Origin: Microbacterium aurugineum
Lineage (GTDB): Bacteria; Actinomycetota; Actinomycetes; Actinomycetales; Microbacteriaceae
Direction of reading: 5' to 3'
DNA length: 64,000 bases
Assembly (NCBI RefSeq): GCF_023101205.1
Contig: NZ_CP078078.1
Location: 2,551,411-2,615,410, forward strand
Both the position numbers and the translations under genes were made by a program. Positions 1-64,000 of the stretch are shown here, piece after piece; the stretch's first letter is position 1; every line of letters starts with the position of its first letter. Under the pieces are notes generated by a model, which had not been told where the DNA came from, did not search any database, and saw only the letters and a list, made by a program, of their open reading frames with translations.

Positions 1-469
1 TCAGTCCGTACGCATCCGCCTCGTGCTCCTTGACCAGCCGCTTGAGCAGAGCGCGCGAGTCGCCGGAGTCGTAGATCGTGAAGGACTTCGTGTACCCGAA
101 CTGCTGAGCCTCGCGGCGGAGAATGCGGACGCAGGCCGAGTGGAACGTCGAGATCCACATGCCCCGGGCGGCGTCCCCGATCAGTCCTTCGACGCGCTCG
201 CGCATCTCGCCGGCGGCTTTGTTGGTGAAGGTGATCGCGAGGATCTGACTCGGCCAGGCCTCGCGTGAGCGCAGCAGCGAGGCGATGCGTCGCGTGAGCA
301 CGCTGGTCTTGCCCGACCCCGCGCCCGCGACGATGAGCAGAGCGGGGCCGCGATAGGTGACGGCCTCGAGCTGTTGCGGGTTCAGTCCGGCGAGGAGTTC
401 GTCCTGTCCCTCCGCCCCGGAGGTGCGGGGGCCGGCGGATCCGGGGACGATGAGAGGAGCTTCGGTCAT
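1..469 (-). CDS. pcrA: ATP-dependent DNA helicase PcrA/UvrD, N-terminal part (partial)
   Basis: This is the first about 156 residues of a superfamily 1A DNA helicase that unwinds DNA in repair and replication-fork maintenance; the gene runs off the left edge. Seen: an N-terminal LNPQQLEAV Q-motif, the Walker A P-loop GAGSGKT, the motif Ia stretch ITFTNKAAGEMRERV and the motif Ib stretch WISTFHSACVRILRR. These are in PcrA/UvrD order, close to mycobacterial UvrD1. The ATG at 467-469 begins MTEAPLIVPG and precedes the Q-motif by about 30 residues, as is usual. PcrA versus a paralogous UvrD cannot be settled without the C-terminal half. Confidence 0.88.
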   Translation of the reverse strand, partial: MTEAPLIVPGSAGPRTSGAEGQDELLAGLNPQQLEAVTYRGPALLIVAGAGSGKTSVLTRRIASLLRSREAWPSQILAITFTNKAAGEMRERVEGLIGDAARGMWISTFHSACVRILRREAQQFGYTKSFTIYDSGDSRALLKRLVKEHEADAYGL

Positions 470-533
470 GGCCCTATGAGTCTAGGCGTCGGCACAGACA
501 CCGCGGCACGGGATGCGGGGGCATCGGCGGCGA

Positions 534-568
534 CGCAGGGGTGCACGGTCGACCTGTGCACCCCTGCG
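534..568 (-). terminator. Hairpin terminator after the lamin-tail protein gene
   Basis: A 13-bp perfect inverted repeat (cgcaggggtgcac and its complement) closes a 9-nt loop. It starts 4 nt beyond the stop codon of the leftward lamin-tail gene and before the divergent helicase start. There is no clear U-tract, which is common in high-GC actinobacteria. Confidence 0.6.
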
Positions 569-571
569 CGC

Positions 572-3500
572 TCAGGCGTCGCGCCTGCGACGGCGGACTG
601 CTGCCGCGCCGGCGGTGAGGAGCAGCAGCGCCAGCGCGACGGCGGCGACCGGGAGCTCGGAGCCGGTCGTCGCCAGCGCACCCGCACCCGTCTCAGATCC
701 CGATCCTGCCGCTCCCGCGATACGGAGGTCCGCCCAGCCGAGGAGCCCGCCGCTCGCATCGAACACGGCGATCCGGTGGGCGCCGAGAGGCGCATCGGCC
801 GGTATGGTCGCCGTGATGGTCCCCGCGGTCGTGAGCGTCCCCGACGCGATCCGCATCGGCTCGGAGTACATCCACACCGACACGTCCGTGCCTGCGCCTG
901 CGGAACCGACCGTGATCGTGACCTCCTGCCCCCGGGCCGCGACCGACGGGTTCACCGTCAGCCCGTTGCGGTTGTCGTCCACGAGCCCTGTGCCGGGGAG
1001 GGGCGGGGTCTCGCCGCCGGGAGTACCGCCGCCTGTTCCCGGCAGCGTCCCGGTGCGCAGCGACTCGGAGGCGAAGCCGTCGGCGAACCACCACACCGGG
1101 CGCTGCCCGTCGACCGACAGCGAGGCCGGCGCGGTCGCGAAACCCTCGTTGTTGATGTCGGGCAGGCCGGCGGCACGGGCGTAGTGCGCGATGTCGGGCT
1201 GTGCGGTGCCGTTCAGCGTGATCTCCGCCGAGCGCCCCTGGCAGCCGTCGTCGCACACCGCCCACAGGGTGTCGCGCACGGTGTCGTAGTCGAGCGCCAT
1301 CACTCCGGGGAGGCCGGGAGCGATCTCCGACACCAGCGTCGCCGCCCCGTCGGATCCGAGCGCGAACGCGTAGACGTGGCCGTTGTCCTCGACCGCGACG
1401 AAGAACAGCCCGTCGCCGTGACCTGCATGATCCTTCGGGTCATACACCGCGCCCGACGTGTCGTCGAAGAGCTTCCCGGCGAGCGCGGCATCGGGCACCC
1501 ACTGCACGGCCTCGATGCCGAGGTTCGCCCCCACGGCAGGGAGCAGGGCGGTCAGATCCCACTCCTGCTGAGCGATGAGGTCACCGCTCGACGCCTCGGG
1601 ATCGACCTTGAGGACCACGTTCTGGTTGACGCCCTTGGCACTGTTGTCCCGCTCGGAGGCCACGTACACGAAGCCGTCTCCGTCGACCGTGATGCCCTCG
1701 GTGTCGGGGCCCGCAGCCCCCGGATCGGCGGCGTCCTTCTGGAAGCGCACGCGCTTGCCCGCATCCCAGCCGTCGGCCTTCTCGACCGAGCCGTCGGCGC
1801 GCGCCTCGAGCTTCCAGATGCGACCCTCGCCGTTGTCGACCGCCCACAGGAACGCACCGTCAGCGGTCTCCTGCACGTCGAGTCCGGAACTGTCCTCGAG
1901 GAACGTCGGGATGCTGTCGACCACGCGCACCTCGGCGGAACCGGGCCACGGCGACACGGCGACCTCGCCGATACACACGTTCGTGGCGCCCTTCGTGGAC
2001 TCCGCAGTCACGGCGAACGCGCCGCTCGTGTCGGGGCAACGGCCCCAGGTGGTGGCGGCGTGGCCGGACCCCCAGGTGGTCTCGTCGATGAGCAGGTCGC
2101 CGTCGAACACGCGCACCGCGTCGCCGGAACCGAGACCGAACCCGAGCTGTGCCCGCTCGATCACGAGGTACTCCCCCGCACCGAGGCGGGTTCCGGCTGG
2201 GATCGCGTACGCATGGGTGTCGTCGTCGTCCTTCACCACGACGCCCGACACGTCGAGCTCGGTGCTCGTCGGGTTCACGAGCTCCACCCAGTCGTCCGGC
2301 GAGCCACCGTCGGATTCGACCTCGTTGATGCGCACCGGGTTGCCGCAGGCGTTGCGGAGACCCTTGGTCGAGACCGCGATGTCGACGAAGTCGCCGGTAC
2401 CGTCGGCACAGCGCGCGAGGACGCCGGCGGCATGCGCGGTGTAGACGTGCTCGTCGACCGTGTTGCCGTTCGCATCACGGATGGTCACGGTGTCGCCGTT
2501 GCCGAGTCCGAACACGAAGTTCGCCGGCTGGTCGAAGACGAAGTAGCCCCCGGGCGGCAGCATCGTACCGGCGGGGAGCGGTGTGGTGTCGTCCGCGTGA
2601 CCGGTCGGATCGTTGTCCATGACGGTCCAGCCCGAGAGGTCCACCGCAGTCGTGCCCGTGTTCACGACCTCGACCCAGTCGGTGCTGTCACCGTTCGACT
2701 CGATCTCGTTGATCACGACGTCGGGCAGGACGCACGAGTTCGCGGCACCGGGGGTCGGATGCGCGAGCACGAAGGAACCGACGCCGTCGGGGCAGCGTGC
2801 CAGGGTGGCCGCAGCGAAGTCGCCATCGATCGCCGCGTGCCCCTGCCACGGGAGCGTGTCGTCGGTCATCGCCCCCGAGGCGTCGTAGAGACGGATGCGG
2901 TCGGCGCTGCCGATACCGATCGGCTCGCGGAATGCGGCCTCGACGCCTCCGGAGAGTCCGATCGTGCCCTCTTCGACGACGAGGAACTGCCCCGCCGCGA
3001 TCTGCGTGCCCGGCGGGAACTGCCAGCGGTGATCGTCGGAGTTGTCGCGGACCTCGTAGCCCGAGATGTCGAGCGCCTCGGTGCCGGGGTTGTGGAACTC
3101 CACCCAGTCGGCGGGTTGCGAATCGACCTCGTTGATGAGGATGGTGCCCGCGACGGGAGCGACGGCGCAGTCATTGGGAGCGCCGGGAGTCACCGTCGTC
3201 GCCGGTGCCCATGCCCCCGTGCCGTCAGGACAGCGCGCCCACACCGACAGCGGCGCGGTGTTCTCATACGCGTACGCGTCGACCTCGGTGCTGCTCGGGT
3301 CGAAGAGCACGACCTCGTCCCCCTTGCCGAGCCCGAAGTCGAAGTCGACGTCCTTCTCCAGCACCAGGAACTCGCCCGGTGCGAGCGAGGTGCCTTCCGG
3401 CGCAGCTCCGAAGCTGTCGCGCTTCTCATCCGCGATGGTCCACCCCGCGAGGTCGACGGTCTCGGTTCCGGCGTTGTAGATCTCGACCTGGTCGGCGAGG

Positions 3501-3646
3501 CCGGTCGCGGCGTCGTCATAGACGATCTCGTTCAGGACGAGACTCGGAGCGGTCGAACCGATCGCGGCGATGGGGGTGGCGAGCAGGGCGGCGGCGCTCA
3601 CGGCGCACACCGTCGTGACCGCCGCTGCGCGGTGCAGGCGGGGCAT
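572..3646 (-). CDS. Secreted lamin-tail-domain repeat protein with LAxTG sortase anchor
   Basis: A 1024-residue cell-surface protein. The ATG at 3646 follows a CAGGAG ribosome site and begins a signal peptide (residues 1-31, ending IAAIGS); an upstream in-frame start would destroy it. Four lamin-tail (LTD) modules follow at about 34-155, 167-300, 308-430 and 437-570, each opening with a motif like LNEIVYD, INEVDSQ or INEIESN and then WVEFHNP/WVEVVNT. About 590-870 resembles an esterase-like or SdiA-regulated-type beta-propeller (for example FLWAVDNGEGRIW). The C-terminus has LATTG at 991-995, a hydrophobic span and RRRRR, matching class E sortase substrates. The LTD modules suggest surface binding; no catalytic residues are recognised. 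Confidence 0.8.
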   Translation of the reverse strand: MPRLHRAAAVTTVCAVSAAALLATPIAAIGSTAPSLVLNEIVYDDAATGLADQVEIYNAGTETVDLAGWTIADEKRDSFGAAPEGTSLAPGEFLVLEKDVDFDFGLGKGDEVVLFDPSSTEVDAYAYENTAPLSVWARCPDGTGAWAPATTVTPGAPNDCAVAPVAGTILINEVDSQPADWVEFHNPGTEALDISGYEVRDNSDDHRWQFPPGTQIAAGQFLVVEEGTIGLSGGVEAAFREPIGIGSADRIRLYDASGAMTDDTLPWQGHAAIDGDFAAATLARCPDGVGSFVLAHPTPGAANSCVLPDVVINEIESNGDSTDWVEVVNTGTTAVDLSGWTVMDNDPTGHADDTTPLPAGTMLPPGGYFVFDQPANFVFGLGNGDTVTIRDANGNTVDEHVYTAHAAGVLARCADGTGDFVDIAVSTKGLRNACGNPVRINEVESDGGSPDDWVELVNPTSTELDVSGVVVKDDDDTHAYAIPAGTRLGAGEYLVIERAQLGFGLGSGDAVRVFDGDLLIDETTWGSGHAATTWGRCPDTSGAFAVTAESTKGATNVCIGEVAVSPWPGSAEVRVVDSIPTFLEDSSGLDVQETADGAFLWAVDNGEGRIWKLEARADGSVEKADGWDAGKRVRFQKDAADPGAAGPDTEGITVDGDGFVYVASERDNSAKGVNQNVVLKVDPEASSGDLIAQQEWDLTALLPAVGANLGIEAVQWVPDAALAGKLFDDTSGAVYDPKDHAGHGDGLFFVAVEDNGHVYAFALGSDGAATLVSEIAPGLPGVMALDYDTVRDTLWAVCDDGCQGRSAEITLNGTAQPDIAHYARAAGLPDINNEGFATAPASLSVDGQRPVWWFADGFASESLRTGTLPGTGGGTPGGETPPLPGTGLVDDNRNGLTVNPSVAARGQEVTITVGSAGAGTDVSVWMYSEPMRIASGTLTTAGTITATIPADAPLGAHRIAVFDASGGLLGWADLRIAGAAGSGSETGAGALATTGSELPVAAVALALLLLTAGAAAVRRRRRDA

Positions 3647-3787
3647 GGAAACTCCTGGGGTCTCAGTCGGGTACCCGACCAGACCACCGATACCGCGTGG
3701 CCGCGGAGAATCCCCCGGGTGCACGGGAGGTGAACGGGGGATGGCGATCTGCCGCGACCGCCACCCCCGCGTCACCCGGTGCCAGTG

Positions 3788-4810
3788 TCAGGCGATACGA
3801 GTGCCCGGCGGGAGGCGCCGGGCAGGCGTCCGCGTGCGCACCCAGGCCCCGGCGAACAGCGACCCCGCGATCACGACCTGCACACCGAGGCCCACGGACC
3901 AGCTGGGCACCGACGATTCGATCACCTCCTGCGGCGTGGGATAGCCGCTGCCGTCCCGGTCGCAGTCGTCCCAGCGCTGCTCGAGCGGCGACTGCTGCGC
4001 CCCGCGCACGCCCGTCTTGATCTGGCCGAACAGGTCGACCGGGTAGCCGTCGGGCGTGAACTCGGTCGGCGTCGCATCCGCGAGCACCACGAAGGGATTG
4101 GCCGCGAGCGCCCACCACACCAGGTCGAACCGGGGCACCTCGTACATCGTGCTGACCTGCCACTCATCGCAGTCGACGTTGCCGTTCGCGTCGTACGGTC
4201 GCGAGTAGCTGGTCCCCTCGCTGCGTACCGCCATCCCGCCCAGCCCGAACGCGATGAGCGTGCCGAACACGAACGCGGCGACCACGAGGTACGTGGCTGC
4301 AACCGAGAACAGCGGGCGCGCGATGAGTCCGCTCAATCCGACGCCGATCGCGGCGACCACGATGATCTCCGCCGCGAGCACGAGCAGCGAGACGAGCAGC
4401 ACGAGGGGGTTCGCTCCCCCGCCGAGCAGAGACAGGGCGAGGAAGGGAACGGCGACGAGGAGGAACGCCCCGCCGGTCGCGACAGCGGCGAGGAGCTTGC
4501 CGAGCATGATGTCGCCGGTCGAAGCCGCGGTCACCTGGATCGCGCCGAGGGTGGCGGCATCGCGGTCGCCGTTGATCGCGTTGCCGCTGAGCGTCGGCGA
4601 CACCAGCACCACGAGCAGAAGGACGATGTTGACGACGATCGAATAGACGCCGGCCCCGATGAAGTCGCCCCAGGAGTACACGGCGAATGCGAGCCCGGTG
4701 ACTCCGAGCAGGATGAGCGCGAACACGCCCAGCAGGACGTACCACCCGACACTCCGCAGGCGCTGGGTCAGTTCGAGTCGGGCGATGATCCCGATGTTGG
4801 CGAGGCTCAT
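3788..4810 (-). CDS. ABC-2 type exporter permease with large extracytoplasmic loop
   Basis: A 340-residue membrane subunit of an ABC exporter, partner of the ATPase encoded just upstream (4-nt ATGA overlap). The start MSLANIGIIARLELTQRLR is typical of ABC-2/GldF-type permeases. About six hydrophobic spans are visible (around residues 22-45, 55-80, 105-165, 170-195 and one near 305). Between the last two lies a polar loop of about 105 residues. It has three cysteines in Asp-rich contexts (VDCDEW, DDCDRDGSGY) and an EF-hand-like Asp run near its end. The substrate is unknown. The ABC-2 family is well supported; the loop function is not recognised. Confidence 0.78.
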   Translation of the reverse strand: MSLANIGIIARLELTQRLRSVGWYVLLGVFALILLGVTGLAFAVYSWGDFIGAGVYSIVVNIVLLLVVLVSPTLSGNAINGDRDAATLGAIQVTAASTGDIMLGKLLAAVATGGAFLLVAVPFLALSLLGGGANPLVLLVSLLVLAAEIIVVAAIGVGLSGLIARPLFSVAATYLVVAAFVFGTLIAFGLGGMAVRSEGTSYSRPYDANGNVDCDEWQVSTMYEVPRFDLVWWALAANPFVVLADATPTEFTPDGYPVDLFGQIKTGVRGAQQSPLEQRWDDCDRDGSGYPTPQEVIESSVPSWSVGLGVQVVIAGSLFAGAWVRTRTPARRLPPGTRIA

Positions 4811-5802
4811 GCTCCCGCCTCCGTTCCGGTCGGCGCCGGGGGCGCAGGGGGTGCAGGGGGCCGAGGTGCGGCTTGTGGCGTCGGCGCCTGCGGCAGGTTC
4901 AGGAACGTGTGCTCCAGGTCGCTCTGCGCAGGAGCGAACTCCGAGACCGGAAGGCCCGCGTCGACGAGGCGGCGCAGCGACTGGGCCGCTGCGTCCTCCC
5001 CCGCGAACCCGACCAGCACCGCGCCGCGGTCGTTGGCGAGCGACTCCGGAGCGAGCCCGAGGTTCGAGGCCACCTGCCAGGTGTCGGCGTTCATCCGCTC
5101 GGGCGTCGCGCCGGCGAGACGGACCCGCCACGGTCGCACCGTGCTCTGGGCGGGAGCCGCATCCACCACGGAGCCGGCGACGAGGAACACCGCATCGTCG
5201 ACGACCTCCTCCAGCTCCGAGAGGATGTGGCTCGAGATCAGCACGGTGCGCCCCTCCGCAGCGAAACGACGCAGCAGACCGCGCAGCTGCACGCGCGCTT
5301 CCGGGTCGAGGCCCGACGCCGGCTCGTCGAGGAGCAGCACCTGCGGGTCATGCACGAGAGCGCGCGCGAGACCCAGCTTCTGCTTCTGCCCGCGCGAGAG
5401 CACCTTGGCGGGCGAGTCCGCGAGCGGCGCGAGCCCGACGAGCGTGAGCAGTTGCTCGGCACGGCCCTGAGCGTCCGCCTTCTCGATGCCGTAGAGACGA
5501 GCGGTGGTGACGAGGGTTTCGCGGGCGGTGAGCGACGGCCAGGCTCCCAGTGCATCGGGCATCCAGCCGAGCATGCGTCGCGCAGCGAGAGGATCGACCG
5601 CGGGATCGACGCCCCCGATGCTGATCGTCCCGGTGTCGGGGGCGAGGAGCGAGGCGAGCATCAGCAGCAGCGTCGTCTTCCCCGCCCCGTTCGGCCCCAC
5701 GAGTCCGGTCACTCTGCCGGGGTCCGCGCGGAGCGAGGCCGCTCGCACCGCCTGCACCGTCCCGAACGCTCTGCTGACGTCTTGCACCACGATTCCGGTC
5801 AT
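4807..5802 (-). CDS. ABC exporter ATP-binding protein
   Basis: A 331-residue ATPase of a CcmA/YhaQ-type drug or lipid exporter. Seen: Walker A GPNGAGKTT near residue 37, Q-loop region, signature LSRGQKQKLGLARAL, Walker B VLLLDEPASGLDPEA, H-loop SSHILSELE. The signature reads LSRGQ rather than LSGGQ, which occurs in this subfamily. The last 30 residues are a low-complexity Pro/Ala tail (PPAPPAPPAP). The gene is followed with 4-nt overlap by its permease, so the two are translationally coupled. Start ATG at 5802 gives the normal MTGIVVQDVSRAFG opening. Confidence 0.88.
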   Translation of the reverse strand: MTGIVVQDVSRAFGTVQAVRAASLRADPGRVTGLVGPNGAGKTTLLLMLASLLAPDTGTISIGGVDPAVDPLAARRMLGWMPDALGAWPSLTARETLVTTARLYGIEKADAQGRAEQLLTLVGLAPLADSPAKVLSRGQKQKLGLARALVHDPQVLLLDEPASGLDPEARVQLRGLLRRFAAEGRTVLISSHILSELEEVVDDAVFLVAGSVVDAAPAQSTVRPWRVRLAGATPERMNADTWQVASNLGLAPESLANDRGAVLVGFAGEDAAAQSLRRLVDAGLPVSEFAPAQSDLEHTFLNLPQAPTPQAAPRPPAPPAPPAPTGTEAGA

Positions 5803-5891
5803 GCGGTCAGTCTGGCATCCGGAACACGGGGCCCTCGGGACCTCGGGGCGGATGCTCAGACATCGCGTCGCGCGGGTGACACAATCAGCTC

Positions 5892-6290
5892 ATGCGCACG
5901 ATCCTCAACATCATCTGGGTCATCCTGGCCGGCTGGGCACTGTTCCTCGGGTACGTCCTGGCCGGCATCCTGCTGTGCATCCCGATCATCACGATCCCGT
6001 GGGCGATCGCCTCGTTCCGCATCGCCGCCTACGCGATCTGGCCGTTCGGACGCGAGGTCGTGAGCAAGCCGACCGCGGGGGTCGGGTCGTTCCTCGGCAA
6101 CGTCCTCTGGGTCATCCTGGCCGGCTGGTGGCTCGCCATCGGCCACATCGTCTCCGGCATCCTGCTGTGCGTCACGATCATCGGCATCCCGATGGGCATC
6201 GCGGACTTCAAGATGGTCCCGATCTCGCTCATGCCGCTCGGCAAGGAGATCGTCTCCACGCGTCGCGGCTCCTTCGATCGCACGCTCTGA
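5892..6290 (+). CDS. YccF domain-containing membrane protein
   Basis: A 132-residue inner-membrane protein made of two homologous halves. Residues 1-60 and 70-125 each contain a NIIWVILAGWALFLG / NVLWVILAGWWLAIG span followed by GILLC(I/V)xII.IP.(A/G)IA and a polar turn (WPFGREVVS, MPLGKEIVS). This internal duplication is the signature of the YccF family (DUF307), whose biochemical role is not established. It is monocistronic, flanked by a divergent ABC exporter and a convergent glycerophosphodiesterase. Confidence 0.88.
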   Translation: MRTILNIIWVILAGWALFLGYVLAGILLCIPIITIPWAIASFRIAAYAIWPFGREVVSKPTAGVGSFLGNVLWVILAGWWLAIGHIVSGILLCVTIIGIPMGIADFKMVPISLMPLGKEIVSTRRGSFDRTL

Positions 6291-6318
6291 GCCGTCGACC
6301 GGCGATCGGCGCCGGCTC
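6289..6318. terminator. Possible weak bidirectional hairpin between convergent genes
   Basis: GAGCCG and CGGCTC arms bracket the 26-bp gap between the stop of the YccF gene and the stop of the leftward phosphodiesterase. The stem is only 6 bp with an 18-nt internal segment that can pair partly, so this is a weak call. Confidence 0.25.
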
Positions 6319-7303
6319 AGCCGCGGAAGAAGGCGACGCCGAGGTCGGGGTGGTCGACGAACACCCCATCGATGCCCTGCTGCGCGAGGACACCCCACTC
6401 CGACTCGTAGTCGCCGTACGCGCCCCGGCCGCCCGCACCGCGGAACTCGGCGGCCAGGAAGGCGTTCTCGGGACGGCAGGTCCACGTGTACACGAGAAGG
6501 CCGCGTGCATGGGCGTCCGCGACGATGGTGTTCCCGTGATCGAGGAGCATCTTCTTGTTCACGCTGATGCCGTCGACGAGGCCGACGAGGCCATCGAGCC
6601 CGCGAGGGGTGACGGTCGCCTTGTAGGTCATCGCCTGCGCGCCCTCGACTGCCTTGCGGTCGTACGGCCGGCCCGTCGCCTCGATCAGGTAGATGGAGGT
6701 CGCGGCGATGCCCCGCTCCCGAAGCTCCCCGAGCACCGTCGACTCGAAGGACTCGATCACGAGAGGCAGCTCGCCGTCGGCCCATCCCGCTGCACGCAGC
6801 TCCTGCTCGATGAGGGGCGCGAGCGCGAGGCCGATGCTCGCGAAGTAGGTGGCGTGCTTGACCTCGAGCACGACGCCGATCTCGCGGCCGTGCTCGGCAG
6901 AGCCGTCCCGCACGAGGTCGAGCACGTCGCGGAGACGGAGGATGGACTGGGTGCCGTCGAAGCTCGCGCTCGACGCCCGCACCTCGGGCAGCCGCTCACG
7001 GCCACGCAGCGTCGACAGCTCGGCCCAGGTGAAGTCCTCGGTGAACCACCCGGTCAGTGCCTGCCCGTCGACGCGCTTGGTCGTCTTGCGGTCGGCGAAC
7101 TCCGGACGCGCGCTGACGTCGGTCGTCCCGGAGATCTCGTTCTCGTGTCGCACGACCAGCACGCCGTCCTTCGTGGCGACGACATCGGGTTCGACGGCAT
7201 CCACCCCCATCGCGAGCGCGAGTTCGTAGGAGGAGCGGCTGTGCTCCGGACGGTAGCCGGGCGCACCGCGATGCCCGATGACGAGGGGCGATTTCCTGGG
7301 CAC
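6317..7303 (-). CDS. Glycerophosphodiester phosphodiesterase
   Basis: A 328-residue GDPD-family enzyme that hydrolyses glycerophosphodiesters to an alcohol and glycerol 3-phosphate. Seen: the catalytic opening VIGHRGAPGYRPEHS, VDAVEPDVVATKDGVLVVRHE (metal-binding Glu and Asp plus the second catalytic His) and VVLEVKH, ending with VDGISVNKK and FVDHPDLG. No signal peptide, so probably cytoplasmic. I chose the GTG at 7303 (VPRKSPLVIGHRG); a GTG six codons further upstream is also in frame. Upstream reading-frame openness into the Bax-inhibitor gene is coincidental. Confidence 0.88.
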   Translation of the reverse strand: MPRKSPLVIGHRGAPGYRPEHSRSSYELALAMGVDAVEPDVVATKDGVLVVRHENEISGTTDVSARPEFADRKTTKRVDGQALTGWFTEDFTWAELSTLRGRERLPEVRASSASFDGTQSILRLRDVLDLVRDGSAEHGREIGVVLEVKHATYFASIGLALAPLIEQELRAAGWADGELPLVIESFESTVLGELRERGIAATSIYLIEATGRPYDRKAVEGAQAMTYKATVTPRGLDGLVGLVDGISVNKKMLLDHGNTIVADAHARGLLVYTWTCRPENAFLAAEFRGAGGRGAYGDYESEWGVLAQQGIDGVFVDHPDLGVAFFRG

Positions 7304-7393
7304 GCTCTCAGCGTAGAACACCCCAGGAGGGGTACCTCCCGAGTATCGTAGAGGCAAGAGACCTACTACCCCCCTTTGGAGTGAGGCCCACCA

Positions 7394-8320
7394 ATGAGCA
7401 ACTTCGCTTTCAACAACCCTGCTTTCCAGCAGCAGGACCCGCGCAACGTCGCGACCTACCCGGGCGGACCTCAGGCTGCTCAGGGCGCGCAGAGCGCCTC
7501 GCTCCAGCACGGGGCGATGGACGCGGCGGCCAACGCACAGCTCGAGGGCATGTACGCCGCCCCGCCGGCCGGTGCCATCGAGACCGATCGCATGTCGGTC
7601 GAGGACACGGTCTGGAAGACGGCCGGCCTGTTCGGCATCCTGCTCGTCACCGCGGCCATCGGCTGGGTCATGACGCTCGGCGGTGTCGACGTTCCCGCGT
7701 TCAGCCGCGAGAGCACCTTCCAGCCGAACATGCTGCCGTGGATCGTCGGTGCGCTCGGCGGCTTCGTGCTCGCCATGGTCATCACCTTCACCTCGCGCAA
7801 GAAGGTGCGCCCCGCGCTGATCTTCGCGTACGCGGCGTTCGAGGGCCTCTTCATCGGTGGCATCTCGGCGTTCTTCGAGGTCATCTACCCCGGCATCGTC
7901 TTCCAGGCGACGCTCGCGACCGTCTCGGTCGTCGGCGTGACCCTGGCTCTCTTCGCGAGCGGCAAGATCCGCGCGTCGAAGAAGGCGACCAAGATCTTCA
8001 TGATCGCCATGATCGGCTACCTGGTCTTCTCGCTGCTGAACGTCGTCCTGATGTGGACCGGCGTGCTGCCGCAGGACCAGGCGTTCGGCATGCTGAGCGC
8101 CAGCATCATGGGCATCCCGCTCGGCCTCATCATCGGTGTCCTCGTCGTGATCATGGCGGCGTACTCGCTCGTGCTCGACTTCGACCAGATCCAGCAGGGC
8201 GTCCGCAACGGCGCACCGCGCAAGTACGGCTGGCTCGGAGCCTTCGGCATCATGGTCACCGTGGTCTGGCTCTACGTCGAGATCCTGCGCATCATCGCGA
8301 TCGTCCGCGGCAACAACTGA
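7394..8320 (+). CDS. Bax inhibitor-1/YccA family membrane protein
   Basis: A 308-residue polytopic membrane protein. The first 70 or so residues are a polar Gln/Ala/Pro-rich cytoplasmic tail. About seven hydrophobic segments follow from about residue 75, ending with VVWLYVEILRIIAIVRGNN. Family hallmarks are the FSRESTFQP/IGGISAFFE region and the C-terminal DFDQIQQGVRNGAP segment carrying the conserved Asp pair of BI-1-type channels or leaks. A GGAGTGAG ribosome site lies about 10 nt before the ATG. The function in actinobacteria is not defined; BI-1 homologues elsewhere affect cation leak and membrane stress. Confidence 0.9.
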   Translation: MSNFAFNNPAFQQQDPRNVATYPGGPQAAQGAQSASLQHGAMDAAANAQLEGMYAAPPAGAIETDRMSVEDTVWKTAGLFGILLVTAAIGWVMTLGGVDVPAFSRESTFQPNMLPWIVGALGGFVLAMVITFTSRKKVRPALIFAYAAFEGLFIGGISAFFEVIYPGIVFQATLATVSVVGVTLALFASGKIRASKKATKIFMIAMIGYLVFSLLNVVLMWTGVLPQDQAFGMLSASIMGIPLGLIIGVLVVIMAAYSLVLDFDQIQQGVRNGAPRKYGWLGAFGIMVTVVWLYVEILRIIAIVRGNN

Positions 8321-8332
8321 CCGCCGTTCATC

Positions 8333-8368
8333 GAAGTGGCCCGTCTCCCCAGGGAGGCGGGCCACTTC
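8333..8368. terminator. Bidirectional hairpin terminator between convergent genes
   Basis: A 16-bp stem (gaagtggcccgtctcc paired with ggaggcgggccacttc, one G-U wobble) with a 4-nt loop, placed centrally between the stops of the Bax-inhibitor gene and the leftward sigma-factor gene. Confidence 0.8.
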
Positions 8369-8384
8369 GCGTTTCGACGGGACT

Positions 8385-9683
8385 CTAGCTCGCGGCTCCG
8401 CTCGCCTTCCGCTCCAGCAGTGACCTCTCACGATCATTGCCGGCGAGGCTTGCCGCCACCGCGAACTCGCTCCGCGCTTCCTCCTCGCGTCCGAGCCGTC
8501 GCAGCAGCTCCCCCCGGGTGGCCGGAAGGAGGTGATAGCCGCGCAGCACTCCCGACGCCGAGAGCTGATCGATGATCCGCAATGCGGACGCCGGGCCCGT
8601 GGCCATCGCGACCGCCGCCGCTCGGTTGAGCTCGACGACCGGAGATGGGGCGATCCGGCCGAGTGCCTCGTAGAGCAGCACGATCCTGTCCCAGTCCGTG
8701 TCATCGACGCTCGAAGCCACCGCATGGCACTCCGCGATCGCCGCCTGGAGGCAGTACGCGCCGCGTCCGCGCCCGAGGCCATCAGCCGTCGCGAGCGAGG
8801 CACGACCGCGGCTGATGCGTCCGCGATCCCACCGGCCCCGGTCCTGGTCAGCCAACAGCACCGGATCGCCGTTCCGGTCCACACGCGCTCCGAACCGGGC
8901 GGCGGTGAGCTCCATCAGTGCGAGCAGACCGTGCACCTCGGGCTCACGCGGCATCAGTGCCGCGAGCACCCTGCTCAGCCGGATCGCCTCATCGCTCAGT
9001 TCCGGTCGCATCCAGTCCGGACCACTGCTCGCGGCGTGCGCCTCGTTGAAGATCAGATACAGCACACCGAGGACTGCCCCGATCCGCTCCGCCCGCTCTT
9101 CGCGCGGCGGGATCTCGAAGGGAGCGTTGGCGGCGCTCAGCGTCTTCTTCGCCCGCACGATGCGCTGCTGCACGGTCGCCGTCGGCACGAGGAAGGCCCG
9201 CGCGATCTCCTCGCTCGACAGGCCACCCACGACCCGCAGTGTGAGGGCGACCTGCGCCTCCTTCGAGAGAACGGGGTGGCACGCGATGAAGATCAGCCGC
9301 AGGACATCGTCGTCGAGGGCGTCCGGGTCCCACAGCAGCTCCGGCGCGGCGGCCTGCTCCTGCTCCAGGTCGTGGGCGAGCGCCGCGACCCTGGCATCCA
9401 GACGCTCCGCGCGGCGCCACCCGTCGATGGCCTTGCGCTTCGCGACCGCCGTGAGCCATGCCCCGGGGTTGCGGGGAACCCCCTCCTCCGGCCACTGTCT
9501 CAGCGCGTCGACCAATGCCTCCTGGGCGAGGTCCTCCGCCAGGCTGAAGTCGCCAACCGTCCGGGTGAGGGTACCGACGATGCGCGCGGACTCGATGCGC
9601 CAGACCGCGGCGACGGCGCGTTCCGCCGACCCGTCTTCGGGGGCGGAAGGCGTCGTCTCACCGTGTTCGGATGCGTCCATCAC
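8385..9683 (-). CDS. ECF42-type RNA polymerase sigma factor with C-terminal DUF6596/TPR-like extension
   Basis: A 432-residue sigma factor, about twice the length of ordinary ECF sigmas. Region 2 (SLAEDLAQEALVDALRQWP... GAWLTAVAKRKAIDGWRR) is at about 45-100. Region 4 with its helix-turn-helix (GGLSSEEIARAFLVPTATVQQRIVRAKKTL) is at about 155-185. The rest is the long helical domain typical of ECF group 42 (LYLIFNEAHAAS, ELTAARFGAR, AIAECHAVASS, LNRAAAVAM). That group has no anti-sigma factor and sits beside YCII/DGPF genes, as here: the YCII gene is 12 nt upstream on the same strand. GTG 9683 and ATG 9680 are both possible starts. Confidence 0.88.
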   Translation of the reverse strand: MMDASEHGETTPSAPEDGSAERAVAAVWRIESARIVGTLTRTVGDFSLAEDLAQEALVDALRQWPEEGVPRNPGAWLTAVAKRKAIDGWRRAERLDARVAALAHDLEQEQAAAPELLWDPDALDDDVLRLIFIACHPVLSKEAQVALTLRVVGGLSSEEIARAFLVPTATVQQRIVRAKKTLSAANAPFEIPPREERAERIGAVLGVLYLIFNEAHAASSGPDWMRPELSDEAIRLSRVLAALMPREPEVHGLLALMELTAARFGARVDRNGDPVLLADQDRGRWDRGRISRGRASLATADGLGRGRGAYCLQAAIAECHAVASSVDDTDWDRIVLLYEALGRIAPSPVVELNRAAAVAMATGPASALRIIDQLSASGVLRGYHLLPATRGELLRRLGREEEARSEFAVAASLAGNDRERSLLERKASGAAS

Positions 9684-9695
9684 CGTGTGTCGTCG

Positions 9696-10121
9696 TCACT
9701 GCTGCGCGCGTTGCGCCTGCTCTTCGCGCCAGCCGGCTTCCTTCGCGATCCACTCGTTGTCGGCGGGGAAGTCCTCGACGCCCGTGACCCGACGCACCTC
9801 GAGGAACGAACCCGCGCCCAGGGGTGCACGGCTCGCCCATTCGGCGGCTTCTTCGCGGGATGACACCTCGATGATCCAGAAGCCGTTGAAGAGCTCCTTC
9901 GTCTCGCCGTACGGGCCGTCGGTGATCAGGGGCTTCTCTGCGCTGAAGTCGACCACGAAGCCCTCGGCGGCGTCGGTCAAGCCCTCCCCCGCGACGAGCA
10001 CACCGGCCTTCATCATCGACTCGTTGTACTTGCCCATGGCCTCGATGACCTGCTCGAACGGCATGTCCTTGTATGCCTCGACGGCGTCGTCGTTCGCACG
10101 CATGATGAGCATGAACTTCAT
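9696..10121 (-). CDS. YCII-related (DGPF) domain protein, ECF42 partner
   Basis: A 141-residue protein of the YCII/DGPF family. Seen: MKFMLIMRANDDA opening, the diagnostic ITDGPYGETKELFNGFWIIEV stretch, and a C-terminal charged helix. The ATG at 10121 is preceded by AAGGAGA at good spacing. The family is small and dimeric, ferredoxin-like in fold. It is encoded with ECF42 sigma factors in many actinobacteria, where it is thought to be a target or modulator of the sigma factor. First gene of a two-gene leftward operon with the sigma gene. Confidence 0.85.
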   Translation of the reverse strand: MKFMLIMRANDDAVEAYKDMPFEQVIEAMGKYNESMMKAGVLVAGEGLTDAAEGFVVDFSAEKPLITDGPYGETKELFNGFWIIEVSSREEAAEWASRAPLGAGSFLEVRRVTGVEDFPADNEWIAKEAGWREEQAQRAQQ

Positions 10122-10238
10122 GATGTTCTCCTTGTTCGCGGGGCCGTCTCTCGACCCTCTCACCTCTGGCGTCGAACGAGAATGCCTCAGATCGACATCC
10201 GCCGCCACTTTCTTCTGCTCCGGTCGCACGCTCCCGTG

Positions 10239-10295
10239 CTCCCGTCGCGATATGACACCCGAATGAGCCGTTTTGGTTGTCATATCGCGACGGGA
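10239..10295. repeat. 21-bp inverted repeat (CTCCCGTCGCGATATGACA arms)
   Basis: Near-perfect arms at 10239-10259 and 10275-10295 enclose a 15-nt loop. The repeat lies in the 251-bp gap between the glycosyltransferase stop and the YCII start, both leftward. It could be the transcription terminator of the guaA-glycosyltransferase operon or a dispersed repeat; there is no U-tract on either side. A shorter hairpin (gcacg...cgtgc, 10226-10238) abuts it. Confidence 0.7.
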
Positions 10296-10330
10296 GACGG
10301 GTGTGCGGGTCGGGCGGGGCGGAGGCGGAG

Positions 10331-10390
10331 GCTCAGGCGCGACGCGGCGGGCTCAGGCGCGACGCGGCGGGGTCAGGCGCGACGGGGCGG
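10331..10390. repeat. Three tandem 20-bp repeats covering the glycosyltransferase stop codon
   Basis: Copies at 10331-10350 and 10351-10370 are identical (gctcaggcgcgacgcggcgg). The third, 10371-10390, differs at two positions and contains the stop codon and last codons of the glycosyltransferase gene. The unit duplicates the 3' end of that gene into the intergenic space. Confidence 0.9.
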
Positions 10391-11779
10391 AGCGGCGACT
10401 GCGGCGGCGATCGCGGCGGTGAGGGCCTCGAGCGAGGATTCGGGACTCCAGGCCGCGGCGACCGACGGCGCCTCCGCGCTCAACGCCGCGAGACGCTCGG
10501 GGTCGGTCAGGAGCGTGCGGATCGCTCGGCCGAGCGCATCGATGTCGCCGCTCGGCACCAGCATCCCGCCACCGCGCTGCAACACATCGCGGATGCCGTA
10601 GCGCACGTCGTACGAGATGACGGGAGTCGCGTGCAGCAGCGCCTCGACCACGCCGAGCGGCTGGCCTTCGAAAGCCGTGGACGTGACCAGGACGGACGCG
10701 CGGTCGAGCACCGTCCCCGGGGCGTCCGAGTACCCGGCGAGCACGATGCGATCCCCCGCGCCGAGCTCATCGATCAGCGCCTGCAGACGCTCCTGCTCCG
10801 GCCCGCCGCCCCAGATCTCCATCCGCGCACCCGGCACATCGGCAGCGAGGAAGGCGCGGATCGCGTGGTCGACGCGCTTTCCGGGAGCGAGGCGCCCGAG
10901 CACGACGACGAGCCCGTCCTCCCGCAGATCCGGGCGCGGAGCGACGGGGGCGATCGGATTTGGAACGACGGCGTGGAAAGCCGTGTCCCCGAACCGCGCG
11001 ACCACGTCGTCGCGCTGGGTCGCGGTCGGCCAGATCACGGCATCGAACCGGTCGGCGAGCCGGAACCAGCGCGTCCAGAGAGTGTTCATGGTCGAGTCCG
11101 GGGTGTACGGCGCTTCGACGTGCATGGTGTGGATCGTGTGCACGATGCGCACCCGCGGGTCGGACCAGTCCGCGATGAGCTCACCGAGCTGGCGAGACTC
11201 GCAGATCACGACGATGGGGCGATCACCGAAGGCAGCGGTGACGCGGTCGAGCCAGGCCCGGTACAGACCGCGGAACCCGTGCAGAGCTCCGACAGCCTCA
11301 CCGTCGGCGTCGAACACCAGCACCGGCTCGTCGGTCAGGTGCCAGTCCGGGTTGCCGGGAATCACCGGGAGCGCCACGAAAGGACGGTCTTCGGTGTCCC
11401 GGAGGACCCGGTACTCGACTCCGGGGTCAGCGGCCACCGCGGAGTCGGCGGCCACCCTCAGCCATTCCGCCGCGCCGCCGCGGGGCTCCACCGCCTCGTC
11501 GAACAGATTTCGCAGGCGCGACGAGTCCCCGAGCGCCCCGTGCTCGACGAACGTGCGCCGATGCGCGGCGTGGTCCGCAGCGGTCCCGGGGTCGAACGTG
11601 AGGAGCTGTGGTCCCGCCCCGTCGGCGACTCCCGCCCCGGCGAGCTGCCGGGCGCGCGCGAGCGTGGCGATCGTGTACCCGCCGTCGAGTCCCGGGATCA
11701 ACCGGCTCGACAGCACCAGGTACTCGGCGTCGGGCAGAGCCGCCGCCGCATCGGGGAGCACCGAGCCCCCTACTCCCAC
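10373..11779 (-). CDS. Family 4-type glycosyltransferase (TagE-like)
   Basis: A 468-residue GT-B glycosyltransferase. The N-terminal half has [21 protein letters not shown] (acceptor-side glycine-rich loop). The C-terminal Rossmann domain has [20 protein letters not shown], an [12 protein letters not shown] turn and the nucleotide-sugar signature [32 protein letters not shown] (the EX7E motif with Glu in FEG and VEA). The overall pattern resembles poly(glycerol-phosphate) alpha-glucosyltransferase TagE, so a role in decorating a wall polymer is plausible but inferred. The GTG at 11779 overlaps the guaA stop by 10 nt; a GTG at 11761 with a better-spaced GGGAG is an alternative. Cytoplasmic, no membrane span. 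Confidence 0.8.
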
Positions 11780-13356
11780 TCGATCGTCCCCGGCGGCTTC
11801 GACGTGACGTCGAGCACGACGCGGTTGACGTCACGGACGCCGTTCGTGATGCGGTTCGAGATCTTCGACAGCACGTCGTAGGGCAGGCGCGTCCAGTCGG
11901 CGGTCATGGCGTCTTCGCTCGACACCGGACGCAGCACGATCGGGTGGCCATAGGTGCGACCGTCGCCCTGCACACCCACCGAGCGCACGTCGGCGAGAAG
12001 CACGACCGGGCACTGCCAGATCTCCTGGTCGAGGCCGGCCTTCGTCAGCTCTTCGCGGGCGATGGCGTCGGCCTCACGCAGAATCTCGAGACGGTCAGCG
12101 GTGACCTCACCGATGATCCGGATACCGAGACCGGGCCCCGGAAACGGCTGACGCCCCACGATGGCCTCGGGAATGCCGAGTTCGCGGCCGATCGCCCGGA
12201 CCTCGTCCTTGAACAGCCCGCGCAACGGCTCGATCAGTTCGAAGTCGAGGTCGTCGGGGAGGCCGCCCACGTTGTGGTGCGACTTGATGTTCGCGGTCCC
12301 CGCTCCGCCGCCGGACTCGACGACGTCGGGGTAGAGAGTGCCCTGCACGAGGAACTTCACCGGAGCGCCGCCCGATGCCTTGGCCTCGGCGACGAGGTCG
12401 AGCTGCACCTTCTCGAACGCGCGGATGAACTCGCGTCCGATGATCTTGCGCTTCTCCTCGGGGTCGGTCACACCCTTCAGGTGGCCGAGGAACGTGTCGG
12501 CCGCGTCGACCGTGATCAGCCGCACACCCGTCGATTCGACGTAGTCCTTCTCGACCTGTTCGCGCTCGCCCTTGCGGAGGAGGCCGTGGTCGACGAAGAC
12601 CGCGGTCAGCTGGTCGCCGATCGCCTTGTGCACGAGGGCGGTGGAGACCGCGGAGTCGACGCCACCGGAGAGCGCGGAGATCACGCGGGCATCGCCGACC
12701 TGCTCACGGATGCGCTCGATCTGCTCGGCGATCACATTGCCGCTGTTCCAGTCGGAGGCCAGACCCGCCCCCTTGTGGAGGAAGTTCTCGAGCACGCGCT
12801 GGCCGTGGTCGGAGTGCTTGACCTCGGGGTGCCACTGCACGCCGTAGAAGCCGCGCTCCTCGTGTGCGAACGCGGCGACCTTGGTGGCCTCGGTCGTGGC
12901 GAGCACGTCGAAGCCGTCGGGGGCCTTGGCGACCTGGTCGCCGTGACTCATCCAGACGTTCTGCTCCGCGGGCTGGCCGCCCAGCAGGGTTCCGCCGTCG
13001 CCGGTGATGACGGCATCGGTGGCGCCGTATTCACGCAGGCCGGTGTGGGCGACCTCGCCGCCCAGGGTCTGGGCCATGTACTGGAAGCCGTAGCAGATGC
13101 CGAGAGTCGGGACACCGAGCTCGAAGACCGCGGGGTCGAGGCGCGGCGCCCCCTCCTCGTACACGGACGAGGGTCCGCCGGAGAGGATGATCGCGACCGG
13201 GTTCTTGGCGGCGATCTCGGCAGCCGTGGCGGTGTGCGGCACGATCTCGCTGTAGACGCCCGCCTCACGGACGCGGCGGGCGATCAGCTGCGCGTACTGC
13301 GCGCCGAAGTCGACGACGAGCGCAGGACGCTGCTGGGTCTCGGACTGTTCGGTCAA
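11770..13356 (-). CDS. guaA: GMP synthase (glutamine-hydrolysing)
   Basis: A 528-residue enzyme converting XMP, ATP and glutamine to GMP. Residues 10-200 are a class I glutamine amidotransferase: [15 protein letters not shown], nucleophile Cys88 in [12 protein letters not shown], catalytic His in [11 protein letters not shown]. The ATP pyrophosphatase P-loop [15 protein letters not shown] follows, and the C-terminal dimerisation domain ends with [21 protein letters not shown]. The start is TTG at 13356, overlapping the upstream DUF3817 stop (TTGA) with GGAAGG before it. Standard length and complete. Confidence 0.97.
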
Positions 13357-13865
13357 CGGACACCTTCCGGGGCGGGGGTGGAGGCCTCGGCGGCCTCTCG
13401 GGTGGCGAGATAGGTCTTGACCTCACGGGCGACGACCGCCTCCATGAAGAACGACAGCAGCGGCACGACACCGCCGAGCGCGAGCATGATGAAGCGCGGG
13501 AAGCGCCAGCGCATCAGGCTCCACATGCGGAAGCACGCGAACAGGTAGACGACGTAGAACCAGCCGTGCGCCACGAGGATGAACAGGGACAGGTTGAACC
13601 CGTCACCCAACGAGGTCATCTCGCAGGAGTTGGTCATCGGGGCGAAGAGCGACCACCACTGGCAGTCGGGCCCGGCGAGCACGCCGGCGAACCAGAGCGG
13701 TCCTCCGGAGCCGCCCAGGAAGAGCTCGAGGTGGATCGGCGTGTACTTCAGCACCATCTCGGTCAGCAGCAGGAGCAGCATGACTCCGGTGATGATCGAC
13801 GCGATCTGGTAGAACTTCAGGGCACCGCGGATCGCCGGAAAGCTGGCGACTTTCGGTTCGGGCAT
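13353..13865 (-). CDS. DUF3817 integral membrane protein
   Basis: A 170-residue membrane protein with about four spans (around residues 20-40, 90-110, 122-145 and a short one at 55-70). The [16 protein letters not shown] motif and the [29 protein letters not shown] pattern are typical of DUF3817, a family usually encoded immediately upstream of guaA in actinobacteria. Its stop overlaps the guaA start, so expression is coupled. A loop with two cysteines (GPDCQWW, TNSCEM) between spans 1 and 2 is probably outside the cell. Function unknown. Confidence 0.85.
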
Positions 13866-13918
13866 GCGTCCAGTCTAGTCGGCGTCGATGGGGGCCTGAG
13901 CCGTCGCCGGATCACCCT

Positions 13919-14896
13919 TCACGCCGCGGGCGGGCGCGCGATCAGGAGCTCTCCGGCACCGCTCACCTCGAGTCGTCCGGCTGCCGCGGGGACCAGGACC
14001 GTCGCTCCTGCCGACAGCGGCAGTCCCGCGAGGTCGACGGCGCCGTCGATGACGACCACGATCGAGAAACCGGGGTCGAGCACCGCGGCTCCGCGCACCG
14101 GCAGCCGTTCGAGGCGGAAGTACTCGTCGGCGGCACGGGGGAACACGGAGCCGGACGGCGGCGCCGGGTGCACGAGCGCCTCGATCTCGGCAGTGCTCCT
14201 CGCTTTCGTCGTCACCGCGCTCAGGGCGAGGTCGAACCCCAGCCCGAGGTGGCCTTCGACAGCACCGTCGATCGCGAAACCCTCCCATTCGAGGAGGATC
14301 GACAGGTCCTCGGGTTGCTGCAGTTCGAGCAGGAGCACTCCGGCCCCGATCGCGTGGAGCTCGCCCGGCGGCACCCACACCACATCACCGGGCGCGACCT
14401 CGACCTCGTGCAGCAGACCGAGGAGGGCGACCACATCCTGCCGGGCGACGAGTTCACCGAGTTCCTCCGTCGACGCCTCCTCGCGCAGTCCGATGTGCAC
14501 GGTGCCGCCCTCGAGGATGTACCAGGCCTCCGCCTTGCCGTGCGGGCGACCGAGGTGGGAAGCGGCGAACCCATCATGCGGATGCGCGTGCACGGGCAGC
14601 CGTTGCCCGGCGTCGAGCAGCTTGACGAGCAGACGCGCGTCATCCCCCCAGCGCTCGACATGGGATCGACCCAGCCAGGACACGGGGTCATCCGCGATCG
14701 CCTCGCGCAGGAGACGCCCGTCCGGGAGGGTCGTCAGTCCGAGGGTGCTCTCGCCCCGGATCGTCGTGGTCGATCCGACCCAGTCCTCGGGTTCCCGCGG
14801 CGCGGTCCCCGGCTCGCCGCGGAAGGCGGCGATGCGTGCGCCCCCGCGGTAGAAGCGTTCCGCGGGGCGGTTCGATGCGAGTCGGATCGGTTTCAC
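13919..14896 (-). CDS. Class I mannose-6-phosphate isomerase-like cupin enzyme
   Basis: A 325-residue protein of the ManA family, zinc-dependent aldose-ketose isomerases. Metal-site motifs are visible: PVHAHPHDGF (His103 and His105), GKAEAWYIL with the following Glu, and PPGELHAIGAG. It is shorter than E. coli ManA (391 residues), matching the compact Bacillus/actinobacterial type. GTG start at 14896 overlaps the upstream kinase stop by 4 nt. Last gene of the importer-aldolase-kinase operon, so its natural substrate may be a different phospho-sugar from mannose 6-phosphate. Confidence 0.82.
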   Translation of the reverse strand: MKPIRLASNRPAERFYRGGARIAAFRGEPGTAPREPEDWVGSTTTIRGESTLGLTTLPDGRLLREAIADDPVSWLGRSHVERWGDDARLLVKLLDAGQRLPVHAHPHDGFAASHLGRPHGKAEAWYILEGGTVHIGLREEASTEELGELVARQDVVALLGLLHEVEVAPGDVVWVPPGELHAIGAGVLLLELQQPEDLSILLEWEGFAIDGAVEGHLGLGFDLALSAVTTKARSTAEIEALVHPAPPSGSVFPRAADEYFRLERLPVRGAAVLDPGFSIVVVIDGAVDLAGLPLSAGATVLVPAAAGRLEVSGAGELLIARPPAA

Positions 14897-16101
14897 GGGT
14901 GCTCTTCCTGCGGGGCGTGGACGGCGAGGAATCCCCCGACGAAGGTGTCACCGAGTCCGATCGTGGTCGGGTTCGCGATGTCGAGCGCGAAAGCCGCGAC
15001 ACCCACGGCATCGCGCACCGCTGCCTCCACCGTGCGGACGAGGTCGGCGCCGGCACCGTGTCGAGGCATTCCCTCGGTCTCGGCGGCGTGCACCGCGGTG
15101 AAGCCGTCGCCGAGCCGGAATCGCGTCGCGGCCACGCGAACGGCACTCTCCAGCGCCGCACGGTGCCGGGCTGCCTCAGCACCGACCGCGAGTGCCCAGT
15201 ACCGCGTGTGCACCACCAGGGCAGGCGCAGGGATGAGCGCGCGGATCTCCTCCAGCGCCAGGATCACGTCGTCCGGATCGAGCAGATCCACGCGGCGCCG
15301 CAGATACTCCTGCAGTTCATCCTCATTCAGGCTGTACACGTCGATGCGCGACAGCAACCGCTCGCGCACGGTCTCGGCGAACGCCCGCGTATAGAAGCCG
15401 GCATCCTCGTAGAACACCAGGGCGTCGGAGGGGAGGCTGCGCATCGCCTGCTGCAGGGTGTCCAGCCGGTGCCGGAGCAGGTCCTCGTCCTGCATCGTGT
15501 TGAAGCCGGAGATGAGGAACGCCGACGCCGACGCCAGCTCGTCGCCCAGTTCCGCCGCCAGGCGCATGTCCCGGTTCGGAGGGTCATTGGCGAAGATCAA
15601 CCGGTTGGCGCTCGGGGCCACGATGTCGCCGTCCGGAAGACGGATACGGGCACCCGCGGGATACTGCACGATCAGGTGCGGATCGAGCGTGTCCCGCGTG
15701 GCGGAGCACACGAAGGACACCCCCGGTGGCAGCAGGCGCCGCACGGTGTCGTCGATGCTGACGAGGTGCTGCAGGCTGGGGATGCCCAAGCCGTCGAGGA
15801 CGAGGCCGGCCCGCACTCCGGTGCCCCCGAGGGTCACCTCGTGGGGGAAGTGCGCGGCGAAGGCCTCGACGACCGCGGACGACGCGACGAAGCGCTCCGC
15901 TCCCGCCCCGGTCGCCACGAAGGCGAGTACCGCGATCAGCAGCGACCGTTCATCGAGGATGGGGGCGTTCTCGGTCAGTTCCGCGCGCCGCACCCCGTGC
16001 TCGGCGACGAGCCGGTCGAACACGGCCGCGTCCCACCGCAGCTCGTAGTCGACCGTGCCGCCGAGCCCCAGGACGAGCTGCCGCCATCTCGCATCGATCA
16101 T
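14893..16101 (-). CDS. ADP-dependent phosphofructokinase/glucokinase family sugar kinase
   Basis: A 402-residue protein of the ADP_PFK_GK family (ribokinase-like fold, ADP as phosphoryl donor), best known from archaea. Seen: TLGGTGVRAGLVLDGLGIP nucleotide-side region, SGFNTMQDEDLL, the metal-binding SLNEDELQEYL (equivalent of the NExE motif) and the catalytic GLGDTF at 382-387 with Asp385 as base. ATG 16101 starts MIDARWRQLVLGLGG, 37 nt after the aldolase stop. In context it should phosphorylate the imported sugar or a sugar phosphate ahead of aldol cleavage. Family assignment is good; ADP versus ATP use and substrate are inferred. Confidence 0.8.
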   Translation of the reverse strand: MIDARWRQLVLGLGGTVDYELRWDAAVFDRLVAEHGVRRAELTENAPILDERSLLIAVLAFVATGAGAERFVASSAVVEAFAAHFPHEVTLGGTGVRAGLVLDGLGIPSLQHLVSIDDTVRRLLPPGVSFVCSATRDTLDPHLIVQYPAGARIRLPDGDIVAPSANRLIFANDPPNRDMRLAAELGDELASASAFLISGFNTMQDEDLLRHRLDTLQQAMRSLPSDALVFYEDAGFYTRAFAETVRERLLSRIDVYSLNEDELQEYLRRRVDLLDPDDVILALEEIRALIPAPALVVHTRYWALAVGAEAARHRAALESAVRVAATRFRLGDGFTAVHAAETEGMPRHGAGADLVRTVEAAVRDAVGVAAFALDIANPTTIGLGDTFVGGFLAVHAPQEEHP

Positions 16102-16138
16102 CCGTCGATCGCCCGCCCCTTCGAGGTCCGTCGTCCGG

Positions 16139-17002
16139 TCAGTACAGGTCGGCCTTGCCGTCCGCCCCGAACAGCTCGATCTTCTCAGCCGCCGTGGCCT
16201 TGAGCGCGGCGATCGGCTCCGGCTGGATCGCGTTGGGCTCGCGCAGACGCTCGTCGGTGCCGAGGATCTCCCGCATGCGGTTGTGGTACGAGACCTTGAT
16301 GTCGCTGGAGATGTTGATCTTGTTGATGCCCAGCTCGACCGCGCGACGCAGTTCGGCGTCGGGGTTGGCCGAGCCGCCGTGCAGCACCAGCGGGATCCCG
16401 ACCGCGGCCTTGATCTCCTGCAGGAGGTCGTGACGGAGCTCGGGGTTCTTCTCCGCCGGGTACAGACCGTGCGAGGTGCCGATCGCGATGGCGAGGCTGT
16501 CGACGCCGGTCTCCTCGACGAAGCGCACGGCATCGGCGGGGTTGGTGTAGATGATCTCGGCAGCGCCGGACTCGCCGTAGCTGTCGTTCGCGCCGATCGT
16601 GCCCAGTTCGCCCTCGACCTGGATGCCGACGGCGTGTGCGGCTTCGACGACCTTGCGGGTCAGGGCGACGTTCTCCTCGAAGGGCAGCAGCGACGCGTCG
16701 ATCATGACCGAGGTGAAGCCGGCCTTGATGGCGGTGATCATCTGCTCGTAGCTGCCTCCGTGGTCCCAGTGGATCGCGACCGGCACGCTCGATCGATGCG
16801 CGCGGGAGTGCATCGCGGCGATCAGGTCGGTCGTGATGTGCGCGACCTCGTCGGGGTGGATGGCGATGATGACCGGAGCGGCCTTCTCCTCGCTGATGTC
16901 CATGACGCCGTTGAACATCGCCCAGTCGCTGATGTTGAACGCGGGGATGGCGAAGTTGTTCGCGTTCGCGACATCGAGGATGGATTTGCCGGTGTAGAGC
17001 AC
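16139..17002 (-). CDS. Class II ketose-bisphosphate aldolase
   Basis: A 287-residue zinc aldolase of the fructose/tagatose-bisphosphate family that cleaves a ketose 1,6-bisphosphate to DHAP and an aldehyde. Active-site residues are present: HWDHGG with Asp80 and zinc ligand His81, EGELG (Glu132), IGTSHGLY (His178) and VLHGGS (His208), plus NISSD for phosphate binding. The compact length fits the GatY/KbaY/FbaA-short group rather than the long glycolytic enzyme. GTG start at 17002 with CAGGAG 8 nt before it. Encoded between an importer and an ADP-dependent kinase, so catabolic rather than housekeeping. Confidence 0.88.
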   Translation of the reverse strand: MLYTGKSILDVANANNFAIPAFNISDWAMFNGVMDISEEKAAPVIIAIHPDEVAHITTDLIAAMHSRAHRSSVPVAIHWDHGGSYEQMITAIKAGFTSVMIDASLLPFEENVALTRKVVEAAHAVGIQVEGELGTIGANDSYGESGAAEIIYTNPADAVRFVEETGVDSLAIAIGTSHGLYPAEKNPELRHDLLQEIKAAVGIPLVLHGGSANPDAELRRAVELGINKINISSDIKVSYHNRMREILGTDERLREPNAIQPEPIAALKATAAEKIELFGADGKADLY

Positions 17003-17051
17003 GTGATTCTCCTGTTTTCGTGGTGGTCGGAGCCCCGGGACGGGACGAGTG

Positions 17052-17897
17052 TCAGCTCTTCACGGAGCCGGCCGTGAGGCCGCTGATGAAGTACCGCTGG
17101 AAGAAGAGGAAGAGGATGAGCACGGGGATCGAGCCGAGCACGCTCATGGCCATGATCTGGTTCCACTCGTAGGAGTGCTGTCCCATGAGGAGCTGGATAC
17201 CGATGGGCACCGTGCGCATGTCGATGGTGCGCGTGAGCGTCAGCGCGAACAGGTACTCGTTCCAGGCGATCATGAACGTGTAGATGCCGACGGAGACGAT
17301 TCCTGGAACCGAGATCGGCACGAGGATGCGCCAGAGTGCCGTCATGGATCCGGCACCGTCCACGCGCACGGCTTCGTCGAGCTCCTTCGGCAGCGTGTTG
17401 AAGTAGCCCGTCATCATGATGATCGCGTAGGGCAGCGTGAAGACCATGTAGGTGAGGATCAGACCGGCGTAGGAGTTGTAGAGACCCAGCGCGACCATGA
17501 GCCCGAAGTACGGGATCAGCAGGGTGATGGGCGGCACGGCCTGCACGCTCACGATCACCACGTTCAGGATGCGCTTGCCCCGGAACTCGAAGCGGCTGAA
17601 CGCGTAGGCGGCCTGGATCGCGACGATCAGCGTGAGGATGGTGACCGAGCCCGCGACGATGTAGCTGTTCAGGAAGAACCGCATCGTCTCGGGGTTCGTG
17701 AAGATCGCGATGTAGGCGTCGAAGGAGAACGTGTCGGTGACCAGACGCGGCGGCAACTCGAAGATCTGCGTGTTCGACTTGAACGAGCTGGACAGCATCC
17801 ACAGCACCGGCCCTGCGGCGAAGACCGCACCGATGAGGAGGCCGATCATGAGGCCGGTCTTGCCGACCCGACGCTGGGTGCGCGCAGTGAGAGCCAT
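17052..17897 (-). CDS. Carbohydrate ABC transporter permease (MalG-like)
   Basis: A 281-residue inner-membrane permease with six spans and the coupling-helix EAA motif ELDEAVRVDGAGSMTALWRILVP at about 170-192. The C-terminal QRYFISGLTAGSVKS ending is typical of MalG/UgpE proteins of the CUT1 class. Starts 2 nt after the stop of the partner permease. No ATPase is encoded here; CUT1 systems of actinobacteria commonly share a multitasking MsiK-type ATPase encoded elsewhere. Confidence 0.9.
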   Translation of the reverse strand: MALTARTQRRVGKTGLMIGLLIGAVFAAGPVLWMLSSSFKSNTQIFELPPRLVTDTFSFDAYIAIFTNPETMRFFLNSYIVAGSVTILTLIVAIQAAYAFSRFEFRGKRILNVVIVSVQAVPPITLLIPYFGLMVALGLYNSYAGLILTYMVFTLPYAIIMMTGYFNTLPKELDEAVRVDGAGSMTALWRILVPISVPGIVSVGIYTFMIAWNEYLFALTLTRTIDMRTVPIGIQLLMGQHSYEWNQIMAMSVLGSIPVLILFLFFQRYFISGLTAGSVKS

Positions 17898-17899
17898 GG

Positions 17900-18823
17900 T
17901 CAGTCCCTCGCTTTCTGGTGACGGACGTAGAACACGGCGAGCACCATCGACATGAGCAGGACCAGCACGGCCGAGGTCGACGCGAGCGAGAAGTCGTATT
18001 TGGCGAACGCCAGCTTGTAGGTGAAGGTGCTGAGCACCTCGGTGACGTCGATCGGGCCACCGCCCGTGGTCATCCAGATGAGGGCGAACTGCTGCGAGGT
18101 CCAGATCAGGTCGAGCAGCACCAGACTGACGATGATGGGCCGCAGCTGCGGGATCGTGACGTTCCAGAAGCGCTGCGCCGCGCTCGCGCCGTCGACGCGT
18201 GCCGCTTCGTGCAGATCGGCGGGAACCCCCTGCAGCCCGGCCAGGAGACTGACCATGAAGAACGGGTAGCCGGCCCAGATGTTGATGAAGATGATCGTGC
18301 CCAGCGCGAGCTGCGGCGAGGCCAGCCACTCGATGTCGGTGTTGAGCAGGAAGTTGACCACGCCGTTGGGGGCGAGGAGCATGCGCCAGAGGACGGCGAT
18401 GACGGCGACGGTGAACAGCCACGGGAGAACGTACAGAGCCCGGAAGAGCGACCGCGAGACCCGACCGAGCAGCGGACTGTTGAGCATCATCGCGAAGGCG
18501 AGCCCGAGTACGAGATGGGCGGCGACGCTCGTGACCGTGAAGAGGATGGTGTTGCCCGTCGCCTTCCAGAAGCGCGGGTCGGAGAGGATCTCGACGTAGT
18601 TCGCGACGCCGACGAACTCGGGCGACTTGTTCAGGATCACGTTGTCCTGGAACGAGTAGCCGATCACCATCACGATCGGCACGATCATCAGCACGAACAG
18701 CAGGATGACCGTCGGCGAGAGGAAGGCGTAGGACTCTGTGGTCTTGCGCAGTTGCCGTCGCCGCCGCGAGAGGGCGACTCCGGTGACGATCACCTCGGTG
18801 TCGTCGGACGTTCTCAGACTCAT
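17900..18823 (-). CDS. Carbohydrate ABC transporter permease (MalF-like)
   Basis: A 307-residue permease with six spans, starting with a cytoplasmic basic segment SRRRRQLRKTTESYAFL. The EAA motif is DLHEAARVDGASAAQRFWNVTIP at about 198-220. The ATG at 18823 has AAGGAG 11 nt upstream; an in-frame ATG at 18859 lacks one. It ends with AVFYVRHQKARD and is followed 2 nt later by the MalG-like partner. Confidence 0.9.
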   Translation of the reverse strand: MSLRTSDDTEVIVTGVALSRRRRQLRKTTESYAFLSPTVILLFVLMIVPIVMVIGYSFQDNVILNKSPEFVGVANYVEILSDPRFWKATGNTILFTVTSVAAHLVLGLAFAMMLNSPLLGRVSRSLFRALYVLPWLFTVAVIAVLWRMLLAPNGVVNFLLNTDIEWLASPQLALGTIIFINIWAGYPFFMVSLLAGLQGVPADLHEAARVDGASAAQRFWNVTIPQLRPIIVSLVLLDLIWTSQQFALIWMTTGGGPIDVTEVLSTFTYKLAFAKYDFSLASTSAVLVLLMSMVLAVFYVRHQKARD

Positions 18824-18848
18824 GGAAACGCGAGCTCCTTGGTTGGTC

Positions 18849-18880
18849 GGGTGCCGCATCGCGACCGCGATGCGGCACCC
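18849..18880 (-). terminator. Intercistronic hairpin after the sugar-binding protein gene
   Basis: A perfect 15-bp stem (gggtgccgcatcgcg and complement) with a 2-nt apex sits between the binding-protein stop and the permease start. In ABC importer operons such a hairpin commonly gives partial termination or mRNA protection, so that binding protein exceeds permease. That role here is inferred. Confidence 0.7.
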
Positions 18881-18903
18881 CGTTCAGGCGGGGAGGCGGG
18901 TGC

Positions 18904-20202
18904 TCAGAACTCCGCTTCCCAGGAGGCCTGCGCCTTCTTGAGCGCGTCGGGGATCGACTGCTGCCCGTCGAGCGCCGCCTGGAGCTGCTCGCCGAACTGA
19001 CGCATCAGGTCTTCCGCGACCGGGAGTCCCGTGAACTCGTTCGCCGGGTATCCCGCCTGGTAGATGTCGAACGCCGTCTTGAAGAGCTCATCGTCGTTGA
19101 CGAAGTCCGGGACCGAGGTCGAGTTCCCGGGGAAGGCCTTGGCCATCGTGGAGAGCTCGGAGTTGGTCTGCTCGCTCATCAGGAACGACACCAGCTTGAA
19201 GGCCGCTTCCTTGTGCTCGGAGTTCTCGGCCACGCCGATGCCCCACGAAGCGTAGGGAATGCCGCGTTCGCCGTCATAGCCGTCCTCGGCCGGAATCGCC
19301 GAGATCGAGAACTTCAGGTCGGGGTTCGTCTCACGGATCAGGTTGATGTGCGCGAGCGAGTCGATCATCATGCCCGCACGACCGTTGGTGAACTCCTCCA
19401 CCTTGTCCTGCTCCTTCATCGTGAAGGAACCCGAGGCGATGACACCGTCGTCCCACAGCCCGCCGATGTACTCGACGGCGGAGGTGACGTCGTCATTCGT
19501 GAGGTCGGGCTGCCCGTCCTTCAGCATCGAACCGCCCGAGGCCCACACCCACGACATGACGTCGTTCTGCACGCCGTTCGGCGATTCCAGCGATAGCGGC
19601 AGCACCCAGCCAGACACGTCGCCGCCGAGCGCAGCGACCTTCGACGCCGCGTCCGCGAACTCGCTGCGCGTGGACGGTGGAGCCGTCACACCCGCCTGAG
19701 CGAGCAGATCGTCGTTCGTGAACATCGGGTAGACGAAGTTCACGACCGGGATCATGTAGGTGCTGCCGTCGACCTGGATCTGGCTCGCCAGTTCGCTGTC
19801 GTCGTAGTCGTACTCGTCCATGAGTGCGCTCAGGTCGGCGATGACGCCCTGGGAGGCGAAGTCGTTCACCCACGCACCGTCGAGGCCGACGACGTCGGGC
19901 ATCGTGCCCGAGGCCGCGCCGGCGAAGAGCTGTTCCTTGGTCGATGCATACGGACCGCTGACCAGCTCGACAGTGATACCGGGGTTCTCCTCTTCGAACT
20001 GGTCGATGAGTGCCCGGAACTCGCCGTCGGGCAGCTCCGGCTCCCACCACTGCGCGAATTCGATCGTGACGTCTCCGCCCTCGCCACCGCTGTCGCCGTC
20101 CGTGCCGGGCGCGCAACCCGCCAGGGCCAGAAGGGCAACCGCCGCAGTTCCGGCGCCGACGATCTTTCGGGTTCGTCGCTGCCCGCGTCCCACTGTGCTC
20201 AT
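18904..20202 (-). CDS. Sugar ABC transporter substrate-binding lipoprotein
   Basis: A 432-residue family 1 extracellular solute-binding protein. Signal peptide with basic start (RGQRRTRK), hydrophobic core and lipobox LALAGC, so Cys30 or thereabouts is lipidated and the protein is membrane-anchored outside the cell. Mature domain begins after a Gly/Asp linker with VTIEFAQWWEPEL. Hallmarks include VNFVYPMFTNDDLLAQAG and NGRAGMMIDSLAHI. A GAGGAGAAG ribosome site precedes the ATG. First gene of the leftward sugar operon; its promoter must lie in 20203-20432 beside the divergent regulator. Confidence 0.9.
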   Translation of the reverse strand: MSTVGRGQRRTRKIVGAGTAAVALLALAGCAPGTDGDSGGEGGDVTIEFAQWWEPELPDGEFRALIDQFEEENPGITVELVSGPYASTKEQLFAGAASGTMPDVVGLDGAWVNDFASQGVIADLSALMDEYDYDDSELASQIQVDGSTYMIPVVNFVYPMFTNDDLLAQAGVTAPPSTRSEFADAASKVAALGGDVSGWVLPLSLESPNGVQNDVMSWVWASGGSMLKDGQPDLTNDDVTSAVEYIGGLWDDGVIASGSFTMKEQDKVEEFTNGRAGMMIDSLAHINLIRETNPDLKFSISAIPAEDGYDGERGIPYASWGIGVAENSEHKEAAFKLVSFLMSEQTNSELSTMAKAFPGNSTSVPDFVNDDELFKTAFDIYQAGYPANEFTGLPVAEDLMRQFGEQLQAALDGQQSIPDALKKAQASWEAEF

Positions 20203-20253
20203 CGCTTCTCCTCGTTGAGATCGTGCCGCATCACGCGCTTCAATGCTTGTTCA

Positions 20254-20278
20254 TGCGGTTTTGAGCCATGTTATGCCG
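20254..20278. promoter_or_regulatory. Candidate DeoR operator, copy 1
   Basis: TGCGGTTTTGAGCCATG followed by TTATGCCG. It matches copy 2 (20375-20399) at 18 of 25 positions in the same orientation, and lies 52 nt upstream of the binding-protein start. The GTTTTG core resembles half-sites bound by DeoR/GlpR-type repressors. Confidence 0.45.
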
Positions 20279-20374
20279 TGATCTGCCGAAACGTCAAGCG
20301 TCAGATTTCCCGCGATCACGACGAATATCGCGCGAATCGTTGAGTCGATGCCGATATCTCGCAGGAAGTCGATG

Positions 20375-20399
20375 TGCAGTTTTGTGCATGAGTATGCCG
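20375..20399. promoter_or_regulatory. Candidate DeoR operator, copy 2
   Basis: TGCAGTTTTGTGCATGAG followed by TATGCCG, including the small palindrome TGCA-N6-TGCA. It sits 33 nt upstream of the regulator start, about 120 bp from copy 1, a spacing compatible with looping between two dimers. Confidence 0.45.
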
Positions 20400-20432
20400 C
20401 GTTCTTCGGGTTCCTGTGCTAAATATGTCTGC

Positions 20433-21239
20433 ATGGACGCATCAGCAACCGGACAGCGACGCCGACTGCCCGCCGGACGGAAGGCGGATCTCGCGACGTA
20501 CGTCGAGCAGACCGGCCAGGTGACGGTGAGCGATCTGGCCGAGCACTTCGCGGTCTCGATCGACACGATCCGCCGTGACCTCGATCAACTGGATCGTGAA
20601 GGCGTACTGATCCGCACCCACGGCGGGGCGGTCAGCGCAGCGAACGGGCAGCTCAAGGATCGGGCCCTGGATGTGCGACTGCGCATGCAGACCGAGGAGA
20701 AGGAGCGCATCGCCCGGGTCGCCGCGGGCCTCGTCGAGGACGGCTCTGTCGTGATGCTGAATGCGGGCACCACGACGCTCGCCGTGGCACGAGCCCTGCG
20801 CAACCACCACGACCTGACGATCGCGACGAACAATCTGCGCATCCCCGGCGAGCTCTCCCCCTCGGCGTTCCGCGATCTCTACGTCTTCGGCGGAGCTGTG
20901 CGCTCGATCACCCAGGCCACGACCGGACCGGTGACCTTCACGATGACACCGGGCGGTCCCGAGGTCGACATCCGCTGCGATCTCGCTCTCATCGCGGTCG
21001 GTGCCGTCGACGAGGCGGGGTACTCGACCTCGAACCTCGGGGATGCCGCGATGATGTCGGAGATGATCCAGCGTGCCGAGCGCACCGCGATCCTCGCGGA
21101 CTCCACCAAGCTCGGACGCCGGTTCTTCGCCCAGATCGCCCTGCTCGAGCGCGCGGACTACCTGATCACGGACGCTCCCCCGCCCCCGCGCATCGCCACT
21201 GCGCTCGCGCAGGCGGACGTGCAGGTCCTGACCCCCTGA
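20433..21239 (+). CDS. DeoR/GlpR family transcriptional regulator
   Basis: A 268-residue regulator. The N-terminal helix-turn-helix includes GQVTVSDLAEHFAVSIDTIRRDLDQLDREGVLIRTHGGAVSA (about 30-72), the DeoR signature. The C-terminal effector domain of the ISOCOT/DeoRC fold has LNAGTTTLAVARAL, DLTIATNNL and LADSTKLGRRFFAQI, which bind a phosphosugar. The ATG at 20433 begins MDASATGQRR. No Shine-Dalgarno is evident and TAAATAT lies 7 nt upstream, so the mRNA may be leaderless. Divergent from the sugar operon and therefore its likely repressor. Confidence 0.88.
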   Translation: MDASATGQRRRLPAGRKADLATYVEQTGQVTVSDLAEHFAVSIDTIRRDLDQLDREGVLIRTHGGAVSAANGQLKDRALDVRLRMQTEEKERIARVAAGLVEDGSVVMLNAGTTTLAVARALRNHHDLTIATNNLRIPGELSPSAFRDLYVFGGAVRSITQATTGPVTFTMTPGGPEVDIRCDLALIAVGAVDEAGYSTSNLGDAAMMSEMIQRAERTAILADSTKLGRRFFAQIALLERADYLITDAPPPPRIATALAQADVQVLTP

Positions 21240-21308
21240 CATCGGCCTCCGCACATCGATCAGGAATCGAGAAGCGGGCCCCTGCGGAGCCTCCGTAGCG
21301 TCTCCTGC

Positions 21309-21932
21309 ATGAACACCACGATCGATTCCCTCACCCTCGACGTCCCGGACGTGGACGCCGCCCGCTCGTTCTACACGCAGGCCTTCGACCTCGGCGACCG
21401 CCTGCGCTTCCGCACCGCGGATGCCGAGACCTCCGGCTTCCGCGGGTACACGCTGTCACTCGTCGTCTCGCAGCCGGCGAACGTCCACGCCCTCGTGGAC
21501 GCGGCCGTCACCGCCGGCGCCCGCGTGATCAGCCCCGTCTCGAAGTCCCTCTGGGGTGTCGGAGGCACGATCCAGGCACCGGACGGCGCGATCTGGAAGG
21601 TCGCGACATCGGCGAAGAAGGACACTGCGCCCCCGAGCCGCACGATCGACGAGATGATCCTCCTGCTCGGCGCGAAGGATGTGGTCGCGTCGAAGAGCTT
21701 CTATGCGGATCGCGGCGTCGCGGTCGCGAAGAGCTTCGGACGCAGCTACGTGCAGTTCGACACGGGCGCGAGCCCGATCGGTCTCGGCCTGTACCGGTAT
21801 GCCTCGCTCGCCAAGGATGCGGGTGTTCCGGCGGCCGGGTCAGGCTCGCATCGGCTCACGGTCCACGGCACGCTGGGCACGGCCGTCGACCCCGACGGGT
21901 TCGTGTGGGCTCCGGTCACGGTGACCGCCTGA
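21309..21932 (+). CDS. VOC family (glyoxalase/bleomycin-resistance fold) protein
   Basis: A 207-residue protein with two vicinal-oxygen-chelate half modules. The first begins SLTLDVPDVDAARSFYTQAF and ends TIQAPDGAIWKVA. The second begins DEMILLLGAKDVVASKSFYADRG and ends TAVDPDGFVWAPV. The metal-ligand His/Glu pattern of true glyoxalase I is not obvious in the first half, so enzymatic activity and substrate are open. It has its own start 69 nt after the DeoR gene and may be cotranscribed with it. Confidence 0.8.
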   Translation: MNTTIDSLTLDVPDVDAARSFYTQAFDLGDRLRFRTADAETSGFRGYTLSLVVSQPANVHALVDAAVTAGARVISPVSKSLWGVGGTIQAPDGAIWKVATSAKKDTAPPSRTIDEMILLLGAKDVVASKSFYADRGVAVAKSFGRSYVQFDTGASPIGLGLYRYASLAKDAGVPAAGSGSHRLTVHGTLGTAVDPDGFVWAPVTVTA

Positions 21933-21947
21933 GTTCCGACGACGCGA

Positions 21948-21981
21948 CGAAGGCCGCCGGGAGCACTCCCGACGGCCTTCG
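21948..21981. terminator. Bidirectional hairpin terminator
   Basis: Arms cgaaggccgccggga and tcccgacggccttcg (one mismatch) with a 4-nt loop lie between the VOC-gene stop and the stop of the convergent nuclease gene. Confidence 0.75.
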
Positions 21982-22003
21982 TGCGTGTCATCCGACTAAC
22001 GGA

Positions 22004-25000
22004 TCAGAACCACCTGGTGAGGAGTTCCCAGAGCCAGTCGAGGATCGCGCCGATGATGCCGCCGGCGCGGTTGACCTTGACGGTGGCGGTCGCCTCGTCG
22101 CCATCGGCCTGTGCCGCCGCGACGGTGTACTTGCCCGAGGGAGCGCTCTTCGGCACCGTCACCTGCGTGCTGAAGGTGCCGTCCGCGGACACCTGGACCG
22201 TGCCGACCTCGACCGGCTTGCCCTTCTTCGGGCGCAGCTCGATCGTCACCGTCTCACCGGGCTCGTACCCCTGGCCGGTGACCTTGAGGTTCTTGCCCGC
22301 CGACACCTTGGACGAGCCCAGGGCGATCGTGCCCGCGAACTCCTCCTCGCCGGCGATCGTGAACGGCACCTGCACGGTGGTCCCCGTCCCGGCGACCGCG
22401 ACGGAGAGGACCTGTTCGCCGAAGACACCCGACGGAACCGTGAAGGTCAGAGCGGCACGACCGCCCTCATCCGTGGTGTCGACGATCGTCGGATCCACCG
22501 CACCCGTCGCCAGGACGGTGTCTCCCAGCGAGAGCGACACCTCTCCCGGAGCCGGCTCGCCCGCGCTGAACGCCAGCGACGAGAGCGACACCGTGACCTG
22601 GTCACCGGCGCTGTACCCGTCGGCGTCCGCCGGGCTGACCGACACACCGACCGCGCGCTGGGCGTAATCGGGGCTGGCGGTCTTGTTCGCGTCGAACCAG
22701 TCGACCATCGACTGCAGGTCGATCTTGCCGGTGTCGCGCTTGCCCGTGCCCTCCTTGAAGGTGGAGAAGTTGTCTCCTCCCGCAGCGAGGAACGAGTTGG
22801 CCGCGACCGTGTAGTCCGCCGCAGGATCCACCGGCGTGCCGTCGAGCGTCATCGAGGTGATCCGCGAACCCTGTGCCGCTGCGGGGTCGTACGTGTAGAC
22901 CAGCCCCTTCGAGACCCCGAGCTTCAGGAACGGACGTGCCGAACCCGCCGGCTGCCACTGCTCCTCGAGCACGCTCTTCAGCTGCGCACCCGTGAGCGTG
23001 AGCGTCACGAGCGTGTTGGCGAACGGCTGGACCGTCGCCGCTTCTCGGTAGGTGACGTTGCCGTCGGGATCGGATGCTCCGGAGGACGCGTACATGAGGT
23101 TCGCGCGGATGCCGCCCGGGTTCATGAGAGCCAGGTCGGCGCCGGTGGACGACTGCTGCACGTCGGCGACGAAGTTGCCGATGGTGGACTCTCCACCGCG
23201 GTTCTCCGAGCCGTTGGTCTGACGCGCGCGGTTGAAGTCCGCCGTGATGTCGCCGACCTTGATCGCTCCGAGGACATCGGCCTCGGCCTTCGCCTTGTCG
23301 ACGATCGTCTGCACCTCCGGCACTGCCGGATAGAGCGGCTTGCCGGCCTCGGTGAGGGGCTTGATCTCGTTGGTGATCGAGATCAGGTCCTTCGTGGTGG
23401 CGTCGACCTGGATGTTCATCAGACCCAGGTTCTCGCCGTACTGCCCCGCGGAGACGACCGGGCGGCCGTCGATCACGTGGTTGTAGGCGAGGTGGGTGTG
23501 GGCCGACACGATGGCGTCGACGTCTTCATCGACCCCGTACACGATCTCGCCGAGCGGCGAATCCGGGGTGATACTCGACAGCTCGACGCTGGAAGCGCCC
23601 TCATGCACGAGCAGGATGATGACATCCGCCTCACCGTTGGACTCGTCGCCGTCGCGCAGGTCGTCGGCCACCGCGTTCACGGAATCGGCGATGCTCCGGA
23701 CTTCGAGGTCCGCGATGCCCTCCGGCGAGACGAGCGAGTCGAGGTCCTCGGTGACGGCTCCGATGAAGCCGACCTTCACACCGTCGAGCTCCTTGACCCA
23801 GGCGGGGGCGAGCGCCGGCTCACCGGTCTCGGTGACGAACACGTTCGAGGCGATGTACTCCCAGTCGGCGCGGTCCTGCACCCGATCGCGCAGGTCCTCC
23901 CAGCCCTGGTCGAACTCGTGGTTGCCCGCTGCGCTGACGTCGAGACCGGCCGCGTTGAGGGCGTCGATCGTCGGGTTGTCGTCGTTGATGAACGAGGTGA
24001 ACGTCGAGGCGCCGATCAGGTCGCCGGCGCCGGCGAAGATCGTGTTCGGGTTCGCCTCACGGAACTGCTTCACAGCCCCTGCCAGCACCGCGGCTCCCGC
24101 GGCGGCGCCGTCGGCTTCGATCCTTCCGTGGAAGTCGTTGACCGTGACGACGTCGATGCTCACCGGCGGGATCTCCGCGGAGACGCCGACGATGATGGGG
24201 TCGTGGTCGCTGGAGCGGTACGGGGTGCCCTCCTCGGTGGCGCCGAACGCGTAGCCGCGGTCGCTCCACTCCGGAGAGTTGATGCCCCAGACTCCGGCTC
24301 CCGTGATCGACGAGGCCAGCGACGGCGACGCGATCACGTGGTCGAGGGAACCGAGCTCACCGTCGAACGTGTAGGTGTACTGTCCCGATGCCGTGTCGGC
24401 GACCAGGTCGCTCCACCCCTTCGAGGTGAACACGTCGATCGGGTCCTCCTCGCTGTAGGCGTTGAAGTCGCCGATCAGCAGCATGTCGCCGCTGCCCGTC
24501 GTCTCCTCCAGGTCTTCCGTGAAGGCGAGGATCGCGTTCGCCTGCGCGACGCGGTCGGCGTTGAAGAAGCCCTGCCCGTCGGCCGGCTCGGCGCCCGCGC
24601 CCTGGGGCGGCGACTTCGACTTCAGGTGGTTGGCCACGACCGTGACCACACGGCCGTCGATGTCGAACGCCTGGGCGATGGGCTCGCGGGCGTTGCCCCA
24701 CACGCTCTCATCCGTGACGGTGGCACTGTCGCCCACCGTCGTGACGGCATCCTTCTTGTAGATGATGGCGTTCGTGATGTAGTCGGTGGTGGCCGCGTCG
24801 TTCAGCGCGTCGGGCGTGGGCACGTAGTCCCATACCTCGGCGCCCGCGTCGTCGTTGAGGCCGGCGACCAGATCCTTGAGCGCCGAGTCGATCGGCTTGC
24901 CCAGCTTCACGGAGTTCTCGATCTCCATGAGGGAGACGATCTCGGCGTCCAGGCCGTTGATCGCCGCGACGATCTTCGACTTCTGGATCGCGAACTGCGC

Positions 25001-26593
25001 GGCGTTCGCCGCACCCCGGGCGTTCGAGTTCTCGCTCTTCAGCGTCGTGAAGTAGTTGTAGACGTTGAACGAGGCCACCTGGACGTCACCGCCGACCTCC
25101 GGAGCCGACGCGGTCCGCGGGTTCGTCGCCTCGAATCCGACCTTGAGGTCGGCCGACGAGGAATCGTCGATCGGCACGACCGGCTGCAGACGCCAGTCGT
25201 CGAACCCCCACTGCAGCACGTAGCCGTTGTCGCTGAAGTCCACGACGTCGCCGTTGCGGACGACGGTGTCCTTCGTGAAGTACGGCTGCTCGCCGGGGTG
25301 GCCGCTGTTCGTGACCTGGATCGACCAGCCGTCATCCAGGAGGATGCGGTTAGCGCGGTTGGCCGCGGCGATCGCGGTGGCCTCGTCGCCGGGGCGCGTG
25401 GTCTCCGTGCTCTTCACCGCGAGGTCTTCACCGGCGTTCAGCCAGAGCGTTCCGTAGTTGTACAGCTGGTGGCTGGAGGCCAGGCGGTAGCTTCCCTCCG
25501 GTGCCACGTACATGTTCTCGTACTGCTCCCGATCGGCACCGCGCACCGAGTCCGGCAGCGGTGTGACGGCGGGGACGCCGACTCCCGCGGTCAGCACCGC
25601 GACGTCACCGGCCGCGGCCGGGGTGATCTGGGTCTGCCCGAAGTACTCGCTCACCGCACCGGTCACCGAGACGAGGTCGCCGATCTCGAGTGTCGGGGAC
25701 AGCGCGTTCAGGAAGACGAACACCCCGTCCGAGGCGCCCGGCGTGGCATCCGTCGCCCCGCCGGAGCCCTGGGTCTGGATGACGATGCCCTTGTAGCCGC
25801 CCGTGCGGTAGTCCGCCGTGACGACGCCCTCGACCTCGACCGTCTGGCCGTTCAGCGGGGAGACATCGGTCGTGCCCTGGACCTCGGCGATCGTCGCCGC
25901 GATCGGATCCTCACCCGGGTCCGTTCCGGGGTCGGTGCCGCCGGAGCCCTGCGGGGTGATCGTCGCAGAGAGCGTGAAGTCCGCGCTGTTGTCGTCGGTG
26001 TCGACAGCGTCCGTGCGGTTCAACGACTTGACGTCGGTGTTCCCCGACGGCGCCGTGGCCGCCTTCGTCTCGAAGGTGTTCGACGAGCCGTAGCCGAGCA
26101 GGTCGACCACACCGTCCACACCCACCGTCGAACCCGGCGTGAGAGTGACGGCGGCGGTGCCCTCGACGAGGGCGAGTGTGCCGTTGGTGCCGCTCGGAGT
26201 GAGGGTGGTGACGGCATCCGGCGTGGGGAGCTCGGCACCGTTCGCGCCGTTGCTGTTGCCCTGCACCAGGTAGTAGCCGCCGGCGGGGATCTCCCCGGTG
26301 AGCGCGGCCACACCGTTGAAGGCGCCTGTGCCGCTGGCGGACCGGTACTGCAGCGACATGCCATCGAGGGTGATCGCGGCGGACGTCGGGTTGTAGAGCT
26401 CGACGAACTTGTTCTTGAAGGCCGCCCCCGCGCTGCCGCCGGAGAGATACGCCTCGTTGATCACCACCCCCGTGCCCGTGGTGTCGGCTGCGGCGGGAAC
26501 GGCGGCCAGCGAGCCGAAGCTCAGCGCGGCGACGCAGGTCACGGCGAGAGCGCCGATGCGCCCCCGACTTCTACGGTGCGAGACCGGAACCAT
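22004..26593 (-). CDS. Secreted ExeM/NucH-type endonuclease fused to 5'-nucleotidase
   Basis: A 1529-residue extracellular enzyme. The ATG at 26593 follows GAGAGGAAC and starts a signal peptide (to about residue 36, AAVPAAADT). Order: lamin-tail domain (INEAYLSGG, about 40-130), OB-type domain (VEGVVTADYRTGGYKGIVIQ, about 240-330), endonuclease/exonuclease/phosphatase domain (about 503-801; ASFNVYNYF, LMEIENS, LIGDFNAYS, SSDHDPIIV), 5'-nucleotidase metallophosphatase (about 814-1090; VNDFHGRIEADG, GAGDLIGAS, GNHEFDQG) and its C-terminal nucleotide-binding domain to about 1300. Two Ig-like modules and a hydrophobic tail (ILDWLWELLTRWF) follow. Together these would degrade extracellular DNA to nucleosides plus phosphate. 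No LPxTG anchor. Confidence 0.9.
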   Translation of the reverse strand: MVPVSHRRSRGRIGALAVTCVAALSFGSLAAVPAAADTTGTGVVINEAYLSGGSAGAAFKNKFVELYNPTSAAITLDGMSLQYRSASGTGAFNGVAALTGEIPAGGYYLVQGNSNGANGAELPTPDAVTTLTPSGTNGTLALVEGTAAVTLTPGSTVGVDGVVDLLGYGSSNTFETKAATAPSGNTDVKSLNRTDAVDTDDNSADFTLSATITPQGSGGTDPGTDPGEDPIAATIAEVQGTTDVSPLNGQTVEVEGVVTADYRTGGYKGIVIQTQGSGGATDATPGASDGVFVFLNALSPTLEIGDLVSVTGAVSEYFGQTQITPAAAGDVAVLTAGVGVPAVTPLPDSVRGADREQYENMYVAPEGSYRLASSHQLYNYGTLWLNAGEDLAVKSTETTRPGDEATAIAAANRANRILLDDGWSIQVTNSGHPGEQPYFTKDTVVRNGDVVDFSDNGYVLQWGFDDWRLQPVVPIDDSSSADLKVGFEATNPRTASAPEVGGDVQVASFNVYNYFTTLKSENSNARGAANAAQFAIQKSKIVAAINGLDAEIVSLMEIENSVKLGKPIDSALKDLVAGLNDDAGAEVWDYVPTPDALNDAATTDYITNAIIYKKDAVTTVGDSATVTDESVWGNAREPIAQAFDIDGRVVTVVANHLKSKSPPQGAGAEPADGQGFFNADRVAQANAILAFTEDLEETTGSGDMLLIGDFNAYSEEDPIDVFTSKGWSDLVADTASGQYTYTFDGELGSLDHVIASPSLASSITGAGVWGINSPEWSDRGYAFGATEEGTPYRSSDHDPIIVGVSAEIPPVSIDVVTVNDFHGRIEADGAAAGAAVLAGAVKQFREANPNTIFAGAGDLIGASTFTSFINDDNPTIDALNAAGLDVSAAGNHEFDQGWEDLRDRVQDRADWEYIASNVFVTETGEPALAPAWVKELDGVKVGFIGAVTEDLDSLVSPEGIADLEVRSIADSVNAVADDLRDGDESNGEADVIILLVHEGASSVELSSITPDSPLGEIVYGVDEDVDAIVSAHTHLAYNHVIDGRPVVSAGQYGENLGLMNIQVDATTKDLISITNEIKPLTEAGKPLYPAVPEVQTIVDKAKAEADVLGAIKVGDITADFNRARQTNGSENRGGESTIGNFVADVQQSSTGADLALMNPGGIRANLMYASSGASDPDGNVTYREAATVQPFANTLVTLTLTGAQLKSVLEEQWQPAGSARPFLKLGVSKGLVYTYDPAAAQGSRITSMTLDGTPVDPAADYTVAANSFLAAGGDNFSTFKEGTGKRDTGKIDLQSMVDWFDANKTASPDYAQRAVGVSVSPADADGYSAGDQVTVSLSSLAFSAGEPAPGEVSLSLGDTVLATGAVDPTIVDTTDEGGRAALTFTVPSGVFGEQVLSVAVAGTGTTVQVPFTIAGEEEFAGTIALGSSKVSAGKNLKVTGQGYEPGETVTIELRPKKGKPVEVGTVQVSADGTFSTQVTVPKSAPSGKYTVAAAQADGDEATATVKVNRAGGIIGAILDWLWELLTRWF

Positions 26594-26860
26594 GCGGTTC
26601 CTCTCGTCTGGGGCGGACATCATCGGTGCTGTCTCCTCGGTCGGGTTCGACACTACTCAGGACTGTCACGGCACACAGGGGAAACTCCCAGCGCGCTCAC
26701 ATGGTGCGAGCATACGGAGCGGTCAGGACATCCTCAACGGAGTTTCCCGATTCGTCACCGAGCGCTCACCGGATGGCCCGAGGGACCCCTGACGAAGGTC
26801 GCTATCGCCGCACGGGAGCACACAATTGCGCACCGTCGAGCGCGCGGATGCGCGCGATGA

Positions 26861-27661
26861 TCAGGTGGTTTCCCGACCGAGAGCGTCTTCGAACTCCTCG
26901 ACCTCGCGCTCCCAGGCATCTTTCGCCAGGCGGTACCAGAGGTAGAAGGCGAAGCCCGCGAAGATGGCCCACTCGACCGCGTAGAAGACGTTCAGCCAGT
27001 TGACCGGCGACATCTCCTCGGGTGCGGGCGACGAGATGTCGACCAGCCCCGCGGACGCCGTGGTCGAGGCGAGGTAGGGGCGGTACACGTGAAGCTGCTC
27101 GATGTCGTGCCATCGGCTGAGCAGGGCGGCGGGCGACATCCGGTCCAACTGCTCGGGAGCGGAGTGCGGGGGGACACGGGGCCCTTCGTCCGAGATCACC
27201 CGACCGGTCACCTCGACCTCTGACCCGTCCGCGTCGGCTTCGAGCTCTCGCACGGCCGCATCCGCGGTCTCCCGATCGGGGGTCCACCCGATCGCGACGG
27301 CGATCGACGTGCGCTCTGCGACCCGCAGCTGTCCGGTCACCCAGTACCCCGGGACATCGTCGTTGAAACGGCTCGACACGACGATGAAGTCCTCGGGGAT
27401 CCAGCGCCCCGAGGTCTCGACGCGCTGGCCCACGAGCGGCTCGGGGAGGTATTCACCCGGCTCGACGACATCGGTGAGCTGCTGCACCTGCTCGGTCTGG
27501 CCGGCGGGAGGCGGATCGGTGTCGATCGCGCGTTCCAACTGCCACTGGCCGAGCCAGGCGAACACCCCGGCGACGAGGAGGCACAGCAGCAGCACCCCGA
27601 TCCAGCGCCCCCGGAGCATGACCTCGCGGAGGGTCGGGGGGAACAGAGCAGGAGTCGTCAC
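26861..27661 (-). CDS. SURF1 family cytochrome oxidase assembly protein
   Basis: A 266-residue membrane protein with one span near each end (GVLLLCLLVAGVFAWLGQWQLERA about 22-45 and WAIFAGFAFYLWYRLAKDAWE about 225-250), the hairpin topology of SURF1. The conserved GQWQLERA after span 1, the WVTGQLRV region and PVNWLNVFYAVEW before span 2 support the family, which helps insert haem a in cytochrome c oxidase. GTG 27661 gives a 14-residue cytoplasmic lead and lies 16 nt after the guaB3 stop; an internal ATG at 27619 is an alternative start. Confidence 0.88.
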   Translation of the reverse strand: MTTPALFPPTLREVMLRGRWIGVLLLCLLVAGVFAWLGQWQLERAIDTDPPPAGQTEQVQQLTDVVEPGEYLPEPLVGQRVETSGRWIPEDFIVVSSRFNDDVPGYWVTGQLRVAERTSIAVAIGWTPDRETADAAVRELEADADGSEVEVTGRVISDEGPRVPPHSAPEQLDRMSPAALLSRWHDIEQLHVYRPYLASTTASAGLVDISSPAPEEMSPVNWLNVFYAVEWAIFAGFAFYLWYRLAKDAWEREVEEFEDALGRETT

Positions 27662-27677
27662 GGTCGAGCGCTGTGCC

Positions 27678-28793
27678 TCAGGCCTCGTACGGCGCGAGCA
27701 CGACCTCGACCCGCTGGAACTCCTTGAGGTCGGAGTATCCGGTGGTCGCCATCGACTTGCGCAGCGCGCCGATGAGGTTCGCGGTGCCGTCGGCGACCGG
27801 GGCCGGGCCGTAGAGGATCTCCTCGAGCGTGCCGATTCCCCCGACCTCGACACGACGGCCTCGCGGCAGCTTCGAGTGGTGGGCTTCGGGACCCCAGTGG
27901 AAGCCGCGGCCGGGCGCATCGGTGGCCCGAGCGAGCGCGACACCGAGCATGACGGCGTCCGCCCCCATGGCGAGCGCCTTGACGATGTCGCCGGAGGTGC
28001 CGACGCCCCCATCGGCGATCACGTGGACGTAGCGGCCCCCGGACTCGTCGAGGTAGTCGCGGCGAGCCGCGGCGACGTCGGAGACCGCGGTCGCCATCGG
28101 CGCGTGGATGCCGAGAGTGGCACGCGTCGTGGATGCCGCCCCGCCGCCGAAACCGACGAGCACACCTGCTGCGCCCGTGCGCATGAGGTGGAGGGCCGCG
28201 GTGTAGGTCGCCGCGCCACCGACGATGACGGGGACGTCGAGGTCGTAGATGAACTTCTTGAGGTTGAGGGGCTCCGCGACGCTCGAGACGTGCTCGGCAG
28301 ACACGGTGGTGCCGCGGATCACGAACAGGTCGACGCCCGCTGCGGCGACCGTGTCGTAGTACTCCTGGGTGCGCTGCGGCGTCAGCGAACCGGCGACCGT
28401 GACGCCGGACTCGCGGATCTCGGCGAGTCGGCGGGTGATGAGCTCGGGCTTGATCGGCTCCGAGTACAGCTGCTGCATCCGGACGGTGGCCTCGCCCTCG
28501 TCGAGTCCGGCGATCTCCGCCAGCAGCGGCTCCGGGTCTTCATAACGCGTCCACAGACCCTCGAGGTCGAGGACGCCGAGCCCGCCGAGCTGTCCGAGCA
28601 TGATCGCCGTCTGCGGGCTCACGACCGAGTCCATCGGCGCTCCCAGCACCGGGATGTCGAAGCCGAAGGCGTCGATCGTCCATGCGGTCGACACGTCCTC
28701 CGGGTTGCGCGTGCGCCGCGATGGCACCACCGCGATGTCGTCGAACGTGTACGCGCGACGTGCGCGCTTTCCTCGGCCGAGCTCGATCTCCAT
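27678..28793 (-). CDS. guaB3: GuaB3 family IMP dehydrogenase-related protein
   Basis: A 371-residue TIM-barrel protein without CBS domains, the actinobacterial GuaB3 type. Seen: TFDDIAVVPSRRTRNPEDVST opening, [41 protein letters not shown] phosphate-binding loop, and the GFHWGPEAHHSKLPRG segment. The active-site GSxCTT loop of true IMP dehydrogenase is not present as such, and the canonical GuaB is encoded at 37935-39437. GuaB3 proteins have been linked to GMP reductase-like activity in some bacteria; here the reaction is unverified. ATG 28793, or GTG two codons earlier. Confidence 0.9.
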   Translation of the reverse strand: MEIELGRGKRARRAYTFDDIAVVPSRRTRNPEDVSTAWTIDAFGFDIPVLGAPMDSVVSPQTAIMLGQLGGLGVLDLEGLWTRYEDPEPLLAEIAGLDEGEATVRMQQLYSEPIKPELITRRLAEIRESGVTVAGSLTPQRTQEYYDTVAAAGVDLFVIRGTTVSAEHVSSVAEPLNLKKFIYDLDVPVIVGGAATYTAALHLMRTGAAGVLVGFGGGAASTTRATLGIHAPMATAVSDVAAARRDYLDESGGRYVHVIADGGVGTSGDIVKALAMGADAVMLGVALARATDAPGRGFHWGPEAHHSKLPRGRRVEVGGIGTLEEILYGPAPVADGTANLIGALRKSMATTGYSDLKEFQRVEVVLAPYEA

Positions 28794-28888
28794 GGTCACC
28801 CGTCCAGCCTACCCGGGAGCGGGGGTCGGCTCGGGCGGACGCACGCGGCCCGGCTCCTGATGGTCGACCACGACCGAGACGACAGGGT

Positions 28889-29020
28889 CGGCACGATCTC
28901 GTCGACGTACTGGCAGCCACGCAACTGGATGTAGCGCTCGACCACCGTCTGCGTCGGCGCGTTCCTCTCCGGACGACCCAAGGTCGGATCCATCTGGAAG
29001 CCGACGATGAGGAAGTCGCA
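28889..29020 (-). pseudogene. Remnant of a cytidylyltransferase-like nucleotidyltransferase gene
   Basis: Translation of this stretch gives 44 residues beginning CDFLIVGFQMDPTLGRPER, then VERYIQLRG and YVDEIVP. It matches the middle of TagD/adenylyltransferase-like proteins (pattern DxLIVGxxxDPTxxRPEK, then VERxIQLxxxxYVDEI). The N-terminal GTFDxFHxGH catalytic motif is missing, there is no start codon, and homology stops at EIVP although the frame stays open to 28796. It lies in the 241-bp gap between the ABC-F and guaB3 genes. I read it as a decayed gene; only the core fragment is recognisable. Confidence 0.6.
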
Positions 29021-29034
29021 CTGCCTCCGTATCG

Positions 29035-30723
29035 TCAGCGGGCGCGGGCCACGCGGCGCTCATCCCAGACCGGTTCGTCGGACTCGTACACGTCCCCGCC
29101 CGAGCCGAACACCAGGAACCGGTCGAACGATCGGGCGAACCATCGATCGTGTGTCACGGCCAGCACCGTGCCCTCGAATCGCGCGAGTGCCTGTTCCAGT
29201 GCCTCGGCCGATTCCAGGTCGAGGTTGTCGGTCGGCTCGTCCAGGAGCAGCAGCGTCGCCCCGGAGAGCTCGAGCAACAAGACTTGGAAACGTGCCTGCT
29301 GTCCACCGGACAGCGAGTCGAAGGTCTGCAGGGCCTGACGCACGAGCCCATAGCGGTCGAGCGCTGAGCTCGCGGCATCGCGTGGCATCCCGGTGCGCCG
29401 ATCGTCACCCCGGTGCAGGATGTCGAGGAGCGTGCGTCCGACGAACTCCGGATGCGCGTGCGTCTGCGCGAACAGACCGGGCACGACCCGCGCTCCGAGC
29501 GTCGCTGCGCCGGTGTGCTCGACCACGCTCAGCTGCTCCCCCGACGAGGTGACGTGACCGAGCGTGGTGTCGGGGTCGCTGCCACCACGCGCGAGCAAGC
29601 GCAGGAAGTGGGACTTGCCCGACCCGTTCGAGCCGAGCACGGCGACGCGATCGCCGTACCAGATCTCCGTGTCGAACGGCCGCATCAGCCCGGTCAGCTC
29701 CAGGCGCTGCACGACCACGGCGCGCTTGCCCGTGCGCGCTCCCCGCAGGCGCATGTCGAAATCCTGCGCGGGCGGACGCTCCTCGGGCGGACCCGCCTCT
29801 TCGAACTTCCGCAACCGCGTCTGCGCCGCCTGGTACCGAGACGCGAAGCCGTCGTTCGCCGACGCCTTCACCTTGAGGTTCGCGACGAGGGTGCGCAGCT
29901 TCTCGTGCTGCTCATCCCAGCGACGACGCAGTTCGTCGAGCCGCTCCATCCGGTCCGCCCGCGCCTGCGGATAGGTACCGAATCCACCGCCGTGGACCCA
30001 GGCCGTGGCACCCGCGCCACCGGGCTCGAGCGTGATCAGCCGATCGATGGCACGTGCCAGGAGTTCCCGGTCGTGCGACACGAGCAGCACGGTCTTCGGC
30101 GTCGCCCGCAGCTGCTCCTCGAGCCAGCGCTTCGTCGGGACGTCGAGGTAGTTGTCCGGCTCATCGAGCAGCAGCACCTCGTCGGGTCCGCGCAGCAGCG
30201 CTTCGAGTGCGAGCCGCTTCTGCTCGCCCCCGGACAGCGTGGTGAGCTCGCGGAACCGCGCCCGCTCGAACGGCACCCCGAGCGCCGCGACCGTGCACTG
30301 ATCCCAGACGGTCTCGTGCTCGTATCCACCGGCGTCGGCGTATTCGGCGATCGCCGACGCATACGCCATCTGCGTGTCGTGCTCGTCGCGCTCGATCAAC
30401 GCGTTCTCCGCAGCTTCGAGCGTCTCGGCCGCGGTACGGATGCGCGCGGGCGCGACGCGCACGAGCAGGTGGTGGACCGTCTCCCCGGCCTCGCCGTGAC
30501 CGACGAACTGGTCCATGACGCCCAGGCCGCCCTCGATCGTCACGACCCCGTCGTCGGCGGGCTGATCGCCGCGGATGATGCGCAGCAACGTCGTCTTGCC
30601 CGCGCCGTTGGGGCCGATGAGCGCACTCGTCGACCCGGAACCGACACGGAACGACACCTCGTCGAGAAGCGGTCTGCCGTCGGGGAGCGTCAGTGAGACG
30701 CTGGAGACATCGATGTAGCCCAC
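29035..30723 (-). CDS. ABC-F family ATP-binding protein
   Basis: A 562-residue soluble protein with two ABC ATPase domains and no membrane segment. First domain: Walker A GPNGAGKTT, signature LSGGEQKRLALEAL, Walker B VLLLDEPDNYLD. Second: GSNGSGKSHFLRLL, LSGGQQARFQVLLLEL, LLLLDEPTDNLDLES. The ABC-F linker between them is the basic helical segment RADRMERLDELRRRWDEQHEKLRTLV. The second Walker A has Ser-His after Lys. ABC-F proteins act on the ribosome, as translation factors or as antibiotic-resistance proteins; which one cannot be told here. GTG start at 30723. Confidence 0.9.
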   Translation of the reverse strand: MGYIDVSSVSLTLPDGRPLLDEVSFRVGSGSTSALIGPNGAGKTTLLRIIRGDQPADDGVVTIEGGLGVMDQFVGHGEAGETVHHLLVRVAPARIRTAAETLEAAENALIERDEHDTQMAYASAIAEYADAGGYEHETVWDQCTVAALGVPFERARFRELTTLSGGEQKRLALEALLRGPDEVLLLDEPDNYLDVPTKRWLEEQLRATPKTVLLVSHDRELLARAIDRLITLEPGGAGATAWVHGGGFGTYPQARADRMERLDELRRRWDEQHEKLRTLVANLKVKASANDGFASRYQAAQTRLRKFEEAGPPEERPPAQDFDMRLRGARTGKRAVVVQRLELTGLMRPFDTEIWYGDRVAVLGSNGSGKSHFLRLLARGGSDPDTTLGHVTSSGEQLSVVEHTGAATLGARVVPGLFAQTHAHPEFVGRTLLDILHRGDDRRTGMPRDAASSALDRYGLVRQALQTFDSLSGGQQARFQVLLLELSGATLLLLDEPTDNLDLESAEALEQALARFEGTVLAVTHDRWFARSFDRFLVFGSGGDVYESDEPVWDERRVARAR

Positions 30724-30810
30724 GGTGCGTGGCCGTCCTTCCGCCCCGCATGTGCCGAGCCGACCAGGCTATCAGCGCGAGCGGCCGGGCACGAACCGCG
30801 GCCGGCCGCG

Positions 30811-32616
30811 TCAGTCGACGTGACCCAGGCTCGTGAGCGCTTCGGTGCGAGGGGCGACCGGGAGGACGAACCGGAACTCGGTGCCGACGCCCTCCTGACT
30901 CGTGACGTCCATGGTGCCGCCGTGCGCCAGGACGATCGCTCGCGTGATCGTGAGTCCGAGCCCCACCCCCGGTACGGCGTTACGTGTCGCGGTCGACGCG
31001 CGGAAGAAGCGCGTGAACAGCATTCCCTGCTCGTTCTCGGGGATCCCGACCCCGGTGTCCCTGACCGAGAGCTCCACTCCCTCGTCCACCAGGCGCACCC
31101 GCGCCGTGACCCGACCACCGCTCGGCGTGAACTTGATAGCGTTGGAGAGGAGGTTGTCGAGCGCCTGGCCGATCCTTCCGGAGTCGACCACGAGGCGGAC
31201 CGGGTCAGGGCCGACCTCGGCGTCGATCTCGATACCCTCTCGTTGCGCGTGCGGGCCCGCCGACACCACCGCCGAACGGACGAGCTCGGCGACATCGGCC
31301 TCCTCGCGATCGAGCGGGAACCGCCCGGATTCCACCTGTGCGGTGAAGAGGAGGTCGCCGACGAGGTTGAGCAGGCGCTGCGCATTGCGCTCGATGATGG
31401 ACACGAACTCCTGCTGGTCGCCGGTGAGCGGCTGACCGGGATCGTTCTGGAGCAGATCGAGGAATCCGATGATCGCGCTGAGCGGGGTGCGCAGCTCGTG
31501 CGAGATCATCCCGACGAACTCGTCCTTCATCCGGGCGACCTCGACCGCCCTGGTCTCGTCGGTGAGCACGAACAGGTAGCCCTGCTGCGCACCGGCGCCG
31601 TCCTTGTGGGGGCTCACGGTCACGCGGGCGGGAACGGTCGTGCCGCCCTCGGTCGTCACCTCGATGTCACCGTCGACCGTGAGTCCTGCATCGGCCTGCG
31701 CGAACAAGGCCTGGATCCCCGGCGAGAGCTCGTTCTCCCCCGAGCGGCGGTCATCGGACGGCGGCAGGCGGTCGGCGTGCTCCGCCGCCAGCATCGACAG
31801 GACGGCGGTGGAGAAGAAGCGATCGACGCGCACATCTTTCAGCGCCTCACCGGCCGAGAGCCCCAGCAGGCGCTCGGCCCCGGGGTTCCAGGCCGTGACG
31901 ACACCGTCGCGCGTCGTCGCGATCACGGCCTGGGCGGTGATCGATGACCACAGGCTCTCGAACGAATCCAGGAGCTCGCGGTACTGGCGCTCCTTGTCGC
32001 GCAGCTGCACGATCATCGCGACGTTCTCCGACAGCGCCTTGGTGCGCTCGGCCACCAGCTCCTCGGCCTGCTGGACACGGAGGCGCTGCTGTCGGGCGAG
32101 CTGGTTGATGACCGCGGCCACCGCGGCGAACACCAGGGGAGCCACCACGCCGCGGAGCCACTCGGTCGAGGTGTGGGGCGGATCGGTGAGATACGGCATG
32201 AGCAGCGCGACAGACGTCAGGCCCGCGACCACGAAGACCCAGCGGATGCCGGGTGCCGCCGCCAGCCACACCACGGGGAGGAGAACGAGAGCGGAGAAGA
32301 GGGAGCCGGGGCCACCGGTACCGGTGCGGAAGAGGCCGAGGCCGATGATGTCGACGATCGGGATGAGCAGGACCGCCCATCCGTCGTGGATCCGCCGCGC
32401 GGTGAGCACCGCGGCGAGGACGGTGGCCCCGAGGACCAGAGCGATGCCACCGATCGCCGACGCGGCGTGGGTGACCGGCAGGTCCGGCACCCACCAGGTG
32501 AGCAGCCCCGCGAGGACGGCCGCGATGACCGTCGGCGCCTGTTTGAGCAGCGGGCTCGGGTCGTCGAAGATCCGATACCACCGGTTCTCGGCCCGGTCGA
32601 GCGGCGTGGCCCTCAT
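30811..32616 (-). CDS. Membrane PAS-sensor histidine kinase
   Basis: A 601-residue kinase, last gene of a seven-gene coupled operon. Residues 27-175 hold about six hydrophobic spans with short loops, an MASE-like membrane sensor. A helical linker (175-220) leads to a PAS domain (about 215-360; VIATTRDGVVTAWNPGAERLLG). The HisKA domain has the phospho-acceptor His373 in ISHELRTPLSAIIGF. The ATPase has an N-box LDNLLSNAIKFTPSGG, G1 RDTGVGIPENE and G2 GVGLGLTI. All catalytic motifs are intact. The start overlaps the stop of the stand-alone receiver (ATGA), so these two are probable partners. The second receiver, in the PIG-L fusion, is another possible target. Confidence 0.9.
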   Translation of the reverse strand: MRATPLDRAENRWYRIFDDPSPLLKQAPTVIAAVLAGLLTWWVPDLPVTHAASAIGGIALVLGATVLAAVLTARRIHDGWAVLLIPIVDIIGLGLFRTGTGGPGSLFSALVLLPVVWLAAAPGIRWVFVVAGLTSVALLMPYLTDPPHTSTEWLRGVVAPLVFAAVAAVINQLARQQRLRVQQAEELVAERTKALSENVAMIVQLRDKERQYRELLDSFESLWSSITAQAVIATTRDGVVTAWNPGAERLLGLSAGEALKDVRVDRFFSTAVLSMLAAEHADRLPPSDDRRSGENELSPGIQALFAQADAGLTVDGDIEVTTEGGTTVPARVTVSPHKDGAGAQQGYLFVLTDETRAVEVARMKDEFVGMISHELRTPLSAIIGFLDLLQNDPGQPLTGDQQEFVSIIERNAQRLLNLVGDLLFTAQVESGRFPLDREEADVAELVRSAVVSAGPHAQREGIEIDAEVGPDPVRLVVDSGRIGQALDNLLSNAIKFTPSGGRVTARVRLVDEGVELSVRDTGVGIPENEQGMLFTRFFRASTATRNAVPGVGLGLTITRAIVLAHGGTMDVTSQEGVGTEFRFVLPVAPRTEALTSLGHVD

Positions 32617-32960
32617 CGCTCCACCCGCTCCACGATGGCGTGCAGGTCGGCCCCGGTGATGGGCTTCGGCAGAGCCGCATCCGCCGGCGGGTAGTCGGCC
32701 GCGTCGAGCACCGAGCTGATCACGAGGAAGCAGCGAGGGAACCGGTCCTGTACCAGACGCGCGCATTCCTGCCCCGAGATCCCGGGCAGGAGCAGGTCGA
32801 GCACCGCCAGGACCGGATCGATCTCTTCGAATGCGGCGATCGCCGACTCGGCGTCGCGGGCGATGAACACGTCGAAGCCCTCGCGATCGAGATAGCGGCG
32901 CAGCAGCGCCGCCTGATCGGGGGCGTCTTCCACGACCAGGGCCAACGGCCTCCCGGTCAT
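32613..32960 (-). CDS. Stand-alone response regulator receiver domain
   Basis: A 115-residue single-domain receiver with no output domain. Acidic pair in LVVEDAPDQ, phospho-acceptor Asp in AVLDLLLPG (about residue 54), switch Ser in LVISSV and Lys in LPKPIT are all present. Such CheY/Spo0F-like proteins relay phosphate or bind an effector directly. Overlaps by 4 nt both the upstream small membrane protein gene and the downstream kinase gene. The missing output suggests control by protein contact, perhaps with the glycosyltransferase or the small membrane protein. Confidence 0.88.
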   Translation of the reverse strand: MTGRPLALVVEDAPDQAALLRRYLDREGFDVFIARDAESAIAAFEEIDPVLAVLDLLLPGISGQECARLVQDRFPRCFLVISSVLDAADYPPADAALPKPITGADLHAIVERVER

Positions 32961-33100
32961 CGAAGGAACAGCTCTCGCACGATGACGACGGCGACGACGA
33001 CGACGAGAGCGATGATCGCCTGCGGGATCAGTCGCCGCTCGCGGCGCGCATCCTCGGCGATCTCCTCCGCTTCGGTGTCGTGTGACGGTGCTGCGGTCAT
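32957..33100 (-). CDS. 47-residue single-span membrane protein
   Basis: A 47-residue protein encoded with 4-nt overlaps to the glycosyltransferase upstream and the receiver downstream, which strongly supports translation. The N-terminus is acidic (TEAEEIAEDARRERR), then Pro-Gln and a hydrophobic span IIALVVVVAVVIVRELF, ending LR. The N-terminal 28 residues could form an amphipathic helix facing the cytoplasm. No recognisable family. Position suggests an accessory subunit or regulator of the membrane glycosyltransferase, comparable in idea to small partners of polysaccharide synthases. Confidence 0.7.
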   Translation of the reverse strand: MTAAPSHDTEAEEIAEDARRERRLIPQAIIALVVVVAVVIVRELFLR

Positions 33101-34584
33101 GAGTCCACACGTCCGATCTTCTCGGTCTTGATCCAGGAGGCGTCGGCGCGACGCCATTCTTTGATGTACGAATCCACGGTGATGGCGCAGAGCAGGGATC
33201 CGTAGCCGCAGATGTAGAGGAGCAGGCCGGCGAAGAAGCGTCCGGCAGGGAGCGGTTCCACCGCGCGGGCGAGCCAGATCCCCAGCATCGAGATCGGACC
33301 CCACAGATAGAAGATCACCGCCCAGGTGAACAACGTCTGCTCGGTGGCGCGCTGGCCGAGCGCCTGCAGAAGCGCCTGGAACAGCCACGGGAAGAGGGCG
33401 ATGGCCATGAGGAGGAGCGCCCCGAGCCCGGGGAACATGATCGCCTCACGCCAGGAATGCCTCCCCGTTCGCGGGTCGAGCTGCACGGAGAAGAGTATCG
33501 AGAAGAGATAGATGCAGGCCGCCGAGATCCACATGAAGCGGAACACGAACTCGGCGATGTCGCTGTGCAGCACCAGCAGCGCGAGCATTCCCGCCGCGGC
33601 GAGGAGCATGAACGCCGGCAGCAGCAGGATCGTGAACCAGGCCAGACCGAATGAGAAGCTCCCCAGGCGATGGGTGGGGCTCGGACGGAACCACAGCTTC
33701 CGGTAGATCGATGTCAGCTGCACGTTGCCCCGCGCCCAGCGCAGGCGCTGCTTCCACAGGCTGTCGATCGTCCGCGGCTCTTCGGCCAGCACGACGGCGT
33801 GCGGCTCGAAGACCATGCGCCGCCCCTTGAGCTGACCTTCGAACGTGGTCATGGTGTCTTCTGCGAGGGTCCCCGTCGGGATGCGTCCGCCGATCGCCTC
33901 GAGGTTCGCGCGGGAATGCAGCTGCGCCCCGCCGGCCAGGCACGCGATCGCGCCGCCGACGTTCTGCACCCGGCGCGCGGAGAGCTGCCCGATCACGTAC
34001 TCGATCGCGATGAAGCGCGTGAGGTAGTTGCGGTCGCGACTGCCCTCGGCGATGTATGCGGTCGCGGCACCGACGTCGTCGTCGGCGAGATGCCGGCTGA
34101 GCTTGCGGAGGGAGTCGCGTGCGAAGATGACGTCCGCATCCATGATGAGCACGGCTTCGGTCCACTCGTCCGCGAGCGCGACCTCGAGTCCGTGGTTGAG
34201 CGTGTGGGCCTTGCCTTCGCCGCCCTTCTCGCGCCGCAGGTGCACGACGCGTCCAGGATGTGCTGCCGCCTTCGCGGCGACGATGGTGGGCGTGTCGTCC
34301 GTGGACGCATCGTCGACGACGAAGATCCTCAGTCGCTCGCCGGGGTACTCCAGCTGGAGCAGCCGTTCGATGGCGGGGCCGATGACGAGCCCCTCGTTCC
34401 ATGCCGGGATGATGACCGCGACGTTCGGGTGATACGGGGCCGCTTTGCCGTAGTGGTTGCGGAACGCGTGCAGTGGCAGCACGAGGAACTGCAATCCCGT
34501 GTTGACGACGGGCAGCGTGCCGACCAGCACACAGAGCAGGAGGACGACGACGAGCACCGTCTGGAGCCAGGTCAGATCCGTCAT
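33097..34584 (-). CDS. Membrane-embedded GT2 processive-type glycosyltransferase
   Basis: A 495-residue family 2 glycosyltransferase of the hyaluronan/poly-GlcNAc/cellulose synthase type. One N-terminal span (8-30) precedes the cytoplasmic catalytic domain: VIIPAWNEG, FVVDDASTDDT, MDADV (Asp149, Asp151), LAEDTMTT (Glu242-Asp243) and QRLRWARGN (279-287), the QxxRW motif of processive enzymes. Four or five C-terminal spans follow (about 308-470). ATGA overlaps on both sides. With a PIG-L deacetylase in the operon, a GlcNAc-containing polymer or lipid-linked GlcNAc is a reasonable guess for its product; that is inference. Confidence 0.88.
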   Translation of the reverse strand: MTDLTWLQTVLVVVLLLCVLVGTLPVVNTGLQFLVLPLHAFRNHYGKAAPYHPNVAVIIPAWNEGLVIGPAIERLLQLEYPGERLRIFVVDDASTDDTPTIVAAKAAAHPGRVVHLRREKGGEGKAHTLNHGLEVALADEWTEAVLIMDADVIFARDSLRKLSRHLADDDVGAATAYIAEGSRDRNYLTRFIAIEYVIGQLSARRVQNVGGAIACLAGGAQLHSRANLEAIGGRIPTGTLAEDTMTTFEGQLKGRRMVFEPHAVVLAEEPRTIDSLWKQRLRWARGNVQLTSIYRKLWFRPSPTHRLGSFSFGLAWFTILLLPAFMLLAAAGMLALLVLHSDIAEFVFRFMWISAACIYLFSILFSVQLDPRTGRHSWREAIMFPGLGALLLMAIALFPWLFQALLQALGQRATEQTLFTWAVIFYLWGPISMLGIWLARAVEPLPAGRFFAGLLLYICGYGSLLCAITVDSYIKEWRRADASWIKTEKIGRVDS

Positions 34585-35297
34585 GAGGAGGCCTCGATCG
34601 CGTCGAGCAGTGGGATCACACGGGAGTATCGGCCGACATCCGCCGCTTCATGACTGTCCGTGGAGGCGACGAGCTCTCCACCCGCCCGTCGCAGGGCCGA
34701 CAGCACTTCAGGCCCGGGGCACGCCCATTTCTCGTTGACCTCCACCCGTGTCCCGGTCTCGACGGCGGCACGCGCCCAGGCCTGCGTCCGCTCTGCCCCG
34801 AGATCCTGCTCGGACAGCCCGATCTTGGGCAGGAGGGAGAAGCAGTGCGCGAGCTGGTTCCCCGGGTACCGGCGCATCGCGGCGATCAGGGCGTTCACGA
34901 GCTGGTCGAGCACATCGTCCACCGCCCACCCTGCGGCGATCCGCTCGCGCACGACGGACGGGCCGAGCGGACCGTCGACACCCGGGTACTGATGGTCGGC
35001 GATCAGGATCCGGTCGATGCCGTCCGGCAGAGCCGGGATGTCGAGGGATCCGGAGCTGTCGAGGATCTTCGCTTCCACACCGGTGAGCACCACGAGCCCG
35101 TCCGGCACCCGGAGAGCGCGCACGGCGGAGAGGTACTCGGGCACCCAGGTGGTGCTTTCACGCACATGGTCGACCAACCGCACCGTGCTCAGGCCCGACG
35201 CTGCCGCGGCCTCGACATTCTCGGAGAGCGTCGAGACGGCGTCGTCGGAGAAGGTCGAATGGACGTGGTGATCGCCGCGAAGCAGGGGGTGGCTCAC
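34581..35297 (-). CDS. PHP domain phosphoesterase
   Basis: A 238-residue PHP-family protein (HisK/DNA polymerase PHP fold), a trinuclear-metal phosphoesterase. Metal ligands seen: GDHHVHSTFSDDA (His11-x-His13, Asp18/19), a Glu in TGVEAKIL, the LIADHQYPG and LAHCFSLL histidines, and STDSHEA near 215. It resembles the histidinol-phosphatase-like branch more than the capsule tyrosine phosphatases, though the latter are also PHP proteins. GTG start at 35297 overlaps the upstream ATP-grasp stop (GTGA). In the pathway it may dephosphorylate an intermediate. Confidence 0.83.
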   Translation of the reverse strand: MSHPLLRGDHHVHSTFSDDAVSTLSENVEAAAASGLSTVRLVDHVRESTTWVPEYLSAVRALRVPDGLVVLTGVEAKILDSSGSLDIPALPDGIDRILIADHQYPGVDGPLGPSVVRERIAAGWAVDDVLDQLVNALIAAMRRYPGNQLAHCFSLLPKIGLSEQDLGAERTQAWARAAVETGTRVEVNEKWACPGPEVLSALRRAGGELVASTDSHEAADVGRYSRVIPLLDAIEASS

Positions 35298-36283
35298 AGC
35301 TCCTCCTGGTGCCCCGCGTGGTCGGAGACCAGCACGTCCTCGACCTCGACGATCACGTCTTCCAGGAAGCGCACCGAGGCGACCTCACGGAACGGGATGT
35401 TCACCGGCAGCTCACGCCCCAGGAACAGATCCGCGACGAGCGATGGAATGTCGACCCCGGCCGCGATCGTGAGCGGCAGCGCCCCCGGGAAGCGCGGGTT
35501 GACCTCGAGCAGCACGGCACGACCGGTGCGGTCACGACGCAGCTGCACGTTCGCGACGCCCACGAGTCCGATGGCCCGCGCGATCGATGCGGCGGTCTCC
35601 TCGAGCTCGGGGTCACGCACGGTGCGTCCGGCGATCGCGACCCCCGAGTCGACCCTGGCACGGGTGCGCGGCACGGCGGCGACCACAGCACCCGCAGCAT
35701 CGGCGATGACGTCGACCGAGTACTCCTCCCCTGGAAGGAAGTCCTGCACGATCAGGCCTTCGTCCGTGGGCAGCGCCTCGAGAGCGGCACGATCCGGCAC
35801 GAGTCGGACGCCACGGCTTCCCGCACCCTGGCGAGGCTTGGCGAAGACCGGGAACTCCCAGTCGACGGCCTCCGCCTCGGGGCCGGCGAGGACTGTGCGG
35901 GGCGTGCGACCGGTCGGGGCGCATCGCTCGGCGAGGGCGAGCTTGTCGAGCGCGGTGTTCAACGTGTCCGCCGAGGGGGCGGCCAGGACCGCGGGGGCCA
36001 GCTCGTCCCGTCGTCCGGCGAGGGCGATGAGCTCGACATCCACCGTGGAGATCACGAGGTCGAGGGCGTCGGCTTCGACCATCCGCGCGATGGCCGGCAC
36101 GAAGTCCACGTCCCGCCCCGGTGGCACCAGACGACGCTGCGCCGGGGGCACCAGATAGATGCCGCTCGCCCATCCGTCCATGTCGGCGGCGAACACGGTC
36201 AGATCGGCTCGGCGGAGGAGGGAGCGGATCACGGCCACACCTGCCGGACCTCCCGCGCCGGTCACCAGTACGCGCGTCGTCAT
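35294..36283 (-). CDS. ATP-grasp ligase (carbamoyl-phosphate synthase-like)
   Basis: A 329-residue ATP-grasp enzyme. Preceding Rossmann-like domain: VLVTGAGGPAGVAVIRSL and FAADMDGWASGIY. ATP-binding elements: FPVFAKPRQGAGSRGV, a Q-DFLPGEEYSVDVI segment, and the metal site VLLEVNPRFPGALPLTIAAG with Glu and Asn. This layout is shared with PylC and peptide or amino-acid ligases that couple a carboxylate to an amine using ATP. It could attach an amino acid to an amine freed by the upstream PIG-L deacetylase. The ATG overlaps the upstream stop (TGATG). Substrates unknown. Confidence 0.85.
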   Translation of the reverse strand: MTTRVLVTGAGGPAGVAVIRSLLRRADLTVFAADMDGWASGIYLVPPAQRRLVPPGRDVDFVPAIARMVEADALDLVISTVDVELIALAGRRDELAPAVLAAPSADTLNTALDKLALAERCAPTGRTPRTVLAGPEAEAVDWEFPVFAKPRQGAGSRGVRLVPDRAALEALPTDEGLIVQDFLPGEEYSVDVIADAAGAVVAAVPRTRARVDSGVAIAGRTVRDPELEETAASIARAIGLVGVANVQLRRDRTGRAVLLEVNPRFPGALPLTIAAGVDIPSLVADLFLGRELPVNIPFREVASVRFLEDVIVEVEDVLVSDHAGHQEEL

Positions 36284-37326
36284 CAGCTCTCCCGTCGGCT
36301 GAGTTCGTGGGCACCGATGAACTCCGCCGTCTCACGCACGACCTCGAGGGGTTCGACGGCTGTCCCACCCCCGAACCGCGACCAGTATCGTGCGGTCGCC
36401 GTGACGAACTCGGGTGCGAGGTACTCCCGGCTCGCGGTCTGCGAGTGGAAGCTCTCCAGGAGCCGGAGCTTCTCGTCCAGGTACTGGTCGATCCGCACGA
36501 ACCGCGTGGGGCGGAAGTCGATCGTCGACGAGGGGCTCTGGTAGCAGGCGACCGTGCCGACACGCCGAGTGGCCACGATCGTGGCCTCACTCACGGCCCG
36601 GTGATCCTGGTGTCTGTCGTGACCCGAATGCGTGTAGACGATGGTGGGGCGGATCTCCTGCACCACCTCTTCGATGAGGCGCACGGTCGATCCGCCGCCG
36701 GGGATCTCGGTGTCGACGAGGTCCTTGAGGAAGAGCCGGGCGCCGAGCAACTCGGCCGCGGCCAGCGACTCGTCCTGTCGGCTGTCGGCGTCACCGCCTC
36801 TGGCACCGCGGGAGAGGGTGAGGATCGTGATCTCGTCGCCCGCCCTGGCGTGGGCCGCGAGAAGTCCGCCGACGCCGATCTCCACGTCATCGGGGTGCGC
36901 GCCGATCGCGAGCACCCGTTCCGGTTGGCGGGCCCCCTCCCGGCGCCGACGCCCCTCCTCGATCAGCCGGGTGACGGACTCGACGAGTTTGGCGTTGTCG
37001 AGCGGTTTCGTGAGGAACTCGTCCGCCTGCGCACGCAGCGCGGAGACCGCGTACTCGACGGAGACGTGGGCCGTCATCACCAGCACGGGCACGGTCGGAA
37101 CCGTTCGACGCAGCTCGGCCAGCAACTCCAGGCCGCTCAGCCCCGGCATCTCGATGTCGGTCACGACGACGTCGGGGCGCTGAGCGCCGACACGCTCGAC
37201 GGCGACCTGACCGTCTTCCGCGACATCGACGATGCAGCCCGCCCGCCGCTCGAGCACGGTCTTGACGAGCAGGGCGACGTCCGGATCGTCATCGACGACG
37301 AGAACGCGAGGAGAATCCTCAGGCAT
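36283..37326 (-). CDS. Response regulator receiver fused to PIG-L/LmbE deacetylase
   Basis: A 347-residue two-domain protein. Residues 6-122: complete receiver with acidic pocket VVDDDPD, phospho-acceptor Asp57 in VTDIEMPGLSG, Thr85 and Lys107. After an Arg-rich linker (125-136) comes a PIG-L zinc deacetylase (137-347) with AHPDDVEIGVGG (143-154) and GHDRHQDHRAV (235-245), the metal and catalytic residues of the MshB/BshB/LmbE family that removes acetyl from GlcNAc conjugates. Both halves look functional, implying phosphorylation-controlled deacetylation. AAGGAGAGC precedes the ATG. First gene of the operon; I do not know a characterised protein with this architecture. Confidence 0.9.
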   Translation of the reverse strand: MPEDSPRVLVVDDDPDVALLVKTVLERRAGCIVDVAEDGQVAVERVGAQRPDVVVTDIEMPGLSGLELLAELRRTVPTVPVLVMTAHVSVEYAVSALRAQADEFLTKPLDNAKLVESVTRLIEEGRRRREGARQPERVLAIGAHPDDVEIGVGGLLAAHARAGDEITILTLSRGARGGDADSRQDESLAAAELLGARLFLKDLVDTEIPGGGSTVRLIEEVVQEIRPTIVYTHSGHDRHQDHRAVSEATIVATRRVGTVACYQSPSSTIDFRPTRFVRIDQYLDEKLRLLESFHSQTASREYLAPEFVTATARYWSRFGGGTAVEPLEVVRETAEFIGAHELSRRES

Positions 37327-37469
37327 GGATACAGCTCTCCTTGGGGAGGTTCCCTGACCGATGGGGATCGGCCTGCGATCTCGGTGCCTTCATCACCGGA
37401 ACCGCCGGGAAAGTCGAGCGGGGTATGTCGATTCTGGCATACACGGCCGTCTTCCCCGCGACTTCGTTC

Positions 37470-37784
37470 TCACGAGGTCGCACGTGCCGCGCGCTTCTCC
37501 TGCTGATACACCCGGATCGCCTCGTAGCGCTCTGCGGACCGAGCCCGACGCTTGGCCGCCTCCTCGTCGCGGTTCTTCGGGGGCGCCGTCGTGACGAGCT
37601 CGTCCAGGAGCACCCGGGTCGCCTGAGCGATCTCGGTGACAGCGCGATCGAACACGGCTCGATTGGCACGGGACGGTGCCGTCGTCCCGGCGATCTTGCG
37701 CACGAACTGCAGGGCTGCGTCGTGGCACTCGTCGTCGGTCGCGGCAGGCTCGAGGTTGTTGAGCGGGACGATGTTTCGGCACAT
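37470..37784 (-). CDS. DUF2277 family protein
   Basis: A 104-residue cytoplasmic protein that starts MCRNIVPLNNLEPAATDDECHDAALQFVRKIAG, the near-invariant opening of DUF2277 (MCRNIKxLxNFxPPxTxxE). It ends in a basic helix. The family is widespread in actinobacteria, small and helical, with no known activity. Transcribed alone between guaB and the seven-gene operon, with 143 bp before the next gene downstream. Confidence 0.88.
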   Translation of the reverse strand: MCRNIVPLNNLEPAATDDECHDAALQFVRKIAGTTAPSRANRAVFDRAVTEIAQATRVLLDELVTTAPPKNRDEEAAKRRARSAERYEAIRVYQQEKRAARATS

Positions 37785-37882
37785 ACCCGCACGCTACGCC
37801 TGGGGCCGCGTCGGCGGAAGAGTCCGTGCGACCGTGCCGCGTCCGGAGGGGATGGTGCGGGCGTCGACGGCGGGGACACCAC

Positions 37883-37926
37883 GACGAGGAGGGACCGGAT
37901 ACCGCGGTATCCGGTCCCTCCTCGTC
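37883..37926 (-). terminator. Perfect 44-bp palindrome, guaB terminator
   Basis: The sequence is a perfect palindrome centred between 37904 and 37905 (arms gacgaggagggaccggatac...). It starts 9 nt after the guaB stop. A 20-bp GC-rich stem is ample for intrinsic termination in actinobacteria despite the lack of a U-tract. Confidence 0.8.
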
Positions 37927-37934
37927 TGCCGGGG

Positions 37935-39553
<1,619 letters not shown>

Positions 39554-39690
39554 CCCAGATCCCCGTCGTTACCGGACCGTTGGCCCCGACGGTAGGTGAT
39601 TCGCCGATCGCGCATTACGCTCAAGTGCGTCGTCCATCCCCGCGGTCGAACCCGACACCGCGGAGACACAGCACTCAAAGTGGAGGTTGC

Positions 39691-41043
39691 GTGGGACCCA
39701 CAACAATCGCCGTGCATCGAAAGCGCCCCTGGCTGGTCGCCTTCCTCGGTATCCTCATGGCGCTCAGCGCCGTCTTGCTCCTGCCCCCTTCATCGGCCTC
39801 AGCCGAGACGACGGACGACGGACAGGAGATCACCGACTTCTACTTCGCCGGTGTCGTCACCAACGCGGACGAGCCCGTCGAAGGCGTCGTCATGTCCATC
39901 GAGGGCAACGGCTTCGAGGCCGAGACCGAGACCGACGCCGAGGGCAAGTGGCGCCTGTACGTGCCCGAGAAGGAGACGTACACCCTCACGGTCGACGAAT
40001 CCACGCTTCCGGACGGAGTGATCGTCGACGCGACCCAGCTCCCCGAAGGCATCCAGCCCGTGTCGGGGACGACGGCCTCGTTCGAGCTCGAATTCGGCCT
40101 CACCGGGACCAAGATCGTCAACTTCTTCCTCGGTGCCGGCGAACGGGTGACGGTCTCCTTCCTCGATCAGCTCCTCTCGCGCATGGTGGGCGGACTGAAC
40201 TTCGGTCTCCTGCTCGGCCTCGCCTCGATGGGCGCCGCGCTGATCTACGGGACCACCCGCCTGTCGAACTTCGCCCACGGTGAGATGGTCACGTGGGGCG
40301 CGGTGGTCATGCTGCTCTTCACCACGTTCTGGAACCTTCCGCCCTGGCTCGGCATCCTCGCCGCGGTCGTGGGCGGTGCGGCACTCGGCTGGGCCCTGGA
40401 TGCGGGGATCTGGAAGCCTCTGCGCCGCCGAGGCCTGGGTGTCGTCCAACTGATGATCGTGAGCATCGGCCTCTCCCTCGCCCTGCGCTACGGCATGCAG
40501 TACATGATCGGCGGGAGCACCTACCAGCTGCCGGGCGCGAGTCCCGAGCCGATCAAGCTCGGGCCCATCTCGCTCTCCTACATCGACATGATCGCGATGG
40601 CGACGAGCATCATCGTGATCCTCGGCGTGGCCTTCTTCCTCACCAGGACCCGCACCGGAAAGGCGACCCGAGCGATCTCGGACAACCCGCAGCTGGCCGC
40701 CGCATCGGGCATCGACGTCGACAAGGTGATCCGCACGGTGTGGATCCTGGCCGGCACGCTCGCGGCGATCTCCGGCATCCTGTGGGCGTACTTCCGCCCC
40801 GGGGTCAAGTGGGACATGGGTATGCAGATGCTGCTGCTGATGTTCTGTGCGATCACGCTCGGCGGTCTCGGCTCCGCGATCGGCGCCCTGATCGGCTCGA
40901 TCATCGTCGGCCTCGCGGTCGAGGTGTCGACCTTGTTCGGCGTACCGACAGACCTCAAGTACGCGACAGCACTGGTCGCACTGATCGTGATCCTGCTGGT
41001 GCGACCGCAGGGCATCCTCGGGCGCAAGGAAAGGTTGGGCTGA
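39691..41043 (+). CDS. livH: Branched-chain amino-acid-type ABC permease LivH with extra N-terminal secreted domain
   Basis: A 450-residue protein, about 150 longer than ordinary LivH. The GTG at 39691 with GGAGGT 6 nt before it starts a signal-anchor (LVAFLGILMALSAVLLLPPSSASA, about 15-37). Residues about 45-130 form a carboxypeptidase-regulatory-like beta sandwich (FYFAGVVTNADEPVEGVVMSI, EAETETDAEGKWRLYVPE, YTLTVDES), predicted outside the membrane. From about 150 the canonical LivH follows: LASMGAALIYGTTRLSNFAHGE, then the coupling region AISDNPQLAAASGIDVDKVIRTVW, ending VRPQGILGRKERLG. First gene of livHMGF. Confidence 0.88.
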   Translation: MGPTTIAVHRKRPWLVAFLGILMALSAVLLLPPSSASAETTDDGQEITDFYFAGVVTNADEPVEGVVMSIEGNGFEAETETDAEGKWRLYVPEKETYTLTVDESTLPDGVIVDATQLPEGIQPVSGTTASFELEFGLTGTKIVNFFLGAGERVTVSFLDQLLSRMVGGLNFGLLLGLASMGAALIYGTTRLSNFAHGEMVTWGAVVMLLFTTFWNLPPWLGILAAVVGGAALGWALDAGIWKPLRRRGLGVVQLMIVSIGLSLALRYGMQYMIGGSTYQLPGASPEPIKLGPISLSYIDMIAMATSIIVILGVAFFLTRTRTGKATRAISDNPQLAAASGIDVDKVIRTVWILAGTLAAISGILWAYFRPGVKWDMGMQMLLLMFCAITLGGLGSAIGALIGSIIVGLAVEVSTLFGVPTDLKYATALVALIVILLVRPQGILGRKERLG

Positions 41044-41046
41044 CGC

Positions 41047-42024
41047 ATGGACTTCGGCAGTATTTTCGGCAACACCGCCTCCTATCTCTTCAGCCCGACG
41101 ACGATCGCCTACGCGCTCGCGGCAACGGGCCTCGCCGTGCACTTCGGATACACCGGACTGCTCAACTTCGGCATGGCGGCCTTCATGGCCATCGGCGCCT
41201 ACGGCTATGCGATCTCGATCCTGACGTTCGGCTTCCCCTGGTGGGCGGCGCTTCTGGTCGGCCTGCTCGGCGGGGCGGTGTTCGCTCTCGTGCTCGGTAT
41301 CCCCACCCTCCGTCTGCGCGCCGACTATCTGGCCATCGCGACCATCGCGACCGCCGAGGTGGTGCGCCTGTTGTTCGTGACCGAGCTGTTCAAGGACTGG
41401 ACGAACTCGGCGGGCGGACTCTCGGGCTATCACCAGAGCTTCCGCGATGCGAACCCGTTCCCTCCCGGCACCTACGGCTTCGGACCGTGGACCTACAACG
41501 CGACGGACCTCTGGGTCCGAGTCGTCGGTCTGATCAGCCTCGCGGTCGCGGTGCTCGTGGTGTGGGCGCTCATGCGCAGCCCGTGGGGTCGTGTGCTCAA
41601 GGGCATCCGCGAGGATGAGGACGCGGTGCGCTCGCTCGGCAAGAACGTCTTCGCCTACAAGATGCAGGCCCTCGTGGTGGGTGGCGTGATCGGTGCCCTC
41701 GGCGGCGTCGTGTTCATCCTGCCGTCCGCGGTGATCCCCGGCAGCTACTCCACGTCGCTGACGTTCTTCCTGTGGACGATCCTCCTCCTCGGAGGTGCGG
41801 CGACCGTGCTCGGACCCACACTCGGCGCCGTGCTGTTCTGGGTGGTGTTCGCCTTCCTCGGCGCGCTCCTCCCCGCGATGGCGAACGCCGGCTACCTCCC
41901 GATGTCCAGCGCGCAAGCCGACGTCGTGCGGTACATCGTGATCGGTGTCGTGCTGATGCTGATCGTCATTTTCCGCCCCCAGGGCATCCTCGGAAACAAG
42001 AGGGAGATGACCTTTGTCAAGTAA
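41047..42024 (+). CDS. livM: Branched-chain amino-acid-type ABC permease LivM
   Basis: A 325-residue permease with about nine hydrophobic spans. LivM hallmarks: TGLLNFGMAAFMAIGAYGYA, the IPTLRLRADYLAIATIATAE segment, GRVLKGIREDEDAVRSLGKNVFAYKMQA coupling region, and FRPQGILGNKREMTFVK at the end. Starts 3 nt after livH and overlaps the livG start by 11 nt. Imports a hydrophobic amino acid or a related small solute such as urea or an amide. Confidence 0.92.
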   Translation: MDFGSIFGNTASYLFSPTTIAYALAATGLAVHFGYTGLLNFGMAAFMAIGAYGYAISILTFGFPWWAALLVGLLGGAVFALVLGIPTLRLRADYLAIATIATAEVVRLLFVTELFKDWTNSAGGLSGYHQSFRDANPFPPGTYGFGPWTYNATDLWVRVVGLISLAVAVLVVWALMRSPWGRVLKGIREDEDAVRSLGKNVFAYKMQALVVGGVIGALGGVVFILPSAVIPGSYSTSLTFFLWTILLLGGAATVLGPTLGAVLFWVVFAFLGALLPAMANAGYLPMSSAQADVVRYIVIGVVLMLIVIFRPQGILGNKREMTFVK

Positions 42025-43009
42025 CGACGACGCGGCGGTCACGCCCGCGAAGACCACACCCCGCGCCAAGACCGGCGGTCTCGCCGCCGGTCCCGCAGCC
42101 CCCGGGGTCAAGAAGGTCGACCCGATCCTCATCGCCGATGCCGTGGAGCGCCGCTTCGGCGGCCTCACCGCGGTCGACGTCGATCACCTGGAGATCCCTC
42201 GCGGGGCGATCACCGCCCTGATCGGTCCGAACGGTGCCGGGAAGACGACCCTGTTCAACCTGCTGTGCGGCTTCGACAAACCGAACGCCGGCACCTGGTC
42301 GTTCGACGGCAAGAACCTCTCGGGCATCCCCTCCTTCAAGGTGGCGAGGATGGGACAGGTGCGCACGTTCCAGCTGACCAAGTCGCTGTCGCTGCTCACC
42401 GTGCTCGAGAACATGAAACTCGGCGCGAAGGACCAGCGCGGCGAAGGGTTCTGGGCGGGCTTGTTCCCCTTCCTCTGGCGCACGCAGGACCAGGAGATCG
42501 AGGCGCGCGCGCACGAACTCCTCACCCGCTTCAAGCTCGACGCCAAGGAGCAGGACTTCGCGGCATCACTCTCGGGCGGTCAGCGCAAGCTCCTCGAGAT
42601 GGCCCGCGCCCTCATGAGCGATCCGACCCTGGTCATGCTCGATGAGCCGATGGCCGGCGTCAATCCCGCCCTCACGCAGTCCTTGCTCGAGCACATCCTC
42701 GACCTCAAGGAGCAGGGGATGACCGTGCTGTTCGTCGAGCACGACATGCACATGGTCCGGCACATCGCCGACTGGGTGGTCGTGATGGCCGAGGGGCGGG
42801 TCGTGGCCGAGGGGCCGCCCGACCAGGTCATGGAGGACCCCGCCGTCGTGGACGCCTACCTCGGGGCGCACCAGGATCTCGATCTCGGTGCCGTCACCGG
42901 TCGCCTCCCCGTGATCTCGGAGGAGGACGCGATCCGCATCCGGGAGAAGATCGAGACCGAGGTCGAGGCCGAAGAAGAGGCCGAGGACATCGAGGAGAAG
43001 AAGTCATGA
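42014..43009 (+). CDS. livG: Branched-chain amino-acid-type ABC ATPase LivG
   Basis: A 331-residue ATPase. Walker A GPNGAGKTT near 77, signature LSGGQRKLLEMARAL, Walker B LVMLDEPMAGVNP, the LivG-specific long insertion around KLGAKDQRGEGFWAGLFPFLWR and the C-terminal VAEGPPDQVMEDPAVVDAYLG. N- and C-terminal extensions are unusual: about 40 polar residues at the front and an acidic tail EVEAEEEAEDIEEKKS. TTG start at 42014 is preceded by GAGGGAGA. Confidence 0.92.
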   Translation: MSSNDDAAVTPAKTTPRAKTGGLAAGPAAPGVKKVDPILIADAVERRFGGLTAVDVDHLEIPRGAITALIGPNGAGKTTLFNLLCGFDKPNAGTWSFDGKNLSGIPSFKVARMGQVRTFQLTKSLSLLTVLENMKLGAKDQRGEGFWAGLFPFLWRTQDQEIEARAHELLTRFKLDAKEQDFAASLSGGQRKLLEMARALMSDPTLVMLDEPMAGVNPALTQSLLEHILDLKEQGMTVLFVEHDMHMVRHIADWVVVMAEGRVVAEGPPDQVMEDPAVVDAYLGAHQDLDLGAVTGRLPVISEEDAIRIREKIETEVEAEEEAEDIEEKKS

Positions 43010-43773
43010 CCGACGCCCCCGTCGAACGCAACGAGATCAAGAACGACGACGTCATCGTCGAGCTGACCGATGTGCACGCCGGCTACCTGCCGGGAGTGAA
43101 CATCCTCAACGGAGCCAACCTCGTGGCCCACAAGGGCGAGTTGATCGGCATCATCGGACCGAACGGCGCCGGCAAGTCGACCCTGCTCAAGGCGATCTTC
43201 GGCATGGTCGAGATCCGCTCGGGCGACGTCACGGTGAAGGGCGAGAGCATCGTGGGCCTCAAGGCCGACAAGCTCGTCCGCCGCGGTGTGGCCTTCGTGC
43301 CGCAGACGAACAACGTGTTCCCCTCGCTCACGATCCAGGAGAACCTGGAGATGGGGCTCTACCAGAATCCGAAGATCTTCGCCGAGCGCCTCGAGTTCGT
43401 GAGCAGCATCTTCGCCGAGCTCGGCAAGCGCCTCAAGCAGCGCGCCGGATCGCTCTCGGGCGGTGAGCGGCAGATGGTCGCGATGTCCCGAGCGCTCATG
43501 ATGGACCCCTCCGTGCTGCTGCTCGACGAGCCGTCGGCCGGCCTCTCCCCCGTGCGGCAGGACGATGCCTTCATCCGGGTCTCCGACATCAACAAGGCCG
43601 GCGTGACGACGATCATGGTGGAGCAGAACGCCCGGCGCTGCCTGCAGATCTGCGACCGCGGTTACGTGCTCGATCAGGGCAAGGATGCCTACGAGGGTTC
43701 CGGTCGCGAGCTGTTGAACGATCCGAAGGTCATCGGCCTCTACCTGGGGACGCTCGGGACCGACGCCGCCTGA
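43006..43773 (+). CDS. livF: Branched-chain amino-acid-type ABC ATPase LivF
   Basis: A 255-residue ATPase, partner of LivG. Walker A GPNGAGKST, Q-loop TNNVFPSLTIQENL, signature LSGGERQMVAMSRAL, Walker B VLLLDEPSAGLSP, H-loop VEQNARRCLQ. Ends DPKVIGLYLGTLGTDAA. ATG overlaps the livG stop by 4 nt. Last gene of the rightward operon, followed at once by a strong terminator. Confidence 0.93.
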   Translation: MTDAPVERNEIKNDDVIVELTDVHAGYLPGVNILNGANLVAHKGELIGIIGPNGAGKSTLLKAIFGMVEIRSGDVTVKGESIVGLKADKLVRRGVAFVPQTNNVFPSLTIQENLEMGLYQNPKIFAERLEFVSSIFAELGKRLKQRAGSLSGGERQMVAMSRALMMDPSVLLLDEPSAGLSPVRQDDAFIRVSDINKAGVTTIMVEQNARRCLQICDRGYVLDQGKDAYEGSGRELLNDPKVIGLYLGTLGTDAA

Positions 43774-43776
43774 CGT

Positions 43777-43832
43777 TCCGGTCGCGAAAAGGCTCGGTAT
43801 CCGCGCGGATACCGAGCCTTTTTGCGACCGGA
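43777..43832 (+). terminator. Strong terminator after livF
   Basis: Arms of 27 nt (tccggtcgcgaaaaggctcggtatccg and complement, one G-U pair) begin 3 nt after the livF stop. The A-rich and T-rich segments inside the arms (gaaaagg/cctttttgc) make it a textbook factor-independent terminator. Confidence 0.88.
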
Positions 43833-43851
43833 GCAGGGTGACCGCACAGAA

Positions 43852-43884
43852 GAAGGCCCCGGATGGCGTGCATCCGGGGCCTTC
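43852..43884 (-). terminator. Terminator of the leftward binding-protein gene
   Basis: A 14-bp perfect stem (gaaggccccggatg and complement) with a 5-nt loop lies 10 nt beyond the stop of the convergent gene. Confidence 0.8.
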
Positions 43885-43894
43885 CTGTGCGCGA

Positions 43895-45148
43895 TTACTT
43901 GATGCGCGAGGTGACGTTGTCGGCGTCGAACTCGTAGACGCCGATCGCGGCGCCCTTCGGGTCGTTGTTCTCGTCGAACGTGATGTCGCCGGAGAGGCCG
44001 TCGTAGTCCGCGGTGCCGCCGCCGTTGATGATGTCGGCGCACTCCGCGAACGTGGAGCACTTCTCGCCATCGCCGTCGCCACCGGAGACGGTGCGCATCT
44101 GCTCCGCCATGTCCGCACCCTCGACCGAGCCGGCGGCCAGAGCCGACAGCGCCATCAGGACCACGGCGTCGTACGCCTCGGCGGAGTACGTCACGGCGTC
44201 GATCGGGTCGTTGCCGTCAGCCGTCCAGACCTCGTTCAGCTGGTCGAGGAAATCCTGCGGCAGCTCGGCGCCGGCGCGGGTGCCCTTCGAGCCCTCGAGG
44301 CTGACGGGGATGTCGGTGCCCCAGTCCTTGAGGTTGCCGTCGACGAGGTACAGCGACCCGGTGTCGACCCCGGCGTTGCCGAGGAGCGGCGCGATGGTCG
44401 CGAACTGGTCGTACGACACGACGGCCACGGCGTCGGGGTTCGCCGCAGCGATCTCCGAGACCTGCGCGTTGAACTGGCCGTCACCCTGGTTGTAGGACGC
44501 ATCCGCGACGACCTCGCCGCCGGTGCTCTCGAACGTCGCCTTGATGGCTTCGAAGAGACCGGTGCCGTACGGGTCGTTCTGGTAGATGATGCCGAGCGTC
44601 TTGTGACCGTCCTCGGCGATCTCGTTGCCGAGGACCTCGCCCTGGAGGTTGTCGCTCGGTGCCGTGCGGAAGTACAGCGGGTTGATGCCCGTGAAGTCCG
44701 GGGACGTGTTCGACGGCGAGACGGTGAGGATGCCCGCACCGGCGTTGCCGTCGAGGATGAGCTTGGTGACGCTCGACGATGCGGCACCGACCATGGCCGT
44801 GATGCCGGCGTTCTGCAGGTTGGTGATCGAGGTCTCATACGCCTTGTTGTCGAGGTCGCCCTCGTCGGCGGTGGTGAGGTCGATGGTCACGCCGGCGTCA
44901 GCCTCGTTGATCTGGTTGACGGCCAGCTGGACACCGGCCTCCATCGGAGCGCCGAGGAACGCGAGCGAACCGGTCGCGGGCAGGAGCGAGCCGAGCTTGA
45001 GCGTCAGATCGACGGCCGGCTTCTCACCACCCTCGCTCGGCTCGGCGTTCGGCGTGCTGCTGCAGCCGGCGACGACGATGGCGGATGCGCTGATCAAAGC
45101 GATCCCGGCGAAGACCTTCGCGGTGCGCGAGCCCTTCAGTGCGTTCAT
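43895..45148 (-). CDS. Branched-chain amino-acid-type ABC substrate-binding lipoprotein
   Basis: A 417-residue Leu/Ile/Val-binding-type (peripla_BP_6) protein. Signal peptide and lipobox AIVVAGC put the mature N-terminus on the membrane surface. Domain signs: LKLGSLLPATGSLAFLGAPMEAGVQLAVNQIN, the MVGAASSSVTKLI loop that contacts the ligand amino group, IIYQNDPYGTGLFEAIKATFE. Convergent to livHMGF and evidently the binding partner of that transporter, but on its own transcript. GGGAGC ribosome site before the ATG. Confidence 0.92.
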   Translation of the reverse strand: MNALKGSRTAKVFAGIALISASAIVVAGCSSTPNAEPSEGGEKPAVDLTLKLGSLLPATGSLAFLGAPMEAGVQLAVNQINEADAGVTIDLTTADEGDLDNKAYETSITNLQNAGITAMVGAASSSVTKLILDGNAGAGILTVSPSNTSPDFTGINPLYFRTAPSDNLQGEVLGNEIAEDGHKTLGIIYQNDPYGTGLFEAIKATFESTGGEVVADASYNQGDGQFNAQVSEIAAANPDAVAVVSYDQFATIAPLLGNAGVDTGSLYLVDGNLKDWGTDIPVSLEGSKGTRAGAELPQDFLDQLNEVWTADGNDPIDAVTYSAEAYDAVVLMALSALAAGSVEGADMAEQMRTVSGGDGDGEKCSTFAECADIINGGGTADYDGLSGDITFDENNDPKGAAIGVYEFDADNVTSRIK

Positions 45149-45292
45149 GATGCTCCCTTGCGTAACTGAACGTGGATTGTGACCACAGGCGGGTGCTCTA
45201 ACACTAGGCCGTGATACCCGCGTGCAGGGATCGCAAGTATCTCGGTGCGTTAACGATCCGAGACCGGGTTCGGGCGGAGAAGAGACCCGGGT

Positions 45293-46225
45293 TCAGACGA
45301 GTTCGGTCGCAGCGATCCGACGGCCGCGGCGCCCGGCGAGCAGCAGATCGACGAGGAACACGGCGATGGCGATCCAGACGAGGATGAATCCCGCCCAGCG
45401 CTCCGGCGGCATCGGCTCTTTCAGGACGACGGCGCCGATGAGGAACTGCATCACCGGGGTGATGAACTGGATCATGCCGATCACCGTGAGGTTGATCCGC
45501 CGGGTTCCCGCGGCGAACAACAGCAGCGGTACCGCCGTCGCGACTCCCGCGAACGCCAGCAGCAGAGCGTGCACCCCTCCGTTCGCGCCCATCGTGATGC
45601 CCGCCGGCGTCATCGACACCACGATCAGCTGCGCGACGGCGATCGGGATCAGCCAGAACGACTCGAGGGTGAGCCCGCTGACGGCATCGACCGCCGGACC
45701 GATCTTCTTCTTGATGAGTCCGTAGATACCGAAGGATGCGGTCAGCGAGAGCGCGATCCACGGGAAGGCACGGTAGGCCACGATGATCACGACGACGGCG
45801 ATCGCGGCGATGGCGATCGCGGCCCACTGCAGCCGGCGGATGCGTTCCTTCAAGACGAAGACCCCGAGCAGCACCGTGGTGATCGGATTGATGAAGTAGC
45901 CAAGGCTCGTCTCGATCACGTTGTCGCTGAGGGTTCCGATCAGGAACACCTGCCAGTTGACGTAGATCAGGAGCCCGGCGAGCGCCGTCCAGCCGAGCAG
46001 GCGGGGCTGCCGGAGGATCGCTCGGAACGCGGCCCACCCGCGGGTGACGGTGAGCAGCAGGAGGCAGAACACGAACGACAGCAGCACCCGCCAGGCGACG
46101 ACCTCCCACGGCCCGGTCGGTGCGAGCAGGAGGAAGTAGAGCGGAAGCACGCCCCAAAGCAGGTAGGCGGCTCCGGCGTACGCGACCCCCGCGGTCCGGG
46201 TGGCGCGGGTCGTCTCAGGGGTCAC
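45293..46225 (-). CDS. rarD: RarD family EamA transporter
   Basis: A 310-residue membrane protein with ten spans in two EamA repeats. RarD features: AYLLWGVLPLYFLLL opening, SDNVIETSLGYFINPITTVLLGVFVLKERI in repeat 1, GTRRINLTVIGMIQFITPVMQFLIGAVVLKEPM in repeat 2. RarD proteins are drug/metabolite-superfamily permeases of uncertain substrate. GTG start at 46225. Lies downstream of groES on the same strand, separated by a terminator. Confidence 0.92.
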   Translation of the reverse strand: MTPETTRATRTAGVAYAGAAYLLWGVLPLYFLLLAPTGPWEVVAWRVLLSFVFCLLLLTVTRGWAAFRAILRQPRLLGWTALAGLLIYVNWQVFLIGTLSDNVIETSLGYFINPITTVLLGVFVLKERIRRLQWAAIAIAAIAVVVIIVAYRAFPWIALSLTASFGIYGLIKKKIGPAVDAVSGLTLESFWLIPIAVAQLIVVSMTPAGITMGANGGVHALLLAFAGVATAVPLLLFAAGTRRINLTVIGMIQFITPVMQFLIGAVVLKEPMPPERWAGFILVWIAIAVFLVDLLLAGRRGRRIAATELV

Positions 46226-46251
46226 CGCACAACACTAGCGCCGGGAATGCA

Positions 46252-46287
46252 GAAGGGGCCCGGATGCCGAAGCATCCGGGCCCCTTC
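46252..46287 (-). terminator. groES terminator
   Basis: A perfect 16-bp stem (gaaggggcccggatgc and complement) with a 4-nt loop (TTCG tetraloop when read on the minus strand), 49 nt beyond the groES stop and 27 nt before the rarD start. Confidence 0.85.
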
Positions 46288-46335
46288 GAGGACCTCGACC
46301 CTGCCCCTCGGAGGGGCCGGATCAGGTTCCGCAGA

Positions 46336-46632
46336 TCAGCGGACGACGACCGCCAGGACGTCGCGAGCGGACAGGACGAGGAACTCGTCTGCACCGAACT
46401 TCACCTCGGTGCCGCCGTACTTGCTGTAGAGCACGCGGTCGCCGACGGCGACGTCGATCGGAACACGGTTGCCGTTGTCATCGATACGGCCGGGGCCGAC
46501 CGCCACGACCTCGCCCTCCTGGGGCTTCTCCTTGGCGGTGTCGGGGATGACCAGGCCACTCGCGGTGGTCTGCTCGGCCTCGACCTGCTTGATGACGATC
46601 CGGTCCTCGAGCGGCTTGATGGAAACCGACAC
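46336..46632 (-). CDS. groES: Co-chaperonin GroES
   Basis: A 98-residue heptameric lid of the GroEL chaperonin. Seen: [20 protein letters not shown] opening, mobile-loop segment [34 protein letters not shown] and the ending [14 protein letters not shown] start at 46632 with an AAGAAGAGG site. No groEL follows, as in many actinobacteria where groEL copies are elsewhere. Two CIRCE operators precede it. Confidence 0.96.
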
Positions 46633-46672
46633 GGTCTACCTCTTCTTTCTTGACGCTGACACGAAAGACTTG

Positions 46673-46699
46673 TTCGCACTCTCAACCCGAGAGTGCTAA
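46673..46699 (-). promoter_or_regulatory. CIRCE operator 1 (HrcA site)
   Basis: Read on the minus strand: TTAGCACTC, 9 nt, GAGTGCGAA, differing from the CIRCE consensus (TTAGCACTC-N9-GAGTGCTAA) at one position. It starts about 5 nt downstream of the -10 box, so HrcA bound there would cover the transcription start. Confidence 0.93.
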
Positions 46700-46703
46700 T
46701 GCC

Positions 46704-46733
46704 AGTGTAGGCGGTGTGCTGGCACTCACGCAA
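46704..46733 (-). promoter_or_regulatory. groES promoter
   Basis: Minus strand TTGCGT (-35, 46733-46728) and TACACT (-10, 46709-46704) with 18-nt spacing, lying between and into the two HrcA operators. The -35 occupies the spacer of operator 2. Confidence 0.6.
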
Positions 46734-46751
46734 TGCGAGTGCCAGCACACC
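46713..46751. promoter_or_regulatory. CIRCE-like operator 2
   Basis: Perfect 15-bp arms (ggtgtgctggcactc and complement) separated by exactly 9 nt. The inner GCACTC-N9-GAGTGC matches CIRCE, while the outer bases read CTGG instead of TTA. It overlaps the groES -35 and lies 45 bp from the divergent methyltransferase gene, so could affect both. Confidence 0.8.
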
Positions 46752-46795
46752 CGCTCGACACGGCTCCGCGCGTGGCGGGGAATTAGGCTGAGGGC

Positions 46796-48007
46796 GTGGA
46801 GATGTCCGAGCTGCGCGCCCTGCTGACCCCCGCCGGTCTCGAACTCCTCGACGCGGTCGGGACGGTCGGATCGAGTGCCGACGTCGCTCGCGCGGTCTCG
46901 AGGCTGCGCGCCGCCGGCCACTCCCCCGACCTGGTCTCCGCGGTCGTCGGGCAGGCTCACCTGCGCTCCAAGGCTTCCGCCAAGTTCGGACCGTTCGCCG
47001 GACGCATGCTGTTCACCCGGGCGGGCCTGGAGCAGGCCACCAGGCTCGGAGTCGCCGCTCGCCACGCGCAGCGGATCCGCAGCGCGGGATTCACCGCTGT
47101 CGCCGACCTCGGCTGCGGGATCGGCGGCGACGCGCTGGCTTTCACCGGCGCCGGACTCGACGTGCTGGCGGTCGACGCCGATGAGGTCACCGCCGCGATC
47201 GCCGCCTACAACCTCGCGCCGTTCGGTGACGGCGCAGTGGTGCGCCATGACACCGCCGAAGACGCCTTCGAGACGATGCCCGCTGCGGACGACCGGGCGA
47301 TCTGGATGGATCCCGCCCGACGCACCTCCGGTCACGGGGAGACGCGGCGCGTGTCGGCCGACGACTACTCCCCCTCCCTCGACTGGGCGTTCGACGTCGC
47401 CCGCCGCGTGTCCACGGGCATCAAGCTCGGCCCCGCGCACGACCGGGATGCGCTGCCCGCCGACGCGGAGTCGCAGTGGGTGAGTGCCGACGGCAGTGTC
47501 GTCGAGCTCGTGGTGTGGAGCGGCGCCCTCGCCCGTGAGGGGGTTCGCCGCGCGGCCCTGGTGATCCGCGACGACCGGTCTCACGAGCTCACCGCACCCG
47601 CAGATGCCGTCGATGAGCCGGTGCGTGAGCTCGGCGCCTTCCTGCACGAACCCGACGGTGCCGTCATCCGTGCGCGTCTGATCGGCGATGTGGCCAGGAG
47701 CCTCGACGCCGGGATGCTCGACGAGCACATCGCCTACCTGACCTCCGATTCGGCGCTGACGAGCCCCTTCGTACAGTCCTTCCGCGTGCGCGAGACGATG
47801 CCGGCGAACCCCAAGGCGATCAGCACAGCGCTGAAGGCGCACGGCATCGGCCGACTCGAGATCAAGAAGCGTGGGGTCGACGTCGACCCGGCGGCCTTCC
47901 GCAAGAAGCTCACGCTGCGGGGAGACCAGGAGGCGACGCTGATCCTCGCCCGCATCGGCGATCGACGCGTGGCGATCCTCGCCGACCGGGTCTCCGCCGC
48001 GAGCTGA
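46796..48007 (+). CDS. SAM-dependent methyltransferase with THUMP-like domain
   Basis: A 403-residue class I methyltransferase. A helical N-terminal region (1-90) precedes the Rossmann core: VADLGCGIGGDALAFTGAG (motif I, about 103-121), VLAVDADEVTAAIA (motif II) and WMDPARRTSGHGETRR (the DPxR catalytic-site region). The C-terminal 100 residues, ending KKLTLRGDQEATLILARIGDRRVAILADRV, match the THUMP-like domain of this actinobacterial family. Target unknown; an RNA base is plausible. GTG 46796 and ATG 46802 are both usable. Divergent from groES. Confidence 0.83.
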   Translation: MEMSELRALLTPAGLELLDAVGTVGSSADVARAVSRLRAAGHSPDLVSAVVGQAHLRSKASAKFGPFAGRMLFTRAGLEQATRLGVAARHAQRIRSAGFTAVADLGCGIGGDALAFTGAGLDVLAVDADEVTAAIAAYNLAPFGDGAVVRHDTAEDAFETMPAADDRAIWMDPARRTSGHGETRRVSADDYSPSLDWAFDVARRVSTGIKLGPAHDRDALPADAESQWVSADGSVVELVVWSGALAREGVRRAALVIRDDRSHELTAPADAVDEPVRELGAFLHEPDGAVIRARLIGDVARSLDAGMLDEHIAYLTSDSALTSPFVQSFRVRETMPANPKAISTALKAHGIGRLEIKKRGVDVDPAAFRKKLTLRGDQEATLILARIGDRRVAILADRVSAAS

Positions 48008-48014
48008 TCCGTTT

Positions 48015-49190
48015 TCAGCCGCCGGTTCCCGCCCCCGGCGGTGCGATCTCGATCGGGTCTCCGGGTGGCGCCTCGACGAAGAACGACTCGCCCGGCGGGA
48101 CGGTGGCGACGGGCACGCCCTCGGCGACCACCAGATACGCGTTCTGCTGCCCCGTGAACCTCAGCTCGAGCGCCGTGATCGTCGCCCTGCCGTCGCGCGT
48201 GTCGTCGTCGACGACCTGCGTGGCGAGCCCTCCTTCCACCGCCGTCTCGAACGGTACGCACGCCATGGGTCCGCCCGCGTCGACGATCAGGCACCTGTCC
48301 GTCGTGCCCTGCGCCGAGAGGCGGTCGGCGAGCCAGACCGGCTCCCCCCGGAACATGGTGATCAATGAGAGCCCGAAGCCGAAGCCGTCCGCTGCCAGCT
48401 CCTCGGCGCGATCGCGCACCTCTTCCGGGAACTCCGCCGCCAGCGACGACGGTCCGCCCCAGCGCTGGATCCCCACCATCGGCTCACCGTCGACCGACAG
48501 GCGCAACGTGGCGATGACCGTCTCCACGCCGAAGGCCCCGTCGCCGGAAGACTCCTCACCGATCGTCCCGTCCGCTTCCACGGGGAGAACCGCGGTCAAC
48601 CCGTTGTCGACCTCGTCGACGGGGAGGCAGTCCGTCTGCTCCCGACCGCTCACATCGAGGACCATGCAGCTCAGGGCGCCGTCCTCCCTGGTCGCGTACC
48701 AGACCAGGGCGTCGTCCGACTCGGCGATCGCACGGACGGAGCCGGGATCGAACGTCGAGGCCGAGAGTTCGGCGCGTCGCTGCTGCTGCTCTCCGGTCAG
48801 GGGAATACTCGCGACCCGCGGCGAGAACAGTGCCCAGCCGGCTCCGATGCCGACCGCGAGCACGACGGCGACCCCCGCGATCGCAGCCACGACGTGCTGC
48901 CGCAGCGCGCCCCGGCGAGGCACGGGTTCGTCGCTGACGGCAGGCGCGACCGGCACGGAAGGTTCGACCGACGCGTCCGCAGGCGCTTCTTCCGCAGCGG
49001 GATCCTCGTCGTCCGCCGAGGGATCTGCACCGGCTTCGTCGACTGCCGACGGCGGGGACTCGATCGGAGAGCGGCGTTGCTCCTCCAGCTCGCGCAGGCG
49101 CTCGGCCTCCCCCTCCGTCAGCCGTGTCCCGCGGCCGTAGGCCCGCTGCTGCAGCGCCCGAAGCTCCTCGGCGTCAGTCCTCGGCTGCAC
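48015..49190 (-). CDS. Membrane-anchored protein with Microbacterium-type N-terminal motif (paralogue B)
   Basis: A 391-residue protein not assigned to a family. Residues 1-35 carry AEELRALQQRAYGRGTRLTEGEAERLRELE, also present in the neighbouring gene. An acidic, Pro/Ala-rich linker leads to one span (HVVAAIAGVAVVLAVGIGAGWALF, about 108-131) and an extracytoplasmic domain of about 255 residues with paired cysteines (LSCMVL, QTDCLP, DRCLIV, MACVPF). The domain contains two related halves of the type LVWYATREDG...C...C and PVWLADRLSAQG...C...C. GTG start at 49190 overlaps the stop of paralogue A by 17 nt. It ends GESFFVEAPPGDPIEIAPPG. Confidence 0.72.
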   Translation of the reverse strand: MQPRTDAEELRALQQRAYGRGTRLTEGEAERLRELEEQRRSPIESPPSAVDEAGADPSADDEDPAAEEAPADASVEPSVPVAPAVSDEPVPRRGALRQHVVAAIAGVAVVLAVGIGAGWALFSPRVASIPLTGEQQQRRAELSASTFDPGSVRAIAESDDALVWYATREDGALSCMVLDVSGREQTDCLPVDEVDNGLTAVLPVEADGTIGEESSGDGAFGVETVIATLRLSVDGEPMVGIQRWGGPSSLAAEFPEEVRDRAEELAADGFGFGLSLITMFRGEPVWLADRLSAQGTTDRCLIVDAGGPMACVPFETAVEGGLATQVVDDDTRDGRATITALELRFTGQQNAYLVVAEGVPVATVPPGESFFVEAPPGDPIEIAPPGAGTGG

Positions 49191-50310
49191 CGGCGGCGTC
49201 CGCTTCGTGGGTGATGACGAGGTAGCCGGCGCCCGTGCTCGAGGCCAGTTCGAAGTGCGTGACGGCACCGGAATCGGCGTCGACGACGTTGAGGACCAGA
49301 CTCGCCCCCTGCTCCTGCATCGTCTCGGGATCGAGGCACGTCTGCGGGGAATCGTCGGTGGATCCGTCGTAGATCAGACAGGAGTTCTGCGAGTCACGCT
49401 CCACGGCGGTCCAGAGCGGGACGTCGCCGTCGTAGCCGACCACCCAGAGGGAACCGGCGTCGAAGCCCTCGCGCGTCAGTCGCGCCGCGGTCTGCGACTC
49501 CTCCTCGTTCGCATACGTGATCCCCGTCTGCGTCGGATCGTAGTCGTACGAGTTCACCGCGACGGCAGGCTCACCCGACGCGGTGAAGAGCATCTGCGCG
49601 CTGATCTGCCGCTGCAGGTCTTCTTCGGAGCGCACCGTGATCGAACCGTAGATGCCCTGCGCGGACACGGACTCCGTCTCGTCGCAGTTGGGCAGGGTCA
49701 CATCGCCCGTGCTCAGGATCAGACACGTGCGCTCGCGACCGTCCTTCGTCGCGGTCCAGATGACCGCTCCCTCCTCCACTCCGAGCGCACGGACCGAGCC
49801 GGGATCGTAGTCCCCACCCGCGACGAGGTCGTCCTCCCACTGCTGCTGCTCAGGGGACAGCGCGACGGGTGCGTCGTGGGACCGACCGAAGGCGAGCCAC
49901 CCCACACCCAACCCGACCAGGAGTACGGCCACGGTGGCGAAGGCGACCGGTCGCCAGTGCGATCGCGTCACGACGAGCAACGACCGTAGGGACGATCCCG
50001 GTGAGGCGTGTGCCTCCGCGATCGGCTCGGACATCTCGCCTCCCGACCGATCCGCCGGCGAAGGCTCATCGCGGCGCTCACCCGGCGACGGCCCGACGGA
50101 GTCCGTCCCATCGACGTGCGCCGCGTGTGGGAGCTGCGTCGGCTCCTCGACCTGCGTCGGCTCCTCGCTCTTCGGCGCAGCGGCCGTGGTCCGCCGGCGG
50201 TCCTCGAGTTCGCGGAGCCGCACCGCCTCAGCGGCCGTCAGTGCGGAGTCGCGGCCATAGGCCCGTGCGTGCAGGGAGCGCAGCTCCTCCGATTCCTCGG
50301 CGTCGAGCAT
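49174..50310 (-). CDS. Membrane-anchored protein with Microbacterium-type N-terminal motif (paralogue A)
   Basis: A 378-residue paralogue of the next gene, same architecture: MLDAEESEELRSLHARAYGRDSALT motif and AVRLRELEDRR, charged linker, one span (FATVAVLLVGLGVGWLAF, about 130-147), then an outside domain with VIWTATKDGRERTCLIL...LPNCDE and PLWTAVERDSQNSCLIY...QTCLDP repeats. The two W-T/A-(x)n-C-x(10-20)-C units are probably disulfide-bonded. No catalytic motif is evident. ATG 50310 is 4 nt downstream of the preceding stop, so this belongs to the tsaB-rimI-tsaD transcript or its extension. Confidence 0.72.
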   Translation of the reverse strand: MLDAEESEELRSLHARAYGRDSALTAAEAVRLRELEDRRRTTAAAPKSEEPTQVEEPTQLPHAAHVDGTDSVGPSPGERRDEPSPADRSGGEMSEPIAEAHASPGSSLRSLLVVTRSHWRPVAFATVAVLLVGLGVGWLAFGRSHDAPVALSPEQQQWEDDLVAGGDYDPGSVRALGVEEGAVIWTATKDGRERTCLILSTGDVTLPNCDETESVSAQGIYGSITVRSEEDLQRQISAQMLFTASGEPAVAVNSYDYDPTQTGITYANEEESQTAARLTREGFDAGSLWVVGYDGDVPLWTAVERDSQNSCLIYDGSTDDSPQTCLDPETMQEQGASLVLNVVDADSGAVTHFELASSTGAGYLVITHEADAAGAAED

Positions 50311-50314
50311 CCGG

Positions 50315-50803
50315 TCACCCGAGCTTCTCGAACTGCATGCCCGCCCAGACCAGCCACCCCAGACTGTAGACGGTCGCGCAGAGACCCAGCACGAGCGCCC
50401 ACCGCGCGATCGCCCGACTCTCGACCGGGCGACGCAACGACATGGCCGCGGCGATGACCGCGACGATCGCGACGGGGATCCCCCAGCCGACGAAGAACGA
50501 GGCTCCGAGCGCGACGATCGCCGCCAGCAGCGCCCACGGCGCGAGTCGAGTGTCGTCGATGGGCGAGGCATCGGTCGACGGCTCCCACTCCACGTCGTCT
50601 CGCGCGTCGATGTCGGGACCGCTCGCGACCACGGGTTCGATGCCGACAGGGCCGGTGGGGAACTTGGCATACCCCTCCCGGCGGGCTCCGGGAAGCCGCG
50701 CGGCCGCAGCCGGATGCTGCTCGACCTGCTCGCTCGGGCTCTCGATGCGCGTCGGCGGGGTGGGTGAGGCCTTCGCCTCGGCCGCACCCGAGGTGTCGCT
50801 CAT
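50315..50803 (-). CDS. DUF4190-like small membrane protein
   Basis: A 162-residue protein. The first 90 residues are polar and Pro/Glu-rich ([16 protein letters not shown]). Then come two close spans ([36 protein letters not shown], about 90-123) and one more ([22 protein letters not shown], about 135-157). The span-turn-span pattern with GW and [16 protein letters not shown] resembles DUF4190-type proteins. No function known. ATGA overlap with tsaD makes it part of that operon. Confidence 0.7.
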
Positions 50804-51867
50804 GCGGGCGCCCCCTCCGCGATCTGGATCTCGGTCACCGGAAGGGTCGAGTCCGCGCCGAACGTCAATCGCGACGGCGGACGCCCCGAGGAGATCAGCT
50901 CCGACGCCAGGGCCGCGATCATGGCGCCGTTGTCGGTGCACAGCGAGAGAGGGGGAATGCGGACGGTGACGCCGGCCTCGGCGGCACGTCGGAGGGCGAC
51001 CTCGCGCAGGCGCCGGTTCGCGATCACCCCGCCGCCGAGGAGCAGTCTCGGCACGCCGAGATCCGCGCAGGCGGCGAGCGCCTTGGTCACGAGCACATCG
51101 ACGACGGCCTCACGGAAGCTCGCGGCGACGTCTGCCACCGGGACCTCGACCCCCTCCGCTTCGCAACGCTCGACCCAGCGGGCCACGGCCGTCTTCAGTC
51201 CGGAGAACGAGAAGTCATAGCGATGCTTCGCCAGATCGGAGGCCCGGGAGAGGCCACGGGGGAAGCGGATCGCCTCCGGATCGCCGTCGGCCGCCGCGCG
51301 GTCGATCTCGGGACCACCCGGGTAGGGCAGCGAGAGGAGCCGGGCGACCTTGTCGAAGGCTTCGCCTGCGGCGTCGTCCATGGTCTCGCCGAGCAGTTCG
51401 ACGTCGGTCGTGAGATCGCGGACGTGCAGCAGCGAGGTGTGCCCACCGGATACCAGCAGGGCGATCGTCGGATACTCGAGCGGTGCGGAGCCGCCGGTCA
51501 GGATGTCGGCGGCGATGTGGCCGACGAGGTGATTGACGGCATAGAGCGGTTTGTCGATCGAGACAGCGAGGCCCTTCGCCGCACCCACGCCCACCATCAG
51601 CGCGCCCGCGAGACCAGGACCGCTCGTGACGGCCACCGCATCGAGCTCGTCGAGGCCCACACCCGCTTCGGCGAGCGCCGCATCGATGGCGGGTTGGAGC
51701 GCCTCGAGATGCGCCCTGGCCGCGACCTCGGGCACGACGCCGCCGTAGCGGGCGTGCTCGTCCATGCTCGACGCGATCGTGTTCGACAGCAGGGTGCGCC
51801 CGCGGACGATTCCGATGCCGGTCTCGTCGCAGCTCGTCTCGATGCCGAGGACCAGAGGCTCGTTCAT
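50800..51867 (-). CDS. tsaD: tRNA N6-adenosine threonylcarbamoyltransferase TsaD
   Basis: A 355-residue ASKHA-fold enzyme that transfers the threonylcarbamoyl group to A37 of ANN-decoding tRNAs. Seen: [15 protein letters not shown] phosphate loop, [14 protein letters not shown], the metal-binding [10 protein letters not shown] (His residues four apart), [11 protein letters not shown] and the C-terminal [11 protein letters not shown]. Complete. ATGA overlap with rimI upstream and with the DUF4190-like gene downstream. Confidence 0.96.
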
Positions 51868-52352
51868 GCCGTCGCCTCCTCGGACTGGTCTCGCGCGACC
51901 GGGTGGCGGCGCAGGTCCAGGCGCATCACGATCGCGTCCACATCATCCGGCTGATAGTAGCGGGGACGACGGCCGATCTCGGTGAAGCCTTCGGCGAGGT
52001 AGAGGCCCTCGGCCGCGGGGTTGTCGGCCCTGACCTCGAGGAACACCTCGCCGGCACCGCGCTCCGCCGCGGCGGCGAGCAGCGCGCGCAGGAGCGCCCG
52101 GCCACGGCCCTGGCCGCGGTATCCGCTGAGCAGCGCGATGGTCTGGATATCGGCGTCGGCGCTCCCGCGCAGGGCCCGCACCCCGCCGTAGCCGATCACA
52201 CTCCCCTCGTGCTCATCGACCAGGTACCGGCCGTGCAGGCTGGCGAGCTCGGACGCCATGGTCTCCCGGCTCCAGGCATCGGTCGGGAAGGAGCGGTTCT
52301 CGATCATCATGATCGCTTCGAGGTCGTCGGGCACGGCGTCGCGGAGGGTCAC
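51864..52352 (-). CDS. rimI: Ribosomal protein bS18-type alanine N-acetyltransferase RimI
   Basis: A 162-residue GNAT acetyltransferase. Substrate-side [21 protein letters not shown], the acetyl-CoA loop [18 protein letters not shown] (Q/RxxGxG/A) and [30 protein letters not shown] are typical of RimI. It sits between tsaB and tsaD as in most actinobacteria. GTG start at 52352 overlaps the tsaB stop. C-terminal tail is unusually charged. Confidence 0.93.
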
Positions 52353-52966
52353 GTCCCCACCTTCTTCGGGGCACCGGGCAGCGTCACATCCGGGTTCCGC
52401 AGATAGAGGGGCTCATCGTCCGTCAACACACGACCGGCGGCGAGGGCGCGCGCGCCGATCCGGGCGAGGTCCCGCGCGGAGAGCGTCGCGACGTCGATGC
52501 GTCGGATGCCGTCGAGGTGTGCGTCGGCGTCCGCCGCGCGCACCAGGACCGTCTCGGCGACGACGTGCGGAATCCCGTCGGCGTCGATCCCGTCGAAGAC
52601 CGTGATCGCGACCTCGCGTCGGCGCGCGTCGGTGACGACGGCGAACGGCCCGGTCTCGGTCTCGGTCGCGGTGAGCGCGGCCGCGAAATGGCTGGGCACC
52701 GCGATCACGGGGATGTCGCGTCCGAGCGCGAAGGCTCGTGCTGCGGCGATGCCGATCCGCAGTCCGGTGAACGGTCCGGGTCCCATGCCGGCGACGACGT
52801 GGGTCACCGCTCCAGCTCCGGCCTGTGCGAGCACCTCGACCAGCAGGTCGCCGATGATCTCGGCATGGCCGAGCGGGTCGGCTGCACTCGCCTCGGCGCG
52901 GAGGTCCCCGTCGGCATCGATGAGGGCCACAGCGGTACCCAGGGAGGTGTCGACGGCGAGGATCAC
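52349..52966 (-). CDS. tsaB: t6A complex protein TsaB
   Basis: A 205-residue ASKHA-fold partner of TsaD in tRNA t6A synthesis. Opening ILAVDTSLGTAVALID, the HAEIIGDLL segment and the GMGPGPFTGLRIGIAAARAFA interface motif identify it. It has no catalytic metal site, as expected. The usual upstream tsaE is absent; instead the flagellar fliW gene lies 60 bp upstream on the same strand. GTG start at 52966. Confidence 0.93.
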   Translation of the reverse strand: MILAVDTSLGTAVALIDADGDLRAEASAADPLGHAEIIGDLLVEVLAQAGAGAVTHVVAGMGPGPFTGLRIGIAAARAFALGRDIPVIAVPSHFAAALTATETETGPFAVVTDARRREVAITVFDGIDADGIPHVVAETVLVRAADADAHLDGIRRIDVATLSARDLARIGARALAAGRVLTDDEPLYLRNPDVTLPGAPKKVGT

Positions 52967-53026
52967 CCTTCCAGATTAGCCGTGGTTCCGCTGGGAGAAC
53001 GGCCTGGACCGGCCGAGAACGACGGC

Positions 53027-53398
53027 TCAGCCCAAGGGTGCGCGCAACGGGTAGTCCTGGTCCTCGAGGATCACCTGCGACGCGGCCCCCGTCGTGCGGT
53101 TCACGATCACCGGCGCGAGCAGGTTCACGCTCACGCCCTCCGCCGACGGGTGGGCGACCACGAGGATCAGTGCGTCTTCGGCGTCGCGGAGAGCGAGTGC
53201 GTCGGCCTGCTCGTCGGTGAGGATCGGCGCGTACTCGCTCAGCACCGTCCGCGGATCGACGAGGTAGAGCCGCAGCTCCGCGTCCTGCACGGCCCGCATC
53301 GCGAACAGTCCGTCGGCGCCGTCGACCGGGGCCAGGGCGAAGTCGACATGCGGCGCGAGTCCGGGAGGCGGGGCGAGGAAAGTCAGCGCCGCGGTCAT
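53027..53398 (-). CDS. fliW: Flagellar assembly factor FliW
   Basis: A 123-residue protein of the FliW family, which binds flagellin and the RNA-binding repressor CsrA in a partner switch controlling flagellin translation. Family signs: LFAMRAVQDAELRLYLVDP, the LVVAHPSAEGVSVNLLAPVIVNRTTGAASQVIL core and the QDYPLRAPL ending. Slightly short but complete. ATGA overlap with flgL, so last gene of flgN-flgK-flgL-fliW. No csrA is next to it. Confidence 0.9.
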   Translation of the reverse strand: MTAALTFLAPPPGLAPHVDFALAPVDGADGLFAMRAVQDAELRLYLVDPRTVLSEYAPILTDEQADALALRDAEDALILVVAHPSAEGVSVNLLAPVIVNRTTGAASQVILEDQDYPLRAPLG

Positions 53399-54276
53399 CG
53401 GAGGAAGTCCATCAGCGACGGCTGGAGCACCCGCGCGTTCACCGCGAGCGCGGAGCGATACACGAGTTCCTGCGCCTGGAGGCGCACGAGCACTTCGATC
53501 GAATCGACGTCCTCGACCGCCGTGCGGCGAGACTCGAGGGACACGGAATTCTGCACTGCCGCCTCCTTGGCGCGTTCGATCTGAGATTGACGGGTGCCCA
53601 CCGACCCCTGGACCCCGAGCATGGCCGTGCGACGCGCGTCGATCTCCGCGAGTCGCGGTCCGACGTTGGTACCGGAACGGAGATCGGCGACGATCCGGTC
53701 CACCAACGCGAACACCGAGTCGTCCCCGGTTCCGAAGACGGCGGCGCCATCGGTGTCGACGCGCACGGAGGCACCGTCGGAGACCCGTCGGGTCACCTCC
53801 GCGCCCGGTACGCCACTGTGGCTGTAGTCGGCGGCGAAGGCTGCCGTGTCCGACGTTCCGGCGAACACGGAGCGTCCGAGCAGCCGGGTGTTCGCCTGGG
53901 CGAAGAGCTCCTCGCGGAGGCCTTCGAGTTCCACGGCCAGTGCTTCCTTGGCCACGGCGTCGAGCGCGCCGTCGTTCGCACCCTGCGCGGTGAGGTCGCG
54001 GACCCGCCCGAGCAGTGAGGTGCTCGCGGTGATCGCCCCGTCGGCCGCCGTGACCCAGGCGAGTCCGTCGTCGATGTTGCGCGCGTACTGGTCGTTGCGT
54101 CGCTGCTCGGCGTGAAGCGCGAGCGCGGCTGCCGCGGCGGCCGGATCGTCGGACGGCGCGGCGAAGGCACGCTGCGAGGTGGCCTGCTCCTGCAGACGCG
54201 CGAGCTCGGAGAGGTTGGACTGCAGCTGCCGCATGGCCGTCTGCGTCATGGCCGAGGAGGTGACTCGAGAGATCAT
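53395..54276 (-). CDS. flgL: Flagellar hook-associated protein 3, FlgL
   Basis: A 293-residue hook-filament junction protein. N-terminal D0/D1 helices (MISRVTSSAMTQTAMRQLQSNLSELARLQEQ, PSDDPAAAAAAL) and C-terminal helices ending in LVYRSALAVNARVLQPSLMDFLR are flagellin-like. The middle is short. Exported through the flagellar apparatus after chaperoning by FlgN. ATG 54276 is preceded by GAAGGAG; 13 nt from flgK. Confidence 0.93.
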   Translation of the reverse strand: MISRVTSSAMTQTAMRQLQSNLSELARLQEQATSQRAFAAPSDDPAAAAAALALHAEQRRNDQYARNIDDGLAWVTAADGAITASTSLLGRVRDLTAQGANDGALDAVAKEALAVELEGLREELFAQANTRLLGRSVFAGTSDTAAFAADYSHSGVPGAEVTRRVSDGASVRVDTDGAAVFGTGDDSVFALVDRIVADLRSGTNVGPRLAEIDARRTAMLGVQGSVGTRQSQIERAKEAAVQNSVSLESRRTAVEDVDSIEVLVRLQAQELVYRSALAVNARVLQPSLMDFLR

Positions 54277-54289
54277 GATGCTCCTTCGA

Positions 54290-55699
54290 TCAGCGTCCGA
54301 CGAGACCCGTGCGGTTGATGAGCACGTCGAGCGCTTCGTCCACCGCGGTCATCACCCGGGCCGCGGCTTGATAGGCGGTCTGGTAGGTGAGCAGACTGAT
54401 GGTCTCCTCGTCGCCGTCGACGGCGGCGACGGACTGCTGCGCGCCGACCGCCGCGACCGCGGCCGCGTCGGACACCTTCGCGCGCTGCACGTCGGCCGCC
54501 GTCGCCACACCGAACCGAGTGACATGGTCGGACCAGAGCGCGTCGGGCGAGGTCGCGCTCCGCCCGATCTGGGAGATCAGGTCGGCGTTGCTCGCGTCCC
54601 AGGCACCGGCGCCCGGGGCGGCGAGCGCCAGGTCCGACGGTGCTGTGATGGCGACGCTCAGCCCGAGTGCGGCGGAACCGGTCGGGGGGATCGTGAAGAA
54701 GTCGCCGCCGGGCTGTCCCGACGATGTGACCCCCGCGCGATGCTGGGTGTTCAGCGCTTCTGCCAGCCGCGTCGCCACCGCGTCGTAGGTGGAAGCGAGC
54801 TGCGCGAGCATCCCTCCATCCGCGGCCGGGGCGAGGACGGCGAGCGAACCGCCGAGCTCTCCGCCGTCGATCGATGCCGGCAGACCGGGAGCGGACGCCC
54901 AGGAGACCGTGAAGCGCTGGCCGGCGTCGATGGTGGCCGGTCCGTCCAGGACGAGATGGCGCGCATCGGAGCCTGCGACGAGGGCGTTGCCGCCGATGCG
55001 CACGGTCATCGTGCCGTCGGTCTCGAGGGTGGCGGCGGCACCCGACATGCGGGCGACGTTCTGCGCGAGCACGCTGCGCTGGTCCATGAGCTCGTTCGCC
55101 GAGCGCCCCGAGGCCAGGGCGTCACGGATCTCGCCGTTGAGCACGGCGATCTGGTCCGCCGCCGCGTTCACCTGGGTGATCGTCCGGTCGGCCGCGGCGC
55201 GGGCATCGTTCCACTGTCCGGCCACCGTCCGGTACCCACCCGCGATCTGCGAGGCGAGTTCCTTCGCGGATTCCAGGATGCTGGACGCCGCGGCCCCCGA
55301 GTCGGGGGTGTTCGCGAGGTCCTGCCATCCCGACCAGAACTTCGACAGTCGGGCCGCGAGCCCGTTCTCGGTCGGTTCGGCGAGAGAGGCCTCGATCGTG
55401 GTGGCGGCGACGGCACGGGTGGACCAGAAGCCGGACGCGGCGAGGGAATCGCGGACGCGGGCATCGAGCAGGGCATCGCCGAGACGGGCCACGCCGTCGA
55501 TCGACACACCGTGCCCCGGCTGTGCGCCGACGCTGAAGCGGCCGGTCTGAGCGATGGCGGCGATGGCCGAGGTCTGGACACGCTGACGCGTGTACCCCTC
55601 GGTCTTCTGGTTCGCGATGTTCTGTCCCACCACGTCCATGCCCCGTCGGGCCGCCGCGAGGCCGCTGGCCGCGGTGTTCAATCCACTGAAGGTCGACAT
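54290..55699 (-). CDS. flgK: Flagellar hook-associated protein 1, FlgK
   Basis: A 469-residue junction protein. ATG 55699 begins MSTFSGLNTAASGLAAARRGMDVVGQNIANQ, the rod/hook N-terminal motif, followed by the FlgK-specific TEGYTRQR. The C-terminus SLLTYQTAYQAAARVMTAVDEALDVLINR is the matching helix. GGAAGGGG stands before the start. Second gene of the leftward flagellar operon, 13 nt after flgN. Confidence 0.94.
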   Translation of the reverse strand: MSTFSGLNTAASGLAAARRGMDVVGQNIANQKTEGYTRQRVQTSAIAAIAQTGRFSVGAQPGHGVSIDGVARLGDALLDARVRDSLAASGFWSTRAVAATTIEASLAEPTENGLAARLSKFWSGWQDLANTPDSGAAASSILESAKELASQIAGGYRTVAGQWNDARAAADRTITQVNAAADQIAVLNGEIRDALASGRSANELMDQRSVLAQNVARMSGAAATLETDGTMTVRIGGNALVAGSDARHLVLDGPATIDAGQRFTVSWASAPGLPASIDGGELGGSLAVLAPAADGGMLAQLASTYDAVATRLAEALNTQHRAGVTSSGQPGGDFFTIPPTGSAALGLSVAITAPSDLALAAPGAGAWDASNADLISQIGRSATSPDALWSDHVTRFGVATAADVQRAKVSDAAAVAAVGAQQSVAAVDGDEETISLLTYQTAYQAAARVMTAVDEALDVLINRTGLVGR

Positions 55700-55712
55700 G
55701 ATCCCCTTCCGG

Positions 55713-56195
55713 TCACATCTCGGTGTCGATGATGCGCGCAGCGTCGTCGCGAGCGCGATCACCCGTCGTCGTGTACTCCCCGGTGTCGTGCCCCAATGCG
55801 GCGATCGTCTCCTGGGTCGCGCGGAGCACTCCGCTGAGCTGTTCCGCGTTGGCGTCGCGCATCTGCTCCACCTCGGCGGCGAGCTTGGTCAGCGCCCGCA
55901 TGTGGTCCGCGAAGACCTCCTGCCACGCACCTTCCGGCGCGTGTGCGATCAGTTCGCGAATCGTCGCGCCCTCGGGAGCCCCCCACTCCTCGGCGACGGT
56001 CGCGACCTCGACGGCGCGTGCGAGTCCCGCGCCACGAAGCCTGTCGAGTACCTGATCGATCTCACGCGCGGCAAACTGTATCCATTGGGATCGCCCGGCG
56101 GCGAGCAGCAACTGCTGCTCGTCGAGCTTGAAGAGCAGCATCTCGAGCAGTTCACGCTCTCGCCACAGCTGTATCGATAGTTCGTTGGCTCCCAT
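55713..56195 (-). CDS. flgN: Flagellar chaperone FlgN
   Basis: A 160-residue mostly helical protein: LSIQLWRERELLEMLLFKLDEQQLLLAAGRSQWIQ and AREIDQVLDRLRGAGLAR match FlgN of Gram-positive bacteria, the cytoplasmic chaperone for FlgK and FlgL, encoded directly after it. ATG 56195 with AAAAGGGG in front is preferred over an in-frame upstream start at 56222. First gene of the leftward operon, led by a sigma-28 promoter 52 nt upstream. Confidence 0.85.
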   Translation of the reverse strand: MGANELSIQLWRERELLEMLLFKLDEQQLLLAAGRSQWIQFAAREIDQVLDRLRGAGLARAVEVATVAEEWGAPEGATIRELIAHAPEGAWQEVFADHMRALTKLAAEVEQMRDANAEQLSGVLRATQETIAALGHDTGEYTTTGDRARDDAARIIDTEM

Positions 56196-56246
56196 GATCC
56201 CCTTTTCCCCAGTGATCGCCACGCCTCATAACGCGGCCAAAGGTCA

Positions 56247-56274
56247 CTATCGGCTGCCGCGCCCCTAAGGTTAC
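56247..56274 (-). promoter_or_regulatory. Sigma-28 promoter for flgN-flgK-flgL-fliW
   Basis: Minus strand GTAACC (-35, 56274-56269), 14 nt, GCCGATAG (-10, 56254-56247). The -10 octamer is identical to those before flagellin and flgB, and the spacing is the same. It matches the CTAA-N16-CCGAT pattern of SigD/FliA promoters. Confidence 0.8.
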
Positions 56275-56292
56275 TATGTGGAACGGCGATGG
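56265..56292 (+). promoter_or_regulatory. Possible weak sigma-28 promoter for fliA (autoregulation)
   Basis: Plus strand CTAAGG, 14 nt, GGCGATGG: 6 of 8 matches to the GCCGATAG box at the same spacing, overlapping the divergent promoter by 10 bp. Located 99 nt before the fliA start. Confidence 0.4.
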
Positions 56293-56391
56293 GCAGTTCT
56301 CCCCATGTACATATCTCGCTCCTTGTGATATATACATCTGCTCATCTCCTCGGATCTTCCGGAGTGCATCCAGAGAGGTGGATCATCCCCC

Positions 56392-57192
56392 ATGCCTTCG
56401 CGCGCTGAGCGCAATCTCCTCATCGAGAGCAACCTCCCCCTGGTCGGATACCTCGCCGCCGAAACCCATTCCCGCGCCACCCACATCCCCCGTGACGAGC
56501 TGGCGGCCGTCGGCGCGCTCGCGCTCGTGACCGCGGCCGATGCATTCGATCCTGCCCTGGGCGTCCCCTTCGGCGCCTACGCGCGCCGGCGCATCCTCGG
56601 TGCCTTCGCCGACGAGATGCGCTCCATGGACTGGGCGTCGCGCGGCATCCGCAAGCGCATCAAAGAGACGGTCGCCGTCCGCGAGACGCTCACCGCCGGT
56701 CTCGGCCGGACCGCGACCCCGACCGAGGTCGCCACAGCGATGGGCGTCACGAAGGACGTCGTCGTCGAAGCACTCGGCGATGCCGCGCGGACCGTGACCA
56801 CCCTGGACGATCCCGCGGCCCGTGACGTCGCCACCGAGATCCCCCTGCCCGAAGAATCCGCCCTCGTCGGCGAACGCCGCGACATCCTCGAGCAGGCCGT
56901 CGCGGCGCTCCCCGAACGTATGCGCCGGATCGTGCAGGCCGTGTACTTCGACGAGCGGCCCGTGAAGGAGATCGCCGAGGAACTGGGGGTGACCCACTCG
57001 GCGGTGTCGCAGCAGCGCTCGGAAGCCATCCGGCTCCTCCGCGACGCTCTGGATCGGTACTTCGCCGAGGGCGCGGCGCCGACGACGACCACGCGCGTGT
57101 CCGCCGGAGCCCGCGACGCCTACTTCTCGCGGATCGCCGATGCGAGCAGCCCGCGGATCGCGGACATCTTCCGCGAAGCCGCCCCCGCCTGA
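56392..57192 (+). CDS. fliA: Flagellar RNA polymerase sigma factor FliA (SigD-type)
   Basis: A 266-residue sigma-70 family member with regions 2, 3 and 4. Region 2: NLLIESNLPLVGYLAAE ... ELAAVGALALVTAADAFDPALGVPFGAYARRRILGAFADEMRSMDWASR, the last part being the FliA-type 2.4. Region 3: KRIKETVAVRETLTAGLGRTATPTEVATAMG. Region 4 helix-turn-helix: ERPVKEIAEELGVTHSAVSQQRSEAI. It has about 40 extra C-terminal residues. Divergent from flgN; drives the three GCCGATAG promoters here by inference. No flgM anti-sigma gene is adjacent. Confidence 0.9.
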   Translation: MPSRAERNLLIESNLPLVGYLAAETHSRATHIPRDELAAVGALALVTAADAFDPALGVPFGAYARRRILGAFADEMRSMDWASRGIRKRIKETVAVRETLTAGLGRTATPTEVATAMGVTKDVVVEALGDAARTVTTLDDPAARDVATEIPLPEESALVGERRDILEQAVAALPERMRRIVQAVYFDERPVKEIAEELGVTHSAVSQQRSEAIRLLRDALDRYFAEGAAPTTTTRVSAGARDAYFSRIADASSPRIADIFREAAPA

Positions 57193-57213
57193 CCCGCGCT
57201 TCTCATCGCCCGG

Positions 57214-57241
57214 CTAACGGGCACGCCACCTCCGCCGATAG
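57214..57241 (+). promoter_or_regulatory. Sigma-28 promoter of flagellin
   Basis: CTAACG (57214-57219), 14 nt, GCCGATAG (57234-57241), 22 nt after the fliA stop. Predicted transcript start about 57247-57249 leaves a leader of about 55 nt. Confidence 0.88.
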
Positions 57242-57253
57242 GTGTGGGCGGGA

Positions 57254-57267
57254 GACCACGGATGGTC
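57254..57267 (+). promoter_or_regulatory. CsrA-type hairpin site in the flagellin leader
   Basis: GACC-ACGGAT-GGTC: a 4-bp stem presenting the ANGGAN hexaloop that CsrA prefers. It sits a few nucleotides into the predicted mRNA. The same loop with a covarying stem is in the flgB leader. Confidence 0.6.
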
Positions 57268-57284
57268 ACCCGCACAACACCATT

Positions 57285-57292
57285 CACGGAGG
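57285..57292 (+). promoter_or_regulatory. CsrA-type site overlapping the flagellin Shine-Dalgarno
   Basis: CACGGAGG matches CANGGANG and contains the start of the ribosome site GGAGGAG, 7 nt before the flagellin ATG. CsrA binding here would block initiation, as in the Bacillus hag leader. Confidence 0.55.
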
Positions 57293-57301
57293 AGAACCCT
57301 T

Positions 57302-58132
57302 ATGGGTATGCAGATCAACACCAACGTGTCGGCGCTCAACGCCTACCGCAACCTGTCCAACACGCAGAACGACCTGTCGAAGTCGCTCGAGAAGCTGTCG
57401 AGCGGCCTGCGGATCAACCGCGCGGCGGATGACGCGGCGGGCCTGGCGATCTCCGAGGGTCTGCGTTCGCAGGTCAACGGCCTGAACGTCGCGGCACGCA
57501 ACGCCCAGGACGGCATCTCGGTCATCCAGACCGCAGAAGGCGCCCTGACCGAAGTCCACTCGATCCTTCAGCGCGTTCGCGACCTGACCGCTCAGGGTGC
57601 GAACGACTCGAACAACGCGAAGTCGCGCGAAGCGATCCAGACCGAGATCGGCGCCCTGGGCGACGAGCTCACCCGGATCGCCGAGAGCACCAACTTCAAC
57701 GGCATCAAGCTGCTCTCGGGCGGCACGACGCTGACGTTCCAGGTCGGTGCGGGCGCGGTCGCCGCCGAGGACCAGATCTCGGTCGCGCTGACCGACTTCG
57801 CCAGCCTCGGCGCCGACATCAAGGGATACGCGGCCACGATGACGGACGCTGCCACCTACGGTGCCGCGCTGGCCGACATCGACACCGAGATCCAGGCGGT
57901 CTCGACCGCACGTGCCGGCTACGGTGCGCTGCAGAACCGCTTCGAGTCGACCATCAACAGCCTCAACGTGTCGGCGGAGAACCTCGCCGCCGCCGAGAGC
58001 CGGATCCGCGACACCGACATGGCGTCCGAGATGGTCAAGTTCACGTCGGCGAACATCCTGTCGCAGGCGGGCACGGCCATGCTGGCCCAGGCGAACCAGT
58101 CCAACCAGGGCGTTCTCCAGCTCCTGCGCTGA
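57302..58132 (+). CDS. fliC: Flagellin
   Basis: A 276-residue filament protein with conserved ends: MGMQINTNVSALNAYRNLSNTQNDLSKSLEKLSSGLRINRAADDAAGLAISEGLRSQ and the C-terminal NLAAAESRIRDTDMASEMVKFTSANILSQAGTAMLAQANQSNQGVLQLLR. The central part (about 140-200) is short, so it keeps D0/D1 with little surface domain, similar to Bacillus Hag. ATG 57302 has a GGAGGAG site. Its own sigma-28 promoter and two CsrA-type sites precede it. Confidence 0.97.
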   Translation: MGMQINTNVSALNAYRNLSNTQNDLSKSLEKLSSGLRINRAADDAAGLAISEGLRSQVNGLNVAARNAQDGISVIQTAEGALTEVHSILQRVRDLTAQGANDSNNAKSREAIQTEIGALGDELTRIAESTNFNGIKLLSGGTTLTFQVGAGAVAAEDQISVALTDFASLGADIKGYAATMTDAATYGAALADIDTEIQAVSTARAGYGALQNRFESTINSLNVSAENLAAAESRIRDTDMASEMVKFTSANILSQAGTAMLAQANQSNQGVLQLLR

Positions 58133-58143
58133 CCCACGCCGTA

Positions 58144-58179
58144 GTGTCCGGGCGGCGGTTCCGCCCGTCGCCCGGACAC
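58144..58179 (+). terminator. Flagellin terminator
   Basis: An 11-bp perfect outer stem (gtgtccgggcg and complement), extended by a G-U pair and further pairs, with a 4-nt apex, 12 nt after the flagellin stop. It separates the abundant flagellin mRNA from fliD; read-through would supply fliD, which has no obvious promoter of its own. Confidence 0.78.
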
Positions 58180-58207
58180 CGTCCGCTCCCGATCCGCAAA
58201 GGCGATC

Positions 58208-59596
58208 ATGTCCCTCTCGCTCGACGGTCTCGTCTCCGGCCTGAAGACCACGGAGGTCATCAAGGCGCTGATGGACGTGCACGCCATCCCGCGCTCGCTG
58301 CTCAAGGCGAAGATGGACGACAAGAACGGCATCGTCTCCCAGCTGCAGACCCTGAACACCGCGATCCAGAACCTCGCGACCGCAGCGGAGAAAGCCGCGG
58401 TCCCCGATGGACTCGCCCGCTTCACCACCACCTCCTCGTCGCCCTCGGTCACCGTCGCCACGCGCGCCGGCGCTGCTCCGCTCTCCGCCGACATCGTCGT
58501 CGACCAGGTCGCCACGAACCACACGATCGTCTCCGCCGCCACACAGGGCTGGCCGGTCGATCCCCCCGTGATCACGCTCGAGAACGCCACGGGCGAGCGC
58601 GTCCAGGTCACGGCCGACTCCGCGTCGATGCAGGACGTCGCCCAGGCGATCAACGAAGCGGGCGCGGGCATCGTCGCCGCCGCCGTTCCCGCCGGGCGTG
58701 ACGCCGACGGGAACGTGATGCACCGCCTGCAGCTGCGCGCCGCGGACTCGGGAGAGGCCGGACAGTTCCGCGCCTATCGCGGTGACATCGCCGCCGTCGA
58801 GAGCGGCACGGCATCCGACCTCTCGACCGAAGCGGGAGCCGCCGTCATCGCCACCGGCGCCGACGCCCGTCTGCGGCTCTGGGCGGGAACGAGCGCAGAG
58901 CAGGTGCTGACCTCGTCAAGCAACACGTTCACCGATCTGTTCGACGGTGTGGACGTGACGGTCACCGCACGTTCCGCCGATCCCGTCACGATCGGCGTCG
59001 CCGTCGACACCGAAGCACGGACGAAGGCGTCGGCGGACTTCATCGCCGCCGTCAAGGACATCCTGACCCGCATCGACAACGGCTCGAAGACGACCGTCGC
59101 CGCGAAGCCGGGAGACAAGACCACCCTCGGCGTCTTCACGGGCGACAGCACCGTGCGCGGGTTGCGCAATGCGCTCGCCGATGCCGTGCAGCACCCCGTC
59201 GACGGGGTCTCCCCCTCATCCATCGGCATCTCGACCGACATGTACGGCGTCCTGAGCTTCGACGAGGAGAAGTTCGCCGAGGCACTCGCGAAGGATCCGG
59301 ATGCCGTGGCCGGCCTCTTCTCCGATGTCGCCGCGCGCGTGCAGGACACCGCGAAGATCTACTCGGACAAGTACGACGGGCTCCTCACCTCCCGCATCAC
59401 GGGTCAGGAGAGCGAGGTCAAGGGCCTCGGCGAGCAGATGGAACGCTGGGACGTGCGGCTCGCGCAGCGCAAGGCCTCCCTCGAGCGCACGTACGCACGA
59501 CTCGAAGTCATGCTGTCACAGCTCCAGTCGCAGTCGACGTACCTCTCGTCGCAGATCGCCGCCCTCCCGGGCTCGAGTTCGAACGGGGGGAAGTGA
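58208..59596 (+). CDS. fliD: Flagellar filament cap protein FliD
   Basis: A 462-residue cap protein that folds flagellin at the filament tip. N-terminal FliD_N: MSLSLDGLVSGLKTTEVIKALMDVHAIPRSLLKAKMDDKNGIVSQLQTLNTAIQNL. C-terminal FliD_C: LSFDEEKFAEALAKDPDAVAGLFSD and a terminal coiled-coil (LGEQMERWDVRLAQRKASLERTYARLEVMLSQLQ). Normal length. Overlaps fliS by a GTGA or ends 2 nt before its ATG. Confidence 0.95.
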   Translation: MSLSLDGLVSGLKTTEVIKALMDVHAIPRSLLKAKMDDKNGIVSQLQTLNTAIQNLATAAEKAAVPDGLARFTTTSSSPSVTVATRAGAAPLSADIVVDQVATNHTIVSAATQGWPVDPPVITLENATGERVQVTADSASMQDVAQAINEAGAGIVAAAVPAGRDADGNVMHRLQLRAADSGEAGQFRAYRGDIAAVESGTASDLSTEAGAAVIATGADARLRLWAGTSAEQVLTSSSNTFTDLFDGVDVTVTARSADPVTIGVAVDTEARTKASADFIAAVKDILTRIDNGSKTTVAAKPGDKTTLGVFTGDSTVRGLRNALADAVQHPVDGVSPSSIGISTDMYGVLSFDEEKFAEALAKDPDAVAGLFSDVAARVQDTAKIYSDKYDGLLTSRITGQESEVKGLGEQMERWDVRLAQRKASLERTYARLEVMLSQLQSQSTYLSSQIAALPGSSSNGGK

Positions 59597-59985
59597 GCAT
59601 GAACGCCGCCCTGCGCGCACAGCAGCGCTACCGCGAGGATGCCGTGCTGTCGGCACCCCCGGAGCGCCTGGTGACCATGCTCTACGACCGGCTGCTGCTG
59701 GACATCGAGCGTGGCGAGACCGCTCAGCGTGCCGAGGACTGGGCCGAGGCGAACGCGCAGCTGCAGCACGCACAGGCGATCGTCTCGGAGCTCTCGTCCT
59801 CACTGACCGACGACTGGAACGGCAGTGCCGGACTGCGTTCGGTCTACCTCTTCCTCTCGCAGACACTCATCGGGGCCAACATCGGCCGCGATCCCGAGCG
59901 CACCCGCGCCTGCCACGGCATCGTCGCCCCACTGCGCGATGCCTGGCACGAGGCCGCCCGCACCGTGGCGGAGAGCCGGGCGTGA
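59593..59985 (+). CDS. fliS: Flagellar export chaperone FliS
   Basis: A 130-residue helical chaperone of flagellin (128 residues from the ATG at 59599). Seen: ALRAQQRYREDAVLSAPPERLVTMLYDRLLLDIERGE, the FliS signature, followed by QHAQAIVSELSSSL and SVYLFLSQTLIGANIGRDPE. GTG 59593 overlaps the fliD stop; ATG 59599 with GGGGGGAAG is equally possible. Confidence 0.93.
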   Translation: MSMNAALRAQQRYREDAVLSAPPERLVTMLYDRLLLDIERGETAQRAEDWAEANAQLQHAQAIVSELSSSLTDDWNGSAGLRSVYLFLSQTLIGANIGRDPERTRACHGIVAPLRDAWHEAARTVAESRA

Positions 59986-59987
59986 GC

Positions 59988-60278
59988 ATGGACGAGTGGA
60001 CCGCGCTGCTCGATCGGCTCGAGCACGACGCCGAACGGATCCTCGCCGCTGCCCCCGGCACCGCGGATGCGGCAGACCTGGCCCCCTGGACACCGCCCGC
60101 CGCTCCGCTTCCCCCCGCGCTCGCGGATCGCGCCAGACAGGTCGTCGAGCTGCAGCGCACGGCGATGGAACGAACCCGCACCGACCTCGACGGCCTCCGG
60201 CAGCACCTCGGCGCCGTGAGCCGCATCCCGGGCACCCGACGCCCCGAGGAGCCCGCCTACCTCGATGTGGACGGCTGA
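59988..60278 (+). CDS. Small helical protein in the FliT position
   Basis: A 96-residue protein (98 if the overlapping GTG at 59982 is used). Helices DEWTALLDRLEHDAERILAAAPG and ADRARQVVELQRTAMERTRTDLDGLRQHLGAV flank a Pro-rich linker. It has no clear sequence match, but size, helicity and location directly after fliS and before flgB fit a FliT-like chaperone of FliD. Coupled to fliS by overlap or 2 nt. Function inferred from position only. Confidence 0.6.
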   Translation: MDEWTALLDRLEHDAERILAAAPGTADAADLAPWTPPAAPLPPALADRARQVVELQRTAMERTRTDLDGLRQHLGAVSRIPGTRRPEEPAYLDVDG

Positions 60279-60287
60279 AACCGCTCC

Positions 60288-60315
60288 CTAACGCCGCGCA
60301 CGAACCTGCCGATAG
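60288..60315 (+). promoter_or_regulatory. Sigma-28 promoter of the flgB operon
   Basis: CTAACG (60288-60293), 14 nt, GCCGATAG (60308-60315), identical boxes and spacing to the flagellin promoter, 75 nt before flgB. Confidence 0.85.
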
Positions 60316-60323
60316 AGCAGGGA

Positions 60324-60338
60324 GAGCACGGATGGCTC
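60324..60338 (+). promoter_or_regulatory. CsrA-type hairpin site in the flgB leader
   Basis: GAGC-ACGGATG-GCTC: same ACGGAT loop as in the flagellin leader and a stem changed from GACC/GGTC to GAGC/GCTC, which keeps pairing. Lies just after the predicted transcript start. Confidence 0.5.
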
Positions 60339-60390
60339 GCATGACTCGGCCAGGGATCGGCCACACCAGCCACACACGGGGAGCCGGTTC

Positions 60391-60732
60391 GTGTTCGATT
60401 CTGTGACCATCACCGCACTGACGAGTGCGCTCGACGGCCTCGCGCTGCGTCAGCGGGCCATCGCGGACAACATCGCCAACATCAACACCCCGAACTATCA
60501 CGCCAAGCGCGTGCAGTTCGAAGAGGCCCTCGCCCGCTCGGTCGATGCCGGCGACGGTCGGGTCGGCGCGACGGTCGGCACCTCGCTCGAACCGACCCGG
60601 CTGAACGGCAACAACGTCAACCTCGACACCGAGACCCTCTCCAGCGTCGACACGATGCTGCGCTACCAGTTCGCGACGCAGGCCGTGAACGGCTCGTTCT
60701 CTTCGATGCGCACGGCGATGAGGACCTCATGA
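60391..60732 (+). CDS. flgB: Flagellar basal-body rod protein FlgB
   Basis: A 113-residue proximal rod protein. Rod motif LALRQRAIADNIANINTPNYHAKRVQFEEAL and the C-terminal ETLSSVDTMLRYQFATQAVNGSFSSMRTAMR are diagnostic. GTG start at 60391 with GGGGAG 10 nt upstream. First gene of a coupled rod/MS-ring operon. Confidence 0.94.
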   Translation: MFDSVTITALTSALDGLALRQRAIADNIANINTPNYHAKRVQFEEALARSVDAGDGRVGATVGTSLEPTRLNGNNVNLDTETLSSVDTMLRYQFATQAVNGSFSSMRTAMRTS

Positions 60733-61121
60733 CCTTCGATGCGATCGGGATCGCGAGCACCGGACTGACCGTGCACCGCAAGTGGCTCGACGCCATCAGC
60801 GACAACATCGCGAACATCAACACGGCCACCTCGACCGACGGTGCAGCCTTCCGGGCACGGTACATCCTCGCCCAGCCGAGCGATCAGTCGCCCGGTGTGT
60901 ACGTTGCGGGCACCGTGCAGGGCAGCGCCGTGGGACGGGTCGTCCATCAGCCCGACCACCCGCTCGCCGACGCGGACGGCTACGTCCGCTACCCGGACAT
61001 CGACCTGGGTGATCAGATGAGCCAGCTCATCCTCGCCCAGCGCGGCTACCAGGCCAGCGCCGGCATCGTCGATCGTGCGCGCAACGCCTACGAAGCAGCC
61101 CTCCAGATCGGACGCAACTGA
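60729..61121 (+). CDS. flgC: Flagellar basal-body rod protein FlgC
   Basis: A 130-residue rod protein: AIGIASTGLTVHRKWLDAISDNIANINTA, then VYVAGTVQ, HQPDHPLADADGYVRYPDIDLGDQMSQLILAQRGYQASAGIVDRARNAYEAAL. ATG overlaps the flgB stop (ATGA). Confidence 0.95.
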   Translation: MTFDAIGIASTGLTVHRKWLDAISDNIANINTATSTDGAAFRARYILAQPSDQSPGVYVAGTVQGSAVGRVVHQPDHPLADADGYVRYPDIDLGDQMSQLILAQRGYQASAGIVDRARNAYEAALQIGRN

Positions 61122-61423
61122 TGGACCCGCTCGCCGGCATCGAGGGCATCTCCTCGGGTTTCACGCTCACGCCACCCGTCGCCCCCACGAAGGGCACCGA
61201 CGACACCGCCTTCGCGAACAGCGTCACCGGGGCGATCGACGAGCTGCGATCGCTGCAGTCGGAGTCCGATGCCCTCAAGGTCGCCGCGGTCACCGGTGAC
61301 CTCGACGACATCCACGCCGCGATGATCGCCTCCTCCCGCGCCTCGGTGACGCTCGAGCTGGTCGCCGCCGTGCGCAACAAGGGCGTCGACGCGTTCAACG
61401 AGATCATGCGGATGCAAGCCTGA
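61121..61423 (+). CDS. fliE: Flagellar hook-basal body protein FliE
   Basis: A 100-residue MS-ring/rod adapter. The conserved C-terminal half SDALKVAAVTGDLDDIHAAMIASSRASVTLELVAAVRNKGVDAFNEIMRMQ identifies it. One-base stop/start overlaps (TGATG) with flgC and fliF. Confidence 0.93.
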   Translation: MDPLAGIEGISSGFTLTPPVAPTKGTDDTAFANSVTGAIDELRSLQSESDALKVAAVTGDLDDIHAAMIASSRASVTLELVAAVRNKGVDAFNEIMRMQA

Positions 61424-63048
61424 TGCCCCAGGCCGTCACCACCGTGTTCCAGCGGATCGGACGCGTGATCGCGGGCTTCTCGCTCGCGCAGCGCACGATC
61501 GCGATCATCGGCGTCGCCGTGCTCGCCCTCGGTATCGTCGCGCTCTCCAGCTGGCTCACCCGCCCCACGTACACCCCGCTCTTCTCCGGCATGAGCGCCT
61601 CCGACGCGAACGCCGTGGTCGAGCAGCTGCGGTCGTCGTCGGTGCCCTACGAGCTGGCGGACGGCGGCGCGACCGTGCTCGTCCCCGAGAAGGACGTCTA
61701 CGACCAGCGGCTCGCCGCGGCGTCCGCCGGCCTTCCCGGCGCGAGCTCGGGCGGCTACTCGCTGCTCGACGACATGGGGGTGACGACCTCCGAGTTCCAG
61801 CAGTCCGTGACCTACAAGCGTGCGATCGAGGGCGAGCTCGCGGCCACGATCTCGTCGATCGAGGGAGTCACGGCGGCCTCGGTGCAGCTGGCCATCCCGG
61901 AGGAGAGCGTCTTCGTCTCGGAGACCGTCGACGCCACGGCCTCGGTGTTCGTGGAGACATCCGGCAACGCGACGCTGACCCCGAAGCAGGTCGAGGCCAT
62001 CGTGCATCTCACCTCCGCGGCTGTCAGCGGGATGAAGCCCGAGAACGTCGCCGTGGTGGACCAGAGCGGACAGACGCTCTCGGCCGCGGGAGTCGGGACC
62101 ACCGGCGGCGTGGACCAGCAGGCCAGCGACTACGAGGCTCGGGTCACGGCGAACGTCCAGCAGATGCTCGACACCGTGGTCGGGCCCGGCAACGCCAAGG
62201 TCACCGTGGTCGCCGAGATCGATCACTCCGTCAACGAGCGCGTCGAAGAGACCTACACCCCGGCCGAGGGCGCTCCGCCGCTCACCGAGCAGACCAGGAC
62301 CGACAGGCAGGACGGATCGAGCTCGAACGCGGGAGTGCTCGGCCCCGACAACATCGCCGTGCCGTCCACGGACGGCGACGGCACCTCCGAGTCCACGGAG
62401 ACCTCGAAGACCAACGCGGTCAACAAGAGCACGCAGAGCACCTCCACGCCCGCCGGCTCGCTGCTTCGCCAGTCGGTCTCCGTCGCGGTCGATGCGGGAG
62501 CAGGCGGTGACCTGAGCACCGCACAACTGAGCGACCTCGTCGAGACCGCCGCCGGGATCGACACCGAGCGCGGCGACTCGATCGCGGTCGAACTCGTCTC
62601 GTTCAACCAGACCAGTTCCGAAGCAGCGCAGGCCGCGCTGCAGGCCGCCAAGGAGACGGAGGCCGCCGAGCGCCAGGCGGTCCGACTGAACACGCTGATC
62701 ATCGCCGCCGCGATCGCCCTGCCGCTGCTGCTCGCCGTCATCGCCGCTCTGGTGCGCATGCGCCGCCGCGCGAACTCGGCGACCGAATTCGACCAGCTCT
62801 TCGGCGATCGCCCGGCGCCGCTGTCGGCCATCGGCGCCGGCGCCACGACGGCAGCGATAGACCAGACGGCCACGACCCCGCTCGCCTTCCTCGAGACCAC
62901 CCCCGACCCCGAGCCCGAGCCTGATCCGGAACCCGCGCAGGTCAGCCTCGAGCGTCGTCGCGCCGAGATCGACTCCCTCACCCGGCAGGACCCGAAGCGC
63001 ACGGCCGAGCTGCTGCGCACCCTCATCGACGACAGGCAGCACGTATGA
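61423..63048 (+). CDS. fliF: Flagellar MS-ring protein FliF
   Basis: A 541-residue ring protein with two spans (TIAIIGVAVLALGIVALSSWL about 24-45; LIIAAAIALPLLLAVIAALVRM about 425-447). Between them are the ring-building motifs TPLFSGMSASDANAVVEQL, SVTYKRAIEGELAATISSIEGVTAASVQLAIP and LTPKQVEAIVHLTSAAVSGMKPENVAVVDQSG. A Pro/Glu/Asp-rich segment precedes the C-terminal FliG-binding helix SLTRQDPKRTAELLRTLIDD. Overlaps fliG by 4 nt. Confidence 0.96.
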   Translation: MPQAVTTVFQRIGRVIAGFSLAQRTIAIIGVAVLALGIVALSSWLTRPTYTPLFSGMSASDANAVVEQLRSSSVPYELADGGATVLVPEKDVYDQRLAAASAGLPGASSGGYSLLDDMGVTTSEFQQSVTYKRAIEGELAATISSIEGVTAASVQLAIPEESVFVSETVDATASVFVETSGNATLTPKQVEAIVHLTSAAVSGMKPENVAVVDQSGQTLSAAGVGTTGGVDQQASDYEARVTANVQQMLDTVVGPGNAKVTVVAEIDHSVNERVEETYTPAEGAPPLTEQTRTDRQDGSSSNAGVLGPDNIAVPSTDGDGTSESTETSKTNAVNKSTQSTSTPAGSLLRQSVSVAVDAGAGGDLSTAQLSDLVETAAGIDTERGDSIAVELVSFNQTSSEAAQAALQAAKETEAAERQAVRLNTLIIAAAIALPLLLAVIAALVRMRRRANSATEFDQLFGDRPAPLSAIGAGATTAAIDQTATTPLAFLETTPDPEPEPDPEPAQVSLERRRAEIDSLTRQDPKRTAELLRTLIDDRQHV

Positions 63049-64000
63049 GCGGGCTGACCGATCGGCAGACCGCGGCCGTCGTCCTGATGAACCTCGATCG
63101 TGCACAGGCGATCGAGGTCATGAAGCACCTCTCGGAGTCGGAGGCGGAGGCCGTCGCCGCCGAGATCATCGGCCTCCAGGACCTGGATGCCGCCACCACC
63201 GCGCAGGCGCTGGGCCAGTTCCACCGCATCGCGAGCGGGCACCTCCCTCCCGCGCGCGGAGGTCGGGACATCGCCGCCGGACTTCTCGAGGCCTCGTTCG
63301 GCGCAGAACGCGCGGCCGCCGTCCTCGGCAGGGTCGGTTCGACGGCGATGAACTCGTCGTTCGACTTCCTGGGCTCCGCCGACCCCGCCCAGCTGGCGAC
63401 GCTGCTCGACGGAGAGCTCCCGCAGACCGTGGCTCTCGTGCTCGCGCACCTGCCCACCGAACGCGCCGCCGCCGTACTGGCTGCTCTCCCCGACCCGACC
63501 CGCACCGACGTCGCACACGCCATCGCCACCATGGGGACCGCGTCCCAGGAGGCGATCGCGATCGTGGCCGATGCGCTGAAGACCCGCACCGGGACCTTCG
63601 CGAGCCGCGATGCGCCCGAGACCCTCGGCGGCGTCGAGCCGTTGGTCGAGATCATCGCCCGCTCCGGAGCGACCGTCGAGAAGGCTCTGCTGGCGAGCAT
63701 CGAAGATCGGGACAGCGCGCTCGCGGAGGACATCCGTTCACGCATGTTCACCTTCGCCGACATCGTCAAGCTCGACGATCGAGACACGCAGCGCGTGCTG
63801 CGCGGCATGGACATCCGCTCCCTCGCACTCGCTCTGAAGGGTGCCAATCAAGGGATCGCGGACCTCATCCGTCGCAACGTCTCCGAGCGCAACCGCGAGA
63901 ACCTCGACGAGGAGGCGCGGACACTCGGCCCCGTGCGGATGTCGCAGGTCGAGGAGGCCCGGGCCGAGATCGTGCGCACCATCCGCGCGCTCGAAGCCGC
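63045..64000 (+). CDS. fliG: Flagellar motor switch protein FliG (partial, right edge)
   Basis: The first about 318 residues of the rotor switch protein, cut by the window edge. N-domain: LTDRQTAAVVLMNLDRAQAIEVMKHLSESEAEAVAAEI; middle domain: LPQTVALVLAHLPTERAAAVLAALP; the FTFADIVKLDDRDTQRVLRGMDIRSLALALKGA segment with the C-domain charged helix beginning. ATGA overlap with fliF. The rest of the basal-body operon presumably follows. Confidence 0.95.
   Translation, partial: MSGLTDRQTAAVVLMNLDRAQAIEVMKHLSESEAEAVAAEIIGLQDLDAATTAQALGQFHRIASGHLPPARGGRDIAAGLLEASFGAERAAAVLGRVGSTAMNSSFDFLGSADPAQLATLLDGELPQTVALVLAHLPTERAAAVLAALPDPTRTDVAHAIATMGTASQEAIAIVADALKTRTGTFASRDAPETLGGVEPLVEIIARSGATVEKALLASIEDRDSALAEDIRSRMFTFADIVKLDDRDTQRVLRGMDIRSLALALKGANQGIADLIRRNVSERNRENLDEEARTLGPVRMSQVEEARAEIVRTIRALEA

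Follow-up and report, generated by a model that had tools for sequence, protein, structure and literature searches.

Among the synthase-type exopolysaccharides, which shape biofilms, the familiar examples are gated by c-di-GMP: this messenger allosterically controls cellulose and PNAG synthases, and the poly-GlcNAc system combines c-di-GMP control with the partner protein PgaD. How does a seven-gene operon of Microbacterium aurugineum, found in a window of 64,000 nucleotides of contig NZ_CP078078.1 (the whole stretch of DNA analysed), compare with such systems? Like the PgaC/PgaD poly-GlcNAc synthase, it combines a membrane GT2 with a small membrane partner, and TPR proteins accompany its Gram-negative relatives. 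Unlike in PgaC/PgaD, the GT2 reaches 117 of 422 bits, the partner is a single-helix protein of 47 residues, the operon's deacetylase is a PIG-L domain fused to a receiver, and an ATP-grasp enzyme and a phosphatase are added. No PgaB-type extracytoplasmic deacetylase occurs among the seven operon genes, where PIG-L is the only deacetylase. Cellulose (BcsAB) and hyaluronan synthases share the GT2 fold, and one related locus (L199) has a BcsB-like neighbour; however, identity is 14–20%, the cellulose synthase model scores far below its cut-off and the window operon has no BcsB.

A second kind of likeness lies with the start of GPI synthesis (PIG-A/PIG-L) and with hopanoid HpnI, in which a GlcNAc-type transfer is followed by PIG-L deacetylation; the operon, in contrast, has a GT2 rather than PIG-A, and the HpnI model gives 48.5 of 310 bits. 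CheB-like response regulators with enzymatic output resemble the fusion in carrying a receiver on an enzyme, by analogy with which phospho-control of its activity is predicted. Exosortase/PEP-CTERM loci resemble only two cousin clusters (G630 and G670), the window genome having no exosortase match. The EmbRS exopolysaccharide locus of Rubrivivax is of the exosortase type, and its main text mentions neither ATP-grasp nor LmbE, so we set it aside as a different system (PMC3684757). P2CS lists LmbE among response-regulator families; these receiver-LmbE regulators have the same domain pair as our fusion, and the passages listing them give no function or gene set (PMC9487997). The first-pass annotation knew of no described system with this gene set. 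That stands for the combination, of which a full-text search of the open-licence literature gave no description among the matches listed, although this does not prove absence in print; it does not stand for the receiver-LmbE class, already in the P2CS entries.

Operon layout and gene content

All seven genes lie on the minus strand (30811–37326) and every junction overlaps, by 1, 4, 4, 4, 4 and 4 nt in gene order from receiver/PIG-L to kinase, which bears out the overlapping operon described earlier (Table 1). Codon-position G+C is gene-like in all seven. Pfam domains were confirmed for six, the 47-residue protein being the exception, with no Pfam match. The arrangement is more than chance, because identical gene order recurs in other genera and the overlap between GT2 and small protein recurs in other phyla.

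Table 1. Genes of the operon, with positions in the window.
Product	Length (aa)	Position	Strand	Supporting evidence
Receiver/PIG-L (LmbE) deacetylase fusion	347	36283..37326	-	Pfam PF00072 1.1e-32, PF02585 7.4e-25
ATP-grasp ligase, carbamoyl-phosphate-synthase-like / PylC-like	329	35294..36283	-	Pfam PF15632 1.3e-30
PHP-family phosphoesterase, GTG start	238	34581..35297	-	Pfam PF02811 3.6e-8
Membrane GT2 glycan synthase, QxxRW	495	33097..34584	-	Pfam PF13641 6.1e-30
Single-TM protein, conserved GT2 partner	47	32957..33100	-	Overlaps GT2 stop by 4 nt
Lone receiver, Asp55 present	115	32613..32960	-	Pfam PF00072 5.8e-12
Membrane PAS histidine kinase	601	30811..32616	-	HisKA 2.4e-20, HATPase_c 1.6e-28, PAS_9 1.1e-6

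A residue check of the operon proteins found the catalytic motifs intact, as had been claimed: receiver Asp57, PIG-L AHPDD and HQDH, the PHP metal ligands, kinase His373, ATP-grasp K149/E260/N262/R264 and GT2 DxD/ED/QRLRW. The fusion has the acidic pair, phospho-Asp, Thr/Ser and Lys of a receiver, joined to an enzyme domain with the AHPDD and HxDH metal/base motifs of PIG-L/LmbE proteins. The ATP-grasp protein matches PDB 2pn1 by sequence and by the fold of its AF2 model (pLDDT 93.3), and the PHP protein matches YcdX (1m65, 8.7e-10). An alternative longer start of the histidine kinase at 32766 gives 651 aa. The sole PADLOC result was a weak match to SduA over the receiver (4e-7), and an anti-phage defence reading was set aside.

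Because the fusion resembles deacetylases of low-molecular-weight thiol synthesis, with BshB1 its best PIG-L-type model among the 25 matches listed, a mycothiol- or bacillithiol-type pathway of glycosyltransferase, PIG-L and ligase has to be weighed. We rejected it as scarcely credible: BshB1 scores 89 bits against a cut-off of 182, a search of the window genome for MshB at E<=0.001 came back empty, MshC did not exceed its cut-off there, and the glycosyltransferase here is a membrane GT2. Two genomes (G162 and G232) have MshC over cut-off together with sub-cut-off MshB-like matches, away from the fusion.

Distribution of the gene set and coupled decay of the fusion

Do these genes travel together? 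In a set of 299 genomes at family level, orthologues of ATP-grasp and of GT2 gave one identical list of 31, and every genome on it has the receiver/PIG-L fusion. Occurrence is patchy (31/299 family genomes, 25/149 genus genomes). The fusion query (E<=1e-40) matched 51 family genomes, 31 with ATP-grasp and GT2 and 20 without; of these 20, 17 have a full fusion and one a weak one, and in two the match covers just the receiver half. The earlier annotation had reasoned that the genes would not form a functional unit if most genomes carried the fusion without the enzymes. Fusions without enzymes proved to be the minority, and the identical lists, with the fusion in all 31, support its view of one unit. 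In the five genomes of one genus code, the GT2 gene is distant from ATP-grasp or on another contig, yet all five retain it. By genome comparison, the operon genes are shown to be inherited as one unit.

With ATP-grasp as bait we obtained 430 matches and analysed the best 80 loci; the counts of loci with PIG-L, phosphatase and kinase given below refer to these best 80 of 430. PIG-L is found at a score of at least 200 bits in 75/80, fusion and ATP-grasp occur together in four phyla, and GT2 joins them in three. Judged from these sequence matches, the enzyme core is not confined to Microbacteriaceae and is spread over several phyla. A PHP gene is present in 58/80 loci (more than 60 nt from ATP-grasp or off its strand in 4 of the 58), a complete histidine phosphatase in 15/80, both in 0/80 and neither in 4/80; the histidine phosphatase occupies the PHP slot in most Pseudomonadota loci. 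Since one phosphatase replaces the other at this position, a phosphatase belongs to the pathway. This exchange, never with both present, supports the dephosphorylation proposed earlier, and the PHP protein is best read as catalysing that step.

The PIG-L catalytic set of the fusion consists of H144, D146, D147, H239 and H242, whose roles we take to be those in MshB-type enzymes. All five are intact in 43/43 aligned fusions with ATP-grasp/PHP neighbours, the window included. Among the 17 fusions without ATP-grasp and GT2, the site is damaged in 9, with the receiver retained, and complete in 8; omitted from the count were L102 (weak fusion) and L105, L124 and L125 (no receiver). A Fisher test of PIG-L decay versus enzyme loss gives 1.6e-6, a descriptive value that ignores relatedness; an independent-pairs test yielded 2 pairs, and its sign test was not significant. 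The receiver shows the reciprocal pattern: its Asp is kept in 39/39 loci with a nearby kinase and in 28 of the 36 without, the other 8 comprising 7 substitutions and 1 truncation. In Streptomyces and relatives the receiver is degenerate. Each half thus tends to persist with its own partners, and this coupled decay lends indirect support to the link between receiver and PIG-L activity that had been suggested.

Could signalling pair and enzyme set merely share a transcript? The 17 family genomes in which the fusion persists although ATP-grasp and GT2 are absent, 16 of them with a kinase adjoining it, and the 36/75 loci without a nearby kinase speak for such a loose neighbourhood. Co-occurrence largely refutes it, and we judge it very improbable: a single polypeptide, the fusion, unites both sets, ATP-grasp and GT2 share their 31-genome list, PIG-L decay is confined to loci without the enzymes, and the fusion stands beside ATP-grasp in all four phyla. 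A conserved-neighbour search of a reduced ORF set found kinases, receivers and TPR proteins as the most widely shared clusters. Neighbouring nitrilase and aminotransferase genes were used solely to mark the chromosomal slot, a functional role for them being set aside.

The membrane synthase and its candidate product

The closest NCBIfam model for the GT2 is PgaC_IcaA (117.1 bits, below the cut-off of 422.3), which matches 31/31 GT2 members scanned; HpnI and XrtG/XrtP-associated glycosyltransferases are further matches. Its fold resembles PcManGT, hyaluronan, cellulose and chitin synthases, the best structural match being PcManGT, a mannosyltransferase, and its DxD, ED and QxxRW motifs are those of processive-type membrane synthases. 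Model matches and fold agree with the earlier assignment as a membrane synthase-type GT2. A similar small ORF lies at the GT2 end in 87/110 GT2-bearing stretches, and L204 and L230 carry the small protein as a C-terminal extension of the GT2, with a weaker case in L198, L214 and L221; such fusions occur in Streptomyces and Gammaproteobacteria. Comparison shows the 47-residue protein to be a conserved, predicted single-helix partner of the GT2, and gene comparison makes it a candidate for the dedicated small membrane co-subunit of synthase-dependent exopolysaccharide systems.

What does the synthase make? Proteobacterial loci add TPR proteins, with a TPR-type cluster in 19 loci; those scanned have no BcsC/PgaA domain match. 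The BcsB-like neighbour in L199 matches PF03170 at 3.3e-12, and three Legionella loci have GH81 genes. GH81 enzymes are beta-1,3-glucanases, which would fit a glucan better than a GlcNAc polymer. Together, the TPR and the rare BcsB-like or GH81 genes point to an exported glycan as the likely product. Only L199 and L155 give clear evidence of a BcsB-like gene. A UDP-GlcNAc 2-epimerase gene adjoins one cousin cluster (PF02350, 3.7e-87).

These export-type neighbours, usual for polymers, and the processive-type fold weigh against a GPI-like aminoglycolipid, in which the GT2 would add one GlcNAc to a lipid, PIG-L deacetylate it in the cytosol, ATP-grasp aminoacylate it and PHP remove the lipid phosphate, giving a cationic glycolipid, not a polymer, and possibly a protein anchor in exosortase-bearing cousins. 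In its favour, PIG-L acts on lipid-linked GlcNAc in the known eukaryotic GPI step, and the HpnI and XrtG/XrtP-type matches of the GT2 fit. Two actinomycetotal cousins (G630 and G670), moreover, have a single cluster in which PIG-L accompanies GT2 and ATP-grasp, with an exosortase-like gene between the last two. In a search of 23 genomes, exosortase (PF09721) was over cut-off only in these two and G673, where it lies on a different contig from PIG-L; G173 gave one weak match, and the window genome none. We consider the glycolipid unlikely. Less probable still is a small-molecule messenger, a soluble amide made by PIG-L, ATP-grasp and phosphatase that would switch the GT2 allosterically, in a c-di-GMP-like role. 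The receiver does sit on the deacetylase and not on the GT2, and one genus code keeps the GT2 though unlinked; but Pfam matched no receptor domain in the GT2 or the 47-residue protein, and precursor supply accounts equally well for the co-occurrence.

We favour a surface sugar polymer, which the operon probably builds; that it is a two-component-linked synthase of exopolysaccharide or lipid-linked surface glycan, with a cytosolic deacetylase as response-regulator output, we rate at about even chances. The membrane PAS kinase would phosphorylate two receivers, the stand-alone protein and the one in the fusion, and this may switch the cytosolic PIG-L deacetylase. The substrate deacetylated by PIG-L would be a GlcNAc-type precursor or a starter linked to a lipid; ATP-grasp would convert the exposed amine into an amide and PHP would remove a phosphate, while the GT2 and its single-helix partner would polymerise or transfer the sugar across the membrane. 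Here we infer the signal, substrate, order of steps, effect of phosphorylation, product and polymer export. Of the first-pass scheme, the single unit, the phosphatase step and the membrane GT2 stand, and the receiver-PIG-L link is indirectly supported; revised are the 47-residue protein, now a GT2 partner, and the core's range, wider than Microbacteriaceae.

More broadly, we give an evenly balanced chance to an unnamed, cross-phylum class of glycan synthases whose output is the pathway's cytosolic deacetylase, not DNA binding or c-di-GMP. Five components would form its core: the receiver/PIG-L fusion, ATP-grasp, GT2, a micro-subunit with one helix, and a phosphatase for which PHP and histidine phosphatase are interchangeable; lineages without the enzymes would keep the fusion as a phospho-switched pseudo-deacetylase. 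A conserved gene set appears to be tied to a phosphorelay, in many lineages, through a precursor-tailoring enzyme. The 47-residue protein, for which family models gave no match, gains an assigned role, natural variants separate signalling from catalysis within one fusion protein, and the operon offers a testable gene set for a surface glycan.

A single gene unit, patchily distributed

The seven leftward genes of the first-pass annotation, each said to overlap the next by 1-4 nt, were borne out, and the catalytic residues it had listed were all found in the proteins. Pfam matched receiver and PIG-L domains in the fusion, followed by ATP-grasp (PF15632, PF02655), PHP, GT2, receiver and PAS/HisKA/HATPase kinase domains; the 47-residue protein had no Pfam match, nor did Pfam match a DNA-binding output domain anywhere in the operon. 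The genome is a single contig of 3.63 Mb. Among the matches listed, the nearest other protein to the receiver/PIG-L (LmbE) fusion is from Microbacterium paraoxydans (96%).

Features of the window discussed in this part
Feature	From	To	Strand	Remark
Seven-gene operon	37326	30811	minus	junction overlaps 1, 4, 4, 4, 4, 4 nt
Gene run	53395	63048		resembles flagellar genes (judged by eye)

Do these genes belong together? A PHP orthologue occurs in 25 of 149 genus genomes, its own included (E<=8.2e-84), and fusion, ATP-grasp, PHP, GT2, receiver and kinase stand together in the window and in all 18 others with wider surroundings fetched; the remaining 6 were seen less widely. In a family-level sample of 299 genomes, searched separately with each query, the fusion matched 51 (E<=1e-40), GT2 31 (E<=1e-100) and ATP-grasp 31 (E<=1e-50), the last two lists being the same 31 genomes, all within the fusion's 51. 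PHP adjoins ATP-grasp in 22 of the 22 members of these 31 fetched from outside the genus. The remaining 20 comprise 17 full fusions, a weak fusion (genome G254) and two matches to the receiver half only (G269, G337); whole-genome searches of these 20 gave no match for ATP-grasp (E<=1e-20) or for GT2 (E<=1e-30), and no PHP was seen within their fetched loci. In one genus (g56, five genomes) the GT2 is sited away from the fusion and ATP-grasp, yet is kept in all five. In a phylum-wide draw of 396 genomes, six matched the fusion query (E<=1e-25): the window's genome, two with full fusions and three matched by PIG-L alone. The operon genes are one unit, and a loose neighbourhood is very improbable; from the genus, family and phylum-wide counts, the unit is accessory and patchy.

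At the separate g56 sites (L140-L144) no small-protein ORF follows the GT2. Genome G173 (locus L145) has a second full-length GT2 at another site, 58% identical to that of the window. In an Agrococcus locus, downstream of the operon, receiver/PIG-L is matched a second time, but more weakly (L213:13740-14500).

With the ATP-grasp alignment as bait against the GTDB contig set, 430 loci were confirmed, and the best 80, those most similar to the bait, were analysed: 55 Actinomycetota, 20 Pseudomonadota, 2 Gemmatimonadota, 2 Myxococcota and 1 Chloroflexota. PIG-L reaches at least 200 bits in 75 of these best 80 (74 with complete coordinates), in each of the five phyla except Myxococcota, whose loci (L194, L220) showed no PIG-L within the examined stretch and neither phosphatase. 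A GT2 with complete coordinates is present in 58 of the 80; PIG-L and GT2 share a locus in Actinomycetota, Pseudomonadota and Chloroflexota, and both Gemmatimonadota loci lack a GT2 within the examined stretch. Across a chosen set of thirty GT2s, identity to that of the window is 41-59%.

Synthase, small protein and phosphatase

Of the NCBIfam models, PgaC/IcaA scores highest for the window GT2, far under the model cut-off; the same model matches 31 of 31 members scanned. The predicted AF2 structure (pLDDT 92.5, pTM 0.90) resembles PcManGT and the hyaluronan, cellulose and chitin synthases. Of 110 stretches bearing a GT2, 87 have an ORF of 37-89 aa with one hydrophobic stretch that starts at the GT2 stop codon (the script admitted 30-90 aa; some genomes enter the count twice, and L145 is dubious), overlapping the GT2 by 4 nt with few exceptions. 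A small-protein profile matches 69 of the best 80 of 430 contig loci and 42 of 44 fetched loci (L066-L123, loci without the enzymes left out; misses in L102 and L105), and Leifsonia-type loci without an adjacent GT2 retain the small protein in the operon. It forms the GT2 C-terminus in L204 (Streptomyces, 3.9e-9) and L230 (5.7e-6), with weaker matches there in L198, L214 and L221 (0.007-0.09). Its fusion to the GT2 and its conserved position mark the small protein as a GT2 partner.

Proteobacterial loci encode TPR proteins, with signal-peptide-like starts by eye (L181, L198), and a BcsB-like protein in L199 (PF03170, 3.3e-12); a local profile gave 108 bits in L155 and weak matches in L154 and L166. 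Upstream of the GT2, three Legionella loci (L198, L217, L221) encode a glycosidase of family GH81, which acts on beta-1,3 linkages and hints at such a linkage in the Legionella glycan. Neighbours of this kind usually accompany synthase-dependent exopolysaccharide export, although the TPR proteins scanned matched no domain of BcsC or PgaA. Two receiver-less cousin clusters in other Actinomycetota (L105, L124) combine PIG-L, GT2, an exosortase-like gene and ATP-grasp, followed in L124 by a UDP-GlcNAc 2-epimerase. The exosortase model PF09721 gives 39.6 bits in L105; in L124 it gives 25.3, about level with its cut-off of 25.7.

A complete PHP gene is found in 58 of the best 80 of 430, in 54 no more than 60 nt from ATP-grasp and on its strand. 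In 15 of the 20 Pseudomonadota loci a histidine phosphatase gene is complete (confirmed as PF00300 in five that were scanned) and starts at most 27 nt upstream of the ATP-grasp gene end (start codons script-chosen); L226 has a partial one, two loci have PHP, and L218 and L227 show neither. L153 and L176 hold PHP fragments, and none of the 80 loci has both phosphatases. Two unrelated folds swapped in one slot argue for a dephosphorylation step in the putative pathway.

Loss of the enzymes and decay of the fusion

The 17 full-fusion family loci without ATP-grasp and GT2 are L087, L089-L101 and L146-L148. A nitrilase gene lies upstream in 11, ten of which also have a downstream aminotransferase gene; six have neither marker, and the same genes flank many full operons. 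Fusion and aminotransferase lie about 7.9-8.2 kb apart in seven full operons that have nitrilase upstream (L072, L079, L081, L186, L187, L219 and L228; L079 and L186 apparently represent one contig). In nine loci without the enzymes the distance is 4.0-4.6 kb (5.3 kb in L148). Given the same flanks and the shorter distance, the middle genes are gone from the same chromosomal slot in the marker-flanked loci. The profile finds the small protein in none of the 17, and a kinase match adjoins the fusion in 16. On the tree, presence or absence of the enzymes calls for two state changes (receiver-bearing rows; quick method).

The PIG-L residues H144, D146, D147, H239 and H242 are intact in all 43 fusions with ATP-grasp/PHP neighbours, that of the window among them. 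Nine of the 17 fusions without the enzymes have a change in one or more of these residues; receiver Asp57 is kept in all 60. An independent-pairs test of this decay comprises just two pairs. Of the 75 ATP-grasp-bait loci with PIG-L, 74 could be read at these residues, and all 74 keep them. Asp57 is kept in all 39 bait loci with a window-like kinase (>=100 bits) in the examined stretch; of the 36 with none there, eight lack it (one truncated, seven substituted, five of these in Streptomyces or Microtetraspora). The kinase half of the argument is weaker because 28 loci without such a kinase in the examined, limited stretch still keep Asp57. In nine Streptomyces, Kitasatospora, Microtetraspora and Actinopolyspora loci (L156, L159, L160, L168, L184, L195, L204, L206, L224) the receiver half is low-scoring or unmatched, the PIG-L residues are intact, Asp57 is lost in five, and no kinase matched within the examined stretch.

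Novelty and proposed pathway

Among the matches listed in open-licence PMC full text, the gene set is not described. As an architecture, the receiver-LmbE pair was already known: P2CS, in the passage of PMC9487997 that quotes it, lists LmbE among response-regulator families. New, as far as searched, are the gene set, the micro-subunit (the small protein), the phosphatase exchange and the coupled decay.

The best reading, which we hold at about even strength, is kinase-linked glycan assembly by PIG-L, ATP-grasp, phosphatase, and GT2 with its micro-subunit; the substrate, the sequence of steps and the direction in which control runs are inferred. The kinase would phosphorylate both the fusion and the receiver that stands alone; PIG-L would expose an amine, on a precursor or starter of GlcNAc type, for ATP-grasp to amidate; the phosphatase would take off a phosphate, and GT2 with the micro-subunit would build the glycan at the membrane. 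Among the alternatives, a GPI-like aminoglycolipid as the product is rather doubtful, a soluble messenger is unlikely, and a thiol pathway is scarcely credible. Where the enzymes are absent, the altered PIG-L active sites (9 of 17) and the retained receiver Asp suggest a possible second role for the fusion, as a phospho-switched pseudo-deacetylase.
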